Shown here piece by piece: positions 1-64,000 of a DNA stretch of 64,000 nt. Position numbers and translations under genes: made by a program. Below the pieces are notes generated by a model. The model was not told where the DNA came from and did no database searches. It saw nothing but the letters and a program-made list of their open reading frames with translations. Where the stretch lies: contig CANJQJ010000002.1 of NCBI GenBank assembly GCA_947476425.1, forward strand, positions 62,001-126,000. The letters are read 5' to 3'. Origin of the DNA: Sphingomonadaceae bacterium. GTDB lineage: Bacteria; Pseudomonadota; Alphaproteobacteria; Sphingomonadales; Sphingomonadaceae. Each line of letters starts with the position of its first letter. The first letter of the stretch is position 1.

Positions 1-218
1 ATGACGGCGTTGCGCCCGACATGCCGGTTGCAATTCTCGAGCGCGGCACGCTACCGGGCAGCCGCGCGTTGCGCACGCTGCTCGCCGATCTCGGCGAACT
101 GGTAACGCGCGAACAGGTGAAAAGCCCGGCGATCATAGTCGTGGGCGAGGTCGTGCTGCTGTCCGATGCGGAGAATCGCATGCGGGCGCTGGCCGGCAAA
201 GTGGAGATGCAGAATTGA
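1..218 (+). CDS. cobA: Uroporphyrinogen-III C-methyltransferase, C-terminal fragment
   Basis: Only the last 72 codons lie in the window; the reading frame is open from base 3 and the true start is upstream. The visible part carries the C-terminal signature of SUMT/CobA/CysG-A methyltransferases: ILERGTLPGSRALRTLLADL, then SPAIIVVGEVV. The family uses two S-adenosylmethionine to make precorrin-2 from uroporphyrinogen III, the first step to siroheme. Siroheme is the cofactor of the sulfite reductase encoded two genes downstream, so placement at the head of this sulfate-reduction operon fits. The stop overlaps the TTG start of the next gene. Whether the protein also has the CysG dehydrogenase/chelatase half cannot be seen. 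Confidence 0.9.
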   Translation, partial: DGVAPDMPVAILERGTLPGSRALRTLLADLGELVTREQVKSPAIIVVGEVVLLSDAENRMRALAGKVEMQN

Positions 219-511
219 AGATCGTGACCGGAAATGACCTGGAAACGGGTGCGGTGACCTGGTGGAGCGGCGACGGCTGGTCGCTGCACATCGCGGATGC
301 CGTCGATGTTGGTGCCCATGGCGAGGCGATCGCAGCGACCGAGGAGGCAACCCGCCGGGTCAATGCTCCCTATGTCATCGAAGCCGATGCCACGTCGCAG
401 GGGCCCCGCCCCGCGCATATCAAGGATCGAATCCGCGCGGTCGGGCCGACGGTCCGCCTCGATCTCAACATCAAGCCCGCCGATCCAACGGCGGGAAGCT
501 GGGTGATCTGA
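215..511 (+). CDS. DUF2849 domain protein of the sulfite reductase operon
   Basis: A 98-residue soluble protein starting with TTG that overlaps the preceding stop; its own TGA overlaps the ATG of the next gene, so the three genes are probably translationally coupled. It resembles the DUF2849 family, which in alphaproteobacteria sits between the siroheme methyltransferase and the nitrite/sulfite reductase. No signal peptide, membrane segment or cysteine is visible. The function is unknown. Conserved position suggests a role in siroheme loading or electron supply to the reductase, but that is inference. Confidence 0.8.
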   Translation: MKIVTGNDLETGAVTWWSGDGWSLHIADAVDVGAHGEAIAATEEATRRVNAPYVIEADATSQGPRPAHIKDRIRAVGPTVRLDLNIKPADPTAGSWVI

Positions 512-2145
512 TGTACAAGTACGACCAATATGACCAGACGATCGTCGATGCGCGCGTCGAGGAATTCCGCGAGCAGGTCGGGCGTCGCCTGTCGGGCGAG
601 TTGAGCGAGGACCAGTTCAAGCCGCTTCGGCTGATGAACGGCCTCTATCTCCAGCTTCACGCCTACATGCTGCGCGTTGCGATCCCCTATGGCACGCTTG
701 ACAGCCGCCAGATGCGGATGCTCGCTCACATCGCGCGCAAATATGACCGCGACTATGGGCATTTCACCACGCGCCAGAATCTTCAGTATAACTGGATCAA
801 GCTCGAGGATGCGCCCGACATTCTCGCCGACCTCGCGTCGGTCGAGATGCATGCGATCCAGACCAGCGGCAATTGCATCCGCAACATCTCGTCGGACCAG
901 TTCGCCGGTGCGGCTGCCGATGAGGTCGAGGATCCCCGCCCATGGGCCGAATTGCTTCGCCAATGGTCGACCTTCCATCCGGAGTTCAGCTATCTGCCGC
1001 GCAAGTTCAAGATCGCAGTAATCGCATCCGACCAGGATCGCGCGGCGATGCGCCTGCACGACATCGGCCTGCAGGTGGTCCGCAACAACAAGGGCGAGAC
1101 CGGCTTCAAATTCTACGTCGGCGGCGGCATGGGGCGCACCCCGATCGTTGCCCCGCTGATCAGCGAATTCGTGCCCGCAACCGATCTGCTCAGCTACACC
1201 GAAGCCTGCCTGCGCGTGTATAATCGCTACGGCCGGCGCGATAATATCTACAAGGCGCGGATCAAGATCCTGCTCCACGAGATCGGCGCTGACGAATATC
1301 GTCGCCAGGTCGAGGAGGAGTTCGCTCACGTCAAGACGCTCGGCCTCGATCCGCCGGCGAGCGAGTTCGAACGCATCGCAGCGCATTTCGCACCCCCGGC
1401 GTGGGAAAGCGGGCTGCCCGATACGGTCGATCGTTCAAACGTCGATTTCGCCCAATGGGTCGACCAGAACGTCACTGCCCACAAGGCGCCGGGCTATGCC
1501 GTGGTAACGATCAGCCTCAAGCCGATCGACGGTATTCCGGGCGATGCTTCCTCCGCCCAGATCGACCTGATGGCCGATCTTGCCGAGACCTACAGCTTCG
1601 ACGAACTGCGCGTCACCCATGCGCAGAACATCGTGCTGCCGAATGTCCGCAAGGCCGATCTCCTCACGATGTGGCAGAAACTGGTCGATGCAAAGCTCGC
1701 CGATGCCAATATCGACCTGGTGACCGACATCATCGCTTGCCCCGGCCTGGATTATTGCAGCCTCGCCAATGCGCGTTCGATCCCGGTCGCGCAGAAGATT
1801 GCGGCGCGCTTCGCAGATCCAGCGCGCCAGCGCGATATCGGCGAGCTGAAGCTCAAGATCTCGGGCTGCATCAATGCCTGCGGCCACCATCATGCCGGCC
1901 ACATCGGAATCCTCGGCGTCGATCGCAAGGGTACGGAAAACTACCAATTGCTGCTTGGCGGCTCGGGTGCTGAAGATGCCAGCCTCGGCAAGATCGCCGG
2001 ACCCGGCTTCGACGAGGACGGCATCGTCGATGCGGTCGAGCGCACCATCGAGAAATACCGCGACCTGCGACAGGAGGGCGAGCGTTTCCTCGACACCTAT
2101 CGCCGCGTCGGAATGGACCCGTTCAAGGAGGCGATCTATGGTTAA
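511..2145 (+). CDS. cysI: Sulfite/nitrite reductase hemoprotein (siroheme, 4Fe-4S)
   Basis: A 544-residue protein of the nitrite/sulfite reductase family, which reduces sulfite to sulfide with six electrons in the cytoplasm. The four cysteines that hold the 4Fe-4S cluster and bridge to siroheme are present: CPGLDYC at about 410-416 and CINAC at about 453-457, followed by GHHHAGHIGILG. The N-terminal ferredoxin-like half (LYLQLHAYMLRVAIPYG) and the TSGNCIRN block are also seen. The ATG at 511 overlaps the stop of the DUF2849 gene; the frame is open further upstream but only as a shadow of that gene. No CysJ flavoprotein lies in this operon, so the electron donor may be ferredoxin or another protein. 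Sulfite rather than nitrite is inferred from cysH in the operon. Confidence 0.93.
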   Translation: MYKYDQYDQTIVDARVEEFREQVGRRLSGELSEDQFKPLRLMNGLYLQLHAYMLRVAIPYGTLDSRQMRMLAHIARKYDRDYGHFTTRQNLQYNWIKLEDAPDILADLASVEMHAIQTSGNCIRNISSDQFAGAAADEVEDPRPWAELLRQWSTFHPEFSYLPRKFKIAVIASDQDRAAMRLHDIGLQVVRNNKGETGFKFYVGGGMGRTPIVAPLISEFVPATDLLSYTEACLRVYNRYGRRDNIYKARIKILLHEIGADEYRRQVEEEFAHVKTLGLDPPASEFERIAAHFAPPAWESGLPDTVDRSNVDFAQWVDQNVTAHKAPGYAVVTISLKPIDGIPGDASSAQIDLMADLAETYSFDELRVTHAQNIVLPNVRKADLLTMWQKLVDAKLADANIDLVTDIIACPGLDYCSLANARSIPVAQKIAARFADPARQRDIGELKLKISGCINACGHHHAGHIGILGVDRKGTENYQLLLGGSGAEDASLGKIAGPGFDEDGIVDAVERTIEKYRDLRQEGERFLDTYRRVGMDPFKEAIYG

Positions 2146-2563
2146 TGCCCTGCGCTTCCGTGATGACAGCGCGCACGAAGAGCCCGCGGTCACCTTCGAG
2201 ACCTTTCTCGGACAGACCAACGCCACTGCCGTCCGGCTCGAGCCGGGCGACGATGCGCGCGAACTGATCCCGCACCTCGATCGTCTCGCGCTGATCGAGG
2301 TCTCGTTTCCCAAATTCCGCGATGGTCGTGGCTATTCGGCCGCGCGGATATTGCGGGAATCCGGATATACGGGCGAGCTCCGCGCTTCGGGCGACATCCT
2401 CGTCGACCAGATCCTGTATCTGCGCCGCTGCGGTTTCGACAGCTTCATCGCCGATGCCGAACTCGACGAGGCCGCGGTCGATCGCGCCCTTGGCCGTTAT
2501 GGCGACGTCTACCAGAAGGCGGCGGACGGTCGTTCGCCCGTCTGGGCCCTGCGGCATGGGTGA
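2138..2563 (+). CDS. DUF934 family protein
   Basis: A 141-residue protein overlapping the end of the sulfite reductase gene by 8 bp. It matches the DUF934 family, found almost only beside cysI and cysH in proteobacteria; LIEVSFPKFRDGRGYSAARI is the recognisable core. It has no transmembrane segment and no metal-binding cysteine cluster (one Cys only). The function is unknown; it probably supports sulfite reduction. Its stop lies inside the next gene. Confidence 0.87.
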   Translation: MVNALRFRDDSAHEEPAVTFETFLGQTNATAVRLEPGDDARELIPHLDRLALIEVSFPKFRDGRGYSAARILRESGYTGELRASGDILVDQILYLRRCGFDSFIADAELDEAAVDRALGRYGDVYQKAADGRSPVWALRHG

Positions 2564-3332
2564 CGCTGCCCGCGCCATCGATCGCATCACTGTGACGCCG
2601 CGTTTCACGGCGGACGATGCCGCGCGCCTCAATGCGCAGTTCGAAGGCGTGCCAGTTCCCGAAATGCTGCGTGCGCTGATCGCCCACGGGCTGATCGGCC
2701 GCGCAGCGGTGGTCTCTTCCTTCGGCGCGGAATCGGCTGTGCTGCTTCACCTGATCGCTCAGGTAAATCCCGATTTGCCGGTCCTGTTCCTGAATACCGG
2801 CAAGATCTTTCCCGAGACGATCGCCTATCGCGATTTGCTGATCGAGCGGCTTGGCCTCACCGACGTCCGCACCATCACGCCTGATGTGGATGCGATCGAG
2901 AAGCAGGACTCGACGGGGCTGCGCTGGTCCTATGATCCCGATGGCTGCTGCGAACTTCGCAAGGTGATTCCGCTGGAAACCGCGCTTGCCGAATTCGATA
3001 CGTCGATCAGCGGCCGCAAGGGCTTCCAGTCGAAGACCCGCGCGCATCTCCAGCGGTTCGAGATCGAGAAGGGCTGGCTGAAGGTCAATCCGCTCGCCGA
3101 ATGGGGCAAGCCGGAGCTCGACGCCTATTTCGAGGCGCATGATCTCCCGCGCCACCCGTTGGAGGCGCAAGGCTATCTTTCGATCGGCTGCGCACCATGC
3201 ACCAGCGTCGTCAAGCCCGGCGAGGACCCACGCGCTGGGCGCTGGCGGGGTTGGGAAAAAGTCGAATGCGGCATCCACGGCGAACCGATCACCCGGCCTG
3301 ACGACAATCCGGCCAACGATCCGGTATTTTGA
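2556..3332 (+). CDS. cysH: Adenylylsulfate (APS) reductase, assimilatory
   Basis: A 258-residue thioredoxin-dependent reductase that converts activated sulfate to sulfite in the cytoplasm. The PP-loop SSFGAES lies near the N-terminus. Two cysteine pairs, Cys131-Cys132 (GCCELRK) and Cys212/Cys215 (IGCAPCTS), mark the 4Fe-4S subtype. That subtype normally reduces adenosine phosphosulfate directly, not PAPS. The catalytic nucleophile is Cys238 in ECGIHGE. ATG 2556 overlaps the DUF934 stop. This is the last gene of the operon. Annotation pipelines often call such proteins PAPS reductase; the cysteine pattern argues for APS. Confidence 0.93.
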   Translation: MGDAARAIDRITVTPRFTADDAARLNAQFEGVPVPEMLRALIAHGLIGRAAVVSSFGAESAVLLHLIAQVNPDLPVLFLNTGKIFPETIAYRDLLIERLGLTDVRTITPDVDAIEKQDSTGLRWSYDPDGCCELRKVIPLETALAEFDTSISGRKGFQSKTRAHLQRFEIEKGWLKVNPLAEWGKPELDAYFEAHDLPRHPLEAQGYLSIGCAPCTSVVKPGEDPRAGRWRGWEKVECGIHGEPITRPDDNPANDPVF

Positions 3333-3445
3333 GGCTGGGTCTATTCGGCCTGTCCCCGCTATTCATCGGCAATTCCGGATCCTGAAATAAATTCGGAATG
3401 ACGAATGGCTGGCGCCCGACGCGCTTCTTGCTAAGAATGGAGTTC

Positions 3446-4597
3446 ATGGCGGAAACTCCGGGCGCAAGATTGTTCATGCTGTTCACGATGCTGGCGCTGT
3501 CCGCCTGCGTCGCCCCCGGGCGCGGCATAGCCCCACAAGCGCCTCAGAGGCCAGCTGCAGCGCCAAAATCATATTCTAGCACCATGGCCACCAAAATAAC
3601 GCCTTCGAACCCTGTGGTGCCTTCAGGGCCATCCTCAGCCGTCACGACAATTCCCTTACCGCCATCGCCACCGCTATCGTCACCGCCGCCAGCCCCGGCA
3701 TGGCTTGCCAAGCCTGTCACCGCCAATGCTGTCGAAGTGCCGGCCAGGCAATATCTCGTCGTCGCCGGCGACACGCTCAGCCGCGTCGCCAGCAAGACCG
3801 GTGCGACGAAGGAGGCGATTGCGGAAGCCAATCAGCTCGCCGAGCCCTTCACCGTGAAGACCGGACAGAAGCTGCGCATCCCCGGCGGTCGCTATCATCG
3901 CGTCGGCAAGGGCGAGAGCGGAATCGCGATCGCGCGCGCCTATGGCGTCGCATGGTCACGCATTGCCGCGCTGAACCAGCTCGAGCAGCCCTATATCCTT
4001 CGCGAGGGCCAGCGGCTCGTGCTGCCAAGCCAGGAAGAAGCGGCAAGCATGACGCTCGAGCAGCGCGCGCAGGCGTTCAAGCTCGATATCGACGACATCG
4101 TGACCGGCGGCGAACCGGCGCTGGCGAACAATGCCAAGCCTGTTGCGCCAGTTCCGACCCCGAAGCGGACCTTGCCGCCCACCGCTACAGTCGCCGCCCC
4201 AGTGCAGAGTTTCGACGCCCAGTTCGCCTGGCCGGTCGAGGGCCGTGTCATTCGCCCATTCGGGCCGATCGCCGATGGTGCCCGCAATGACGGCATCAAC
4301 ATCGCCGCACCCGAGGGCACGCCGATCTATGCGGCGGCCGATGGCGTCGTTGCCTATGTGGGAACCGACGTCGCCATTTACGGCGGCCTGATCCTCCTTC
4401 GCCATGGCGAGGGCTGGCTCACCGCCTACGGCCATGCCGAACGCCTTGCGGTCAATCGCGGGCAGGCGGTAAAAAAGGGCCAGTTGATCGGCTATGTCTC
4501 GCAAGCCGGGCTCGCCGACCAGGACCAGCTTCACTTCGAAATACGACAGGGCCGCACCCCCGTCGATCCCAAGGCCTATCTGCCGAAAAAAGGCTGA
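3446..4597 (+). CDS. LysM/M23-domain lipoprotein, NlpD-like
   Basis: A 383-residue envelope lipoprotein. A short signal sequence ends in the lipobox LALSAC at residue 21. A proline/serine-rich linker follows, then two LysM repeats (YLVVAGDTLSRVASKTGA and YHRVGKGESGIAIARAYGV) that bind peptidoglycan, and a C-terminal LytM/M23 domain ending LHFEIRQGRTPVDPKAYLP. The first zinc-binding block reads NDGINIAAPEG where active peptidases have HxGxD, so the domain is probably catalytically dead, as in NlpD/EnvC, which activate cell-wall amidases. The start is uncertain: ATG 3437 or 3398 would add residues before the same signal. It lies 74 bp upstream of rimO on the same strand. Confidence 0.85.
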   Translation: MAETPGARLFMLFTMLALSACVAPGRGIAPQAPQRPAAAPKSYSSTMATKITPSNPVVPSGPSSAVTTIPLPPSPPLSSPPPAPAWLAKPVTANAVEVPARQYLVVAGDTLSRVASKTGATKEAIAEANQLAEPFTVKTGQKLRIPGGRYHRVGKGESGIAIARAYGVAWSRIAALNQLEQPYILREGQRLVLPSQEEAASMTLEQRAQAFKLDIDDIVTGGEPALANNAKPVAPVPTPKRTLPPTATVAAPVQSFDAQFAWPVEGRVIRPFGPIADGARNDGINIAAPEGTPIYAAADGVVAYVGTDVAIYGGLILLRHGEGWLTAYGHAERLAVNRGQAVKKGQLIGYVSQAGLADQDQLHFEIRQGRTPVDPKAYLPKKG

Positions 4598-4671
4598 TCC
4601 CGCTCATATCGACTATAAGCGGTCGTTGGGGATGACATTCGCCGCCAAAATCCCTATGTGCGCCCCATATC

Positions 4672-5994
4672 ATGGCATTGAAACTCCCCACCCCGCCGAA
4701 AATCGGCATGGTCTCGCTCGGCTGTCCAAAAGCGCTGGTCGATAGCGAACGCATCCTCACCAAGCTGCGTTCCGACGGCTATGGCTTGTCGCCCGACTAT
4801 CAGGGCGCCGACATCGTTCTCGTCAACACCTGCGGTTTTCTCGATTCCGCGAAAGCGGAAAGCCTCGAGGCGATCGGCGAGGCGATTGCCGAAAATGGCC
4901 GAGTCATCGTCACCGGCTGCATGGGCAAGGAAGCCGATGTCATCCGCGCGCGCTTCCCGCAGGTGCTCGCGATCACCGGTCCACACCAGTATGAAGCCGT
5001 CGTCGGTGCGGTGCATGAGGCGGCTCCGATGCCGCCCTCGCCCTATGTCGATCTCGTGCCTGAGGTAGGCCTCAAGCTCACGCCGCGCCACTACAGCTAT
5101 CTGAAGATTTCCGAGGGCTGCAACCATCGCTGCGCCTTCTGCATCATCCCCTCGATCCGGGGCGACCTCGTCTCGCGCAGGCCTGATGCGATCATTCGTG
5201 AAGCCCAGAAGCTGGTCGCTGCAGGGACTCGCGAACTGCTCGTGATCAGCCAGGACACATCGGCGTACGGCGTTGACATGAAGCACGCCGAATATAGCGG
5301 CATCCGAGCGCACATGACCGATCTTTCCCGTGAACTCGGCAAGCTCGGGGCATGGGTCCGCCTCCATTATGTCTACCCCTATCCGCATGTCGATCATGTC
5401 ATCCCGTTGATGGCCGAGGGCCTGATCCTTCCTTATCTGGATATCCCGTTCCAGCACGCTTCGCCGAGCGTCCTCAAGGCAATGAGGCGCCCGGCAAACG
5501 AAGCCAAGGTGCTCGAACGCCTGCGCAACTGGCGCGCCATCGCGCCCGATATCACGATCCGCTCATCCTTCGTGCTCGGCTTTCCGGGCGAGACCGAGGC
5601 CGATTTCCAGTATCTGCTCGACTGGATGGACGAAGCCCAGCTCGATCGCGTCGGTGCATTCAAGTTCGAGCCAGTCCAGGGCGCCGCTGCCAACGACTTG
5701 CCAAACCCGGTGCCGGAAGAGGTCAAGCAGGAGCGCTATGACCGCTTCATGGAAAAGACCGCTGCGATTTCCGCCGCCAAGCTCGAAGCAAAGATCGGCC
5801 GCACGCTCGACGTGCTGATCGACCTCGTCGATGACGAAGGCGGCGCAACCGGTCGCTCGAAGGCCGATGCGCCCGAAATCGACGGGGAAGTCCATCTTCG
5901 TGACGCGGCCGGATTGAAGCAGGGTGATATCGTTTCGGTTCTCATCGAGGACGCCGACGATCATGACCTCTTCGGGGTACCGGTGGCGCTTTAG
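4672..5994 (+). CDS. rimO: Ribosomal protein S12 methylthiotransferase RimO
   Basis: A 440-residue radical-SAM methylthiotransferase that adds a methylthio group to an aspartate of ribosomal protein S12. Order: N-terminal UPF0004 domain with three cluster cysteines ([26 protein letters not shown]); radical-SAM core with Cys150/154/157 in [12 protein letters not shown]-terminal TRAM domain ending [13 protein letters not shown]. The [10 protein letters not shown] signature separates RimO from MiaB and MtaB. A second methylthiotransferase of the MtaB type is encoded at 23441. Followed by a composite palindromic repeat. Confidence 0.96.
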
Positions 5995-6028
5995 GCGCGG
6001 GGAGACGTCGTTCCGTCGCCCCCCCAAT

Positions 6029-6122
6029 CGTCATCCCGACGAAAGTCGGGATCCATGGGACCCACAGTTCTCGCGATCGAGGGACCACCGCGACGTGGAT
6101 CCCGGCGTCCGCCGGGATGACG
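6029..6122 (+). repeat. Composite intergenic palindromic repeat, copy A
   Basis: About 94 bp between rimO and the aminopeptidase gene. It starts CGTCATCCCGACGAAAGTCG and ends CGTCCGCCGGGATGACG, so the ends are inverted repeats, and each end is itself a small hairpin. The core reads GATCCATGGGACCCACAG, then a variable stretch, then GTGGATCCCGG. The same element recurs at 21387, 29909, 33255, 41900 and 60532. It resembles a doublet of REP palindromes. Confidence 0.9.
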
Positions 6123-6194
6123 GCGGGGCCGTCGGGACGTCGAATCGCGAGACACACACCGTCCGTTCCTTTTTCCCGAAACAGACTCTAGACA

Positions 6195-7595
6195 ATGGGC
6201 ATGACCGACTTCCCAGCCCTGCTCGTTCCCGATCGCGGTCAATCCGCTCGCGATATCCACATTGTCGACAAGAACGGCTTCGACGCGTGGTTCAAGGAAC
6301 AGCCGGCTCGGGTACGAAGCGCGGTCGAAGCGCTGCGATTCAGGGGCGCAGCGCTCGAATTTGCCATCCTGCCCGGCGACGAACCCGATAGCTGGAATGC
6401 AGCGATTGGCGTAGTCGATGCCGATGCCTTCTCACCATGGTGCCTCGCCAAGGCGGCCTCCGCGTTGCCCGCCGGATCATATCGCCTCGCCGGAAAACGC
6501 GGCCCCGGGCCCGCAGCGCTTGGCTGGCTGCTCGCGCATCATCGCTTCGATCGCTACCGCAGCGATCCCGAGCCAATCCCCACGTCCGTCCTGCTCACCC
6601 CCCAACCAGCGACTATCGAGGCCCATGTTCGCATCGCCGAAGCGATCGCGCTCGTTCGCGACATGGTCGATACGCCAGCTGCCGACATGGGGCCCGGCGA
6701 TATCGCGAACATCGTCGAATCGATCGGTCGCAGCTTCGGCGCGGCAGTGTCGGTGATCCAGGGCGATGCGCTCGAGGAAGGCTTTCCGATGATCGCGGCG
6801 GTTGGCCGCGCAGCCTCCCGCGAACATGCCCCGCGCCTGATCGAGCTTCACTGGGGCGATCCAGCGCATCCGCGCATCGCGATCGTCGGCAAGGGGGTGA
6901 GTTTCGACTCCGGCGGGCTCGATCTCAAGCCATCTTCGGCGATGCTCTTGATGAAGAAGGACATGGGTGGCGCTGCCCATGCGATCGCACTCGCGCGGCT
7001 CATCATGGGTGCCCGCATGCCGGTGAGGCTGCACCTGCTCATCCCGGCTGTCGAGAACGCCGTTTCGGGCAATGCCTTCCGACCCGGTGACGTGCTGAAG
7101 AGCCGCAAGGGCATCACCGTCGAAATCGGCAATACCGATGCCGAGGGCCGACTCGTGCTGGCCGATGCACTCGCGCGAGCGGCAGAGGATGAGCCGGTCC
7201 TCATGGTCGATTTCGCCACCTTGACCGGCGCCGCACGAGTCGCGCTCGGCCCTGACCTGCCAGCGTTGTTCAGCAATAACGACATGTTCGCCGAGGTGCT
7301 GATGCAGGGCTCCGAGGCCAGCGATGATCCGCTATGGCGCCTCCCACTCTGGCAGCCCTATGCCGACATGCTCAAATCCACGGTCGCCGACGTCAACAAT
7401 GCGGGCGAAGGCGGCATGGCGGGCGCCGTTACCGCCGCGCTTTTCCTGCAGAAATTCGTCCCGCCGGAGATCGACTGGGCGCATCTCGATACGTTCGCAT
7501 GGCGTCCAGCGGCGAAGCCCGGGCGGCCCAAGGGAGGCGATGCGCTTGGCCTTCGTGCGGTCTTCGAAGCGCTCGGAAAACGGTTCAATCAGTAA
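6195..7595 (+). CDS. Leucyl aminopeptidase family protein (M17)
   Basis: A 466-residue cytosolic metallo-aminopeptidase that removes N-terminal residues from peptides. The catalytic M17 half contains GKGVSFDSGGLDLKPSSAML, KKDMGGAA and NTDAEGRLVLADAL, which supply the two-metal site and active-site residues. The N-terminal macro-like half is divergent, as in the PepB/PepA-like branch. The start is ATG 6195 or 6201. It stands alone after a repeat element and ends before an AT-richer gap that probably holds the promoter of the MarR/NlpC pair. Confidence 0.92.
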   Translation: MGMTDFPALLVPDRGQSARDIHIVDKNGFDAWFKEQPARVRSAVEALRFRGAALEFAILPGDEPDSWNAAIGVVDADAFSPWCLAKAASALPAGSYRLAGKRGPGPAALGWLLAHHRFDRYRSDPEPIPTSVLLTPQPATIEAHVRIAEAIALVRDMVDTPAADMGPGDIANIVESIGRSFGAAVSVIQGDALEEGFPMIAAVGRAASREHAPRLIELHWGDPAHPRIAIVGKGVSFDSGGLDLKPSSAMLLMKKDMGGAAHAIALARLIMGARMPVRLHLLIPAVENAVSGNAFRPGDVLKSRKGITVEIGNTDAEGRLVLADALARAAEDEPVLMVDFATLTGAARVALGPDLPALFSNNDMFAEVLMQGSEASDDPLWRLPLWQPYADMLKSTVADVNNAGEGGMAGAVTAALFLQKFVPPEIDWAHLDTFAWRPAAKPGRPKGGDALGLRAVFEALGKRFNQ

Positions 7596-7741
7596 CCAAT
7601 CAACCACCCGGAATTGCACCCAAATAATTTTCGATAATTCCCGATTTCAATGGATCATTTTGGCGGTTTGCTCGTTTCGGCCCCAGAAGGATTTTTATCA
7701 GCTGCCTTCGGCGCACTGAGAGATGAAATTGGAAACAGAAA

Positions 7742-8119
7742 ATGGGACAGCGTCTTGTTAGGGGTTGGATGGACATTTTGATCAATTATGTCCGCTCGGG
7801 CCAACCCGATCTCACCAACCGGCAGATGGCCCTCCTGATGGTCGTTTATCAAACTCCGGGGCCCCACACGGTTCGCGGTCTCGCCGCGAAACTTGGCGTA
7901 TCGAAACCAGTCGTCACGCGAGCCTTGAATACACTGGCCGCGCTCGGCTATCTGCGCCGCGAACGCGACGAGGCCGACGGCCGAAACATATTCGTCGTCG
8001 AGACGGAATTGGGGGCCGATTTCCTTGAAGGGTTCGGAAGTTTTGAGGCAGACAGCGGCCCCGGGTTCATTGGATCCGGACAACAGGACGATCGCGTCCT
8101 CCATCGCGTCACCAACTGA
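7742..8119 (+). CDS. MarR-family winged-helix regulator
   Basis: A 125-residue DNA-binding protein. Residues 20-90 form a winged helix: LTNRQMALLMVVY, the recognition helix VSKPVVTRALNTLAALGYL, and the wing RRERDEADGRNIFV. The C-terminus after about residue 98 is low in recognisable structure and overlaps the 5' part of the next gene in another frame. It probably regulates itself and the NlpC/P60 gene that follows; the ligand is unknown. The 146-bp region upstream is AT-rich compared with its surroundings. Confidence 0.82.
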   Translation: MGQRLVRGWMDILINYVRSGQPDLTNRQMALLMVVYQTPGPHTVRGLAAKLGVSKPVVTRALNTLAALGYLRRERDEADGRNIFVVETELGADFLEGFGSFEADSGPGFIGSGQQDDRVLHRVTN

Positions 8120-8981
8120 TCGCTTCCGGCTGACGGGTCCGTCCCGCCGGCTGGACCCTCGCATGAATGCAGTTCGGCGCGACATTGCCGATGTCGCGCT
8201 GGCGGAGTCGATATTTGCCCCGCATTATGCCCTGCCTGATGTTGAAGGCCTGATCCTTGCGTCCGCGATGATCCGCTGCTCGCCCGACGATATGGCCGAG
8301 GCGAGCAGCCAGCTCCTTCGCGGCGAGATATTCGCGGTCCTCGATATTTCGGGGGATTGGGCCTGGGGCTATTCCGGCCACGATCATTATGTCGGCTATG
8401 TGCGTCGCGATGCCCTTGGGCTCGCGGCTCCCGCCTCGCATGTGGTGATCGCTCGCGAAGCTCCGATATTCGCGGCAGCGGATATCAAATCGGCGGTACG
8501 CGATACACTGACGCTTGGAGCGCGCGTTTCGGGGATTGTCGACGATGGCTTCCTCAGAATTGCAGACGGCTATTTGCATCTCCGCCATGTCCGCGACGCC
8601 GATCACATTTCGAGCGACCCGGTTTCGGTTGCGGAGCAGTTCCTCGGCGCGCCCTATCTGTGGGGCGGACGCGGTGCCGGGGGAATCGATTGCTCGGGTC
8701 TTGTCCAGCTTGCGCTCGGAATGGCCGGGATCGCCTGCCCACGCGATACCGATCTGCAGCGCATGGCACTCGGCGAGGATATCGGCGAAGGCGAGGCCTT
8801 GCGACGGGGCGACCTCGTCTTCTTCCCGGGCCACGTCGGGCTGATGACGGACAGCAGCAATATGATTCATGCCAACGCCTTTTGGATGAACGTCTCGATC
8901 GAGCCGCTCGACGACGTCGTCGATCGGCTTCGTCCCAAATATGATACCCCGGTGCTCGCGCGCAGGAGGATAGGTGAATGA
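8025..8981 (+). CDS. NlpC/P60 family cell-wall hydrolase
   Basis: Up to 318 residues. An SH3-like region (FAPHYALPDVEG to GYVRRDAL) precedes a C-terminal NlpC/P60 domain. Catalytic Cys is in GGIDCSGLVQLAL (about residue 223 with this start) and His in FFPGHVGLM. The family cuts D-glutamyl-diaminopimelate or related bonds in muropeptides. No signal peptide is visible, so it may act on recycled muropeptides in the cytoplasm. The start is uncertain: TTG 8025 is the longest choice, TTG 8070 and ATG 8163 are alternatives; conserved sequence seems to begin near LTGPSRRLDPR, upstream of 8163. It overlaps the MarR gene by up to 95 bp and argC by 4 bp (ATGA). Confidence 0.85.
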   Translation: MKGSEVLRQTAAPGSLDPDNRTIASSIASPTDRFRLTGPSRRLDPRMNAVRRDIADVALAESIFAPHYALPDVEGLILASAMIRCSPDDMAEASSQLLRGEIFAVLDISGDWAWGYSGHDHYVGYVRRDALGLAAPASHVVIAREAPIFAAADIKSAVRDTLTLGARVSGIVDDGFLRIADGYLHLRHVRDADHISSDPVSVAEQFLGAPYLWGGRGAGGIDCSGLVQLALGMAGIACPRDTDLQRMALGEDIGEGEALRRGDLVFFPGHVGLMTDSSNMIHANAFWMNVSIEPLDDVVDRLRPKYDTPVLARRRIGE

Positions 8982-9910
8982 TCAAGCTTTTCATCGATGG
9001 CGCGGCTGGAACGACCGGCCTCGAAATCCGCGAGCGGGTCGCTGATCGGCGTGATGTCACGCTGGTCACGATCCCCGACGCGCAGCGCAAGGATCCGTCA
9101 GCGCGCGCCGCTGCTCTCAATGGCGCGGATGCGGTGATCCTGTGCCTGCCCGACGACGCTGCACGCGAAGCCGTCGCGCTCATCGAGAATGATCGCACCA
9201 AGGTGATCGACGCCTCGACCGCTTTTCGAACGCATCCCGATTGGGCTTACGGCTTTGCCGAACTCGAGCCGGGTGCGCGGACGGCGCTTGCCGATGCGAC
9301 GCGGATTTCCAACCCCGGCTGCTATCCGACCGGCTTCCTCGCGCTCGTCCGGCCGTTGGTGCGCGCCGGGATCATTCCGGCCGACCTTGCACTCAGCGTA
9401 AATGCCACTTCGGGTTATTCGGGGGGTGGCAAGTCGATGATCGCAGCCTTCGAACAGGCGGGTGCCCCCGACGCAACCGACACCGCATTCCGGATCTACG
9501 CGCTTGGCCTTGGCCACAAGCATGTTCCGGAGATGCAGAACCATGCCGGGCTGACCTATCCGCCGGTCTTCCTGCCAGCCGTCGCACGGACGTATCGCGG
9601 CATGCTGGTCGAGGTTCCACTGCATCTCCACCTGCTGAAGGGCACCGTCGCGGACATCCGCGCTGCGCTCACTGCTGCTTATGCGAGCAGCGCCATCGTC
9701 CGGGTCGACACGGCAGAGCATGGCTCGCTTTCGATCGAACATGTCGCCGGTACTGATCGACTCGAGCTTTTCGTTTTCGGAAACGAAGTGACGGGCCAGG
9801 TTCGCCTCGTCGCCGCGCTCGACAATCTCGGCAAGGGCGCGGGTGGCGCCGCAGTACAGAATCTCAATATCGCGATGGGATTGGACGAGGCCATTGGACT
9901 CCGGCTCTAA
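8978..9910 (+). CDS. argC: N-acetyl-gamma-glutamyl-phosphate reductase, short type
   Basis: A 310-residue enzyme of arginine synthesis that reduces N-acetylglutamyl phosphate to the semialdehyde with NADPH. The N-terminal Rossmann fold starts FIDGAAGTTGLEIRER; the catalytic Cys115 is in SNPGCYPTGF. Length and the GAAGTTG motif assign it to the shorter type-2 ArgC group (about 310 residues). It overlaps the NlpC gene by ATGA. No other arg gene is in the window. Confidence 0.95.
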   Translation: MIKLFIDGAAGTTGLEIRERVADRRDVTLVTIPDAQRKDPSARAAALNGADAVILCLPDDAAREAVALIENDRTKVIDASTAFRTHPDWAYGFAELEPGARTALADATRISNPGCYPTGFLALVRPLVRAGIIPADLALSVNATSGYSGGGKSMIAAFEQAGAPDATDTAFRIYALGLGHKHVPEMQNHAGLTYPPVFLPAVARTYRGMLVEVPLHLHLLKGTVADIRAALTAAYASSAIVRVDTAEHGSLSIEHVAGTDRLELFVFGNEVTGQVRLVAALDNLGKGAGGAAVQNLNIAMGLDEAIGLRL

Positions 9911-10664
9911 CCCACTGATTGCAGCGGCGACGCTGATCGTCATTCGCGAGGGAGCCGCCGCTCCCGAATTGCTGATGCTCGAACGCTCGGCAGCCATGCG
10001 ATTCGCGGCCGGGGCGCTGGTGTTCCCTGGCGGTCGCGTCGATCCCGATGATTTCGCATTGGCTGAAGCCCTAACCGTGGGGCGTGACCTGGATCGCGAG
10101 GACCTTGCCGCCCGCATCGCAGCGATTCGCGAGACCATCGAGGAAACCGGAATCGCCATCGGCCTTTCGCCGCCTCCCGACATCGACACGCTCGCCGGGC
10201 TCCGCATCGGACTTGCCGGGGGCGGCAAATTTTCCGATCTGATCGCCGCCGCCGGGCTCACGATCGATATCCATGCGCTGATGCCGTTCGCTCGCTGGGT
10301 TCCGCCGGAAGACGTCCGCCATCGTCGATTCGACACGCGCTTTTTCGTCGCGTCAGCTCCTGTGGAAGCAAGCGAAGTCGCGGACGGCACCGAAAGCGTC
10401 CACGCCTTCTGGGCAACGGCGAGCGCGGTGCTCGCCGACGCGGATTCAGGACGCCACAAGATTATTTTTCCGACCCGCGCCAATCTTGTGCGGTTGGCAC
10501 AGTTTGGCAGCTTCGCCGAAATCAGAGTCGATGCCGAAAGCCATGGCGATCGGCTCACGCAATCCCGCGCACATTATCGCGAAGGCGTGCGCTGGGTCTC
10601 GATCGACGAGGATCTCGGCTACAGCTATCACAGTCATTTCGAGGGTGAATCACCGCGAGACTGA
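9894..10664 (+). CDS. Nudix hydrolase family protein
   Basis: A 256-residue protein with start TTG 9894, chosen because conserved sequence begins LIAAATLIVI and GAGG lies just upstream; GTG 9843 would lengthen it into argC. The first half carries the Nudix fold: GALVFPGGRVD, then a long insertion, then RETIEETGI, close to the RExxEE core of the Nudix box. This matches the mammalian NUDT19-like branch, which hydrolyses CoA derivatives or other nucleoside diphosphates. The substrate is not predictable here. It overlaps argC by 17 bp and may be coupled to it. Confidence 0.83.
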   Translation: MDSGSNPLIAAATLIVIREGAAAPELLMLERSAAMRFAAGALVFPGGRVDPDDFALAEALTVGRDLDREDLAARIAAIRETIEETGIAIGLSPPPDIDTLAGLRIGLAGGGKFSDLIAAAGLTIDIHALMPFARWVPPEDVRHRRFDTRFFVASAPVEASEVADGTESVHAFWATASAVLADADSGRHKIIFPTRANLVRLAQFGSFAEIRVDAESHGDRLTQSRAHYREGVRWVSIDEDLGYSYHSHFEGESPRD

Positions 10665-10721
10665 ATCAGGAACAGCGCCCTGTCCCGATCGTTGAATGAA
10701 TACGATCGAAGGACCAGACAA

Positions 10722-10967
10722 ATGACTGATAAGAAACCACCTACGACTACCCACATTCGTACCGCACATGATGCGGAGGATGATCGCCGTCTCAAGCGCA
10801 ATCCGTCGGACGAAGATGCCAAGCTCGACGTGGCTCTCGACGAGACCTTCCCCTCGTCCGATGCACCATCGAATACGCAGCCTGGCAAAGGCAAGGACCC
10901 TCCCCCATCCTCAGGATTCGACGAGGAAGCAGAACGCATTCGCGCTCGGCTTCCCGCTACGGATTGA
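10722..10967 (+). CDS. Small acidic protein with DETFPSSDAPS motif
   Basis: 81 residues, very rich in Asp, Glu, Lys and Pro, probably disordered. ATG 10722 is preceded by AAGGA at 8 bp, which decides the start over an upstream in-frame TTG. The motif DETFPSSDAPS occurs in many small stress-associated or hypothetical proteins of alphaproteobacteria and pseudomonads; the function is unknown. It stands alone between the Nudix gene and a 170-bp intergenic region. Confidence 0.75.
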   Translation: MTDKKPPTTTHIRTAHDAEDDRRLKRNPSDEDAKLDVALDETFPSSDAPSNTQPGKGKDPPPSSGFDEEAERIRARLPATD

Positions 10968-11020
10968 GGCAATTCGTGGGGCGACTTCAGGTGCCTGCTA
11001 GGCCTATCTGAATTACTATG

Positions 11021-11034
11021 TTGCATTGCAGCAA
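11021..11034 (+). promoter_or_regulatory. Possible operator TTGCATTGCAGCAA upstream of 11138
   Basis: The sequence contains the palindrome TGCATTGCA and the pair TTGC...GCAA. It resembles TGC/GCA-rich sites bound by PhaR, which controls polyhydroxyalkanoate granule genes in alphaproteobacteria. It is about 105 bp before the unknown gene. Only a visual match; the rest of the 170-bp region shows nothing else certain. Confidence 0.3.
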
Positions 11035-11137
11035 AGAATTTGCTCCATTGTGAAGGAAGGCAGGCGATCGATTAAGGCCTTGGCAACCATGTCGGGCGCA
11101 TGCTCATCTTCGGATCTGGGGCAAAGGGCAAGTTGCA

Positions 11138-11686
11138 ATGGCTACTCCGATACGGCCGGCTGACGGCACAATGACACTTACCGAGATGAAGGAGTTCGCC
11201 GGGTTTCCGGGGGCGACGCAGCGTTATATCCGGCGTTCGCTGGATATCGGGCTCGGCCGCGAGGACGCGCTTGAGCGCTGGTCTCGCGATGTAATCGAGG
11301 CGGCAAGCATCAAGGCGCAGACACGCTTTTATGGCCGGCTTGATCATATCCGCGAACTCGTTCCGGACGATAGCGGCCTCGATGCCGTCGAAGTTTTCAT
11401 CGCGCCGTTGATCACCGTTTCGGCATTCGATCTCGGGCAGGATCGACTCGGCAGCTTCAGTGCCTATCGATTTCTCTACGAGCGATTGATCGGAGCCAAT
11501 GTCCGGCCGTGGCTGCCAGGTGCTTTCTGCGCCGCCGCTGCGCTGCCGCACCTTCATCCCGAAAAGCGCCGCATCCTGCTGCAGTCGATCAGCGAAGCAG
11601 CGGCGACAGCACCCGGCTGGTCGAGCCGCGAGCCGGTCTTCTATCCGGAATGGGTCGAAAAGGTCGAGACGCGTCTCGCCAACTGA
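11138..11686 (+). CDS. Protein of unknown function, alpha-helical
   Basis: 182 residues starting at ATG 11138. I do not recognise the family. It appears soluble and mostly helical, with one Cys, no signal peptide and no clear catalytic motif. The central part reads SIKAQTRFYGRLDHIRELVP and the end FYPEWVEKVETRLAN. A TTGC/GCAA palindrome upstream hints at granule-associated regulation, but the protein does not look like a standard phasin. It ends 28 bp before a strong terminator hairpin and converges on the thioesterase/ATP-grasp gene. Confidence 0.75.
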   Translation: MATPIRPADGTMTLTEMKEFAGFPGATQRYIRRSLDIGLGREDALERWSRDVIEAASIKAQTRFYGRLDHIRELVPDDSGLDAVEVFIAPLITVSAFDLGQDRLGSFSAYRFLYERLIGANVRPWLPGAFCAAAALPHLHPEKRRILLQSISEAAATAPGWSSREPVFYPEWVEKVETRLAN

Positions 11687-11713
11687 CGCTCCGTTCGATG
11701 CACCGATCCAGTG

Positions 11714-11740
11714 AGGGCGGCCGTTCGCGGTCGCCCTTTT
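11714..11740 (+). terminator. Rho-independent terminator between convergent genes
   Basis: AGGGCGGCC, loop GTTCGC, GGTCGCCCT, then a short T run. The stem has nine positions with one G-T pair. It closes the 11138 gene and lies right at the 3' end of the opposing gene. Confidence 0.8.
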
Positions 11741-13699
11741 CTATTGGAATCGCTTGACGGCAAGCCAGTCGCGAAGCGCATGCGCAACACGTACCGATGG
11801 GCGCTGCTCCCGCCCGACCATCGCCAGCCCGCGACGCGTCAGGATAGGCGCCCTTACCGGAAGGTCGAGGGTGGCGATCGGTCGGACGTGCGGCGTCATC
11901 ACCGATTGAGGAAATAATGCCAACATCGCGCCACTTGCCTGAAATCCCTCGAGAAGCAGGTGAGCGGTCGGCGTAGCGCGCGCATTCATTTCGATCAGAA
12001 TCGCTTCGCCATCGGGCCGCAGCATGAAATCGAATCCGCTGAACCCGGACAGGCCGAGTTCGGCAATCAGGCGAGTTGCCGTATTCGACATTCCAGCATG
12101 CTCGATGATCCGAACCACGGTCGCCGGCCCGGTCGCCGATGCCGATTCCTCCACCTCCATGCAGACGAGGCCGAGCAAACGACCGTCAAGCGAAGCTCCG
12201 GTCACGATCGCAGGCCGGCCAACGACAAATGACTGGAGATTGATGGCTGGTCCCGATTGTCGTGCCCACTGCACGAAGGACAGATTGTCGCGATCGACGA
12301 TCATGCGTTTCAACGCTCGCCAGAGCGGAGGCGGCTGAGCGATGCTCCGCCAGATTTCGGCAATGCTTTCCCGATCGCGGATAATCGCAACGCCACGCCC
12401 ACCCCAGCTGCCGTCGGTCTTGAGCACCAGCGGCAGTCCCTCCCTGGAGGCCGAGTCATCGACGACTTCCCTGCAGTCGATCGCGCGCGTGCGCGGCGTT
12501 GCGATGCCAAGTGACTCTGCGGTCGCTGCAAGATCCGAGCGCGACATGATCCGCAACGATCGGTCGATCAATGCCGCCATCGCCGGGTCTTGCATACGCG
12601 CCCGTTCGGCGAGCTTGCCCAACAAGCGAATCGCATGTTCATCGTCGGGCACGATCAGGTCGGGGCCGGCGCGCGCAATCGCGGTTCGCAAATCCCGCAG
12701 GGGCGTCGATCGCGACAGGGGAAATTGCGCATCGATTCCCTCGACATCCTCGAGTGGATGGCGAGGCGGCCGGCAAGCGCTCACTGCGAAGCCAGCCTCT
12801 TCGAGCGCCTGACCGAGTCGCGCGGTGGAAAACCACCGCATCGTCGTAACGAGCATCGGTCGCTGGAATCCGGTCATCGGTCGCAGGCCGGGCCAGCGCC
12901 CGTCACCAAGCGCGATCTCATGATCGATTACGGCCGCTACCGCCGCGACCGAGTCGGGATCCCGCAATATGGATAGATGATCCGCTTCGATCCGCCTCAA
13001 GCTGACATTTTGGACCAGTCCGCGCCACAACGCTGCCGGATCAACCCCGAAATGCCGATCGTGAATCGCGGCGATCAGCACGATCTTCTGCGTATAGGGG
13101 CCTGGTCGGTAACGCCCGAACAATCGCCTTATCGGCGTGGTACCGGTCACTCCACCTCCAGCGCGGCTTCGAAAGCGCGCTGCCAATCGTCGCGTTCGAA
13201 GCGCCAACTCGGCGCTTGCCGCCGCCGGACGCATCGTCGCGATACGGCTGATCTGCACTGCAGACCGTCGCGCAAGTGCCCGGAGCCATATATTGCGGGG
13301 CCAATGACTTTCGTCGAGCGCTGGCTCGATCAGGAAGAGATGTTCGATAGATTCGCCGGCGGCGATCAGCTGCCCCGCCATTTCGAACGCGACCAGTGCG
13401 CCGAAGCTGTAGCCGCCCAGACGATAGGGGCCATTTGGCTGCCTTGATCTCACTCGAACGATCGCGAGCGCCGCCATCTCTTCGACGGACGCGAACCGTG
13501 CATCGGTATCGATGGCAATCCCGATGGTGCCTTCCTTCGCGGCAAGCGCTTCAGCCAGCGCTCGCAGCTCCTCGGGCGCACATCCGAGTCCCGGCACCAG
13601 GAACAGCGGCGTTCCTTCGCCTTCGCGCAGTATCTTGAGATCGACCCGGCCGACTTTCGCCGCCGTCGCGCCCGCATCAGCTGCGAGCGGTCGGGTCAT
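11741..13699 (-). CDS. Thioesterase / ATP-grasp fusion protein
   Basis: 652 residues in two parts. Residues 1-262 form an alpha/beta-hydrolase of the NRPS/PKS thioesterase type: LFLVPGLGC, nucleophile elbow GYSFG with Ser98, a likely Asp near 129, and His241 in EADH. Residues 282-652 form an ATP-grasp ligase: lysine 427 in LVLKTDGSWGGRG and metal ligands Glu570/Asn572 in LIEMNAR. ATP-grasp enzymes join a carboxylate to an amine or other nucleophile through an acyl phosphate. A thioesterase joined to such a ligase suggests release of an acyl chain from a carrier and its condensation, but no carrier protein, synthase or adenylation domain is nearby. ATG overlaps the stop of the upstream flavoprotein gene (ATGA). 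Product unknown. Confidence 0.82.
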   Translation of the reverse strand: MTRPLAADAGATAAKVGRVDLKILREGEGTPLFLVPGLGCAPEELRALAEALAAKEGTIGIAIDTDARFASVEEMAALAIVRVRSRQPNGPYRLGGYSFGALVAFEMAGQLIAAGESIEHLFLIEPALDESHWPRNIWLRALARRSAVQISRIATMRPAAASAELALRTRRLAARFRSRAGGGVTGTTPIRRLFGRYRPGPYTQKIVLIAAIHDRHFGVDPAALWRGLVQNVSLRRIEADHLSILRDPDSVAAVAAVIDHEIALGDGRWPGLRPMTGFQRPMLVTTMRWFSTARLGQALEEAGFAVSACRPPRHPLEDVEGIDAQFPLSRSTPLRDLRTAIARAGPDLIVPDDEHAIRLLGKLAERARMQDPAMAALIDRSLRIMSRSDLAATAESLGIATPRTRAIDCREVVDDSASREGLPLVLKTDGSWGGRGVAIIRDRESIAEIWRSIAQPPPLWRALKRMIVDRDNLSFVQWARQSGPAINLQSFVVGRPAIVTGASLDGRLLGLVCMEVEESASATGPATVVRIIEHAGMSNTATRLIAELGLSGFSGFDFMLRPDGEAILIEMNARATPTAHLLLEGFQASGAMLALFPQSVMTPHVRPIATLDLPVRAPILTRRGLAMVGREQRPSVRVAHALRDWLAVKRFQ

Positions 13700-14922
13700 G
13701 CGGTTGCGACTTCGACTGGCGAGAGAGACACAGTGCCGCGCTTGGCAAGCACTTGCGCGATGCGCGGGGCTACATATTTGGCGCCGACCATGAATCGCAT
13801 CAAGGGTCCGAAACTGTTCACCGCCGCTGGACCGACAAAATACAACCCGGGCACCGAGCTCTCGAAGTTACCCGACAGCAGCGGCATCCCGCGATGCGTG
13901 CGCACGTTCCCGCGCAAGCCGGGATCGATCAGCTTTATCCGCTCGACGTAGACCGCATAGCCCGTCGCCGCGATGACCTGGTCCGCCAGCACCTCACGCA
14001 TCGTGCCATCGCAATCCCGCACGCCAAGCCTGGCTCGCGCACCATCGGCAGCCGCCGTGACCACGCTTCCACCCACAAGGGCATCTACACCCGCTTCGAA
14101 CCGCGCCTTCATCCCCCAGGCTGCCTTCGGGCCGAGATGTCGCTTGATGATAAACAATCGCAACGGGCCGGGCAGAAACCGGAACAGTCCGGGAAAAACC
14201 TCGAAAAGCCGCGATCGCAAGCCCGGTCCGATGCCCGATGACGGGTGCCGAATCCGTTTCCAGAGCGATCTTCGGCCCACGCCCGCTGGATTTGCGAAGC
14301 GGACCTGATGGCTTCGCGCGATCAATTGCACACGCGTGCCCGCTTCGGCGAGCAGCGTGGCAAGATCGACCGCTGACGATCCTCCGCCGATGACGCAGAT
14401 CTCGCGCCCAGCGAAGCTCGAAACATCGTGATGGTCGGCGCTGTGAGATACCAGATGACGCGGCAATCCGGCCAGTTCCGGTGGCATGTGGGCGAAATGG
14501 GCGATCCCAACCGCAACCACGACTTGCCGCGCTTGAAGTATCTCGCCGTTTTCGAGCCGAATCGAGAAACCCTCCGTGTCCCGATCGAGAGCGACGACGT
14601 CCAGTTCCTCCAACTCGGGAACGAACCGACGCTGGAAATCAAGCGCATACTCGTTGAACAGCGCCAGGCTGATTGCATGATCAGTGGCTCCATAGGGAAC
14701 GCCATGCGCCCGGCAATAAGCCTCCAGCGTCCCTTCCCGGCGGGGATCGGAAAGGTTCGACGCGAATCCATCGGACTTCAACATCATCCCAGCCGGCATA
14801 TGATCGCGCCAGGTAGCCAGCGGTTTGCCGAATATGCGACAGGAAACATCGCTCGCACGAAGATGCGCTGCGACGGACAGGCCATATGGCCCCGCACCGA
14901 TAATGACGACATCAATTGGCAC
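13696..14922 (-). CDS. FAD-dependent oxidoreductase, N-hydroxylase/FMO-like
   Basis: About 408 residues. The N-terminal FAD site is DVVIIGAGPYGLSVAAHL; a second nucleotide site CVIGGGSSAVDLATLL lies mid-protein; ATGY near residue 335 is typical of flavin monooxygenases and lysine/ornithine N-hydroxylases. WRDHMPAGMMLKSDGFASN resembles the substrate-side motif of that group. The start chosen is GTG 14922, which has GGGGAG 9 bp upstream; ATG 14952 is possible but has no nearby Shine-Dalgarno. It is the first gene of a two-gene operon with the thioesterase/ATP-grasp protein, so it probably oxidises the substrate or product of that enzyme. It is divergent from uvrA. Confidence 0.82.
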   Translation of the reverse strand: MPIDVVIIGAGPYGLSVAAHLRASDVSCRIFGKPLATWRDHMPAGMMLKSDGFASNLSDPRREGTLEAYCRAHGVPYGATDHAISLALFNEYALDFQRRFVPELEELDVVALDRDTEGFSIRLENGEILQARQVVVAVGIAHFAHMPPELAGLPRHLVSHSADHHDVSSFAGREICVIGGGSSAVDLATLLAEAGTRVQLIARSHQVRFANPAGVGRRSLWKRIRHPSSGIGPGLRSRLFEVFPGLFRFLPGPLRLFIIKRHLGPKAAWGMKARFEAGVDALVGGSVVTAAADGARARLGVRDCDGTMREVLADQVIAATGYAVYVERIKLIDPGLRGNVRTHRGMPLLSGNFESSVPGLYFVGPAAVNSFGPLMRFMVGAKYVAPRIAQVLAKRGTVSLSPVEVATA

Positions 14923-15083
14923 GCTGAACGGCTCCCCATCGAGCAGCAACATCCAATCACGTTCTAAATCAATCCCCTTTCCAGTTGGTTTATCTTCGGT
15001 TCGTCGGAAAAGCGGCTGCAGCCCCCCTTGCGGAGGGGCCGGTGTGACGCCATTTCATGCCCGTCAGGGGCCTTGCCGAACGC

Positions 15084-15098
15084 GAACAAATCTGGAAC
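15084..15098 (-). promoter_or_regulatory. LexA box upstream of uvrA
   Basis: GAACAAATCTGGAAC fits GAAC-N7-GAAC, the reverse complement of the alphaproteobacterial SOS box GTTC-N7-GTTC. It ends only 10 bp before the uvrA ATG, so repressor would cover the ribosome-binding region or block elongation. The same arrangement of half-sites is found before recA at 34517. Confidence 0.75.
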
Positions 15099-15108
15099 AG
15101 ACACAGCC

Positions 15109-18156
<3,048 letters not shown>

Positions 18157-18280
18157 TCCTCGCCTTTCAGCGACCAGCATAAAGCACCGGCAGTTCATCG
18201 GCGATTGGAGAGTTTCGCCGATGATGCTAATATATTCTCCTAACGAAAGCGCCGCTACGGTGCTCGCCAGGAGAAGCATG

Positions 18281-18703
18281 ATGAAAGTCGCGATTCTCGC
18301 AATTGCAGCCATGTCGATGCTTGCTGCGTCCGCTGCCCAGGCCGAGGAATATCTCCTCGAAGCAACGCTGAAAGGCGCGACCGAGGTTCCCCCGGGTGAT
18401 CCCGCCGCAAGCGGCATCGCGAGCGCGACGCTCGACACCGAGAAGTTGCGGCTGTGCTATACGATCTCATCGCAAGGCCTCGTCAAGGCGACCATGGCGC
18501 ACATCCACAAGGGCGCAGCAGGTGTTGCAGGCGACGTGGTAGTGACGCTCACCGTCGACAACAAAGGCAACAGCAAGGATTGCATGGACGTACCCAAGGC
18601 GGTCGCCGACGCGATCGCGGCCAGCCCCGGGGACTATTATGTCAACGTCCATTCGGATGCCTTTCCCAAGGGCGCGATTCGCGGGCAACTTGCGATCGAA
18701 TAG
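18281..18703 (+). CDS. Secreted CHRD-domain protein
   Basis: 140 residues; a clear signal peptide ends in AASAAQA, so the mature protein is periplasmic or secreted. The rest is one CHRD domain: ATLKGATEVPPG, AHIHKGAAGVAGDVVVTL and YYVNVHSDAFPKGAIRGQL. Two cysteines could form a disulfide. CHRD domains are beta-sandwich modules first seen in chordin; the bacterial role is unknown. AGGAG is 7 bp before ATG 18281 (ATG 18278 is also possible). It converges with the entericidin-like gene 11 bp away. Confidence 0.88.
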   Translation: MKVAILAIAAMSMLAASAAQAEEYLLEATLKGATEVPPGDPAASGIASATLDTEKLRLCYTISSQGLVKATMAHIHKGAAGVAGDVVVTLTVDNKGNSKDCMDVPKAVADAIAASPGDYYVNVHSDAFPKGAIRGQLAIE

Positions 18704-18714
18704 CCGCGCGAGCG

Positions 18715-18837
18715 TCAGTTCGACGTTTTCTCGACGGCTTGGCCAACCGACTGCACATCGCGGCCGACGCCACGCACCGTGTTGCACGCGCCAAGCAGGG
18801 TAGCGGCGGCGATAAGGGCGATAACGGTCTTCTTCAT
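18715..18837 (-). CDS. Entericidin A/B family small lipoprotein
   Basis: A 40-residue protein, easily missed because of its size. MKKTVIALIAAATLLGAC is a lipoprotein signal with the lipid-anchored Cys18; the mature part NTVRGVGRDVQSVGQAVEKT matches the entericidin pattern CNTxxGxGxDxxxxGxxxxxxA. In E. coli entericidins form an antidote/toxin pair of membrane lipoproteins made in stationary phase; single copies like this are common in alphaproteobacteria and of unclear role. It faces the CHRD gene; the 167-bp region upstream is shared with hom. Confidence 0.88.
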   Translation of the reverse strand: MKKTVIALIAAATLLGACNTVRGVGRDVQSVGQAVEKTSN

Positions 18838-19004
18838 GTGCGGGGCACTCCGGCTTGTGGTTCGTTATGGGCGCGACATAAGCGAGACATGCCTGAACGT
18901 GCAATGACCAGGGACAAAACGCGCGCTGAAACGAACCAGAAGGCATGGCATTTTGCGCGACAGCGCTTAAAGGAAGCCCAACTCTGGGAATCGAAGGGGC
19001 TGAC

Positions 19005-20297
19005 ATGGCGGAACCGTTGCGCATCGCGCTCGCGGGCTTGGGAACGGTAGGCGCGGGTGTCGTAAAGTTGCTCGATGCGAACCGTGCATTGATCGAACGA
19101 CGCGCCGGGCGCCGGATCGAGATCGTCGCCGTCACAGCGCGCGATCGTGCGCGCGATCGCGGTGTCGATCTCACGCGCTTCGAGTGGGTCGATGATGCTG
19201 CGGCGCTGGTCGATCGCGCCGATGTCGATGCAGTGGTGGAGCTGATCGGCGGATCGGACGGCCCTGCCCTTACGCTCGCACGCAGCACGCTCGCCGCGGG
19301 CAAGGCGTTCGTTACCGCCAACAAGGCGATGATCGCCCATCATGGCGTCGAACTCGCTCGCACCGCCGAGGGGGCGAATGCTGCGCTCAAGTTCGAGGCG
19401 GCCGTCGCCGGTGGCATCCCGGTCATCAAGGGCCTGCGCGAAGGCGCTGCCGCCAACGAGATCGGTCAGGTTTACGGGATCCTCAACGGCACCTGCAATT
19501 ACATCCTCACCGCGATGGAAGAAGCCGGTCGCGATTTCTCCGATGTCCTCGCCGAAGCGCAGGCTCTCGGTTATGCCGAGGCCGATCCGAGCTTCGACAT
19601 CGACGGCGTCGATGCGGCACACAAGCTCTCGATCCTCGCCAGCCTCGCATTCGGGACTCGGATCGATTTCGACGCGGTTGCTATCAGCGGCATCAGGCAC
19701 ATCATCGCCTCGGATATCTCCGAAGCAAGGACGCTGGGCTTTCGCGTACGCCTTGTCGGGCTCGCCGAGCTTACACCTGCCGGCCTGTTCCAGCGCGTCC
19801 ACGCCTGCCTCGTCCCGCTGAGCCATCCAATGGCGCATGTCCGCGGATCGCTCAACGCAGTCGTGGCTGAAGGCAATTTCGTCGGACGGCTCGTATTCGA
19901 GGGTCGTGGTGCGGGTGAAGGCCCAACGGCTTCGGCAGTGGTCGCAGATCTCATCGACATTGCCCGGGGCGAATATGGGCCGGCATTCGCTATGCCTGTC
20001 GATAGCCTCGCCGCGATTGGGGCAGCCAAGGCCGACGCGCGGACGGGGCGCTTCTACCTGCGTTTCGCTGTCGCAGATCGCCCTGGTGTGCTTGCGGAAA
20101 TCACCGCCGCGATGCGCGATGCCGGTGTATCGATCGAAAGCCTCATCCAGCGCGGGGCGGCGGCCGATGGCGGCGTGTTGCTCGTCATGGTCACGCACAC
20201 TGTTTCGGAGGCTGCGGTCAACGATGCGCTGGGTCGCCTCGAGGGATCGCAAAGCCTGCTCGGACAGCCGATGCTGATGCCGATACTCGATGTTTAG
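19005..20297 (+). CDS. hom: Homoserine dehydrogenase
   Basis: 430 residues; reduces aspartate semialdehyde to homoserine, the branch to threonine and methionine. N-terminal NAD(P) fold IALAGLGTVGAGVVKLL; catalytic middle domain with NKAMIAHHG, EAAVAGGIPVIKGLREG, NGTCNYILTAM and the KxxxLA-type lysine in AAHKLSILASLAFG; C-terminal ACT domain from about 350 (FYLRFAVADRPGVLAEITAAM), the usual site of threonine feedback. ATG 19005 has AAGGGG just upstream. glpX follows 96 bp later on the same strand. Confidence 0.96.
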   Translation: MAEPLRIALAGLGTVGAGVVKLLDANRALIERRAGRRIEIVAVTARDRARDRGVDLTRFEWVDDAAALVDRADVDAVVELIGGSDGPALTLARSTLAAGKAFVTANKAMIAHHGVELARTAEGANAALKFEAAVAGGIPVIKGLREGAAANEIGQVYGILNGTCNYILTAMEEAGRDFSDVLAEAQALGYAEADPSFDIDGVDAAHKLSILASLAFGTRIDFDAVAISGIRHIIASDISEARTLGFRVRLVGLAELTPAGLFQRVHACLVPLSHPMAHVRGSLNAVVAEGNFVGRLVFEGRGAGEGPTASAVVADLIDIARGEYGPAFAMPVDSLAAIGAAKADARTGRFYLRFAVADRPGVLAEITAAMRDAGVSIESLIQRGAAADGGVLLVMVTHTVSEAAVNDALGRLEGSQSLLGQPMLMPILDV

Positions 20298-20393
20298 AAA
20301 CGCGACCTAATACCGAAAGTCGAGTCGCTTCTCGACAATGTAATGGTCGGCGCCTAAGCGGTGCGCCAGCTACGCAAGAGGAATTTTGGCAAG

Positions 20394-21368
20394 ATGGTTA
20401 AGGCAAGCAAGGCACTCGATCGCGTTCTCGTGCTTGAAATGGTGCGAGTCACCGAAGCAGCTGCGATCGCGGCCTCCAAGCTCATCGGGCGCGGCGACGA
20501 AAAGGCCGCCGATCATGCCGCGGTCGAAGCAATGCGCGCTGCCTTCAACGATCTCGAGTTCGACGGCACCGTCGTCATCGGCGAAGGCGAGCGCGATGAA
20601 GCGCCGATGCTCTACATCGGCGAGAAGGTTGGCTGCGCAATCGGTACCGGCCCCAAGATCGACATCGCGCTCGATCCGCTCGAAGGCACCACGATTACCG
20701 CCAAGGCTGGCCCCAACGCGCTTGCCGTGCTCGCGATCGCCGAAGAGGGCGGCCTGCTCAACGCGCCCGACGTCTATATGGACAAGATCGCAATCGGACC
20801 CGGCTTTGCCCCGGGCCTCGTCAGCCTCCGCAGGACGCCTACCGAGAATGTCCATGCGCTCGCGGCTGCCAAGGGCGTGAAGCCCGACGAGATTATCGCA
20901 TGCGTGCTCGATCGCCCGCGCCACGAAAAGCTGATCGCTGAGTTGCGCGCAATCGGATGCGGCATCATGTTGATCCCTGACGGCGACGTCGCTGGCGTCA
21001 TCGCGGTCACCAACCCGGATACCACGATCGACATCTACATGGGCTCGGGCGGCGCACCCGAAGGCGTCCTAGCGGCGGCGGCATTGCGCTGCGTCGGTGG
21101 CCAGTTCGAAGGCCGCCTACTGTTCCGGAACGATGACGAGCGCGCGCGCGCGCACCGCTGGGGCATCACCGATCTCGATCGGATCTACAAGCTCGAGGAT
21201 CTCGTGAAGGGCGACGCGATATTCGCCGCTACGGGCGTCACGGATGGCTCGCTGCTCGATGGCGTCAAGCGTCGCAAGAACTGCATGACCACCGAGAGCG
21301 TCGTGATGCGCGCCAGCTCTGGCACCGTCCGTTGGGTCAAGGGCGAGCACCACCCCGAGCGCCACTGA
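20394..21368 (+). CDS. glpX: Class II fructose-1,6-bisphosphatase
   Basis: 324 residues; hydrolyses fructose 1,6-bisphosphate in gluconeogenesis. Family motifs: VIGEGERDEAPMLYIGE, DIALDPLEGTT (metal site) and MGSGGAPEGVLAAAAL. ATG 20394 is favoured, with AGAGGA upstream; GTG 20361 would add eleven residues. It follows hom with a 96-bp gap that contains a small inverted repeat (GTCGAG/CTCGAC) and no T run. A composite palindromic repeat follows the gene. Confidence 0.95.
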   Translation: MVKASKALDRVLVLEMVRVTEAAAIAASKLIGRGDEKAADHAAVEAMRAAFNDLEFDGTVVIGEGERDEAPMLYIGEKVGCAIGTGPKIDIALDPLEGTTITAKAGPNALAVLAIAEEGGLLNAPDVYMDKIAIGPGFAPGLVSLRRTPTENVHALAAAKGVKPDEIIACVLDRPRHEKLIAELRAIGCGIMLIPDGDVAGVIAVTNPDTTIDIYMGSGGAPEGVLAAAALRCVGGQFEGRLLFRNDDERARAHRWGITDLDRIYKLEDLVKGDAIFAATGVTDGSLLDGVKRRKNCMTTESVVMRASSGTVRWVKGEHHPERH

Positions 21369-21386
21369 GGCCGACTGGTTTTCAAT

Positions 21387-21481
21387 CGTCATCCCGGCGG
21401 ACGCCGGGATCCACGTCGCGGAGTTTTCCTCGATAGCGAGACCTGTGGATCCGATGGATCCCGACTTTCATCGGGATGACG
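21387..21481 (-). repeat. Composite intergenic palindromic repeat, copy B (inverted)
   Basis: The same element as at 6029 in the opposite orientation, between the convergent genes glpX and DUF924. Terminal hairpins are kept; the middle has diverged. Beyond it, to about 21525, further GGATGAC-like fragments suggest decayed extra palindromes. Confidence 0.88.
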
Positions 21482-21547
21482 GAGGGGGGCGTGGGGATGA
21501 CGAAAGGGGCGACGGGGTGACGAATTTCAATCCTGCTTAACCCAGCC

Positions 21548-22099
21548 CTAGAACCGCGACCCCGGCTGCGCGAGAAATTCCGCCTCTTCCGGCGTGTCCA
21601 CACGCCCGAGCGCCGCATTGCGCCCGGGGAAGCGACCGAAGCGCATGATCTGGTCGCGATGCCGATGCGCAAAGCGCGCCGCATCCTCAAGCCCGAGCGC
21701 ATCGTAAAGCGCATTGGCCAGCGACTGATCCTCCGCATCCTCGCTATGCATGAGCGGCATGTAGAGAAATTGTCGCTCGACCTTGGTCATGCCACCGTCC
21801 CAGCCACGTGAGAGCGCCAGCATCGTCAACTCGCGGGCAAGCGGATCGCCGGCGAAGGCTTGCGCCTTGCCACGATAGATGTTGCGTGGAAACTGGTCGA
21901 TCAGGATGATCGCAGCGAGCAGGCTGCGCGGGTCGCCCCGCCAGCCTGCTGCGTCGTTCTCCAATATGGACCGGCTCGCTGCAGCGAAACGCTCGGCGAT
22001 TACGCCATCCAGCGCGGCATCCTGGACAAAACGCTTCTCCTCCGGAGTCTCCTCCAGCCAGAAGCGGAGCACCTGCTCCGCCTGGTCAGCGTCCGTCAC
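21548..22099 (-). CDS. DUF924 family protein
   Basis: 183 residues, soluble and helical. QVLRFWLEETPEE at the start, LIDQFPRNIYRGKAQAFAGD in the middle and FLYMPLMHSEDAEDQ are the family signature. DUF924 proteins have a TPR-like helical fold; the molecular role is not established. It is followed in the same direction by nothing and converges with glpX. The gene upstream (22105-22500, same strand) ends 5 bp before it, so the two are probably one transcript. Confidence 0.88.
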   Translation of the reverse strand: MTDADQAEQVLRFWLEETPEEKRFVQDAALDGVIAERFAAASRSILENDAAGWRGDPRSLLAAIILIDQFPRNIYRGKAQAFAGDPLARELTMLALSRGWDGGMTKVERQFLYMPLMHSEDAEDQSLANALYDALGLEDAARFAHRHRDQIMRFGRFPGRNAALGRVDTPEEAEFLAQPGSRF

Positions 22100-22104
22100 C
22101 GGCC

Positions 22105-22500
22105 CTATTTACGAGGCTTCGGATAAGGTACGAATTTGTCGAGCCCGAGGAAACCGGACTGCATATGCGTGCCCTGGTCCACCAGCTTCACCGTATCGAT
22201 GCTGCAGAGCTGGTTCGTGTGGGTGTCGGTCACGAGAATGTCGCTCCAACGCAACGACGATGCCCCGGTCTTCGGGCGATTGAGATAAAGGGTGCCGTTG
22301 TTGAGTTCGTAGAGAACACCGATCCCGTCGTAGATACGGCTCGAACGAATGTCGTGTTGCATGATGCAATCAACTGGTTCGCCCGGAGTGCGACCTTCGA
22401 GCGCCTTGGCGAGCTTGTCTTCCTGGGACATGGTATCGGCCTGGGCGCCGCCTGAGGCCGCCAGCATGAGTGCAGCCAACGCCATAGTTGAAATTCGCAT
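22105..22500 (-). CDS. Secreted hypothetical protein
   Basis: 131 residues. ATG 22500 is preceded by AAGGAG at 7 bp, which fixes the start. A signal peptide (MRISTMALAALMLAASGGAQA) precedes a mature domain with two cysteines (CIMQHDIRSSRIYDG and NQLCSIDTVKLVD) that may form a disulfide. I do not recognise a named domain. Immediately upstream of, and probably co-transcribed with, the DUF924 gene. Confidence 0.8.
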   Translation of the reverse strand: MRISTMALAALMLAASGGAQADTMSQEDKLAKALEGRTPGEPVDCIMQHDIRSSRIYDGIGVLYELNNGTLYLNRPKTGASSLRWSDILVTDTHTNQLCSIDTVKLVDQGTHMQSGFLGLDKFVPYPKPRK

Positions 22501-22634
22501 TTCGATCTCCTTACGTTCATTCTGCTCTAGAAGACGGAACCGATGTGCCACAGCCTTGCTGAACCGGCGGTGACCGAATGATCACGATCCCTCAACCGGT
22601 AGACTTCGGCTCTGCGTGGCCCTAGAGCGCGCGC

Positions 22635-23441
22635 ATGCGCATGCAGTTCCACAAGATGCACGGGCTCGGCAACGATTTCGTCGTGATCGATGCCCGCGAA
22701 CAGGCGATCGCGATCGAGCCTGCGCTCGCGCGTGCGCTTGCCGACCGGCGAACCGGCATCGGCTGCGATCAGCTCATCCTGATCGACAAGGGGGCCAGCA
22801 CCGACGTCAAGATGCGGATCTGGAACAATGATGGTTCGGAGGTCGAGGCCTGCGGCAACGCAACCCGCTGCGTGCCCGTGCTCCTTGGCCGCGATTGCAC
22901 CATAGAAACCGCAGCCGGCGTGCTGACGGCGACGTTGGCCGAGGGCGGCTCGACTGTCGACATGGGCGTGCCTCGCTTCGATTGGGACGCAATCCCCCTC
23001 GCCTATCCGATGGATACACTGCTGATGCCGGTCGGTTGGGGTGAACTCGATCATCCGGCAGCGATCAACGTCGGCAATCCACACCTCGTCTTCTTCGTGC
23101 CCGATGTCGATGCCGTTGCGCTCGACACGCTCGGGCCCGAAATCGAGCATGACCCGCTTTTTCCCGCCCGCATCAACGTCAACATCGCCACGATCTTCGA
23201 TCCTTCGCATCTTCGCATGCGCACCTGGGAACGCGGGGCCGGGCTTACCCGTGCCTGCGGCACCGGAGCCTGTGCGACATTTGCTGCGGGCCGACGTCTC
23301 GGCCGCCTCGCCCACAAGGTCAGGCTCGACCTCCCGGGCGGTTCGCTTCATCTCGAGGAAGGCGCGGATGGCCATTTGCTGATGAGCGGCCCCGCTATTG
23401 ACGTCTTCACCGGCGACATCGATCTCGCACCCTACGCGTAA
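22635..23441 (+). CDS. dapF: Diaminopimelate epimerase
   Basis: 268 residues; converts LL- to meso-diaminopimelate for lysine and peptidoglycan. FHKMHGLGNDFVVIDAR opens the protein; the two catalytic cysteines are in EACGNATRC and TRACGTGACAT. ATG 22635 or 22641 can start it. Its TAA overlaps the ATG of mtaB (TAATG), opening a four-gene chain dapF-mtaB-ftsY-yciB with overlapping ends. Confidence 0.96.
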   Translation: MRMQFHKMHGLGNDFVVIDAREQAIAIEPALARALADRRTGIGCDQLILIDKGASTDVKMRIWNNDGSEVEACGNATRCVPVLLGRDCTIETAAGVLTATLAEGGSTVDMGVPRFDWDAIPLAYPMDTLLMPVGWGELDHPAAINVGNPHLVFFVPDVDAVALDTLGPEIEHDPLFPARINVNIATIFDPSHLRMRTWERGAGLTRACGTGACATFAAGRRLGRLAHKVRLDLPGGSLHLEEGADGHLLMSGPAIDVFTGDIDLAPYA

Positions 23442-24640
23442 TGCTGCGTCCCGAGATCATCACCCTGGGCTGCCGCCTCAATATCGCCGAGAGCGAGACG
23501 ATGCGCTCATTCCTCCACGAGGACGACGATATCGTCGTCGTGAACAGCTGCGCGGTTACTGCCGAGGCGGTCAAGCAGACTCGGCAGGCGATCCGCCGCG
23601 CCCGCCGCGATCGACCCGATGCCCGTATCATCGTCACCGGCTGCGCCGCTGAAATCGAACCGCAAAGCTTTGCCGACATGAGCGAGGTCGATGCCGTCAT
23701 CGGCAACCGGGCGAAGCTCGATCCCGCAAGCTTTTACCCCTCGGCTTCCCGCTCACCGAAGAAGATTTCCGCATTCACCCAGCACGCTCGCGCCTTCGTC
23801 GAGGTCCAGAACGGCTGCGATCACAGCTGCACCTTCTGCATCATCCCGCAGTGTCGCGGCGCCAGCCGCTCGATACCGGCTGCCCCTCTGGTCGATCGCA
23901 TCAAGGCATTGGTCGATCGCGGACACGAGGAGATCATCCTCACCGGCGTTGACGTCACCAGCTACGGTGCCGATCTTCCCGGCACGCCAAGCCTCGGCCA
24001 CCTCGTCGAGCAAATCCTCCGCGATGTGCCCGAATTGCCACGCCTGCGCCTCTCCTCGCTCGATTCAGTCGAGATCGATGACCGGCTGTTCGAGATCATC
24101 ACCGGCGAACCCCGGTTGATGCCGCATCTCCATCTATCGCTGCAGGCCGGTGACGACCTCGTGCTCAAGCGGATGAAGCGTCGCCATAGCCGTGCCGACG
24201 CGGTCCGCATCGTCGATCGTCTCAAGTCGAAGCGTCCGGCCATCGCAATCGGGGCCGACATCATCGCCGGCTTCCCGACCGAGAGCGAGGCGATGTTCGC
24301 CAACTCACTCGCCCTCGTCGCCGATTGCGATATCGTCCATGGCCACATCTTTCCCTACAGTCCGCGTGCGGGCACTCCCGCAGCCCGCATGCCGCAGGTC
24401 GATCCACCGGTAGTGCGCGATCGGGCGAAGCGATTGCGCGAGGCCTGCGGCGCCCGTCACGCGGCCTGGCTCGAAACGCTCATCGGCACGACCCAGGATG
24501 TCCTCGTCGAGCTAAGCGGCGACAAGGGACATTGCGGGAATTTCGCGATGGTGCAAGTTCCATCCCAGTCGGCGCACGGGTGCATGTCCGTGCAGATCAT
24601 CGCCAGCGACGGCCACAGCCTCACAGGTATTCCTTCATGA
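23441..24640 (+). CDS. mtaB: tRNA t6A37 methylthiotransferase MtaB
   Basis: 399 residues; a radical-SAM enzyme that turns t6A37 of tRNA into the 2-methylthio form. N-terminal cluster cysteines in TLGCRLNIAESE, NSCAVTAEA and TGCAAEIEP; radical-SAM Cys126/130/133 in CDHSCTFCIIPQCRG. The LGCRLN(x)AE motif is typical of the MtaB/YqeV branch rather than MiaB. Overlaps dapF by one base and ftsY by four. Confidence 0.94.
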   Translation: MLRPEIITLGCRLNIAESETMRSFLHEDDDIVVVNSCAVTAEAVKQTRQAIRRARRDRPDARIIVTGCAAEIEPQSFADMSEVDAVIGNRAKLDPASFYPSASRSPKKISAFTQHARAFVEVQNGCDHSCTFCIIPQCRGASRSIPAAPLVDRIKALVDRGHEEIILTGVDVTSYGADLPGTPSLGHLVEQILRDVPELPRLRLSSLDSVEIDDRLFEIITGEPRLMPHLHLSLQAGDDLVLKRMKRRHSRADAVRIVDRLKSKRPAIAIGADIIAGFPTESEAMFANSLALVADCDIVHGHIFPYSPRAGTPAARMPQVDPPVVRDRAKRLREACGARHAAWLETLIGTTQDVLVELSGDKGHCGNFAMVQVPSQSAHGCMSVQIIASDGHSLTGIPS

Positions 24641-25584
24641 ATGACACCGTCCCCTGGCGCGATCGGCTGCTTGGCGGGTTCAAGCGCACCTCCGAAAAGC
24701 TCGGCGAAAACCTCACCGGACTTTTCACCAAGGCCACGCTCGACGCCGACACGCTCGACGAGATCGAGGAGGCGCTGATCGCGTCGGACCTCGGGCCGAG
24801 TACTGCCGCGCGTGTTCGCGAGCGGCTCGAAGGCGAACGCTTCGAACGGGGTCTCGATGTAATGGCCGTCCGTGAAATCGTCGCGCAGGAGATCGCCAAG
24901 ATTCTCGCGCCGGTCGCCATACCGCTCGAGGTCATCGCCTTCCCGCGTCCACAGGTGATCCTCGTCATCGGCGTCAACGGATCGGGCAAGACCACCACCA
25001 TCGCCAAGCTCGCCCACCTGCTCACCGAGCAGGATTATCAGGTCATGCTCGTCGCCGGGGATACCTTTCGCGCTGCCGCGATCGGCCAGCTCAAGGTCTG
25101 GGCCGATCGAGTCGGAGTGCCGATCATCATGGGCAAGGAAGGTGGCGATGCCGCCGGCCTCGTCTTCGAAGGGGTCAAGAAGGGTACCGAAATCGGTACC
25201 GACGTCCTTATCGTGGACACTGCCGGTCGCCTCCAGAACAAGGCCGGGCTGATGGACGAGCTCGCCAAGATACGACGCGTGCTCGGCCGCCTCAATCCCG
25301 AGGCGCCGCACAATGTCGTCCTCGTGCTCGATGCCACCACCGGTCAAAATGCGCTGAACCAGATCGAGATCTTCAAGGAAATGGCGGGCGTCACCGGTCT
25401 CGTCATGACCAAGCTCGATGGCACTGCCCGCGGCGGCGTGCTCGTTGCGGCTGCCGAGAAGTTCGGCCTTCCCATCCACGCGATCGGCATCGGCGAAACC
25501 ATCGACGATCTTCGTCCATTCGACCCCCAGGAAGTGGCCCGCGCGATCGCGGGCGTAGCGCCGCTCAAGGAACGCACGGCATGA
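24637..25584 (+). CDS. ftsY: Signal recognition particle receptor FtsY
   Basis: 315 residues; the membrane-associated GTPase that docks SRP-ribosome complexes at the SecYEG translocon. N domain 1-95 (WRDRLLGGFKRTSEKL), G domain with GVNGSGKTTTIAKLA, DTAGRLQNKAGLM and TKLDGTARGG. It lacks the long acidic A domain of E. coli FtsY, as usual in alphaproteobacteria. ATG 24637 overlaps the mtaB stop (ATGA). Confidence 0.96.
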   Translation: MNDTVPWRDRLLGGFKRTSEKLGENLTGLFTKATLDADTLDEIEEALIASDLGPSTAARVRERLEGERFERGLDVMAVREIVAQEIAKILAPVAIPLEVIAFPRPQVILVIGVNGSGKTTTIAKLAHLLTEQDYQVMLVAGDTFRAAAIGQLKVWADRVGVPIIMGKEGGDAAGLVFEGVKKGTEIGTDVLIVDTAGRLQNKAGLMDELAKIRRVLGRLNPEAPHNVVLVLDATTGQNALNQIEIFKEMAGVTGLVMTKLDGTARGGVLVAAAEKFGLPIHAIGIGETIDDLRPFDPQEVARAIAGVAPLKERTA

Positions 25585-26198
25585 CCGATACCAGCACTAC
25601 CAAGCCGGAAATCAGCGGCTCTCTTCGCCTCGCGCTCGATCTCGGTCCGCTGGTGATCTTTTTCGCTGCCTATTATTTCACCGGCAAGAATGTCTTCATG
25701 GCCACCGCGATCTTCATGGCATCGACCGCAATCGCGATTGCACTCTCGGCCTGGAAGATCGGCAAGGTCTCGCCGATGCTGCTTTTCTCCGGTGTCATGG
25801 TGCTCGGGTTCGGCGGACTGACGCTGTGGCTTCACGACGAAAGCTTCATCAAGATCAAGCCGACGCTCTATTATGTCATGGTCTCGGGGATTCTCTTTTT
25901 CGGGCTGTGGAGCAAGCGCCCCACGCTGCAGCTCGTCCTCGGCCATGCCTATCCCGGCCTCAGCGAGCGTGGCTGGGCGATCTTGTCGCGCAACTGGGCG
26001 ATCTTCTTCCTGCTGCTGGCGGCAAGCAACGAACTGGTCTGGCGAACATCCTCGACGAGCTTCTGGCTTGGCTACAAGCTCTGGGGTGCATTGCCCGCGA
26101 CCATCGTCTTCGCAATGAGCCAGCTGCCCATGCTCACACGCCACGGCTTGAATGCGGAACAGGCCCACGTCACGGAGGAACTTCCGCCCCAAGGCTGA
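25581..26198 (+). CDS. yciB: YciB/IspZ inner-membrane septation protein
   Basis: 205 residues with about five hydrophobic segments (LGPLVIFFAAYYFTG, ATAIFMASTAIAIALSAW, MLLFSGVMVLGFGGLTLWL, YYVMVSGILFFGLWS, WAIFFLLLAASNELVW). KIKPTLYY and NELVWR are family marks. YciB proteins affect cell division and envelope integrity; the exact activity is not known. It overlaps ftsY by ATGA, a common alphaproteobacterial arrangement. Confidence 0.92.
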   Translation: MTDTSTTKPEISGSLRLALDLGPLVIFFAAYYFTGKNVFMATAIFMASTAIAIALSAWKIGKVSPMLLFSGVMVLGFGGLTLWLHDESFIKIKPTLYYVMVSGILFFGLWSKRPTLQLVLGHAYPGLSERGWAILSRNWAIFFLLLAASNELVWRTSSTSFWLGYKLWGALPATIVFAMSQLPMLTRHGLNAEQAHVTEELPPQG

Positions 26199-26278
26199 GC
26201 ATATACTCCATTTCGTCCAGCAAACGACATTTTACCCACACCAAATCACTCGCTTGCAGCCTACCCCTCTCTTCTTGT

Positions 26279-26307
26279 GTGACAAACCGCTCTTACCGCA
26301 CTAATGT
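26279..26307 (+). promoter_or_regulatory. Possible sigma-70 promoter for the PuuD-like gene
   Basis: GTGACA, 17 bp, TAATGT, about 55 bp before ATG 26362. A perfect hairpin AGCCGCC-CCAC-GGCGGCT (26322-26339) follows in the leader and is not trailed by a T run. By eye only. Confidence 0.35.
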
Positions 26308-26361
26308 CCGCGACACCGCAGAGCCGCCCCACGGCGGCTACACAGACGGGGGAGAAGCTCT

Positions 26362-26916
26362 ATGGATAAAATCCTCGGTAACCTACATATCGTATTGCTG
26401 CTTGGTCTTGTCGCAGGACTGGCACTGATCTTCGGGACGCATGGCAGCCTCGATGCAAATCTCGTGCTCCGCTGGATGCACGTCTTTTTCGGCATTCTCT
26501 GGATCGGCCTGCTCTATTATTTCAATTTCGTGCAGATCCCGACCATGCCCAAGGTACCTGCCGAGCTTAAGCCGGGCGTTTCGAAGTACATCGCGCCCAG
26601 CGCACTGTTCTTCTTCCGCTGGGCCGCGCTACTCACCGTGATCACGGGTCTCTCCCTGGCCTATGTGATGGGCTATGCGCATGAAGCACTCACCTTCAGC
26701 GCAGGCTATCAGTTGATCGGTATCGGCATGTGGCTGGCACTCATCATGGCGGCCAATGTCTGGTTCGTGATCTGGCCAAACCAGAAGCGCGCGCTCGGCA
26801 TCGTCGAAGCGGATGCCGACAGCAAGGCCAAGTCGGCTCGCCTGGCGATGCTCGCATCGCGGACCAACGTGCTGCTGTCGATCCCAATGCTCTACGCAAT
26901 GGCGAACTTCAGCTAA
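26362..26916 (+). CDS. PuuD-like membrane protein (urate hydroxylase family)
   Basis: 184 residues with four hydrophobic segments: [55 protein letters not shown] and LIGIGMWLALIMAANVWFVIW. HVFFGILWIGLLYYFNFVQ matches the membrane domain of PuuD-type proteins. Full-length PuuD, a urate oxidase, has a cytochrome c domain that is absent here, so urate oxidation should not be assumed. Histidines in the helices may bind haem. It stands alone, converging with pspF. Confidence 0.78.
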   Translation: MDKILGNLHIVLLLGLVAGLALIFGTHGSLDANLVLRWMHVFFGILWIGLLYYFNFVQIPTMPKVPAELKPGVSKYIAPSALFFFRWAALLTVITGLSLAYVMGYAHEALTFSAGYQLIGIGMWLALIMAANVWFVIWPNQKRALGIVEADADSKAKSARLAMLASRTNVLLSIPMLYAMANFS

Positions 26917-26924
26917 GCCAAATG

Positions 26925-27935
26925 TTACTGCGCCGCCCGGTCGAGCAGACCGTGGCGGCGTAGCGCATGGCGCAGCTGGTCGTAGCTCAACATGAGCAAG
27001 GTCGCCGCCCGGCGCTGATTATGGCGACATTCCTCCAGTGCCGCTTCGAGCAATTGCTTCTCATAGGTGAGGCACGCTGCGCGAAAACCTTCAGCCGGCA
27101 ATTCAGCGAGAAATTGCGGATCTTCCGCAATCGCAGCCTTCGGCTCACTCGTTTCCGTCACCCATGGCGAGATGAACGGATCGAACTCGAGTACGCCAAC
27201 CGGCGCCTCCGGGTCATCCCAGCGATAGACCGCTCGCTCCACCACATTGCGCAACTCGCGTACGTTCCCCGGCCACGAATACGCATCCAGCGCACCAAGC
27301 GCCTCGGCCGAAAATCCCGGCCAGCCATCCCAGCCGAGTTCGGACGCCATCCGTCTCCCGAAATGATCCGCGAGAACCGCGACGTCATTCTCGCGCGCCC
27401 GCAGCGGCGGCAATGTGATCACCTCGAACGACAGCCGGTCGAGCAGGTCGGCACGAAAACGTCCCTGGGCGGCCAATCGCGGAAGATTTTCATTCGTCGC
27501 CGCCACGATTCGCACATCGACACGCAGCACCCGGTTCGATCCGATACGCGTGACCTCGCCATATTCGACCGCGCGCAGCAATCGTTCCTGCGCGCCCGCC
27601 GATAGCATCGCCAGTTCATCGAGAAACAGCGTGCCGCCATCGGCCTCTTCGAAACGCCCCGCCCGCGCACGAGTCGCACCCGTGAAGGCGCCGGCTTCAT
27701 GCCCGAACAGTTCTGCTTCGATCAGCGTTTCGGGAAGCGCCGCGCAATTCATCGTCACCAGCGGCGCATCCCAGCGCGGGCTAAGCCGATGCAACCGCTC
27801 GGCCACCAGCTCCTTGCCCGTGCCACGTTCACCGATCACCAGGACTGGCCGATTGAGCGCCGCCGCGCGACTTGCCCGCTCGACCGCATCGAGGAAGGCG
27901 GACGACTGGCCAATGAAATCCGTTTCGCGATTCAT
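26925..27935 (-). CDS. pspF: Phage shock operon transcriptional activator PspF
   Basis: 336 residues; a sigma-54 enhancer-binding AAA+ activator without an N-terminal regulatory domain, the PspF hallmark. Walker A GERGTGKELVAERLH, GAFTGA loop, Walker B GGTLFLDEL, arginine finger region, then a Fis-type helix-turn-helix (RRAATLLMLSYDQLRHAL). In E. coli PspA binds and inhibits PspF. ATG 27935 begins MNRETDFIGQS; an upstream in-frame TTG is less likely. Divergent from pspA across 171 bp holding a sigma-54 promoter. Confidence 0.94.
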   Translation of the reverse strand: MNRETDFIGQSSAFLDAVERASRAAALNRPVLVIGERGTGKELVAERLHRLSPRWDAPLVTMNCAALPETLIEAELFGHEAGAFTGATRARAGRFEEADGGTLFLDELAMLSAGAQERLLRAVEYGEVTRIGSNRVLRVDVRIVAATNENLPRLAAQGRFRADLLDRLSFEVITLPPLRARENDVAVLADHFGRRMASELGWDGWPGFSAEALGALDAYSWPGNVRELRNVVERAVYRWDDPEAPVGVLEFDPFISPWVTETSEPKAAIAEDPQFLAELPAEGFRAACLTYEKQLLEAALEECRHNQRRAATLLMLSYDQLRHALRRHGLLDRAAQ

Positions 27936-27941
27936 GCCGAA

Positions 27942-27970
27942 GATTAGCAAAATCTACGAATGATTAGCAA
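27942..27970. promoter_or_regulatory. Direct repeat GATTAGCAA, likely PspF binding sites
   Basis: GATTAGCAA occurs at 27942-27950 and 27962-27970, 20 bp apart (about two helical turns), 65-90 bp upstream of the -24 element of the pspA promoter. Spacing and position fit upstream activating sites for PspF, which could also repress its own gene. Inferred from position. Confidence 0.5.
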
Positions 27971-28032
27971 TCCATCACGCCAAAAAGCCATTTCTCAATA
28001 GCAACGCGCTCGGTTTTCCGTTGTTTCAGGAA

Positions 28033-28049
28033 TTGGCACGGACCCTGCA
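28033..28049 (+). promoter_or_regulatory. Sigma-54 promoter of pspABC
   Basis: TTGGCACGGACCCTGCA matches the -24/-12 consensus TGGCACG-N4-TTGC with one change. It is 58 bp before the pspA ATG and lies between pspF and pspA, as expected. Confidence 0.85.
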
Positions 28050-28106
28050 AAGTATTGGATCGAGCAGCATCCGATCCAATATGCTTGCAGATTGAGGAGT
28101 GAACAG

Positions 28107-28778
28107 ATGGGAATCTTCTCCCGCACCCGCGATATCATCGCCGCCAATGTCTCCGACCTTCTCGACAAGGCCGAGGATCCGGCGAAGATGGTCCGCCTGA
28201 TCATCATGGAGATGGAAGAAACGCTGGTCGAGGTTCGCGCATCGGCTGCGCGCACCATCGCCGACCAGAAGGAGATGCGCCGCCAGATCGCCAAGCTCGA
28301 GCAGGTCCAGTCAGGCTGGGCCGAAAAGGCCGAGCTCGCTTTGTCCAAGGGCCGCGAGGATCTTGCAAAGGCCGCCCTGCACGAGAAGCAGAAGGCCGCC
28401 GATCTCGCCCAGCAGATCGGCCATGAAATCGATGAGATGAACGACGCGCTCTCCGCGTCCGAAGGCGACATCACCAAGCTGCAGGCCAAGCTGCGCGAGG
28501 CGCGCGCACGACAGAACTCGATCGTCACGCGAATGGAATCCGCCAGCAACCGGCTTCGCATGCGGCAGATGTATGCGGGCGCCAAGGTCGATGAGGCCTT
28601 CTCGCGTTTCGACTTGCTCGAACGACGAGTCGATCTCGCCGAGGGCCGCGCTGAAGCCGCAAGCCTTGGCGCAGCGCCCAAGACGCTCGACGAGGAAATC
28701 GCCGAGCTACGCACCAACGACAAGGTCGAAGCAGAGCTTGAAGCGTTGAAGGCCCGCATGGACAAGCAGGAAGGCTGA
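28107..28778 (+). CDS. pspA: Phage shock protein A
   Basis: 223 residues, a coiled-coil ESCRT-III-like peripheral membrane protein that binds stressed inner membrane and, in enterics, restrains PspF. MGIFSRTRDIIAANVSDLLDK is the N-terminal amphipathic helix; EDPAKMVRLIIMEMEETL and long heptad stretches follow. ATG 28107 has GAGGAG at 7 bp. First gene of pspABC. Confidence 0.95.
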   Translation: MGIFSRTRDIIAANVSDLLDKAEDPAKMVRLIIMEMEETLVEVRASAARTIADQKEMRRQIAKLEQVQSGWAEKAELALSKGREDLAKAALHEKQKAADLAQQIGHEIDEMNDALSASEGDITKLQAKLREARARQNSIVTRMESASNRLRMRQMYAGAKVDEAFSRFDLLERRVDLAEGRAEAASLGAAPKTLDEEIAELRTNDKVEAELEALKARMDKQEG

Positions 28779-28781
28779 TCG

Positions 28782-29021
28782 ATGGAAGGCATCCTCGCCT
28801 TGATGATCCCGATTTGCGCGATCGTCGTGCTGCCATGGCTAGCGCTGCATTACGTGACCCAATGGAAGAAGGCAGGCTCGATGAGCGCATCGGACGAGAG
28901 GTTGCTCGACGATCTCTACGAAACCGCACGCCGTCTCGAAGCCCGGCTCGAAACCGTCGAGCGCATCGTTGCAGCCGACAATCCCCAATTCCGCCCCCAT
29001 TCCGGCCCTGAAAGGAGCTGA
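28782..29021 (+). CDS. pspB: Phage shock protein B
   Basis: 79 residues. One N-terminal transmembrane segment (ILALMIPICAIVVLPWLALHYV) and a cytoplasmic coiled coil (SDERLLDDLYETARRLEARLETVERI), as in PspB, which works with PspC to release PspF from PspA. Three bases separate it from pspA. AAAGGAG near its 3' end is the ribosome-binding site of pspC. Confidence 0.93.
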   Translation: MEGILALMIPICAIVVLPWLALHYVTQWKKAGSMSASDERLLDDLYETARRLEARLETVERIVAADNPQFRPHSGPERS

Positions 29022-29027
29022 CCAATA
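29011..29027 (+). promoter_or_regulatory. Ribosome-binding site and ATA start of pspC
   Basis: AAAGGAG at 29011-29017 is followed after 7 bp by ATA at 29025, then TCTGCCCGCCGC. The frame is closed upstream by the TGA at 29019 (also the pspB stop), and the next GTG in frame is 29142, inside the conserved domain. Spacing and conservation point to ATA as the initiation codon, or to an ATG changed by mutation or base-calling error. Confidence 0.7.
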
Positions 29028-29417
29028 TCTGCCCGCCGCACCCGCTTCTATCTCGACAAGCGCAACGCCCGCTTCCTCGGCGTCTGTTCCGGTATCGCTG
29101 ATTATACCGGCATCGAAGCCGTCTGGGTCCGCGTCGGCACCGTGCTGGTCACCGTCCTCGGCGGTTTTCCATGGACGGTCATCGCCTATTTCATCACCGC
29201 CTGGGTCGCCGACGCCAAGCCGCGCGAGCTCTACGACATGGATCCGGAGGAAAGTCGCTTCTGGCAGAATGTCCGCTCCCGCCCACGTGCCACCGTGCGC
29301 GACGTCCACGGCCAGTTCCGCGACATTGATCGCCGCCTCGCCGACATCGAATCGCACTACACCTCGTCCGAAAGCCGTCTCGCGCGCGAGATCGACGCGT
29401 TGCGCGATCCGGGTTGA
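29025..29417 (+). CDS. pspC: Phage shock protein C with apparent ATA start
   Basis: 130 residues if translation begins at ATA 29025. The PspC domain is complete: RRTRFYLDKRNARFLGVCSG, IADYTGIEAVWVRVGTVL, then a membrane segment WTVIAYFITAWVA; a charged helical tail ends LAREIDALRDPG. Starting at the first usual codon (GTG 29142) would remove about 40 residues of the conserved domain. PspC is an inner-membrane sensor partner of PspB. An ATA start would be expected to lower expression. See the separate entry on the ribosome-binding site. Confidence 0.85.
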   Translation: MSARRTRFYLDKRNARFLGVCSGIADYTGIEAVWVRVGTVLVTVLGGFPWTVIAYFITAWVADAKPRELYDMDPEESRFWQNVRSRPRATVRDVHGQFRDIDRRLADIESHYTSSESRLAREIDALRDPG

Positions 29418-29427
29418 ACGCTCCGAT

Positions 29428-29455
29428 CGTCATTCCCGCTTTCGCGGGAATGACG
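29428..29455. repeat. Short palindrome after pspC
   Basis: CGTCATTCCCGCTTTCGCGG then GAATGACG: an 11-12 bp stem with a 4-nt loop. It shares the CGTCAT...ATGACG ends of the composite repeat but only one hairpin. It may act as a transcript end or stabiliser for pspABC. Confidence 0.8.
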
Positions 29456-29474
29456 ATTCCTCTAATCGCACCGC

Positions 29475-29885
29475 ATGACCGATATCGAGACCATCTACGA
29501 AGACTATGAACTGCTGGATCCCGACGATCGCTATCGGCTGCTTATCGATCTCGGCAAGGCGCTGGAGATAATGCCGGACGCGCTCAAGACCGATGCCACG
29601 ATGGTGCGCGGCTGCTCCGCCAGCGTCTGGGTCTATCCCACGCGATTGGAAGACGGGCGGCTGCATTTCCTCGCCGACAGCAATGCCGCGATTACCAAGG
29701 GCATCATCGCGCTGGTGCTGTCCACGGTGCAGGATCGAAGCGCAACCGAGATACTAGGAGGCGACATCGAGGGAATGTTGGCACCTTTCGACCTGCGCAA
29801 CCAGCTCAGCTCGAACCGCACACAGGGCATCCCCAACATGATATCCCTGATCCGCGCCACCGCGGAGCGCTTCGCCGGGCGGTAG
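29475..29885 (+). CDS. sufE: SufE family sulfur acceptor
   Basis: 136 residues. SufE accepts persulfide sulfur from a SufS-type cysteine desulfurase for Fe-S cluster assembly. Motifs: DPDDRYRLLIDLGKALEIMP, then VRGCSASVWVYP with the active Cys, and FDLRNQLSSNRTQGIPNMI. No other suf gene is near. It converges with alaS across a composite repeat. Confidence 0.93.
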   Translation: MTDIETIYEDYELLDPDDRYRLLIDLGKALEIMPDALKTDATMVRGCSASVWVYPTRLEDGRLHFLADSNAAITKGIIALVLSTVQDRSATEILGGDIEGMLAPFDLRNQLSSNRTQGIPNMISLIRATAERFAGR

Positions 29886-29908
29886 GGTCTGTTACGGATC
29901 TCCTGATT

Positions 29909-30002
29909 CGTCATCCCGGCGGACGCCGGGATCCACGATACGGTGGTCCTTCGATCGGTAGAAACGTGGGTCCCATGGATCCCGACTTTCGACGGGATGA
30001 CG
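29909..30002 (-). repeat. Composite intergenic palindromic repeat, copy D (inverted)
   Basis: A full 94-bp copy in the orientation opposite to 6029, filling the gap between convergent sufE and alaS. The core contains GTGGGTCCCATGGATCCCG. Confidence 0.9.
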
Positions 30003-30023
30003 GGAGGCAACAAAACCCCGCCC

Positions 30024-32669
<2,646 letters not shown>

Positions 32670-32815
32670 GAGAGCCCGCTTAGGCGAGGATCCATGCAAG
32701 CTCAAGCTGGGGATCGCCGGAAAAGAGCGTGATTCTGAATGGCGAATGAGCAACCCGGCTGTCGATCCCGAAAAGCATGGGGCCTGTCCCGTCCAGCCTC
32801 GCGTCGCGCACGGCT

Positions 32816-33157
32816 TCAATGATCCGCCATCTGCGTTACGGCGAGCTCGCATCCCGAAGGCTCGCGAAAGTGAAACCGCCGACCGCCCGGAAAATCGAAT
32901 GGCGGCCGAGTGATCGTTCCGCCCGATGCCTCCACCTTCGCAAGCGCCGCCACGATATCATCGACCTCGATCACCGGCAGCGGCGCGGCAGTCGCTTCGC
33001 TGGGATCCGCCTGCAACCCGAGATCGGTCCCGCGACCTTCGGTCGCCGCATAACTGGGACCGAAGGCAGTGAGATTCCATCCGAACGCTGCTTCGAAAAA
33101 GGCCCGGCTGGCAGCGATGTCACCGACCGGAAGCTCGACATAGTTGAGGCGTGCCAT
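32816..33157 (-). CDS. VOC (glyoxalase-like) family protein
   Basis: 113 residues with one vicinal-oxygen-chelate fold made of two beta-alpha-beta-beta-beta units: [21 protein letters not shown] at the start and [19 protein letters not shown] in the second half, ending [14 protein letters not shown]. Members range from glyoxalases to antibiotic-binding proteins; the ligand here is unknown. ATG 33157 is preferred to the TTG two codons upstream. The 146 bp between it and alaS hold nothing recognised. Confidence 0.85.
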
Positions 33158-33200
33158 GCGCAATTCCCTTCCTTGTCGAGGACTTCACACCGTCCCCACT

Positions 33201-33348
33201 CGTCATCCCGGCGCCCGTCATCCCGATGCCCCTCCGTCATCCGACGCCCTCCTTCGTCATCCCGACGAAAGTCGGGATCCATGGGACCCACAGGTCTCAC
33301 GATCGAACGACCACCGTATCGTGGATCCCGGCGTCCGCCGGGATGACG
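33201..33348 (+). repeat. Composite palindromic repeat, copy E, with extra half-units
   Basis: A full copy at 33255-33348 in the same orientation as 6029. The 54 bp before it contain three further CGTCATCC fragments at about 33201, 33216 and 33234, which look like stacked or broken ends of the same element. It lies between recA and the VOC gene. Confidence 0.88.
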
Positions 33349-33371
33349 AAGCGAGGGGCTTGGTTCGGAAC

Positions 33372-34445
33372 CTAGATATCATCCTCTTCGGACGGGCCAG
33401 CCATCATCGCATCCGCAACACCCGTCGCATTCGCGCGTATCGCTGCCTCGATCTTGGCGGCCATTTCGGGATTTTCCTTCAGCCAGATCTTCGCGTTCTC
33501 GCGTCCCTGGCCCATCCGGATCGAATCATAGCTGAACCAGGCACCCGATTTCTCGACCAGGCCCGCCTTGACGCCAAGATCGAGAATCTCGCCATTCTTC
33601 GAGATGCCCTCGCCATACATGATATCGAATTCGACCTGCTTGAACGGCGGCGCCACCTTGTTCTTGACGACCTTGACCCGCGTCGCATTGCCGGTGACCT
33701 CGTCACGATCCTTGATCGCACCCGTGCGGCGAATGTCGAGGCGCACCGATGCATAGAATTTCAGCGCGTTGCCGCCAGTCGTCGTCTCCGGCGAGCCGTA
33801 CATCACGCCGATCTTCATGCGGATCTGGTTGATGAAGATCACGAGGCATTTCGAACGACTGATCGAGCCGGTGATCTTGCGAAGCGCCTGGCTCATCAAC
33901 CGTGCCTGGAGGCCGACATGGCTGTCGCCCATCTCGCCTTCGATTTCAGCGCGAGGCACCAGTGCTGCAACCGAATCGATCACAAGCACGTCGATCGCAT
34001 TCGAACGCACGAGCGTGTCGGTAATCTCGAGCGCCTGCTCGCCCGTATCGGGCTGCGAGACGATGAGATTATCGATATCGACGCCAAGCTTCTTGGCATA
34101 GCCGGGATCGAGCGCATGCTCGGCATCGATGAATGCCGCGGTACCACCATTCCGTTGCGCCTCAGCAATCGCGTGCAGCGCCAGAGTGGTCTTGCCCGAG
34201 CTTTCCGGGCCGTAAATCTCCACGACGCGCCCGCGTGGCAGGCCGCCGATGCCGAGTGCGATATCGAGTCCAAGCGATCCCGTCGAAATGGCCTCGATCT
34301 CGATCGCCTCGCGCGAACCGAGCTTCATTGCCGAACCCTTGCCGAATGCGCGGTCGATCTGCGCAAGTGCGGCTTCCAGGGCCTTCTGTCTGTCCATCAG
34401 TGCTGCTTCCTTGTCGGAGCCGATCAATTTGAGCTGGGCCGCCAT
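33372..34445 (-). CDS. recA: Recombinase RecA
   Basis: 357 residues; the strand-exchange ATPase and SOS co-protease. Walker [56 protein letters not shown] (L2 region) and an acidic C-terminus PSEEDDI. ATG 34445 has GAGGAG at 9 bp. A LexA box overlaps its promoter. It is the last minus-strand gene of the dapA-smpB-cckA stretch but has its own promoter. Confidence 0.98.
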
Positions 34446-34493
34446 GTGCCAATTCTCCTCGTATGGACTTAGGGAACGCCGTGCAAGGCGCAC

Positions 34494-34522
34494 CTTGTAC
34501 ACGATATGTTCCGCAAGAACAA
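34494..34522 (-). promoter_or_regulatory. Likely recA promoter
   Basis: On the minus strand, TTGTTC (34522-34517), 17 bp, TACAAG (34499-34494). The -35 element sits inside the LexA box, which explains repression. Confidence 0.5.
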
Positions 34523-34531
34523 GAGGAGAAC
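34517..34531 (-). promoter_or_regulatory. LexA box upstream of recA
   Basis: GAACAAGAGGAGAAC on the plus strand, i.e. GTTC-N7-GTTC read towards recA, the alphaproteobacterial SOS box. An adjacent palindrome GTTCCGCAAGAAC (34508-34520) overlaps it. Confidence 0.85.
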
Positions 34532-34546
34532 ATTGGAGTAGCGAAA

Positions 34547-34936
34547 TTAATCCTGCATCATCGCCTCGATGCTCGCGATGGCAGCCCTTACGTCAGACAG
34601 CCCGTACGGTTTCGCGAGCTTCGGCGCATTGTCATGCCTTGGCGGCGGTGGTTCAAGATGCCCTCCGGACGCCAGCAGGAACGGAACATTCCGCTCAGCC
34701 AGCGCATCCGCGATCGGCCAGCACGCCGCGCCGTCGCGCAAGTTTACATCGAGAATGACGAGATCGAATCCCCCCTCGTCGATTCGCGCCAGCGCATCGG
34801 CCACGGTCTCCGCGCCACCCGACACACGGTGTCCGAGCACGTCGATGAACTCCTCCAGCATCATCGCGATGAGCGGTTCGTCCTCGACAATCAACACGGA
34901 GCGGCCAAGCTGCATCGGGCGAGCATAATACGACAT
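34547..34936 (-). CDS. Single-domain response regulator
   Basis: 129 residues, receiver domain only: acidic pair in [14 protein letters not shown], phospho-acceptor Asp63 in [11 protein letters not shown], Ser90 and Lys109 in KLAKPYGL. All key residues are present. With no output domain it is likely a phosphate shuttle or sink. It lies 11 bp downstream of the cckA stop and before recA. Start ATG 34936 or 34915. Its partner is not defined; the neighbouring kinase CckA is a guess. Confidence 0.88.
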
Positions 34937-34947
34937 TACGCTCGCGC

Positions 34948-37341
34948 CTATAGCTTCCTGTCGGCGATGGCGTCACGCGCCGCCTGGCCGAGCTGTTGTA
35001 CCGAAAAGGGCTTGGGCAGGAAGCCCACATGCTCGATCGTGATCATGCTGCGCAGCTGTTCCTCGGCATAGCCCGACATGAACAGGATCGGCAGGTCGGG
35101 AAAGCGTTCGCGCGCATGGCCGACCAGCGTCGGGCCATCCATCGTCGGCATCACGACGTCGGAAATGAGCAGGTCGATCGCCGGCCCCTCAAGTTCCGAT
35201 CGCTCGAGCATCTCCAGCGCCTCCTCGCCATTGGTCGCCGTCACGACATTATAGCCTTGCCGCGTAAGCGCTCGTTCGGCGACCGCACGAACCATCGCCT
35301 CGTCCTCGACCAGCAGGATCGTGCCGGTGCCCCATAGCTCCTCGGTGACCGGCTTGACCACTACCGCCGCCGGGGCATCGGTTTCCTTGTCGCTGTGATG
35401 CACTGGCAGGTAGATCGTGAAGGTCGTCCCCTCCCCGACTGCCGAATCCGCGAAGATGAAGCCTCCGGTCTGCTTGACGATGCCATATACCGTCGAAAGC
35501 CCGAGGCCGGTACCCTTGCCCACCTCCTTGGTGGTGAAGAAGGGTTCGAAGATCTTGCCGAGGATTTCGGTCGGAATGCCGGTGCCGCTGTCGGACATCG
35601 AAAGCACGGTATAATCGGCGGCCGGCAGTATGTCGCTGTCGATCCTGCGCGCCGCAGCTGCGGAGACGGCATAGGTTTGCAGCGTCAGCGTACCGCCGCC
35701 GGGCATCGCGTCGCGCGCATTGACCGCCAGGTTGACGATAACCTGCTCGAGCTGGCCGGGATCGGCACGCACTGCACCAAGCCCGCGGCCATGCTTGACC
35801 TCAAGCCGCACGGTCTCGCCAAGCAGGCGCTTGAGGAGGTTCGACACCTCCGAAATGACGTCGGGCAGCTGGAGCACTTGCGGCCGCAAGGTCTGTTGCC
35901 GTGAAAAGGCGAGCAACTGACGGGTCAAGCTCGCCGCGCGATTGGAATTATGCCTGATCTGCTGGATATCGTCATAATCGCTGTCGCCGGGCGAATGCCG
36001 CATCAGCATCAAGTCGCAATGCCCGATTATCGCGGTGAGGATATTGTTGAAGTCATGCGCCACGCCGCCGGCAAGCTGGCCCACGGCCTGCATCTTTGTC
36101 GCCTGCGCGACCTGCCGCTTGAGCTTCGACTCCTCCGTATTATCCTTGAGGCTCAGCAAAACCGCAGCTTCGCCAAGCCCCTTGGCCGTGGCGACGGTCA
36201 ATGCGATCGGCTCCTCGGGCCGATGGACAAGGCGGACTGCAACGTCACCGGCAAGCGTTCGCGCGGTCGCGAAACGCCGCACCGCGTCGGAAACCGCAGC
36301 CTTGTCCTCCTTGACCACGAGATCGCCCGGATAGACCGGCATTTCCTCGCCCGGGATTGCCGCCGCCCTGCGAAATGCCTCGTTCATGAACAGGAAGCGA
36401 CCATCGCGATCGACCAAGGCGAGACCAAGCGGCAACATCGCGAGCAATCCCTGGACGTGAACGGGTGCGGTTCCGCCATCCTGAGGCGTCGAATCGCGCG
36501 CACCGGTTTCGTCCAGCAGCAGGATCGCAGCACCACCCGAGGCCCCGTCGCCGTCAGTAGGGATCGCGACCAGGCGCAACGGATGCGCATCCGGGCCTTC
36601 CTGTGCAAATCGCGGCGCCCCGTCCGCACCCTGGTTCAACAATTCAGCGAATGCCTGCCCCATTCGCGTAGCAGTTCGCTCGATCAGCGCGCCATTAGCC
36701 GCCACGACCGCGCCTGCACTATCGACGAGCGCCATCATCATCCCGGCTTCGCCGAGGCGATCGCCGCCCTCCCCGCCGAGGAACGCCGCCACCCGGCGCA
36801 CGGTGTCACCATCACCTTCACGACGAAAGCGCCACAACAGGAAATCATCCAGCGCGCCGGCCCGTCTCATCCGGGCCGAAAAAATTGCTCCGCTGCAATC
36901 AAGCTGATGCGTCTCGGCATCGCCGTCGCGCCAGGCCGAACGCCCAGCCTCCTGCAGGCGAGATTCCGCTTCAGCACTCAAGCCAATCGATGGTGGCGTC
37001 GTAAGTCCGCCAAAGCAGAGCTCGAAGGCGGCATTGGCGGTAACCAGTCGACCCGATCGATCCGTCACCGCCATGGCTTCATGCTGGTCTGCCATCAGCG
37101 TGCCCAGAAGGCTGCGATCGACGATATCGGCACGCCTGTCGGCTTCGGGCGAAGTTGAATTCCGCCCGATGTTGCGGCGAAACGCAATTCCGATGGCCAG
37201 CACCGCGAGCAGGATCGCGCCAAAGACCAGCAGCGCCATCCGGTCTCCGATGGCGACCCACAGCAATGTTACCGACGCAAGTGCTGCAAGCGCCAGGATC
37301 GCGAGTCTGATGCGATCCGACGATGTCGGCTCAGTCCCCAT
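34948..37341 (-). CDS. cckA: Cell-cycle hybrid histidine kinase CckA
   Basis: 797 residues. Two membrane segments at about 14-31 and 35-54, PAS-like regions (about 80-190, 195-280 and 295-400), HisKA with His429 in GGVAHDFNNILTAIIGH, HATPase with Asn541 and GTGLGLSTVYGIVKQTGG, and a C-terminal receiver with Asp728 (SDVVMPTMDGP) and FLPKPFS. SGYAEEQLR plus FLPKPFSVQQL is typical of CckA. In Caulobacter, CckA feeds phosphate through ChpT to CtrA and CpdR. ATG 37341 with GAGGA at 9 bp is preferred to the longer frame. It overlaps the DUF2062 gene by 11 bp. Confidence 0.93.
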   Translation of the reverse strand: MGTEPTSSDRIRLAILALAALASVTLLWVAIGDRMALLVFGAILLAVLAIGIAFRRNIGRNSTSPEADRRADIVDRSLLGTLMADQHEAMAVTDRSGRLVTANAAFELCFGGLTTPPSIGLSAEAESRLQEAGRSAWRDGDAETHQLDCSGAIFSARMRRAGALDDFLLWRFRREGDGDTVRRVAAFLGGEGGDRLGEAGMMMALVDSAGAVVAANGALIERTATRMGQAFAELLNQGADGAPRFAQEGPDAHPLRLVAIPTDGDGASGGAAILLLDETGARDSTPQDGGTAPVHVQGLLAMLPLGLALVDRDGRFLFMNEAFRRAAAIPGEEMPVYPGDLVVKEDKAAVSDAVRRFATARTLAGDVAVRLVHRPEEPIALTVATAKGLGEAAVLLSLKDNTEESKLKRQVAQATKMQAVGQLAGGVAHDFNNILTAIIGHCDLMLMRHSPGDSDYDDIQQIRHNSNRAASLTRQLLAFSRQQTLRPQVLQLPDVISEVSNLLKRLLGETVRLEVKHGRGLGAVRADPGQLEQVIVNLAVNARDAMPGGGTLTLQTYAVSAAAARRIDSDILPAADYTVLSMSDSGTGIPTEILGKIFEPFFTTKEVGKGTGLGLSTVYGIVKQTGGFIFADSAVGEGTTFTIYLPVHHSDKETDAPAAVVVKPVTEELWGTGTILLVEDEAMVRAVAERALTRQGYNVVTATNGEEALEMLERSELEGPAIDLLISDVVMPTMDGPTLVGHARERFPDLPILFMSGYAEEQLRSMITIEHVGFLPKPFSVQQLGQAARDAIADRKL

Positions 37342-37933
37342 CTGCGTGATCCTCAATCCGATGTGCCCAGCGATGACGCCATTTGTGGGCAATCCACCAG
37401 CGCCACACGAATATCGCTGCGAAGTAGCCAACAATCGCGACAAGGCTGCTGATCACGCCAAGCCCGCCGATCAGCGCCGGGGCCGCGTCCGACATCAGCC
37501 ATTGAAAATATTGCGACACATGCGCGTGGTTCTGGTGAAGCCGCCCGAGCGTGGAGACGTCGGCATGCAGCCCGAACAGCGCGTTGCCGATGCCGATCGA
37601 GCCGAGCAGGATGAAGGGCGTGGTAAGCGGATTGCTGAGGAAGGTCATGCCAACCGCCAGCGGAATATTCGCGCGAAACGGCAGTGAAACCAAGATTGCG
37701 CCGATCACCTGGAGTCCCGGGATCATCAGGAAAATGCCAACGACGAGGCCGATCGCCACCCCGCGCGGTACCGAACGACGATGGAAACGCCAGAGGTCGG
37801 ATCGCAGGATCACATGCGCGATTGGGCGAAGCCAGCCAATCTTCTCGATCGACTCACGCGTCGGCAAGGTCCGGACGCCCCAGGCGTGCAGGCGCTGGGA
37901 TACGGTTTTCGGCGATGAAGTCCCGCGCTTCAT
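37331..37933 (-). CDS. DUF2062 membrane protein
   Basis: 200 residues; hydrophobic stretches [39 protein letters not shown] and [34 protein letters not shown] and SNPLTTPF are DUF2062 marks. The function is unknown. ATG 37933 overlaps the smpB stop (ATGA), and its end overlaps cckA. Confidence 0.88.
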
Positions 37934-38412
37934 CCACGCTCCCGCATCAGGCGCCCTTGTTCGCGCTTCCAATCGCGCGCTTTCTCGGTCTCGCGCTTGT
38001 CATGAAGCTTCTTGCCCTTGGCCAGCGCCAACTCGACCTTCGCGCGCCCGTGCCCGTTGAAATAGATCGACATCGGTATGAGCGTCATCCCGTCCCGCGC
38101 AACGGCGTTGCGCAGCTTGTCGATCTGTCGGCCATGAAGCAGCAATTTACGGGGGCGCTTGGGTTCGTGGTTGAAGCGATTGCCGTGGCTGAATTCGGGG
38201 ATGTTGGCATTCACCAGCCAGACCTGGTCATCCTTGATCTCGGCATAGCTTTCCGCAATCGATCCCTCGCCGAAGCGCAGCGACTTCACCTCGGTGCCGG
38301 TAAGGGCGATCCCCGCCTCAAAGAAATCCTCGAGGAAATATTCATACCGCGCGCGCCGATTCTCGGCGACGATCTTGGTCTTTTCAAACTCGGTCGGACG
38401 CGGACGTGCCAT
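37930..38412 (-). CDS. smpB: SsrA-binding protein SmpB
   Basis: 160 residues; binds tmRNA and rescues stalled ribosomes. N-terminal [23 protein letters not shown] is just over the family start; also [24 protein letters not shown] and the basic C-tail [22 protein letters not shown] 38412 overlaps the dapA stop (TGATG). The ssrA RNA is not in the window. Confidence 0.96.
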
Positions 38413-39293
38413 CAGGCGTTTACCAGCCCCGCATGTATGAGCGCAGCGTCCACCGCCCGGCGGCTCGCTTCGGAAGGCCAGGTCATCGGAAGGCGGAGTT
38501 CGGCGGGAAAATCTGTCATGACACGGGTTAGCGCATATTTGACCGGGCCGGGTGAAGCATCGCTGAACAAGGCCGCATGGAGCGGGAACAGCCGATCCTG
38601 CAAAACCAGCGCTTCGTCCCAGCGGCCGTCGATGCAAGCCTGCTGGAACGTCGCGCACAATCCCGGCGCGACATTGGCCGTCACCGAAATGCAGCCCTTG
38701 CCGCCCATCGCCATCACGCCGAGCGCCATGTCGTCATTTCCCGAGAGCTGGCAGAAATCGGGACCGCAAGCGAGGCGTTGCGCCGAAATGCGCTCGACCT
38801 TGCCACTTGCATCCTTGACCCCAACGATCGTCGGCAGCTTGGCAAGTTCGCCCATCGTCTCGACGCTGATGTCGGTGACGGTCCGGGCGGGCACATTGTA
38901 GAGGATGATCGGCAGGTCGCTATTTTCGGCCAGCGCCCGGAAATGCGCGAGAATACCGTCCTGGTTCGGCCGATTATAGTAGGGCAGCACCACCAGAGCG
39001 GCATCGGCACCGGCAGCCTGGGCGTGGCGCATATGATCGATCGCGACGCGCGTGTCGTTCGATCCGCAGCCTGCGATCACGGGAACGCGTCCCGCCGCCT
39101 GCTCGACGCAGACCGCAACGACATGGTTATGCTCCTCGATCGACATCGTGGCGCTTTCGCCGGTGGTTCCACAGGGCACGAGCGCGCTGCTTCCTTCCGC
39201 AATCTGCCAATCGACGAGGCGCCGGAAACAGGCTTCATCGACCCCTCCGTTGCGGAATGGCGTCACCAAGGCAGGAATCGACCCGCTGAACAT
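38412..39293 (-). CDS. dapA: 4-hydroxy-tetrahydrodipicolinate synthase
   Basis: 293 residues, a class I aldolase-type barrel; condenses pyruvate with aspartate semialdehyde in lysine/diaminopimelate synthesis. [12 protein letters not shown] starts the protein; [11 protein letters not shown] binds substrate; [12 protein letters not shown] has the catalytic Tyr; the Schiff-base lysine is in [15 protein letters not shown] lies 6 bp before ATG 39293. First gene of the minus-strand chain dapA-smpB-DUF2062-cckA; divergent from the transglycosylase gene. Confidence 0.95.
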
Positions 39294-39390
39294 CTTCATC
39301 TCCTTCACCCGGACAGCATTTGGAGTCATACTCGCCGACATGACGATCCGCCCGGACTATCAAGCGCCCCTTAAGGATGGCTCTGGCACT

Positions 39391-41394
39391 ATGTCCAGCA
39401 TGGTCCGGTATTTCCTCTACGCATCGCCGTTAATTATTTCGGCCGCTGCGATCGCCGCAAGCCTCACCCCGACGCTTTTGCAGCCGCAGGCCATTGCCAC
39501 CACGCCGACGCCCGCTGCCATGCCAGCCTCCCTTCCGGAGCTTTCGGGCGCGTTGATGGAATGGGATAGCCTGCGTCGATCCGATAGCCCGTCGTTCGCT
39601 GACTGTGCCAACTTCCTGCTCGCTCATCCCGGCTGGCCCGGCGAGGGCCGATTGCGCAAGCTCGCCGAGATGCGGGCCGATGCCACGGCGTCGCCAACAT
39701 TGATCGTGTCGCTATTTACGCGGCTTCCGCCACAATCGGCCGCCGGAAAGGCAGCTTATGCCGAGGCATTGGCAGCCACCGGCCATGATTTCGATGCACG
39801 AATCGCAGCGCGCTCGGCCTGGACCGCCGGCGCATTGCCACCCGATGTCGAGGCGCGACTGCTCTATCGCTTTGGCAGCAGTTTCACGCCTGGCGACCAC
39901 GACCAGCGAATGGATCGCCTGCTGGCGCAAGGCTCGACCAGCGCCGCGCTTCGGCAGATCATGCTGGTATCACCAACGCGCAGGCCACTCTTCGATGCGC
40001 GCATTGCCCTTCAAACGCAGCGCGTCGACGCCGCCACGGTCGCCGATTCGCTCGGCGTTGCGGCACTCGCCGATCCCGGCTTCCTGCTGGACAAGGCCCG
40101 CTGGCTTCGTGACACCGGTCAGGCCTCGGCCGCGCGCGCCCTGCTGGCCGGGCCGCTTGCCCTCATTCGTCCAGCGAGCGATCCCGGCAGGTGGATCGAC
40201 GTGATGCTCGCCTTCGCACGCGACGCCGCTTCGGATGGCCAGCCATCCTTCGCCTATGGCATCGCCAGCAACGTCGACAAGGGGCTACCGCCCACGCTTG
40301 AAATCCGGGGCGAAAACTTCAGCATTCGCGATGATTACACCAACCTCGTCTGGCTTGGTGCGCAGGCGGCACAGCGCGATCTCGGTCGCCCCGCAGATGC
40401 CGTGCCGCTCTACGAGCGCTATGCCCGGGCCGCCCAGACTCCGCAAACCCGCACGAAAGGCTGGTATTGGGCCGGCCGGGCCGCGCTCGCCGCCGGCGAC
40501 AAGGTCCGCGCGAACAGCTGGTTCGCATCCGCTGCGGAACATGGCGATCAATTCTACGGCCAGCTCGCCGCCGAACGTGTCGGCCGTCCGACCGGGATCA
40601 TCCTGACGTCGTCAGCAACGAGGCTTCCTACCCCGACTGAACGCGCATCCTTCGAGTCGAGCGAGCTTGTGAAGGCGGCGCGCTGGCTGGGCACGCAGGG
40701 CCGTTGGCAGGATCAGACGCTGTTCCTGCGTGCGATCGCGCAGAGCGTCGAAAGCGATGGCGAACATGTTCTCGCCGCCGAACTTTCGCGCAATATTGGC
40801 CGCCCCGATCTCGCCGTCATGGCCGCGCGGGCGTGGCGCAACAGCAGTGGCGCCGCGGCCGTGCAGATCGGCTTCCCGGAGCTCAGCCTGCCCGCCTATC
40901 ACCAGCATCAATGGACGATGATCCATGCCATTGCGCGGCAGGAAAGCCAGTTCGATCGGCAGATCGTCAGCCAGGCGGGTGCGCGCGGGCTGATGCAGCT
41001 TATGCCCGCTACGGCAAAGGCCACCGCCGACAAGCTCGGCCTGCCCTTCGATTATGATCGCCTCACCAGCGATCCAGCCTATAACGTCATGCTTGGCTCG
41101 GCTTTCTTCGCGCAGCTTCTCGACAGTTTCGGCGGCAATCACGCACTCGCCGTCGCCGCCTATAATGCCGGGCCCGGCAATGTCCGCAAATGGATCCGCG
41201 CCAATGGTGATCCGCGCGATCCCGGCGTCGACATCATCGACTGGATCGAGAAAATTCCGATCTCCGAGACCCGCGGCTATGTCCAGCGAGTCCTGGAAAA
41301 CGCAGTCGTCTACGACGGGCTAAATCCCGGCGGCGCGCTGATGCCCGCGCAAAATCGTCTTTCCGCCTATCTCGGCAAAAACACGCCGGGCTGA
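39391..41394 (+). CDS. Soluble-type lytic murein transglycosylase
   Basis: About 667 residues. An N-terminal signal/anchor (YFLYASPLIISAAAIAASL) precedes a long helical superhelix region of TPR-like repeats and a C-terminal SLT domain: catalytic Glu in ARQESQFDRQIVS, then GARGLMQLMPATA, AYNAGPGNV and ETRGYVQRVLEN. It cleaves glycan strands to 1,6-anhydromuropeptides in the periplasm. Starts at 39391, 39400 or 39340 are all possible. greB begins on its stop codon (TGATG). Confidence 0.92.
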   Translation: MSSMVRYFLYASPLIISAAAIAASLTPTLLQPQAIATTPTPAAMPASLPELSGALMEWDSLRRSDSPSFADCANFLLAHPGWPGEGRLRKLAEMRADATASPTLIVSLFTRLPPQSAAGKAAYAEALAATGHDFDARIAARSAWTAGALPPDVEARLLYRFGSSFTPGDHDQRMDRLLAQGSTSAALRQIMLVSPTRRPLFDARIALQTQRVDAATVADSLGVAALADPGFLLDKARWLRDTGQASAARALLAGPLALIRPASDPGRWIDVMLAFARDAASDGQPSFAYGIASNVDKGLPPTLEIRGENFSIRDDYTNLVWLGAQAAQRDLGRPADAVPLYERYARAAQTPQTRTKGWYWAGRAALAAGDKVRANSWFASAAEHGDQFYGQLAAERVGRPTGIILTSSATRLPTPTERASFESSELVKAARWLGTQGRWQDQTLFLRAIAQSVESDGEHVLAAELSRNIGRPDLAVMAARAWRNSSGAAAVQIGFPELSLPAYHQHQWTMIHAIARQESQFDRQIVSQAGARGLMQLMPATAKATADKLGLPFDYDRLTSDPAYNVMLGSAFFAQLLDSFGGNHALAVAAYNAGPGNVRKWIRANGDPRDPGVDIIDWIEKIPISETRGYVQRVLENAVVYDGLNPGGALMPAQNRLSAYLGKNTPG

Positions 41395-41876
41395 TGTCGA
41401 GCGAACCCAATTACATTACGCCCGGCGGCTATGGCGTGCTGCGAGCGCGCTACGAATATTTGTTCGGCAGCGAGCGTCCCAAGCTCGTCGAAACGATAAG
41501 CTGGGCGGCAGGCAATGGCGATCGCTCGGAAAATGGCGACTATATCTACGATCGCAAGCGACTGCGCGAGATCGATCGCGAACTCAACTTTCTCTCCCGT
41601 CGCCTCAAGGATGCAAAGGTCGTCGATCCGTCACAGCAACCCGATCGGACGAAGGTCTGGTTCGGCGCGACCATGAAGATCGTCGACGACCAGGAAATCG
41701 AGCGAGTCGTCACCCTCGTCGGCGAGGACGAGGCCGATGCCACCGCCGGCCGCATCAACTGGAAAAGCCCCTTGGCCCGTGCGCTGCGCGGCGCCACGGT
41801 GGGCGACTGCCGACAGGTCCGACTTCCCGGCGGAACCCGCGAGCATGAGGTGCTTTCCGTGGAATATCCCGGATAG
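41394..41876 (+). CDS. greB: Transcription elongation factor GreB
   Basis: 160 residues; stimulates transcript cleavage by backtracked RNA polymerase. NYITPGGYGVLRARYEYL, the coiled-coil tip WAAGNGDRSENGDYIYDRKRLREID (shown over its start) and the FKBP-like C-terminal half with INWKSPLARALRGATVGD. WAAGNGDRSENGDY separates GreB from GreA (which has AREHGDLKEN). It overlaps the transglycosylase stop by one base. Confidence 0.92.
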   Translation: MSSEPNYITPGGYGVLRARYEYLFGSERPKLVETISWAAGNGDRSENGDYIYDRKRLREIDRELNFLSRRLKDAKVVDPSQQPDRTKVWFGATMKIVDDQEIERVVTLVGEDEADATAGRINWKSPLARALRGATVGDCRQVRLPGGTREHEVLSVEYPG

Positions 41877-41899
41877 GGCAGACACCACGGCCACCTTTT

Positions 41900-41993
41900 C
41901 GTCATCCCGACGAAAGTCGGGATCCATGGGACCCACAGGTCTCGCGATCGAGAAAACACCGTATCGTGGATCCCGGCGTCCGCCGGGATGACG
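41900..41993 (+). repeat. Composite intergenic palindromic repeat, copy F
   Basis: A full 94-bp copy, orientation as at 6029, between convergent greB and the SDR gene. Almost identical to copy E over its whole length. Confidence 0.9.
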
Positions 41994-42020
41994 ATTGCTG
42001 CTTTCACCGGGACCAGAAAC

Positions 42021-42734
42021 TCAAGCGTTGATCCGAATCCGCGTCCCGTTCTCGAAATCATCGACGATCAGCTTCGCCACCGCGTCACCGACCACAACCG
42101 GTTGCTTGATCGTCTCCGGATCCTCGCCGGGAAAGGCCTTGGCACGCATCGCAGTGGCAACGGCCCCCGGATCGACGATCGCGGTGCGGATGCTGCTGAT
42201 CGCCTGCGATTCGAGACCATAGCACTCGACCAGCGTCTCCATCGCCGCCTTGCTGGCGCCATAGCCGGCCCAATAAGCGCGCGGATTGCGGCCAACGCTG
42301 CTGGTGACCGCGAGTACCCGCGCCCGGTCGCTCCCCTTCAAAAGCGAATCGAATGCCGCGATGAGCGCCGCCTGGGAACCGACGTTGAGGGTGAGCACGC
42401 GGCCGAATTCCTTGGCATCCAGCGCCGCGACAGGCGTGAGGCTTCCCAATATCGCCGCATTCAAAACGAGGATGTCGAGCGCCTTCCAACAGCCGGCAAT
42501 GGCCGCGGCCAGGCGGTCGATGCTGTCGCCGTCGACCAGGTCGAGCGGCGCGATCGTGGCGCTGCCACCGGCCTTGTGAATTCGCTCCTCGACCTCTTCG
42601 AGTCCTCCCACGGTCCGTCCGACAAGGACGACATGGGCACCGCGAGAGGCAAGCGATTCAGCGATCGCCGCGCCGATTCCGCGCGATGCACCGGTAACGA
42701 GGGCAAGTCGGTCTGCCAGGCTATTATCGATCAT
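42021..42734 (-). CDS. Short-chain dehydrogenase/reductase
   Basis: 237 residues; Rossmann-fold NAD(P) oxidoreductase. Cofactor motif TGASRGIGAAIAESLA, NAA at about 90 (LVLNAAILG), active-site Ser in AVTSSVGRN and YxxxK in YGASKAAME. It resembles the YciK branch of SDRs, whose substrate is unknown. Monocistronic by appearance, 105 bp downstream of purF on the same strand. Confidence 0.9.
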   Translation of the reverse strand: MIDNSLADRLALVTGASRGIGAAIAESLASRGAHVVLVGRTVGGLEEVEERIHKAGGSATIAPLDLVDGDSIDRLAAAIAGCWKALDILVLNAAILGSLTPVAALDAKEFGRVLTLNVGSQAALIAAFDSLLKGSDRARVLAVTSSVGRNPRAYWAGYGASKAAMETLVECYGLESQAISSIRTAIVDPGAVATAMRAKAFPGEDPETIKQPVVVGDAVAKLIVDDFENGTRIRINA

Positions 42735-42839
42735 GAAGCATCCATATTCCGGGGATCATCCCGAGGGCGCGTTCTTGACGAACCGCCGGGAGATGAATTC
42801 CGCCTTGGCAAGAATGACCATTATTGGGAACGCGAAAAC

Positions 42840-44303
42840 CTAGCTCGCAACCCGCTCGGCGGTAAGCGCCAGCTGGTCGATCGGCGCGACATCTTCCTGG
42901 TCGGTAAGCCGCGTCGGATAGTCGCCGGTGAAACAGGCATCGCAATATTGCGGCGCACCTTCTTCGCGCATGTCCTCGCCGAGCGCCTTGTACATGCCGT
43001 CGACGGAGACGAAGGCGAGGCTGTCGGCACCGATGAAATCCGCCATCTGCGCCACCGTCATCTGTGCAGCGAGCAGCTTGGCCCGCTCCGGCGTATCGAC
43101 GCCGTAGAAGCAGCTGTGCCGCGTCGGCGGGCTGGCGATGCGCAGATGCACTTCGCGCGCCCCGGCATCGCGGAGCATCTGGAGGATCTTGACGCTGGTC
43201 GTGCCGCGAACGATCGAATCGTCGATCAGGACTACGCGCTGCCCCTGGATCAAAGCCCGGTTGGCATTATGCTTCAGCTTGACGCCCAGGTGCCGGACAT
43301 TATCGCTGGGCTGGATGAAGGTCCGGCCCACATAGTGCGACCGGATGATGCCCAGTTCGAACGGGATGCCGGATTGCTGCGCATAGCCGATCGCGGCGGG
43401 TGTTCCCGAATCAGGCACCGGTATAACGAGATCCGCCTCTACCGGCGACTCGATCGCAAGCTGCGCGCCGATCTTCTTGCGCACCGAATATACCGATGAG
43501 CCATCGACGATCGAATCAGGTCGCGAGAAATAGACATGCTCGAAGATGCACGGGCGTGGGCGCGTCACTGCGAACGGACGGATCGAGCGCATGCCCTGGT
43601 CGGAAATGATGATCAGCTCGCCGGGTTCGACCTGGCGGATGAACGTCGCGCCGACCACGTCGAGCGCAACGGTTTCGGAAGCAAAGATGAAGGCATCGCC
43701 GACCCGACCCATTACAAGTGGACGAATGCCGAGCGGATCGCGGCAAGCGATCATCCCCTCCGGCGTCAGGCAGACCAGTGAATAGGCGCCTTCGATCTGT
43801 TTCAATGCGTCGATGAATTTGTCGAGCAGAGTCCGGTAGGTCGAGGTCGCGACGAGGTGGATGATCGTCTCGGTGTCAGAGGTCGATTGGAAGATCGAAC
43901 CCCGCCGGATCAGCTCGCGCTTGATCTTCATCGCATTCGACAGGTTGCCGTTATGCGCGATCGCGAATCCGCCTGAGGCGAGCTCCGCATAGAGCGGCTG
44001 GACGTTTCGCAGAGCGGTCTCGCCAGTCGTCGAATAGCGAACATGGCCGCAAGCGGTGATGCCCGGCAGAGCCCGAATTATTTCGTCGCGGTCGAAATTG
44101 CCCGCGACATGCCCCATTGCTCGATGGCTGTGGAATTGCTTGCCGTCATAGCTGGTGATGCCGGCAGCTTCCTGCCCGCGATGCTGGAGCGCATGGAGAC
44201 CCAATGCCACCATCGCGGCGGCGCTTGGGGAGCCCCAGATACCAAAGACGCCGCACTCTTCGCGCAGCTTGTCGTCGTCGAAAGGATGTGTCGTGAGCAT
44301 CAT
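42840..44303 (-). CDS. purF: Amidophosphoribosyltransferase
   Basis: 487 residues; first step of purine synthesis (PRPP plus glutamine). A short propeptide before the N-terminal nucleophile Cys in REECGVFGIWG, glutaminase motifs HALQHRGQEAAGI and HNGNLSNA, then the PRTase half with VVLIDDSIVRGTTS. Two cysteines near the end (CDACFTGDYP) may belong to an Fe-S or structural site as in the Bacillus-type enzyme. ATG 44303 (or 44300). Divergent from hisI. Confidence 0.96.
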   Translation of the reverse strand: MMLTTHPFDDDKLREECGVFGIWGSPSAAAMVALGLHALQHRGQEAAGITSYDGKQFHSHRAMGHVAGNFDRDEIIRALPGITACGHVRYSTTGETALRNVQPLYAELASGGFAIAHNGNLSNAMKIKRELIRRGSIFQSTSDTETIIHLVATSTYRTLLDKFIDALKQIEGAYSLVCLTPEGMIACRDPLGIRPLVMGRVGDAFIFASETVALDVVGATFIRQVEPGELIIISDQGMRSIRPFAVTRPRPCIFEHVYFSRPDSIVDGSSVYSVRKKIGAQLAIESPVEADLVIPVPDSGTPAAIGYAQQSGIPFELGIIRSHYVGRTFIQPSDNVRHLGVKLKHNANRALIQGQRVVLIDDSIVRGTTSVKILQMLRDAGAREVHLRIASPPTRHSCFYGVDTPERAKLLAAQMTVAQMADFIGADSLAFVSVDGMYKALGEDMREEGAPQYCDACFTGDYPTRLTDQEDVAPIDQLALTAERVAS

Positions 44304-44336
44304 CGGTCCCGTCTGTGGGGGCTTGCTGATGCGGCG

Positions 44337-44365
44337 CATATAGGCACGATGATTTGCTTTGTCGC
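44337..44365 (-). promoter_or_regulatory. Possible purF promoter
   Basis: Minus strand: GCGACA (44365-44360), 17 bp, TATATG (44342-44337), about 35 bp before ATG 44303. By eye; the -10 is good, the -35 partial. Confidence 0.4.
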
Positions 44366-44435
44366 CCTGTTGTAACAGAAAAATGCAGATCAGCTCAGGT
44401 TGCATCCGTGGCTGGGTAGGGTTTACCTGCCTGTC

Positions 44436-44807
44436 ATGACCGAAAAAACCGATCAGGATATCGAGCAGGGCTCGGCGTTTCTCCCCAAGTTCGATGCCGC
44501 AGGGCTAGTCACTGCGATCGTCACCGATGCCGTTTCCGGCGCGCTTTTGATGGTCGCCCACATGAACCGGGAGGCTATCGACGCGACCCTGGCGACGGGT
44601 GATGCGACCTTCTGGTCGCGTTCCCGCCAACAACTTTGGCGAAAAGGCGAAACTTCGGGCCACGTCCTCAAGGTCCGCGAAATCCGAGTCGATTGCGATC
44701 AGGATGCGCTCTGGCTGATCGCCGATCCTGCCGGTCCCGCCTGTCATACCGGCGCTCAGAGCTGCTTCTATCGACGGCTGGAAGATGGTCGGCTGACGCG
44801 AGTCTGA
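44436..44807 (+). CDS. hisI: Phosphoribosyl-AMP cyclohydrolase
   Basis: 123 residues; third step of histidine synthesis. [50 protein letters not shown] and the metal-binding DCDQDALW ... [11 protein letters not shown] block identify HisI. It lacks the HisE pyrophosphohydrolase domain. ATG 44436; stands apart from other his genes. Confidence 0.94.
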
Positions 44808-44831
44808 AGCCCCGAAAGGGCGCGGTCGAGA

Positions 44832-46340
44832 TCAGGCCCTCGGAGCATGCCGCCGATAGCTCAACGCCTCGGCAACATGAATGCGCCTCACCGCGTCGCT
44901 ACCCGCCAGATCCGCAATCGTCCGCGCGAGGCGCAGCACGCGGGTGTAGCCGCGTGCAGTAAGTCGCATCGCCGCCGTTGCCTGCTGCAGCAGTATTCGC
45001 CCCGCTTCGTCCGGCGTCGCGACCGCGTCCAGCAAAGGCCCCTCGGCCTCGGCATTGGTCCGGATGCCGTGATCGGCGTAGCGAGTCGATTGAATGGATC
45101 GCGCTCGCGCAACGCGCGCCGCCACTTCCGATGAACCTTCGGTCGGTGGCGGCAATGTCAGGTCGACAGCGCTGACCCCGGCCACCTCGACATGCAGGTC
45201 GATCCTGTCGAGCAGCGGACCCGAGACCTTGGCCTGATAATCCGCCGCGCAGCGGGGCGCGCGCGAGCAGGCCAGCGACGCATCGTCGATATGTCCACAA
45301 CGGCAAGGGTTCATTGCCGCGATCAACTGGACCCTAGCTGGAAACGTGACGTGGGCATTGGCGCGCGCGATCGATACCACCCCGGCTTCCAGTGGCTGGC
45401 GAAGCGAATCCAGCGCCTGGCGTTGAAATTCCGGCAATTCATCAAGGAAAAGCACGCCAAGATGCGCCAGGCTGACCTCCCCGGGTTTCGCCTTGAGACC
45501 ACCGCCGACCAATGCAGCCATCGAAGCCGAATGATGCGGCGCGCGAAACGGCCGCGACCGCAGCAACCGCCCCTCGGGCAAGGTCCCCGAGACCGATGCC
45601 ACCATCGACACTTCCAGCGCCTCCGCTGCGGTCAATTCGGGAAGAATGCCGGGCAGGCAGGACGCCATCAGTGACTTGCCGGCACCAGGCGGCCCGACCA
45701 TGACCATATTATGCCCTCCGGCAGCCGCAATCTCGAGCGCCCGCTTGGCAGTCTCCTGCCCCTTCACCTGCGCGAGATCGGGACCCGGCGCCCGGGCCTG
45801 GGCAAGCCCCGGCTGCGGCGGTGCCAGCGGCGATCCGCCCCGGAAATGATTGAGCAGGGACAGGAGATCCGGCGCAGCGATAACCTCGATCGATCCAGCC
45901 CATGCCGCCTCGCCACCCTGGGCTGCAGGGCAGATCAGGCCAAGTTCGCGTTCCGATGCATGCAACGCGGCCAGCAACACCCCCGGAGCTGGCGCGATCC
46001 GCCCATCGAGCCCCAGTTCGCCGACCGCGACATAGCCAGCCAGCGTCTCGGCATCGATTACGCCCATCGCGCCAAGCAGCCCCAGAGCTATCGGGAGGTC
46101 ATAATGCGAGCCCTCCTTGGGAAGGTCGGCGGGAGACAGGTTTACCGTGATCCGCTTGGGCGGCAGCGCAAGTCCGATCGCGGTGAGCGCTGCGCGCACG
46201 CGTTCACGACTTTCCCCGACCGCCTTGTCGGGCAAACCGACCACGACAAACGCTGGAACCCCACTTGCGATCTGCACCTGCGCCTCGATCGCACGGGCCT
46301 CAAGACCCAGAAATGCGACCGTCGCGACGTGGGACACCAT
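44832..46340 (-). CDS. comM: YifB/ComM Mg-chelatase-like AAA+ ATPase
   Basis: 502 residues. N-terminal ChlI fold (LEARAIEAQVQIASGVPAF, NLSPADLPKEGSHYDLPIAL), Walker A MVGPPGAGKSLMASCLPG, Walker B LGVLFLDELPEF, a cysteine cluster CRCGH...CSRAPRC and a C-terminal Mg_chelatase_C domain (RGYTRVLRLARTIADL). ComM is a hexameric helicase that extends branch migration during natural transformation. AGAGGTGAT precedes ATG 46340. dprA, another transformation gene, lies at 56473. Confidence 0.93.
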   Translation of the reverse strand: MVSHVATVAFLGLEARAIEAQVQIASGVPAFVVVGLPDKAVGESRERVRAALTAIGLALPPKRITVNLSPADLPKEGSHYDLPIALGLLGAMGVIDAETLAGYVAVGELGLDGRIAPAPGVLLAALHASERELGLICPAAQGGEAAWAGSIEVIAAPDLLSLLNHFRGGSPLAPPQPGLAQARAPGPDLAQVKGQETAKRALEIAAAGGHNMVMVGPPGAGKSLMASCLPGILPELTAAEALEVSMVASVSGTLPEGRLLRSRPFRAPHHSASMAALVGGGLKAKPGEVSLAHLGVLFLDELPEFQRQALDSLRQPLEAGVVSIARANAHVTFPARVQLIAAMNPCRCGHIDDASLACSRAPRCAADYQAKVSGPLLDRIDLHVEVAGVSAVDLTLPPPTEGSSEVAARVARARSIQSTRYADHGIRTNAEAEGPLLDAVATPDEAGRILLQQATAAMRLTARGYTRVLRLARTIADLAGSDAVRRIHVAEALSYRRHAPRA

Positions 46341-46450
46341 GGAAATCACCTCTTTTCCGTATCTTAGAGAAATATGTCGGGATGCCAAGGCATTATCATG
46401 CGAACCGCACGTATCGACCGACATCCGACCGCGTCCATTCACGCAGCCGA

Positions 46451-46479
46451 TTGACTTCGTCCCACACTTTGCCTATCCG
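46451..46479 (+). promoter_or_regulatory. Sigma-70 promoter of rpmH-rnpA
   Basis: TTGACT, 17 bp, TATCCG, 63 bp before the rpmH ATG. The rest of the 202-bp gap between comM and rpmH holds a GC-rich leader and no other clear feature. Confidence 0.6.
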
Positions 46480-46535
46480 CCCTCGACAGCGGCTGCCAGC
46501 AAAGGCGGCCTTTTTACGTTCGCGATTTTCAGGGA

Positions 46536-47030
46536 ATGAACGATGAAGCGCACTTTTCAACCGAGCCGCCTCGTGCGCAAGCGCCGTCACGGCTTCCGCA
46601 GCCGCTCGGCGACCCCGGGCGGACGCAGGGTGTTGGCTGCCCGTCGCAACCGCGGCCGCAAGACACTCTCGGCCTAAAGACCGCACGCCTGAACGCCGGC
46701 CATCCGAGGACGATCAGCCAACGCGCTGATTTCCTCGCGGCCAACAAGGGCCGCCGCGTTCCCATGCCCGGATTCGTCCTGCTCGTCCGCAAGCGCGACG
46801 ATGGCGATCCGGCAATGCGCGTTGGTTTCACCGTGACCAAGAAGATCGGCAACGCCGTCGTGCGTAATCGCATGAAGCGGCGTTTTCGCGCGCTTGCTCG
46901 CGAGCTTCTTCCGATCTCCGGGCAGGCCGGTGCCGATCATGTCCTGATCGGCCGCGCCGGCGGAGTCGAGCGCGACTTCAGCGATCTCAGGCGCGAACTC
47001 GCCAAGGCGCTTGGCAAGGCGTCCACATGA
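46536..47030 (+). CDS. rnpA: Ribonuclease P protein component; start codon unresolved
   Basis: The conserved part runs from [16 protein letters not shown] (about 46710) to GKAST: RNase P protein with [26 protein letters not shown], which binds the catalytic RNA and pre-tRNA leader. No ATG, GTG or TTG exists in frame between ATG 46536, which lies 7 bp before the rpmH ATG, and ATG 46758, which would delete conserved residues. Either translation begins at 46536, giving 164 residues with rpmH nested inside (as reported for Thermus), or it begins at a rare codon such as CTG 46689, ACG 46710 or ATC 46713 (GAGGA lies just upstream of the last). Full coordinates are given for the only canonical choice; a start near 46690-46713 is biologically likely. 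Confidence 0.85.
46543..46677 (+). CDS. rpmH: Ribosomal protein L34
   Basis: 44 residues, very basic: [18 protein letters not shown] at the start and GRKTLSA at the end, the standard L34 sequence of the large ribosomal subunit. First gene of rpmH-rnpA-yidD-yidC-engB. Its whole length lies inside an open frame continuous with rnpA (46536-47030) in another register. Confidence 0.97.
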
Positions 47031-47239
47031 TCGGCTGCCTGATGATCCGCTTCGCGCGATTCTGGCAGCGCTACCCATCGACGATGCTCCCGGCGAGCTG
47101 TCGTTTTGTTCCAAGCTGTTCGGCCTATGCGATCGAGGCAATCTCGCGCTATGGGGCTCTCAAGGGTGGCTGGCTCGCCCTGCGTCGTATTTCGAGATGC
47201 CATCCGCTCGGCGGGCATGGCTATGATCCCGTTCCATGA
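47027..47239 (+). CDS. yidD: Membrane protein insertion efficiency factor YidD
   Basis: 70 residues. Motifs [34 protein letters not shown] and GGHGYDPVP are diagnostic. YidD is a small membrane-associated protein that helps YidC insertion. ATG 47027 overlaps the rnpA stop by 4 bp. Confidence 0.95.
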
Positions 47240-47272
47240 TATGGGGCATCTTCATTTTCTGGGGAAGAACAA

Positions 47273-48967
47273 GTGGATAATCAGCGCAACATGATCCTGG
47301 CGATCGTGCTGTCGGCCCTCATTCTGATCGGCTGGACCTTCGCGTCGGAGCGATTCTTCCCCGCAGCCAAGGCACCTGTGACCCAGGCGGCCGCCGGCCA
47401 ATCGCAGGCGCTGCCCGCACCAGGCGCCGCACCCGCCGTGATTCGCGATCGCAGGGTCGTGATCGCGTCATCGCCGCGGGTCGCCATCGAAACCCCGCTG
47501 CTCGCCGGCTCGATCAACCTCAAGGGCGCCCGCATCGACGATCTCGTCCTCACAGCGCATCGCGAGACCGTCAAGAAAAGCTCTCCCCCGGTTCGCCTGC
47601 TTTCGCCGGGCGGCACCCCCGACGCTTACTTCGCCTCGTTCGGCTGGAGTGGCGACGGCGTGGCTCTGCCCGGACCGGACACCGTCTGGACCGCCGATGG
47701 CACCAATCTCAGCCCGACGACACCCGTCACCCTGATGTGGACCAACCCGGCGGGGCAGACCTTCTCGATCAAGATCGCTATCGATGACAAATATATGTTC
47801 TCGGTCGAGCAGCGCGTCGCCAATCGCGGCACTGCTCCCGTGGCGGTGCGTCCTTACGCGCTGGTCTCGCGCACCGGCATCTCGAAGGATCCCAGCACCT
47901 GGACGATGCATACCGGCCCGGTCGGCGTGTTCCAGGGCGCAGCGAACTACAGCGTAAACTTCAAGGACCTCGACGAAGCCGGAGCCGATGGCCAACGCTT
48001 CGCAACAACCGGCGGATGGATCGGCTTCGGCGACAAATATTGGCTGACTGCGATGATTCCGGCCCAGGATTCAACGGTCGACGCCGCATTCCGGGCTGGC
48101 GACGGCCAGCGCTACCAGGCCGAGGTCGCACATCAGCCAACCATCCTTGCCCCAGGCAAGACGCTTGTCACCGACGAGCATTTCTTCGCGGGCGCCAAGG
48201 ACGTAAAATTCCTCGATGCCTATGAAAAGTCGCTCGGCATCATGCAGTTCGACAAGGCGATCGATTGGGGCTGGTTCTACTGGTTCGAGCGGCCGATCTT
48301 CTGGGTTCTCGATCATCTCTTCCGAATCGTCGGCAATTTCGGCGTCGCGATCATCCTGCTCACGCTGATCGTGCGCGGGCTGATGTTCCCGATCGCGCAG
48401 CGCCAGTTCAAATCGATGGCGGCGATGCGTGTCGTGCAGCCGAAGATGAAGGCGCTCCAGGAGAAGCACAAGGAAGACAAGCCCAAGCTCCAGCAGGAGA
48501 TGCTCGCGCTCTACCAGGCCGAGAAGATCAACCCGCTGGCAGGCTGCCTGCCGATCTTCCTGCAGATCCCCGTATTCTATGCGCTCTATAAGGTGCTCAT
48601 GCTGTCGATCGAGATGCGCCACCAGCCCTTCGTGCTGTGGATCAAGGATCTCTCGTCCCCCGATCCGCTGACCCCGCTCAACCTTTTCGGCCTGCTGCCG
48701 TTCGAACCGCCGCATATGCTGCATCTGGGCATCGTGCCGATCCTCCTCGGCATCACCATGTATCTCCAGTTCAAGCTCAATCCCCAGCCGATGGATGATG
48801 CGCAAAAGCAAGTGTTTGCAATCATGCCCTGGGTGCTGATGTTCGTGATGGCGCCGTTCGCCGCAGGCCTGCAGCTCTACTGGGTGGTTTCCAACGTTCT
48901 CACCATCGCGCAACAGAAGTGGCTCTACAGCCGCCATCCGGCGCTTGGCCAAGCGGCAACGAAGTGA
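47273..48967 (+). CDS. yidC: Membrane protein insertase YidC
   Basis: 564 residues. N-terminal membrane anchor ([17 protein letters not shown]), a large periplasmic beta domain with an Ala/Pro-rich linker before it, then five C-terminal membrane segments including [19 protein letters not shown] with the conserved Arg, and [22 protein letters not shown] 47273 is the start, with GGGGAAG upstream. Its end overlaps engB (GTGA). Confidence 0.96.
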
Positions 48968-49632
48968 GCGAGATCGACCAGCCCACAGAGCTGACGCCCG
49001 AACAGGCTGCTGAACGGCTCGAAACTGCCCGCTTGTTGTTTGCGGGCAGGATCGAGTTCCTCAAGTCAGCACCAAGCCTGCAATTTCTCCCGGATGCGGA
49101 GTCGCCCGAGGTCGCCTTTGCGGGTCGCTCGAACGTCGGCAAATCATCGCTGCTAAACGCGCTGACCAACCGCAAGGGCCTCGCTCGGACCTCGAACACC
49201 CCGGGGCGCACGCAGGAGCTCAACTTCTTCGACGTGGGCGAGCCGCTCGCCTGTCGCCTCGTCGACATGCCGGGCTATGGCTTCGCGAAGGCACCCAAGG
49301 AGGTCGTCCGCAAGTGGCGTCACCTGATCAACGACTATCTCCGCGGCCGGCAGGTGCTCAAGCGAGCGCTGGTCCTGATCGATAGTCGCCATGGGCTCAA
49401 GGAGGTCGATGTCGAGATGATGAAGATGCTCGATGCGGCGGCGGTCAGCTACCACCTCGTTCTCACCAAGTCGGACAAGATCAAGCCGACGGAGCTCGAG
49501 AAGGTGATGGCAGAGACGTCGACCGTGGCGCGCACCCATGTCGCGGCGCATCCCGAGATCATCGCGACATCCAGCGAAACGGGCGAAGGCATAGCGGAAT
49601 TGCGCGCAGCCGTTCTCGACGCGATCCGATAG
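48964..49632 (+). CDS. engB: Ribosome biogenesis GTPase EngB/YihA
   Basis: 222 residues. G1 [16 protein letters not shown]2/G3 region [16 protein letters not shown] and [12 protein letters not shown]4 TKSDK. It binds ribosomal precursors and is needed for 50S assembly and division. GTG 48964 overlaps the yidC stop. Last gene of the rpmH cluster. Confidence 0.95.
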
Positions 49633-49747
49633 TTACAAGCGCAGTTCCCGATTGGTACCGAGTGACGTTGAAAGACGTTGCGCTACTATCTCGACTTCCT
49701 TTGGCAGGAACGGCTATCTGCAGGTTTTAAGGCGGCAGGAATCTCTC

Positions 49748-50413
49748 ATGATGAAGCTTATCATCGGCAACAAGGCCTATAGCAGCTGGTCGATGCGAGG
49801 CTGGCTCGCGGTTCGCCAGTCGGGCCTGCCGTTCGAGGAGATTGTCGTTCCGCTCTATGATGGAGATTGGGACAAGCGCCGCGAGGGCGACGAGTTCGCA
49901 CCATCTTCCGGCAAGGTTCCGATCCTGTGGGACGGTGAAGCCGTCGTCTGGGATTCCCTCGCGATCATCGAATATCTCGCCGACAAGGTGGGCGCTGAGA
50001 AATTCTGGCCTGTCGATAATATCGCGCGCGCCATGGCGCGATCGATGGCCGCCGAGATGCATTCGAGCTTCCAGAATCTCCGCAAGGCCTGCTCGATGAA
50101 CATCCGCCGGCGTCATCCGGCGCAAACCCTGACGCCCGAGGTCCAGGCGGACGTTATCCGCATCGTCTCGCTCTGGGCTGAAGCACGCTCGCGCTATGGA
50201 AGCGGCGGCGACTTCCTGTTCGGCGAATTCGGTGCGGCGGATATAATGTTCGCCCCGGTCGTCAGCCGGTTCGCAACCTACTCAATTCCCCTGCCCCGCT
50301 TTGCCACCGCATATTGCGAAGCGATCTTCGAACACCGCTTCGTCCAGGACTGGATCGCGGGCGCGCAGGAAGAGCCTTGGGTGATCGAAAAATACGAGCA
50401 GCCGACCGCCTAG
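49748..50413 (+). CDS. Glutathione S-transferase family protein
   Basis: 221 residues. N-terminal thioredoxin-like domain (IGNKAYSSWSMRGWLAVRQSG, with Ser in the place of the catalytic residue; GKVPILWDGEAVVWDSLAI) and a helical C-terminal domain. It conjugates glutathione or acts as a glutathione-dependent reductase; the substrate is unknown. ATG 49748 or 49751. Followed by a hairpin and repeat-rich gap. Confidence 0.9.
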   Translation: MMKLIIGNKAYSSWSMRGWLAVRQSGLPFEEIVVPLYDGDWDKRREGDEFAPSSGKVPILWDGEAVVWDSLAIIEYLADKVGAEKFWPVDNIARAMARSMAAEMHSSFQNLRKACSMNIRRRHPAQTLTPEVQADVIRIVSLWAEARSRYGSGGDFLFGEFGAADIMFAPVVSRFATYSIPLPRFATAYCEAIFEHRFVQDWIAGAQEEPWVIEKYEQPTA

Positions 50414-50425
50414 AGCGGGATGACT

Positions 50426-50460
50426 TCAGGTTGAATTCCCTTCCCCACCGCTCAACCTGA
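50426..50460. repeat. Hairpin after the GST gene
   Basis: TCAGGTTGA (50426-50434) and TCAACCTGA (50452-50460) form a perfect 9-bp stem with a 17-nt loop. No T run follows. It is part of a 221-bp gap that seems made of dispersed repeat pieces. Confidence 0.65.
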
Positions 50461-50524
50461 GGAGCCCCTTCGGCTGGCTGCTTGCAGCAGCCGTTCAGGA
50501 CAGGCATCGAGCTTGTCGAAATGG

Positions 50525-50561
50525 CGTCTCGAAGGACGCTGCGCTTCCGTTCTTCGAGACG
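50525..50561. repeat. Inverted repeat CGTCTCGAAG / CTTCGAGACG
   Basis: A 10-bp perfect stem with a 17-nt loop between convergent GST and secA. The flanking text (GAGCTTGTCGAAATGGCG, CTCCTCAGGATCAACGGCGA) resembles a second dispersed intergenic repeat common in sphingomonads, not related to the 94-bp element. Only this copy is in the window. Confidence 0.6.
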
Positions 50562-50634
50562 GATCTTCGCCAAGTGCTCAGCCCCTCCTCAGGATCAACG
50601 GCGAGGGAGCGATTCAACCAAATATCATTGCTCT

Positions 50635-53403
50635 CTAGATCGAATAGCCGATCCGGCCTTCAGACCATCGCCCGTGGCAATGCTTGAATTTCTGCCCGGA
50701 TCCGCATGGGCATGGCGCATTCCGGCTGACCTTGCCCTCCCATTCACTCGGATCCTCACCAAGGTCATCGGGCATTGCCGGTTGAAGCATCGGCTGCAGT
50801 GCCGGAATGCGTGTGGTGACGAGACCGAGGCTCATTGCGTCAAGGTCGAGCGTATCGTCCTCGCCGGTGAACGGATCGATATGGGTCGTGATGAAGCCCG
50901 GCATCGAAGGCATCGGTTCGGGTTCGGCATTCAGCTCGGCATGCGCGAGAATGCGGGTGACGTCTTCGCGGATCGCCGTCAGCATCCGCTCGAACAGCGC
51001 GAACGCCTCCTGCTTATATTCGTTGATCGGGGTCTTCTGCGCATAGGCACGAAGGTGGATGACCTGGCGCAACGCGTCGAGTGTCGAAAGATGTTCCTTC
51101 CAGTGATGATCGAGCGACTGGAGCAAGACGTTCTTTTCGACCGAGCGCCAGGACTCGGGCGCAAGCTGCGCGGCTTTGGCATCCATGGCTGCCGTGGCCG
51201 CGGCAAGGACTCGCTCAGCGATCATGTCGGGCTCGACAGCCTCTTCCTGCACCCAATTCTCGATCGGAGGATCAAGCGCAAGCAATTCGACGAGGCTGGT
51301 CTTAAGGCCGGGAATATCCCACTGTTCGGGATAGGTGTTAGGCGGGCATGCACCCCCGACGACCGCATTGATCGTCTCCATCCGCATATCCGCGACGACG
51401 TCATCGACGGCATCGGCATCCATGATGTCGTTGCGCTGCTCGTAGATCACCTTGCGCTGATCGTTCATCACGTCATCATATTCGACGACCTGCTTACGAA
51501 TATCGTAGTTGCGAGCCTCGACCTTGCGTTGCGCGGTCTCGATCGCCTTGCTGATCCACGGGCTGATGATCGCTTCGCCATCGGCAAGATTCTTGTTCAT
51601 CATCCGCGCGAACATCGTCTGCGGCCCGAAGATCCGCAGCAGATCGTCGTCGAGCGACAGATAGAAGCGCGACAGGCCCGGATCGCCCTGGCGACCCGAA
51701 CGGCCGCGCAGCTGATTGTCGATACGCCGGCTTTCATGGCGCTCGGTGCCGAGCACGAACAGGCCACCGGCCTGGAGCACCTTCTGCCTCTCGGCTTCGA
51801 TTTCGGCGCGGATCCGGGTCGCTACGCTCTCATATTCCGGCGTCCCTGCGATAAGATCGCCATGCTCGTCGGTCATTCGGAAATCAAGATTGCCGCCAAG
51901 CTGGATATCCGTGCCACGGCCCGCCATGTTGGTGGCGATGGTCACCGCACTGGCTCGACCGGCCTGCGCCACGATATGCGCTTCCTGCTCGTGATAGCGG
52001 GCGTTGAGCACCTTGTGCTGCACGCCCTCCTTCTCGAGAAATTCGGACAGCATTTCGGATTTCTCGATCGAAACGGTTCCGACCAGCACCGGCTGGCCGC
52101 GCTCGGCGGCCTCGCGAATGCCCTTGGTGATCGCGCCGAATTTATCGATGATGTTCTTGTAGAACTCGTCCTCGTCATCCTGGCGCAGCACGGCCACGTT
52201 GGTCGGGATGGTGACGACGTTCATCTTGTAGATCTGGTAGAATTCCGCCGCTTCGGTAGCGGCCGTACCGGTCATGCCGCCGAGCTTGGGATACATGCGG
52301 AAATAATTCTGGAAGGTGATCGAGGCGAGCGTCTGGTTCTCGGGCTCGATATTGACGCCCTCCTTGGCCTCGACGGCCTGGTGAAGGCCGTCAGACCAAC
52401 GCCGCCCGTCCATCATGCGGCCGGTAAACTCATCGATGATGATGACCTTGTCGTCCTTGACGATGTAGTCCGTGTCACGCTTGAACGCGACATTGGCGCG
52501 CAATGCCTGATTGAGGTGGTGGACCACCTGGGTGTTCTCGAAATCATAGAGATTGGCGCCGAACAACAGCCCGGCATCCTCGAGCAGTCGCTCGGTCTTC
52601 TCGGTGCCGTCCTCAGTCAGGATTACCGAGCGCTGCTTCTCATCATATTCGTAGTCGAACGGGACGAGTTGCTTCACGATCGCATCGACCGACATATAGA
52701 GTTCGGACTTGTCGTCGGTGGGACCCGAGATGATCAGCGGCGTGCGGGCTTCGTCGATCAGGATCGAATCGACCTCGTCGACGATCCCGTAGCAGAACGG
52801 CCGCTGCGTCATATACGCGCGCTCGTATTTCATATTGTCGCGCAGGTAATCGAAACCGAATTCGTTGTTCGTGCCGTAGGTTATGTCGCTGGCATAAGCC
52901 TCGCGACGCTCCTGATCGGAAAGATTGGGGACGATCACGCCTACCGTGAGTCCAAGGAAGCGATAGACCTGGCCCATCCAATCGGCATCGCGTCGTGCCA
53001 GGTAATCATTGACGGTGACGACATGGACGCCATCGCCCGGCAGTGCATTGAGATAGGTTGCCAGCGTCGCGGCCAGCGTCTTGCCCTCACCGGTCCGCAT
53101 CTCGGCAATCTCGCCGCGATGAAGAACGATTCCGCCGATCATCTGGACGTCGTAATGACGCTGCCCAAGCACGCGTTTTGCTGCCTCTCGAACAGTCGCG
53201 AAGGCTTCGGGCAGCAAGTCGTCAAGCTTTTCGCCCTCGGCGAGCCGAGCGCGAAATTTCACCGTCTGCCCGGCCAGTTCCTCGTCGTTCAACGCAGCGA
53301 GATCTGGCTCCAGCGCATTGATTTTCGCAACGATCGGCCGAAGCGACTTGACGTATCGATCGTTGGAGGAGCCGAAAATGGCCTTGGCAATACCGCCGAG
53401 CAT
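50635..53403 (-). CDS. secA: Preprotein translocase ATPase SecA
   Basis: 922 residues; drives protein export through Sec[23 protein letters not shown] (Walker A), [52 protein letters not shown] and a C-terminal SEC-C zinc motif ([14 protein letters not shown]). ATG 53403 begins [12 protein letters not shown] long open frame on the opposite strand over the gene is a codon-bias shadow. Confidence 0.98.
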
Positions 53404-53480
53404 CAAGAATTCCCGCATTTCATGACGGCAGATCGGGCGACACGGCAAAGAGCCGGCCACCCCTACCGGAACAGGCCCGC

Positions 53481-53509
53481 GATTTAGGTAGCGCAGGGGC
53501 TCAAGTCAA
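53481..53509 (-). promoter_or_regulatory. Likely secA promoter
   Basis: Minus strand: TTGACT (53509-53504), 17 bp, TAAATC (53486-53481), giving a leader of about 70 bases. Good -35 and spacing, weaker -10. Confidence 0.5.
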
Positions 53510-53531
53510 TTGGAGTGGCAGATTAGGTGGA

Positions 53532-53714
53532 TCAGTGGATCTTGTCGGCAAGCCAGAGAAAACCACCGGCCATTGAAGTCAACAAAACAAGGAAACCTCT
53601 TCCCATCACGCCGAGCAGCCAGCGAAAATCCTTGCCCATGTCGGTTCGGATATCACGCAATTCCGTCCTGATCTCGACAAGGCGGGTCTCGACCGACGTC
53701 TGCCAGGCATCCAT
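53532..53714 (-). CDS. Small membrane protein with coiled coil
   Basis: 60 residues. GGAGGTAA sits 4 bp before ATG 53714, a near-perfect Shine-Dalgarno that supports translation. Residues 1-30 are a charged helix with heptad character (VETRLVEIRTELRDIRTDMG); residues 32-55 form one hydrophobic segment (WLLGVMGRGFLVLLTSMAGGF). The topology resembles phage holin-like or membrane-anchored coiled-coil hypotheticals. Function unknown; lies between topA and secA on the same strand. Confidence 0.75.
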   Translation of the reverse strand: MDAWQTSVETRLVEIRTELRDIRTDMGKDFRWLLGVMGRGFLVLLTSMAGGFLWLADKIH

Positions 53715-53825
53715 CCGTTACCTCCAGTACCCCCACCCGCTGTGGCTTCTCCCGAGGGGACGGTGGAGGCGGGTTTGGAGATGCTTCAGCCATGATCCAT
53801 CAAGATAAAGGCAAGCTTATATTTT

Positions 53826-56399
53826 TCAAGCCTTTTTTGCAGACACCTTCTTTGCTGGCGCCTTCTTCGCTGCTGGTTTCTTGGCCGCGGGCTTCTTGGC
53901 TGCTGCGGGTTTACGCGCGGGCGTCTTCTTCTTTCCCTTTGCCGGACCCTTGGCCGCGCGCTCGGCGAGGAGCGCGATCGCTTCTTCGGTCGTCAGCGCA
54001 GTCGGATCGAGCGCCTTGGGCAAGGTCGCGTTGGTCGTGCCATCGGTGACGTAGGGACCGAAACGGCCTTCCATCAGCTTGATCTCGGATCCGCTTTCGG
54101 GATGCGGCCCGAAACTTTTCAACGGCTCGCGCGATCCGCCGCGCTTGCCGCCGCCATTCGCTGCATCCGCAAGCTTGGCGACTGCCGCGTTCATCCCGGT
54201 CTCGAACACCTCGGCGGTCGATTTCAGGCGCGCATATTTCCCGTCATGCGCAAGATAAGGCCCATAGCGACCGATCGAGGCCGTGATCACGTTCCCGGAC
54301 TCGGGATGTGCGCCCACCTCCCGGGGAAGCGAGAGCAGCTTCAGCGCCCATTCGAGACCAAAATCCTCGCCCGGCACGTCCTTGGGTATCGAGGCGCGCT
54401 TGGCCTCCTTGCCGTCGCCGAGCTGGACATAGGGACCAAAGCGCCCTGAACGCTTGCTCACTTCGAGGCCGCTCTCGGGATCCGTACCGATTACTTCGGG
54501 GCCCGCATCTCCACCATCGGCACCGTTGCCGCTCTGTCCGAAACGACGCGTGAACTTGCATTCCGGGTAGTTGGAGCACGCCACGAAAGCGCCGAACCGC
54601 CCACCGCGCAATGACAGCTTTCCGCCCTCGCAGGCCGGGCAGGCGCGAGGATCAGTGCCGTCCTCCTTTTCCGGAAACAGCCAGGGCCCAAGGAATTCGT
54701 CGAGCGCCGCCGTCACTTCCGACGGCTTCTGCTCCATTACCTCGGTCGCCTTGGGCTTGAAGTCGCGCCAGAATGCCTCAAGCACCTTCTGCCACTCGGC
54801 ACGACCGCCCGAAATATCGTCGAGGCTGTCCTCGAGCCCGGCGGTGAAATCATAGCTCACATAGCGTTCGAAGAAGCGCTCCAGGAAACTGGTGACCAAC
54901 CGTCCGCTCTCGGCTGGAATGAAGCGGTTTTTCTCGAGCGTCACATAGCTGCGATCCTTGAGCGTCTGCAGCACCGAGGCATAGGTCGACGGCCGCCCGA
55001 TGCCGAGCTCCTCCATTTTCTTGACCAGGCTCGCTTCCGAGTAACGCGGCGGCGGCTGGGTGAAATGCTGCTCCGCGTTCACCGCCTTCTTGGCTGGCGC
55101 ATCGCCTTCCTTCAGTCGCGGCAGGCGGCGGGATTCCTCATCCCCCTCGTCGTCGCGCCCTTCCTCGTAAAGCGCCAGATAGCCGGGGAAGAGAACGACC
55201 TGGCCGGTAGCGCGCAGGCCGTGCTGCCCAGTCGCTTCGCTCAAGTCCACCGTCGTACGCTCAAGCCGCGCCGAAGCCATCTGGCTCGCCAGTGCGCGCT
55301 TGAAGACAAGCTCGTAAAGCCGACCATGATCACCGCTGCCAAGCTTGTCCTTGGAGAAGTCGGTCGGCCGGATCGCCTCATGCGCTTCCTGCGCATTCTT
55401 GGCCTTGGCGGTATATTGGCGGGGCTTGTCGGGCACGTAGCTTGCGTCATATCGATCAGCGATCGCCAGGCGCGCGGCCGATATGGCGCTATGATCCATC
55501 TGGACGCCATCGGTACGCATATAGGTGATTGCGCCCTGCTCGTAGAGATCCTGGGCGACACGCATCGTGTGGCTCGCCGAGAAACCAAGCTTGCGGGCGG
55601 CCTCCTGCTGCAGCGTCGAGGTCGTGAACGGCGCCGGAGGATTGCGCGAGAGCGGCTTGGTCTCGGTCGAAACAGCCGCGAAGCGTCCCGCCTCTACCGC
55701 AGCCTTGGCTGCCATCGCGTCACCCTCGGCACCGATCGTCAATCGATCAATCTTGTCACCCTTCCAGCGCACCAGCCGGGCAACGAACGGCACGCCGTCA
55801 TATTCCATGTCGGCAGTGACCGACCAATATTCCTGCGCCTTGAACAGCTCGATCTCGCGCTCGCGGTCGACGACCAGCCGCAAGGCGACCGATTGCACGC
55901 GTCCGGCCGATTTGGCGCCAGGCAGCTTGCGCCACAGCACCGGGGACAATGTGAATCCCACCAGATAATCGAGCGCCCGCCGCGCCCGATATGCATCGAT
56001 AAGGTCCTCGTCTAGGGCGCGAGGATTGGCCATCGCCTCAAGCACTGCCTGCTTGGTGATCGCATTGAACGTTACCCGCTGGACGTCCTTGGGCAGCGCC
56101 TTGCGCTTGCGCAGCACCTCCTGGACATGCCAGCTGATCGCCTCGCCCTCGCGATCCGGATCGGTTGCGAGGATCAGCGTGTCGGCGTCCTTGGCCTCGT
56201 CGGTGATCGCCTTCAGCTGGCGCGCCTTATCGGCATAGGCCTCCCACTCCATGGCGAAGCCGTTGTCCGGATCGACTGACCCATCCTTGGCCGGCAAATC
56301 GCGAACATGGCCGTAGGAGGCAAGCACGCGATGGCCGGGGCCGAGATATTTCTCGATGGTCTTGGCCTTGGCGGGCGATTCAACGACGACGAGTTTCAT
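53826..56399 (-). CDS. topA: DNA topoisomerase I
   Basis: 857 residues; relaxes negative supercoils. TOPRIM domain at the start (LVVVESPAKAKTIEKYLG, DPDREGEAISWH), catalytic Tyr293 in ITYMRTDG, one C-terminal zinc ribbon (CPAC...CSNYPEC), followed by several topoisomerase C-repeats with the GRFGPYV motif, and a Lys/Ala/Pro tail (KKPAAKKPAAKKAPAKK) that likely binds DNA. dprA and plsY lie upstream in the same direction. Confidence 0.97.
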   Translation of the reverse strand: MKLVVVESPAKAKTIEKYLGPGHRVLASYGHVRDLPAKDGSVDPDNGFAMEWEAYADKARQLKAITDEAKDADTLILATDPDREGEAISWHVQEVLRKRKALPKDVQRVTFNAITKQAVLEAMANPRALDEDLIDAYRARRALDYLVGFTLSPVLWRKLPGAKSAGRVQSVALRLVVDREREIELFKAQEYWSVTADMEYDGVPFVARLVRWKGDKIDRLTIGAEGDAMAAKAAVEAGRFAAVSTETKPLSRNPPAPFTTSTLQQEAARKLGFSASHTMRVAQDLYEQGAITYMRTDGVQMDHSAISAARLAIADRYDASYVPDKPRQYTAKAKNAQEAHEAIRPTDFSKDKLGSGDHGRLYELVFKRALASQMASARLERTTVDLSEATGQHGLRATGQVVLFPGYLALYEEGRDDEGDEESRRLPRLKEGDAPAKKAVNAEQHFTQPPPRYSEASLVKKMEELGIGRPSTYASVLQTLKDRSYVTLEKNRFIPAESGRLVTSFLERFFERYVSYDFTAGLEDSLDDISGGRAEWQKVLEAFWRDFKPKATEVMEQKPSEVTAALDEFLGPWLFPEKEDGTDPRACPACEGGKLSLRGGRFGAFVACSNYPECKFTRRFGQSGNGADGGDAGPEVIGTDPESGLEVSKRSGRFGPYVQLGDGKEAKRASIPKDVPGEDFGLEWALKLLSLPREVGAHPESGNVITASIGRYGPYLAHDGKYARLKSTAEVFETGMNAAVAKLADAANGGGKRGGSREPLKSFGPHPESGSEIKLMEGRFGPYVTDGTTNATLPKALDPTALTTEEAIALLAERAAKGPAKGKKKTPARKPAAAKKPAAKKPAAKKAPAKKVSAKKA

Positions 56400-56472
56400 A
56401 AGCGGGGCATTTCCTTCACACGTACGCGCGAGGGTGACGAGGGTTAACCGCAGCCGTCAAGGGGGCAGGCGT

Positions 56473-57552
56473 TCAGCCCAGGCTTACGCGACCACCGGCA
56501 TGCCGCTCGAGCCGCCCGGCCAGCTCGAGCTCGAGCAATACGGTTTGCACTATCGCCGTCGATAGTCCGCTTTGCCGGATGAGCTCGTCGACCGGCACCG
56601 CCGTTGGGCCAAGCAAGCCAACGATCGCGCGGCGTTCAGTATCGCTGACATCCGCAGAAACCCGATCCGGTGAGAATCGCGGCGGTGGCTGCCCGAGCGC
56701 GCCACCAATCGGCCCAATCGCCTCCAATATGTCCGCAGTGCACTGAATCAGGGTAGCGCCCTCGCGGATCAGATGATTGCAGCCCTGCGCTCGCGGATCG
56801 AGGGGTGATCCGGGCACCGCCATCACCTCCCGTCCGAATTCCGTGGCATAGCGTGCAGTGATCAGCGACCCTGACCGAGGGGCCGCCTCGACCACGACCG
56901 TCCCCATCGCCATTCCGGCAATGATCCGGTTGCGATAGGGAAAATGCCGCGCCTTGGGTTCGATGCCGGGCGGCTGCTCTGCAACGAGCACGCCACGTTG
57001 GCCGATCTCGCGCTGCAGCGGCTCATTCTCGGGCGGGTAGAAGATATCGATCCCGCCCGCGATCACCGCTATCGTGCCGCTTTCAAGCGATCCGTGGTGC
57101 GCCGCCGTGTCGATGCCGCGCGCCAGGCCCGAAACAACCACCCTGCCCGCTTCGCCAAGCTCAGCCGCGATCTGGCGCGCAAGTCGCGCCGCCGCAGCTG
57201 AGGCATTGCGAGCGCCCACCATCGCCACGGCAGGCCGCTCAAGCAACCGCAGGTCCCCCGATACGATCAGCGCCGCCGGAGCGCTTTCCGGCATGTCGAG
57301 CAGGGGCGGATAGAGTCCGCGCCCGGAAAAAAGATAGCGCGCGCCGAGCTTCTCGACCCGTTCCGCTTCGCGCGCTACCGAAGCGATGGTGGCGATGGGT
57401 GGCGCAGTGCCGCCACCGCGGCGCGCAAGTTCGGGCACGGCTTCAAGCGCCGCCGCGGCGGTACCGAAGCGCGCGAGGAGTTGGCGATAGGTTACAGGAC
57501 CAATGCCCGATGTCCGTATCAAGCGGAGCCGGGAGATGTCATCCTGATCCAT
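56473..57552 (-). CDS. dprA: DNA processing protein DprA
   Basis: 359 residues; loads RecA on incoming single strands during transformation. N-terminal SAM-like domain (LRLIRTSGIGPVTYRQLL), Rossmann-like DprA core (AMVGARNASAAAARLARQIA, VVSGLARGIDTAAHHG, IAGGIDIFYPPEN, RNRIIAGMA, EFGREVMAVPGSP) and a C-terminal winged helix. It follows plsY by 24 bp and is 73 bp before topA. Confidence 0.95.
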   Translation of the reverse strand: MDQDDISRLRLIRTSGIGPVTYRQLLARFGTAAAALEAVPELARRGGGTAPPIATIASVAREAERVEKLGARYLFSGRGLYPPLLDMPESAPAALIVSGDLRLLERPAVAMVGARNASAAAARLARQIAAELGEAGRVVVSGLARGIDTAAHHGSLESGTIAVIAGGIDIFYPPENEPLQREIGQRGVLVAEQPPGIEPKARHFPYRNRIIAGMAMGTVVVEAAPRSGSLITARYATEFGREVMAVPGSPLDPRAQGCNHLIREGATLIQCTADILEAIGPIGGALGQPPPRFSPDRVSADVSDTERRAIVGLLGPTAVPVDELIRQSGLSTAIVQTVLLELELAGRLERHAGGRVSLG

Positions 57553-57576
57553 CGCCCCACATGCCCCCTCGATCGT

Positions 57577-58191
57577 TCAGCCGCTCTTGTTGCGACCGAT
57601 ACGCGGCTCAGTGCCATCGAGCAAGCGACTGATATTGCCGCGATGTTTCCAAAGGACCAGCATCGCGCAGATTACGAAGATCAGGGTCAGGTCGAAACGG
57701 CCAAGCGCCGCCGTCGCAATCGGTGTCGCCATCGCCGCAGATACCCCGCCGACCGATGAATAGCGGCTGATTGCCATCGCGCCGAGCCACACCAGGGCAA
57801 ATACCAGCCCGGCAAGTGGCGCGAGGGCAAGCGCGATGCCAAGCATCGTCGCCACGCCCTTGCCACCCTTGAACCGCAGCCAGACCGGATAAAGATGCCC
57901 ACAAAACGCCGCCAGGCCAGCAAAAGGGGCGAGCGCCGGGTCGATCGCGTGCCAGATCATAACGGCAACGGCACCCTTGGCGGCATCGAGCAGCAACGTC
58001 AGCGCAGCCAGGCCCTTGCGGCCAGTGCGCAATACGTTCGTCGCCCCGATATTGCCCGATCCGATCGTTCGCAGGTCTCCAGCGCCCGACATGCGCGTCA
58101 ACAGAAGACCGAAGGGTATCGAGCCCATCAGGTACCCCGAGACTATCGCAGCGATCGGTCCGGTCCAAAGCGATATCGTGATCAAGATCAA
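57577..58191 (-). CDS. plsY: Acyl-phosphate glycerol-3-phosphate acyltransferase PlsY
   Basis: 204 residues, about five membrane segments; first acylation in phospholipid synthesis using acyl phosphate. SGYLMGSIPFGLLL, GSGNIGATNVLRTG and RFKGGKGVATMLG are the three active-site motifs. First gene of plsY-dprA-topA on the minus strand, divergent from murI. Confidence 0.95.
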   Translation of the reverse strand: MILITISLWTGPIAAIVSGYLMGSIPFGLLLTRMSGAGDLRTIGSGNIGATNVLRTGRKGLAALTLLLDAAKGAVAVMIWHAIDPALAPFAGLAAFCGHLYPVWLRFKGGKGVATMLGIALALAPLAGLVFALVWLGAMAISRYSSVGGVSAAMATPIATAALGRFDLTLIFVICAMLVLWKHRGNISRLLDGTEPRIGRNKSG

Positions 58192-58304
58192 TCCTTATGG
58201 TTGCGGCGGATTCATAGCCTAATGTGGATTATGTGCAAATGCCCGGTACCGGGCGAGTCAGGAGCAGGTTTTCTCGGGACCCGATCTGCTCTAATGCCGC
58301 GACC

Positions 58305-59102
58305 ATGTCCGACACTCGTCCCTTGCTCATTTTCGATTCAGGTGTGGGCGGCCTTTCGGTGTTGCGTGCGATCCGCGAGCTCCTGCCCCAGGGGCCGATC
58401 GTCTACGTCGCCGATAATGCGGGATTTCCATACGGGACGAAATCCGAAGTTGAAATCGATACGCGCGTCCCTGCCCTGCTCGGCCGGCTTACCGAACGCT
58501 ATCATCCGCGCCTGATCGTCATCGCCTGCAACACCGCCTCGACGATAGCGCTCGGTGCGGCGCGCGCAGCGCTCGACCTCCCGATCGTCGGCACCGTACC
58601 CGCGATCAAGCCTGCTGCGGAACAATCGCGCACGCGTGCGATCGGCGTCCTCGGCACCGAAGCCACAGTTCGCCAGCCCTATGTCGATCGGCTGAGTGCT
58701 GAATTCGCGTCGGATTGCCTCGTGCTGCGCCATGGCTCTGCCGAACTGGTCGAGCTTGCCGAAGCCAAATTGCGCGGGCTGGCGACGGATCCCGAGAAAT
58801 ATCGTGCCGCGCTGTCGGGTCTGCTCGACCAGCCGGGCGGCGAGCGCATCGACACCGTGGTTCTGGCTTGCACGCACTTTCCTCTGATCGAGGAGGAGCT
58901 TTCGGCCGTCGCACCGCGTCCGCTCGATTTTATCGATGGTGCCGCCGGAATTGCCCGTCGCGTCTGCGTTTTGACCCAAGGGCAGTCCTGGCCGGATAGC
59001 CCCGTTCCGGGAATTGCAGTCTTCACCGGCCCGCCCGATCCACCGCCTGCGCTGGTAGCTGCATTGCGTCGATATGGGCTCCAGAATGTGGAGCGTCTTT
59101 GA
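58305..59102 (+). CDS. murI: Glutamate racemase
   Basis: 265 residues; supplies D-glutamate for peptidoglycan. LIFDSGVGGLSVLRAI with the N-terminal acid, IVIACNTASTIAL and VVLACTHFPLI with the two catalytic cysteines. ATG 58305. The 113 bp before it hold the divergent promoters with plsY; no clear consensus seen. Confidence 0.95.
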   Translation: MSDTRPLLIFDSGVGGLSVLRAIRELLPQGPIVYVADNAGFPYGTKSEVEIDTRVPALLGRLTERYHPRLIVIACNTASTIALGAARAALDLPIVGTVPAIKPAAEQSRTRAIGVLGTEATVRQPYVDRLSAEFASDCLVLRHGSAELVELAEAKLRGLATDPEKYRAALSGLLDQPGGERIDTVVLACTHFPLIEEELSAVAPRPLDFIDGAAGIARRVCVLTQGQSWPDSPVPGIAVFTGPPDPPPALVAALRRYGLQNVERL

Positions 59103-59258
59103 TTGTTGCGGCTGCGATTCACCCGCGGTTTATGCTACCTCGGGTAAATTACGGACTTGAACTGTCGCGTTTTTAGTGGATTTTGCGTGCAGTTCGCACT
59201 GGAAAAGCGAAACAGACAGTCTTAATGGGTGGCCGGCATAGGCCCGAGGAGCACGGTT

Positions 59259-60473
59259 TTGGACTATCAGCGCGTTTTCGCCCAGGCGATCGACCGTCTC
59301 CACGAGGAAGGCCGCTACCGCGTTTTCATTGATATCCTTCGGAACAAGGGCACTTTTCCGAATGCACGCTGCTTCGCCGGCCATAATGGTCCGAAGCCGA
59401 TCACGGTATGGTGTTCCAACGACTATCTCGCAATGGGCCAGCACCCCAAGGTGATCGCGGCGATGGAAGAAGCGCTGCACGATGTCGGCGCCGGCTCGGG
59501 CGGCACCCGCAATATCGGCGGCAACACGCATTATCACGTCGATCTTGAAGCTGAACTCGCCGATCTCCATGGCAAGGAAGGTGCGCTGCTCTTCACCTCG
59601 GGCTACGTGTCGAACGAAGCTACGCTCTCGACGCTGGCGCGGATCCTGCCTGGCTGCATCATCTTTTCCGACGCGCTGAATCACGCATCGATGATCGCCG
59701 GCATTCGCAGCTCGGGCGCCGAGAAGCGGGTTTTCCGTCATAACGACGTCGCGCATCTCGAGGAACTGCTCGCTGCCGAGGATCCCGAGCTTCCCAAGCT
59801 GATCGCGTTCGAAAGCGTCTACTCGATGGATGGCGATGTCGCGCCGATCGCCGAGATTTGCGACCTCGCAGATAAATATAATGCGATCACCTATCTCGAC
59901 GAGGTCCACGCAGTCGGCATGTATGGCCCACGCGGCGGCGGCATCTCGGATCGTGAACAGGTTGCCGATCGCCTGACGATCATCGAAGGCACGCTCGGCA
60001 AGGCGTTCGGCGTGATGGGCGGCTATATCGCAGCCGATCGCAACATCATCGACGTGATCCGCAGCTACGCCCCGGGCTTCATCTTCACGACCTCGCTGTC
60101 GCCAGTGCTCGTTGCCGGCGTGCTGGCAAGCGTGCGCCACCTCAAGGCATCATGCGTCGAACGCGATGGCCAGCAGGCGGCCGCCGCATTGCTCAAGCAG
60201 TTGTTTGCCGATGCCGGGCTGCCGGTGATGCAATCGACGACGCACATCGTGCCGCTGATGGTCGGGGATCCGGCCAAGGCAAAGAAGATAAGCGACATCC
60301 TGCTCGCCGAATATGGCGTCTATGTGCAGCCGATCAATTATCCCACCGTGCCTCGAGGCACGGAACGCCTGCGCTTCACGCCCGGCCCATCGCATACCGC
60401 GGAAATGATGCGCGATCTTACCCAGGCGCTGGTCGAGATCTGGGATCGCCTGGAGATGCGCAAGGCAGCGTGA
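59259..60473 (+). CDS. hemA: 5-aminolevulinate synthase
   Basis: 404 residues; condenses glycine and succinyl-CoA to start tetrapyrrole synthesis by the C4 pathway of alphaproteobacteria. [67 protein letters not shown] and PLP lysine 248 in EGTLGKAFG. Start TTG 59259 is supported by GAGGAG 7 bp upstream; GTG 59229 is less likely. The 156-bp leader shows no FNR-type palindrome. bioF at 62432 is a paralogue of the same alpha-oxoamine synthase family. Confidence 0.96.
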
Positions 60474-60531
60474 GGCATCTTCGCTCCTCTGCAATCCGGG
60501 ATATCTTTCTCTTTTTGCGACACCCCGCCCC

Positions 60532-60625
60532 CGTCATCCCGACGAAAGTCGGGATCCATGGGACCCAAAGTTCTATCGATCGAAGGACCGCCGCATCGTG
60601 GATTCCGGCCTCCGCCGGGATGACG
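60532..60625 (+). repeat. Composite intergenic palindromic repeat, copy G
   Basis: A full 94-bp copy, orientation as at 6029, between hemA and the next gene on the same strand. Slightly diverged at the right hairpin (CCGGCCTCCGCCGGG). Confidence 0.9.
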
Positions 60626-60654
60626 ATTCAAGTAAGCCGGGTTCACCGGGTAGC

Positions 60655-61356
60655 ATGATGCGCGTCGCCTCCTACAATATCCGCAAGGCAATCGGCATCG
60701 ATCGCCGCCGCAAGCCGGAACGCATCATCGAGGTGCTCGCCGAGATCGGCGCCGACGTGATTGCGCTACAGGAAGCCGACCGCCGGTTCGGCGCACGGGT
60801 CAGCGCGCTCCCCATGCACTTGCTCAAGGATAATGGCCTCTACCGGCCGATCCCGTTTTCTACGCATAATCTCGGGATCGGATGGCATGGCAATGCGCTC
60901 CTGGTGAAGAAGAATGTCGAAATCCTCGACTGCGCAGCGCTCCATATTCCGTCGATCGAGCCACGAGGTGCCGTTACCGCCGATCTTCGCATCGACGGGA
61001 TCGATATCCGCATCGTTGGCTTTCATCTCGATCTGTCGGGTCTCTGGCGTCGTCGCCAGTCAGGTGCGATCCTCCACCACATCGCAATCCAGCCAAGGCG
61101 CCTGCCGACAATCCTGATGGGCGATACCAATGAGTGGAGCCAGGGAGGCTGCCTGCGCGATTTCGGGCTTCACCATGCGATAGTGCCGACGGGTGCCAGC
61201 TATCACGCTCGCATGCCGGTCGCCCGTCTCGATCGAATCTTCGTGAGCGGTGAGCTTGAGGTGATGGACGCCGGCGTCCACATGTCACCAACGGCGCGCG
61301 TGTCATCCGATCACCTGCCGATCTGGGCGGACCTGAAGTCGGCCACCAGCAAGTAA
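60655..61356 (+). CDS. Endonuclease/exonuclease/phosphatase family protein
   Basis: 233 residues. RVASYNIRKAIGIDRRRKPE, ALQEADRRFG (metal Glu), MGDTNEW and SSDHLPIWADL (catalytic Asp-His) mark the EEP fold shared by DNase I-like enzymes and phosphodiesterases. No signal peptide. It precedes a DNA-repair exonuclease by 51 bp, so a role in DNA or phosphodiester processing is plausible. ATG 60655 or 60658. Confidence 0.88.
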   Translation: MMRVASYNIRKAIGIDRRRKPERIIEVLAEIGADVIALQEADRRFGARVSALPMHLLKDNGLYRPIPFSTHNLGIGWHGNALLVKKNVEILDCAALHIPSIEPRGAVTADLRIDGIDIRIVGFHLDLSGLWRRRQSGAILHHIAIQPRRLPTILMGDTNEWSQGGCLRDFGLHHAIVPTGASYHARMPVARLDRIFVSGELEVMDAGVHMSPTARVSSDHLPIWADLKSATSK

Positions 61357-61407
61357 GCCGAATTTCGCCGGGTTACCAATCACCGCCCGACCCCCTATCT
61401 TCCATTC

Positions 61408-62400
61408 ATGCCGCACTGGATCGAGCCCCACCCCCACGGCCTCTACATCCGCCCCGCCGATGCCTGGATCGATCCGGCCAGTCCCGCATCGCGTGCATTG
61501 ATCACCCATGGCCATGCCGATCATGCTCGCGGCGGTCACGAGGCGGTATGGGCCACCCCAGCCACGCTCGCGATCATGGCAACGCGCTACGGCCCGCAAA
61601 ATGGCATCCCGGTCGCCTACGGCGAATCGATCCGCATGGGCGATGTCACCATAAGCTTCGTCCCTGCCGGGCACGTCCTCGGGTCAGCGCAGATTCTCCT
61701 TGAACATGCGGGCGAGCGCGTCGTCGTCTCGGGTGACTATAAACGCCGTCCGGATCCCACCTGTCCGCCGTTTCAGCCCGTGCCCTGCGACATCTTCGTC
61801 ACCGAGGCGACATTCGGCCTGCCAGTCTTCCGACATCCCGACACGGGCAGTGAAATCGATCGACTCCTCGCCGCCCTTCATGCCGCGCCCGATCGCTGCG
61901 TGTTGGTCGGCGCCTATGCGCTCGGCAAGGCCCAGCGGATCATCTGCGAACTGCGCGCGCGAGGGCATGTGCAGCCGATCTACATTCACGGCGCGCTCGA
62001 AAGGCTCTGCGCCCTCTACGAAACATTCGGCGTTGCGCTCGGCACCCTCCTGCCTGCCACGGGAGTTCCGTCATCGGTCCTGCGCGGCCAGATCGTCATC
62101 GCACCGCCCGGCGCACTCAATGATCGGTGGAGCCGCTCGCTGCCCGATCCGATCACCGCGATGGCGTCGGGCTGGATGCGGGTCCGTCAACGGGCGCGCC
62201 AACGCAATGTTGAGCTCCCGCTGGTGATATCGGACCATGCCGATTGGGATGAACTCACCGACACGATCACGGAACTGGAGCCCTCCGAAACCTGGGTCAC
62301 CCATGGCCGCGACGACGCGCTCGTCCACTGGTGCGCGATGCACCAGATCCGTGCCCGCGCGCTCGCGCTGGTCGGCCGCGAGGACGAGGATGAGGGCTGA
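61408..62400 (+). CDS. Ligase-associated DNA exonuclease (metallo-beta-lactamase/beta-CASP type)
   Basis: 330 residues. THGHADHARGG near residue 33 is the metallo-beta-lactamase zinc motif; GHVLGSAQILLEH, SGDYKRRPDP, TEATFGLPVF and a late SDHADWDEL follow, as in the YSH1-like exonucleases usually coded with an ATP-dependent DNA ligase and an Lhr-like helicase in a repair cassette. Those partners are not next to it: the flanks are the EEP protein and bioF. Confidence 0.9.
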   Translation: MPHWIEPHPHGLYIRPADAWIDPASPASRALITHGHADHARGGHEAVWATPATLAIMATRYGPQNGIPVAYGESIRMGDVTISFVPAGHVLGSAQILLEHAGERVVVSGDYKRRPDPTCPPFQPVPCDIFVTEATFGLPVFRHPDTGSEIDRLLAALHAAPDRCVLVGAYALGKAQRIICELRARGHVQPIYIHGALERLCALYETFGVALGTLLPATGVPSSVLRGQIVIAPPGALNDRWSRSLPDPITAMASGWMRVRQRARQRNVELPLVISDHADWDELTDTITELEPSETWVTHGRDDALVHWCAMHQIRARALALVGREDEDEG

Positions 62401-62431
62401 CGTCGCCGGCAAATCACGATAGTGCAGCGCC

Positions 62432-63544
62432 ATGGCGATCCTTGATCAGTACCGTACGCAGCTTGCCAGGCTTGGCGACGAGCAGCGCCTCCGCCGCCTG
62501 ATCCCGCGTACGGGGCTGGATTTTTCATCAAACGACTATCTGGGGATCGCCGGATCGGGCGCCTTGGACGGCGCGATCAGCGAAGCGCTGGACCGGGGGG
62601 TCCCGGTCGGGGCCGGCGGATCGCGCCTGCTGCGGGGCAATCACCCCGAGCATGAGCAACTCGAAGCCGAAGCAGCACGGCATTTCGGCGCCGAAAGCGC
62701 GATCTTCATGGCAAATGGTTTCACTGCCAATTGCGCAATCTTCGGAAACATCCCCGATCGTCATGATCTCATCGTCCACGACTCGCTGATTCACGCCAGC
62801 GTCCATGACGGCATGCGCCTTGGCTTTGCGGCAAAGGCATCGGCAACGCACAATGATCCGCAGGCATTCGACGATGCCATCACGGCGTGGCGCAACGGCG
62901 GCGGCAAGGGCCGCGCATGGATCGCTGTCGAGAGCCTCTACAGCATGGACGGCAATTTCGCGCCGATCGCCGACTTGGCCGAAGTTGCCGACCGACATGA
63001 CGCTTTCCTGGTTATCGACGAAGCCCATGCGGCGGGGGTCTTCGGATCCGGCGGTCGCGGGCTCTCCGAAGACCTCGCCAATCGCGAGAATGTCATTCGG
63101 CTGGTCACCTGCGGCAAGGCGCTTGGTTGCGAGGGCGCGTTGGTGCTGGCGCCCAAAATCATCACGGACATGCTGGTCAATCGCGGACGAGGATTCATTT
63201 TCTCCACCGCACCTTCGCCATTGATGGCGGCCGCAGTGCGCGCCTCGCTTCGACTCCTCGAGACCGAACCCGAGCGGCAGGCTGCCCTGCACCGATTGAT
63301 CGCCATTGCCGGCGAATGCCTCGCGCCCTGCGGCGCCACCGTTACCGGCTCGCAGATCCTGCCCCTGATCATCGGCGATGACGGCGAGACGATGCGCACC
63401 GCCACGCGACTCCAAGCGGCCGGCTTCGATGTCCGTGGCATTCGCCCGCCTACCGTGCCCAAAGGAACTTCCCGCCTCCGCATCTCGATCACGCTCAACA
63501 TCGACGCTGGAGCGATCGCAAAGCTCGCCGAGGCGCTCGCATGA
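62432..63544 (+). CDS. bioF: 8-amino-7-oxononanoate synthase
   Basis: 370 residues; PLP enzyme joining pimeloyl-ACP/CoA and alanine in biotin synthesis. [74 protein letters not shown] and PLP lysine 229 in [10 protein letters not shown]. The stop overlaps the bioD start. Confidence 0.94.
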
Positions 63545-64000
63545 GCTTCGTGGTCACCGGCACGGATACCGGCGTCGGCAAGACGGTCTTCGCTGCGGCG
63601 CTGGTCACGGCGATTGGGGGCTCATACTGGAAGCCGATCCAGGCCGGTCTCGACGAACTCTCCGACACGGAATCGGTAATGCGCCTCGCCGGGCTATCAG
63701 CCGATCGGATCTTTCCCGAAGCCTATCGGCTCAACAGCCCATGCTCGCCTCATCGCGCCGCCGAACTCGACGAGATCGCAATCAATCCCGAGCGCCTTCT
63801 GCCGCCAGCGAGCGACGGCCCGCTGATCATCGAGGGCGCGGGCGGCGTGCTCGTCCCCCTGACGCATTCGCTCACCTTTGCAGACATGTTCGAACGCTGG
63901 GGCTTGCCGGTGATAATCGTCGCGCGAACGAGCCTCGGGACGATAAATCACAGCCTGCTGACCATTGAAGCCCTTCGCCTTCGTGGCATCGCCATTCACG
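63541..64000 (+). CDS. bioD: Dethiobiotin synthetase, 5' part
   Basis: The first 153 codons are in the window; the gene runs off the end. P-loop [17 protein letters not shown], the substrate lysine in YWKPIQAGL, and the second motif [12 protein letters not shown]. BioD closes the ureido ring of dethiobiotin with CO2 and ATP. ATG 63541 overlaps the bioF stop (ATGA), so more bio genes probably follow. Confidence 0.94.

Follow-up and report, generated by a model that had tools for sequence, protein, structure and literature searches.

What might a bacterium make with two overlapping genes, one encoding a flavoprotein and the other a thioesterase fused to an ATP-grasp ligase? The question is raised by a locus in the window, i.e. 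the whole 64,000-nucleotide stretch of Sphingomonadaceae DNA that was analysed. A sequence-only reading had described a co-directional, overlapping gene pair, and this is present as stated: the flavoprotein (FL) and the thioesterase/ATP-grasp fusion (TE-AG, of which AG is the ATP-grasp ligase) are 418 and 652 residues long, share a strand and overlap by ATGA, and Ser98, His241, Lys427, Glu570 and Asn572 all lie at the positions given. The features of the pair are as follows.

11741..13699, minus strand: TE-AG, 652-aa fusion of a thioesterase and an ATP-grasp ligase (open reading frame and Pfam)
11744..12862, minus strand: ATP-grasp domain, TE-AG residues about 280-652, with Lys427, Glu570 and Asn572 (Pfam matches, alignment and model)
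12926..13609, minus strand: thioesterase domain, TE-AG residues 31-258, with Ser98 and His241 (Pfam PF00975)
13696..13699, minus strand: ATGA stop/start overlap of 4 bases that joins FL and TE-AG
13696..14952, minus strand: FL, flavoprotein of 418 aa (open reading frame); modeled PvdA/KtzI-like N-oxygenase fold, with GAGPYGLS as FAD motif and GGGSSA as NAD(P) motif

The Pfam match of PF00975, the NRPS-type thioesterase family, to TE-AG residues 31-258 had an E value of 2.3e-20; the ATP-grasp matches in the C-terminal half were weaker than this, two of them scoring above their cut-offs. Ser98 lies within GYSFG and His241 is the C-terminal histidine, with Glu125 or Asp129 as candidates for the catalytic acid, between which the alignment is ambiguous.

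The flavoprotein is predicted to adopt an N-hydroxylase fold

The best structural match of the FL model (pLDDT 86) was PvdA (3s61; Z 32.7, rmsd 2.8, 364 residues aligned, 19% identity), and the nearest solved folds were those of PvdA, KtzI and DesB, consistent with the earlier proposal that FL is an N-hydroxylase-like flavoprotein. Together with SidA and putrescine N-hydroxylase, these enzymes share a fold with nearly the whole of modeled FL (Z 27.9-32.7, 364-372 residues aligned). Like the flavin N-hydroxylating monooxygenases, FL has FAD and NAD(P) motifs and matches the Lys_Orn_oxgnase profile above its cut-off (44.4 bits vs 21.3; Pfam), although its identity to these enzymes is 16-19%. In an alignment of 23 rows (A6), i.e. 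the window FL and 22 homologues picked from the loci rather than all of them, GAGPxGLS and GxGxSA were invariant, every member matched Lys_Orn_oxgnase at E <= 0.001, and the window FL retained 110 of the 127 conserved columns. When a profile of FL residues 36-115, the presumed substrate region, was compared with solved structures, no N-hydroxylase was matched. Known flavin N-hydroxylases are partnered by an acyltransferase, an IucA/IucC synthetase or an NRPS; the partner of FL, unlike these, is an ATP-grasp ligase.

The ATP-grasp half keeps its core residues and is divergent

The model of AG (pLDDT 89) was nearest to PurK and PurT, with PurK 3k5h as the best match (Z 22.0, rmsd 4.6, 310 residues aligned), and the folds of CPS, biotin carboxylase and amino-acid ligases were also close. 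In an alignment of 37 rows (A5: the window and 36 homologues, again picked from the loci and not all of them), Lys427 and Glu570 were invariant and Asn572 was kept in 90% or more. We take Lys427 to be the ATP-binding lysine, GSWGGRGV in the window AG to be the glycine-rich loop, and Glu570/Asn572 to be the acidic/Asn metal site. The presence of these core residues and the PurK-like modeled fold support the claim that this half is an ATP-grasp ligase. Judging from the alignment and the tree, the window AG is a divergent member of its group: of the 82 columns conserved at 85% or more in the 36 homologues it retains 56 and has altered 26, it is missing the segment after LIExN, in which 36/36 compared homologues retain an Asp and a Leu, and its branch is long (1.66 changes per column).

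The AG proteins gave no Pfam match to IucA/IucC, and an NIS siderophore pathway was set aside on the partner ligase, which is ATP-grasp, a family other than IucA/IucC (the comparison with IucA/IucC covered the AG proteins). The TupA-like family was likewise not among the AG Pfam matches at E <= 0.001. The L-amino acid ligases RizA (Foldseek rank 3) and YwfE (Z 19.1) share the ATP-grasp fold with AG; the window AG is 12-16% identical to solved amide ligases. Stand-alone amide formation by ATP-grasp enzymes without an NRPS is described in PMC12568646 for the dapdiamide ligase DdaF and the fungal E-64 ligase. The oxidative partner in the E-64 case is, in the same text, an Fe(II)/alpha-ketoglutarate oxygenase, whereas that of AG is the flavoprotein FL.

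The pair recurs in other lineages

Conserved adjacency of the two genes in many sphingomonads had been named as the support to look for. This was not what we found: in the window's own family the pair was present in at least 1/397 and at least 1/361 sampled genomes, i.e. in this genome only, and no other TE-AG was found among the 397. On these counts a sphingomonad-wide pathway was set aside; adjacency was seen in other Alphaproteobacteria and in Acidobacteria. Presence counts throughout are lower bounds, obtained from a loose first pass after which at most 3 to 24 candidates per genome were scored.

At least 36 of 96 genomes of an alphaproteobacterial genus (g100) contained AG, giving 42 AG matches, all of which were extended to wider loci. 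Two of these loci end at contig ends; at the 40 informative loci FL adjoined AG in 27 cases, always divergently. The AG and FL trees had several groupings in common within this genus (called proteins of <330 aa were excluded from the trees, which dropped 1/47 AG and 2/32 FL). In a further family (f66), AG was present in at least 8/75 genomes and was followed by FL on one strand at 7/8 loci, and one strain of Granulicella (Acidobacteria) had the divergent FL/AG pair on two plasmids. This recurrence in other lineages indicates that the pair is more than a chance arrangement, and FL with a TE-less AG is a conserved but patchy module. AG can also act without FL, as it occurs alone at 13 g100 loci, 1/8 f66 loci, both loci of family f193 and in genome G852. 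The sequence-only reading knew of no described pathway with this pair; our literature search, outside which most subscription papers lay, likewise found neither a characterised homologue nor a described pathway.

The surroundings of the window pair

No carrier, adenylation or ketosynthase domain was present in the 14 flanking ORFs scanned (262-25581, smaller ORFs being left out), and the earlier statement that NRPS/PKS genes are absent nearby is borne out for these ORFs. Genome-wide there were four carrier-domain matches, all on contigs other than that of the pair, and a condensation domain was found nowhere in the genome. A broken NRPS cluster was rejected because the genome is without a condensation domain and the pair's relatives are without TE (the ketosynthase search covered the flanking ORFs only). 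The source genome does have an exosortase/exopolysaccharide (EPS) locus in which a carrier lies beside an AMP-ligase; around the window pair, no EPS locus was found among the 14 flanking ORFs.

Recent foreign DNA was set aside as an origin, with GC3 values for the pair (0.682 and 0.686) at the low end of those of 16 neighbours (0.685-0.794). The 182-aa gene neighbouring the pair was found in 12/17 other family genomes, and the FL/TE-AG pair in 0/12 of the fetched loci of this gene, within the stretch read. As uvrA is missing there as well, an empty site is not demonstrable at these 12 loci.

Homologues most commonly lie in exopolysaccharide loci

Homologues were found most often in EPS loci. 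This setting applied to 28/42 g100 AG loci (scored by the presence of Wzc or of three or more EPS markers), with AG usually just ahead of Wzc, a count that represents far fewer independent events because many of these EPS loci descend from one ancestor; in the remaining 14/42, the stretch read contained no EPS cluster. Of the two Granulicella pairs, one adjoins an EPS cluster, and near the AG of genome G992 there is a sugar transferase (Pfam), along with a probable GH8 protein and a CpsD-like kinase (by eye). Pairs without an EPS locus in the stretch read numbered 12 in g100 (L024, L072, L073, L079, L080, L083, L084, L085, L092, L093, L094 and L096). In three f66 loci the pair is followed by FkbM-type methyltransferases, and L024 and L083 have Methyltransf_24 proteins next to it. 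Inspection by eye of the listed loci revealed no consistent companion transporter, regulator or receptor.

An ATP-grasp domain with a role in a bacterial polysaccharide is described in PMC11800379, where the C-terminal TupA-like ATP-grasp domain of Cj1438 amidates the glucuronic acid carboxylate of Campylobacter capsule with serinol-phosphate or ethanolamine-phosphate. Cj1438, as described there, resembles AG in that its ATP-grasp domain belongs to a polysaccharide locus, and in Cj1438 this domain is fused to a glycosyltransferase. Unlike the Cj1438 domain so described, AG is without a TupA-type Pfam match, and the window copy lies outside any EPS locus.

The thioesterase may link the module to carrier chemistry

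TE was absent from those relatives of the pair that were read, where AG is TE-less, and the thioesterase is therefore not the heart of the pair. The enzyme classes proposed in the sequence-only reading are supported; its view of the pair is revised in that the relatives are without TE and their commonest setting is an EPS locus, which lay beyond the reach of that reading. We found no other TE-AG fusion, and TE matched only one of 49 loci (L081) and 0/8 in another locus set. At L081, an AMP-ligase and a PP-binding-thioesterase protein adjoin the FL of a homologous pair, and this is the one locus with a carrier-thioesterase beside the pair. Its thioesterase is homologous to the window TE (33-34% identity over 265-276 columns); it is a separate gene with its own carrier, whereas the window TE is fused to AG with no carrier near. 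L081 gives comparative support to the suggestion that the window protein cooperates with a carrier whose gene lies elsewhere, and on the same grounds TE-AG might tie the module to carrier chemistry. A carrier link at L092 and L093 was rejected, as the AMP-ligase-like genes near those pairs resemble, by eye, ordinary acyl-CoA ligases and no carrier was noticed. Around the TE matches outside the pair loci (L002-L004), neither AG nor FL was matched in the stretch covered, and the genome-contig scan returned three loci, all via thioesterase matches.

Discussion

Our tentative reading, for which we would claim a little less than an even chance, is that FL and TE-AG form an NRPS-independent unit that N-oxygenates an amine and couples a carboxylate to the amine or hydroxylamine, often for EPS. 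In this scheme FL, with FAD, NAD(P)H and O2, would oxygenate a free amine at its nitrogen. Activation of a carboxylate by ATP and its coupling to the amine or hydroxylamine would fall to the ATP-grasp half, with an amide or hydroxamate as the outcome. Because pairs occur in Wzx/Wzy-type EPS loci of several lineages, the product there probably decorates a polysaccharide or the precursor of one, which would be analogous to the capsular glucuronic acid amidation ascribed to the Cj1438 ATP-grasp domain in PMC11800379. TE would be a lineage-specific addition that, by hydrolysis or transfer, takes the acyl or aminoacyl group off a carrier coded elsewhere, possibly the one beside the AMP-ligase in the source genome's exosortase/EPS locus; an EPS role for the window copy itself would be conjectural. 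Counting against this reading are the AG loci without FL, the lack of an EPS locus around the window pair and in 14/42 g100 loci, the sequence and fold matches of FL to reductases, the divergence of the window AG and the single locus with a carrier-thioesterase. A more specific version, in which FL-AG places an N-oxygenated amine (hydroxylamine or hydroxamate) on uronic acids or other carboxylates of EPS to give a metal-binding polymer, with the window AG receiving its acyl or aminoacyl unit straight from a carrier via TE, is a long shot.

The pair might instead produce a soluble small metabolite with no tie to polysaccharide, e.g. a hydroxamate chelator or a signal, with FL making an N-hydroxy amine, AG coupling an acid and TE releasing or supplying the acyl group. 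For the window pair and the 12 g100 pairs the stretch read was free of EPS loci, the FkbM-type and Methyltransf_24 methyltransferases would suit tailoring, and TE and carrier chemistry fits; AG is, however, most often in EPS loci and no transporter, regulator or receptor consistently accompanies the pair, and we consider this reading rather unlikely. We also think it unlikely that FL, instead of being an N-oxygenase, assists the ligase in a different manner as an NAD(P)H-dependent flavoenzyme of another sort, be it a reductase resembling YpdA or thioredoxin reductase or an FMO that oxidises S or C. Such an enzyme is suggested by the best sequence matches, which were Pyr_redox_3 (73.8 bits on the window FL, above the 44.4 of Lys_Orn_oxgnase; Pfam), a YpdA model and, in a further comparison with YpdA at third place, ferredoxin/thioredoxin-reductase-type chains, and by the closeness of the YpdA disulfide reductase fold (Z 29.8). 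However, YpdA stood at rank 10 of the structural list with 310 residues aligned, ranks 1-9 being all N-hydroxylases with 364-369, and the Lys_Orn_oxgnase profile exceeded its cut-off in FL and matched throughout A6.

Decay offers a different explanation for the window copy, in which FL is intact, the ATP-grasp half is inactive and the fused TE is the sole active part. The altered columns of AG, including the Asp and Leu kept in every compared homologue, its long branch and the lack of a second TE-AG in the family sample would all be expected of such a remnant. Against this, the frame is open, the translational overlap is tight, the core Lys, Glu and Asn are retained in a confidently modeled fold, and FL has kept most of its conserved columns, so that we regard a diverging or decaying remnant as very unlikely.

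The module presents two genes that recur in Alphaproteobacteria and Acidobacteria, often at a fixed spot in EPS loci, with no function assigned in the literature found. If N-oxygenated amides form on polysaccharides, they would be a new type of surface decoration, perhaps metal-binding; if a small molecule is the product, the pair would be a compact NRPS-free route, possibly missed by standard cluster finders. The TE-AG fusion and the carrier-thioesterase neighbour offer a direct and testable tie from substrates on a carrier to the making of amides by ATP-grasp enzymes.

A further result against our reading is that FL relatives also occur without an AG match nearby, in genomes G657 and G561 and on plasmids of Mesorhizobium, Streptomyces (two), Bradyrhizobium and Deinococcus (the plasmid FL matches examined leave out H36 and H39-H41). 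On the Bradyrhizobium and Mesorhizobium plasmids, a different ATP-grasp-type ligase lies near FL.

The flavoprotein/ATP-grasp pair and its conservation

Both reading frames described in the sequence-only reading are real, with the lengths, strand and overlap stated there, and all of the residues that it named were found in the window proteins. The frames, which share ATGA as a stop/start overlap, encode a flavoprotein (FL) and a thioesterase–ATP-grasp fusion (TE-AG):

13696-14952, minus strand: FL, 418 aa
11741-13699, minus strand: TE-AG, 652 aa

By Pfam, residues 31-258 of TE-AG form a thioesterase and the second half of the protein matches ATP-grasp families; FL matched pyridine-nucleotide oxidoreductase families and the lysine/ornithine monooxygenase family, the latter over the cut-off. 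Pfam scanning of 14 flanking ORFs between 262 and 25581 identified nitrite/sulfite reductase, PAPS reductase, peptidases M23 and M17, NlpC/P60, radical-SAM, NUDIX and CHRD proteins, semialdehyde dehydrogenase, FBPase, DAP epimerase and an SRP54-type GTPase, with no Pfam match for one ORF; UvrA and homoserine dehydrogenase were named by eye from translations. A 182-aa protein at 11138-11686 (plus strand), which has no Pfam family, is kept in 12/17 other sampled genomes of the family.

At its core the pair consists of FL and an ATP-grasp protein without the thioesterase (AG). Matches to FL were found in 6 of the 385 genomes of an alphaproteobacterial sample (presence counts from genome searches are lower bounds): besides the window's own, three were 44-49% identical over nearly the full protein, with AG adjacent in all three, and two were weaker (35-38%), with no AG match within 20 kb read. 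When 96 genomes of family f5 were searched with an ATP-grasp profile, AG was found in 36, every one in the genus g100. All 42 g100 matches were extended to wider loci, some limited by contig ends; FL adjoins AG at 27, divergently in every case, and is absent at 13, the further 2 loci ending at contig ends. AG was also present in 8/75 genomes of family f66, where AG is followed by FL on one strand at 7 of the 8 loci, in 2/250 of family f193 (FL at neither locus in the stretch read), and in 4/398 of a phylum sample, the window's own counted. In a tblastn search of a plasmid collection, the ATP-grasp half had matches on two plasmids, both from a single Granulicella tundricola strain (35% and 30% identity), and both AG genes adjoin a divergently transcribed flavoprotein 42-43% identical to FL.

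Conserved adjacency across many sphingomonads, which the sequence-only reading would have counted as support, was not found: within Sphingomonadaceae, TE-AG (1/397 genomes) and FL at E <= 1e-50 (1/361) occur in the window's own genome only. On these family-by-family counts the pair is conserved yet patchy, and is missing from the other sampled sphingomonad genomes. It is real, conserved and more sharply defined than the sequence-only reading allowed.

At L025 and L026 (genomes G657 and G561) there is a weaker FL subfamily, with about 33% identity and no AG; the L026 relative lies among an apparent GMC oxidoreductase and Rieske-type oxygenases (by eye) and is perhaps catabolic. An FkbM-type methyltransferase follows AG-FL in three f66 loci, and methyltransferases, either FkbM type or Methyltransf_24, recur as a third partner:

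L122:7163-8017, methyltransferase beside pair
L123:12252-13091, methyltransferase beside pair
L023:8798-9649, methyltransferase beside pair
L024:12039-12893, methyltransferase beside pair
L083:8524-9447, methyltransferase beside pair

Association with exopolysaccharide loci

Loci were counted as exopolysaccharide (EPS) loci when they had Wzc, or three or more of the genes sugar transferase, WecG-like, Wzx-like, GT2 and Wzy-like; by this rule AG lies in an EPS locus at 28/42 g100 loci, and none was seen at the other 14, nor in the window, in the stretch read. The genes are typically arranged as sugar transferase, WecG-like, flippase-like, GT2, polymerase-like, GT2, sometimes GH10, then FL (opposite strand, where present), AG and Wzc. 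Pfam confirmed the sugar transferase family at L035, and GT2, GH10 and Wzz at L022, while flippase, polymerase and WecG were named by reading sequences. Of the 28 loci, 15 have FL and 12 lack it, and one locus is cut. Because the g100 loci share ancestry, the 28 represent few independent events.

Beyond g100, one Granulicella pair adjoins Wzz, export, flippase and O-antigen ligase genes and the second is not beside such genes; in genome G992, AG has a sugar transferase nearby (Pfam), together with GH8 and a CpsD-like kinase (by eye). On plasmids of Mesorhizobium and Bradyrhizobium, relatives of FL are surrounded by glycosyltransferases, with no AG match at these loci.

On a Bradyrhizobium plasmid (L009:9989-12324), a distant FL directly precedes, and overlaps by 4 bases, another ATP-grasp protein not matched by AG in tblastn, i.e. 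the pairing is alike and the ligase different; two asnB genes flank this pair in an EPS-like cluster. In genome G1260, an AG homologue without FL (L126:6069-7226) has non-EPS surroundings and a weak, sub-cut-off match to the Pfam family 'sugar-transfer associated ATP-grasp'.

Predicted folds and proposed function

The FL model (22 homologues, pLDDT 86) is nearest to PvdA (Z 32.7, rmsd 2.8, 364 aligned), followed by KtzI (Z 32.0), DesB (31.7) and putrescine N-hydroxylase (31.1), i.e. N-hydroxylases rank ahead of YpdA (Z 29.8, 310 aligned) and FMOs (28.8). By sequence the assignment is less clear than by fold: the top-scoring profiles and chains are of reductase type, and no N-hydroxylase matched the presumed substrate region. 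The AG model (36 homologues, pLDDT 89) is nearest to PurK and PurT (Z 21-22), then biotin carboxylase and carbamoyl-phosphate synthetase, with L-amino acid ligase lower (Z 19.1); these neighbours of the predicted fold settle the superfamily, not the substrate.

Our tentative reading, which we place somewhat short of an even chance, is that FL and AG form an NRPS-independent amide- or hydroxamate-forming module, often serving EPS, to which a thioesterase was added in this lineage. We infer a chemistry in which FL would carry out N-oxygenation, AG would perform ATP-driven coupling and the thioesterase would unload a carrier. Excerpts of published work describe an ATP-grasp domain performing amide chemistry on polysaccharide (Campylobacter Cj1438; PMC11800379), a metazoan ATP-grasp–esterase fusion, C7orf58, for which modification of cell-surface polymers by amino acids or peptides is predicted (PMC2824669), and stand-alone ATP-grasp amide formation following an oxygenase step in E-64 biosynthesis (PMC12568646); the excerpt of PMC12419801 had no bearing on the pair. 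Literature searches found no description of the FL/TE-AG pair, which is not proof of absence.

The fusion and candidate carriers

Among the loci read, the thioesterase is fused to AG in the window only. The window FL retains 110/127 columns conserved at >=85% in its 22 homologues, and the window AG 56/82 such columns in its 36. A segment with Asp and Leu, kept in 36/36 homologues, is missing from the window AG, which forms a long tree branch; the ATP-grasp core residues are still in place. The fusion may have changed the ligase substrate or, alternatively, AG may be weakening.

That the module can act on carrier-bound units is best suggested by a single g100 locus, L081, where an AMP-forming ligase lies beside FL together with a phosphopantetheine carrier domain–thioesterase protein; the thioesterase of this protein shows 33-34% identity when aligned with that of the window. 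No condensation domain occurs in the window genome, and its four carrier matches are all on other contigs. One of these lies in its exosortase A/EPS locus (L029, G000:C31:12001-31500), with exosortase A (XrtA), the exosortase A-type TIGR03098 acyl-CoA ligase and TIGR03099 decarboxylase, an export protein and the XrtA-type TIGR03108 amidotransferase; the locus is a candidate supplier of a carrier to the thioesterase, but a link between this carrier and TE-AG is a guess. Elsewhere in the same genome (contig C29, L030:1513-3251), a carrier gene overlaps one whose product matches DltB (D-alanyl transfer) weakly and below the cut-off.
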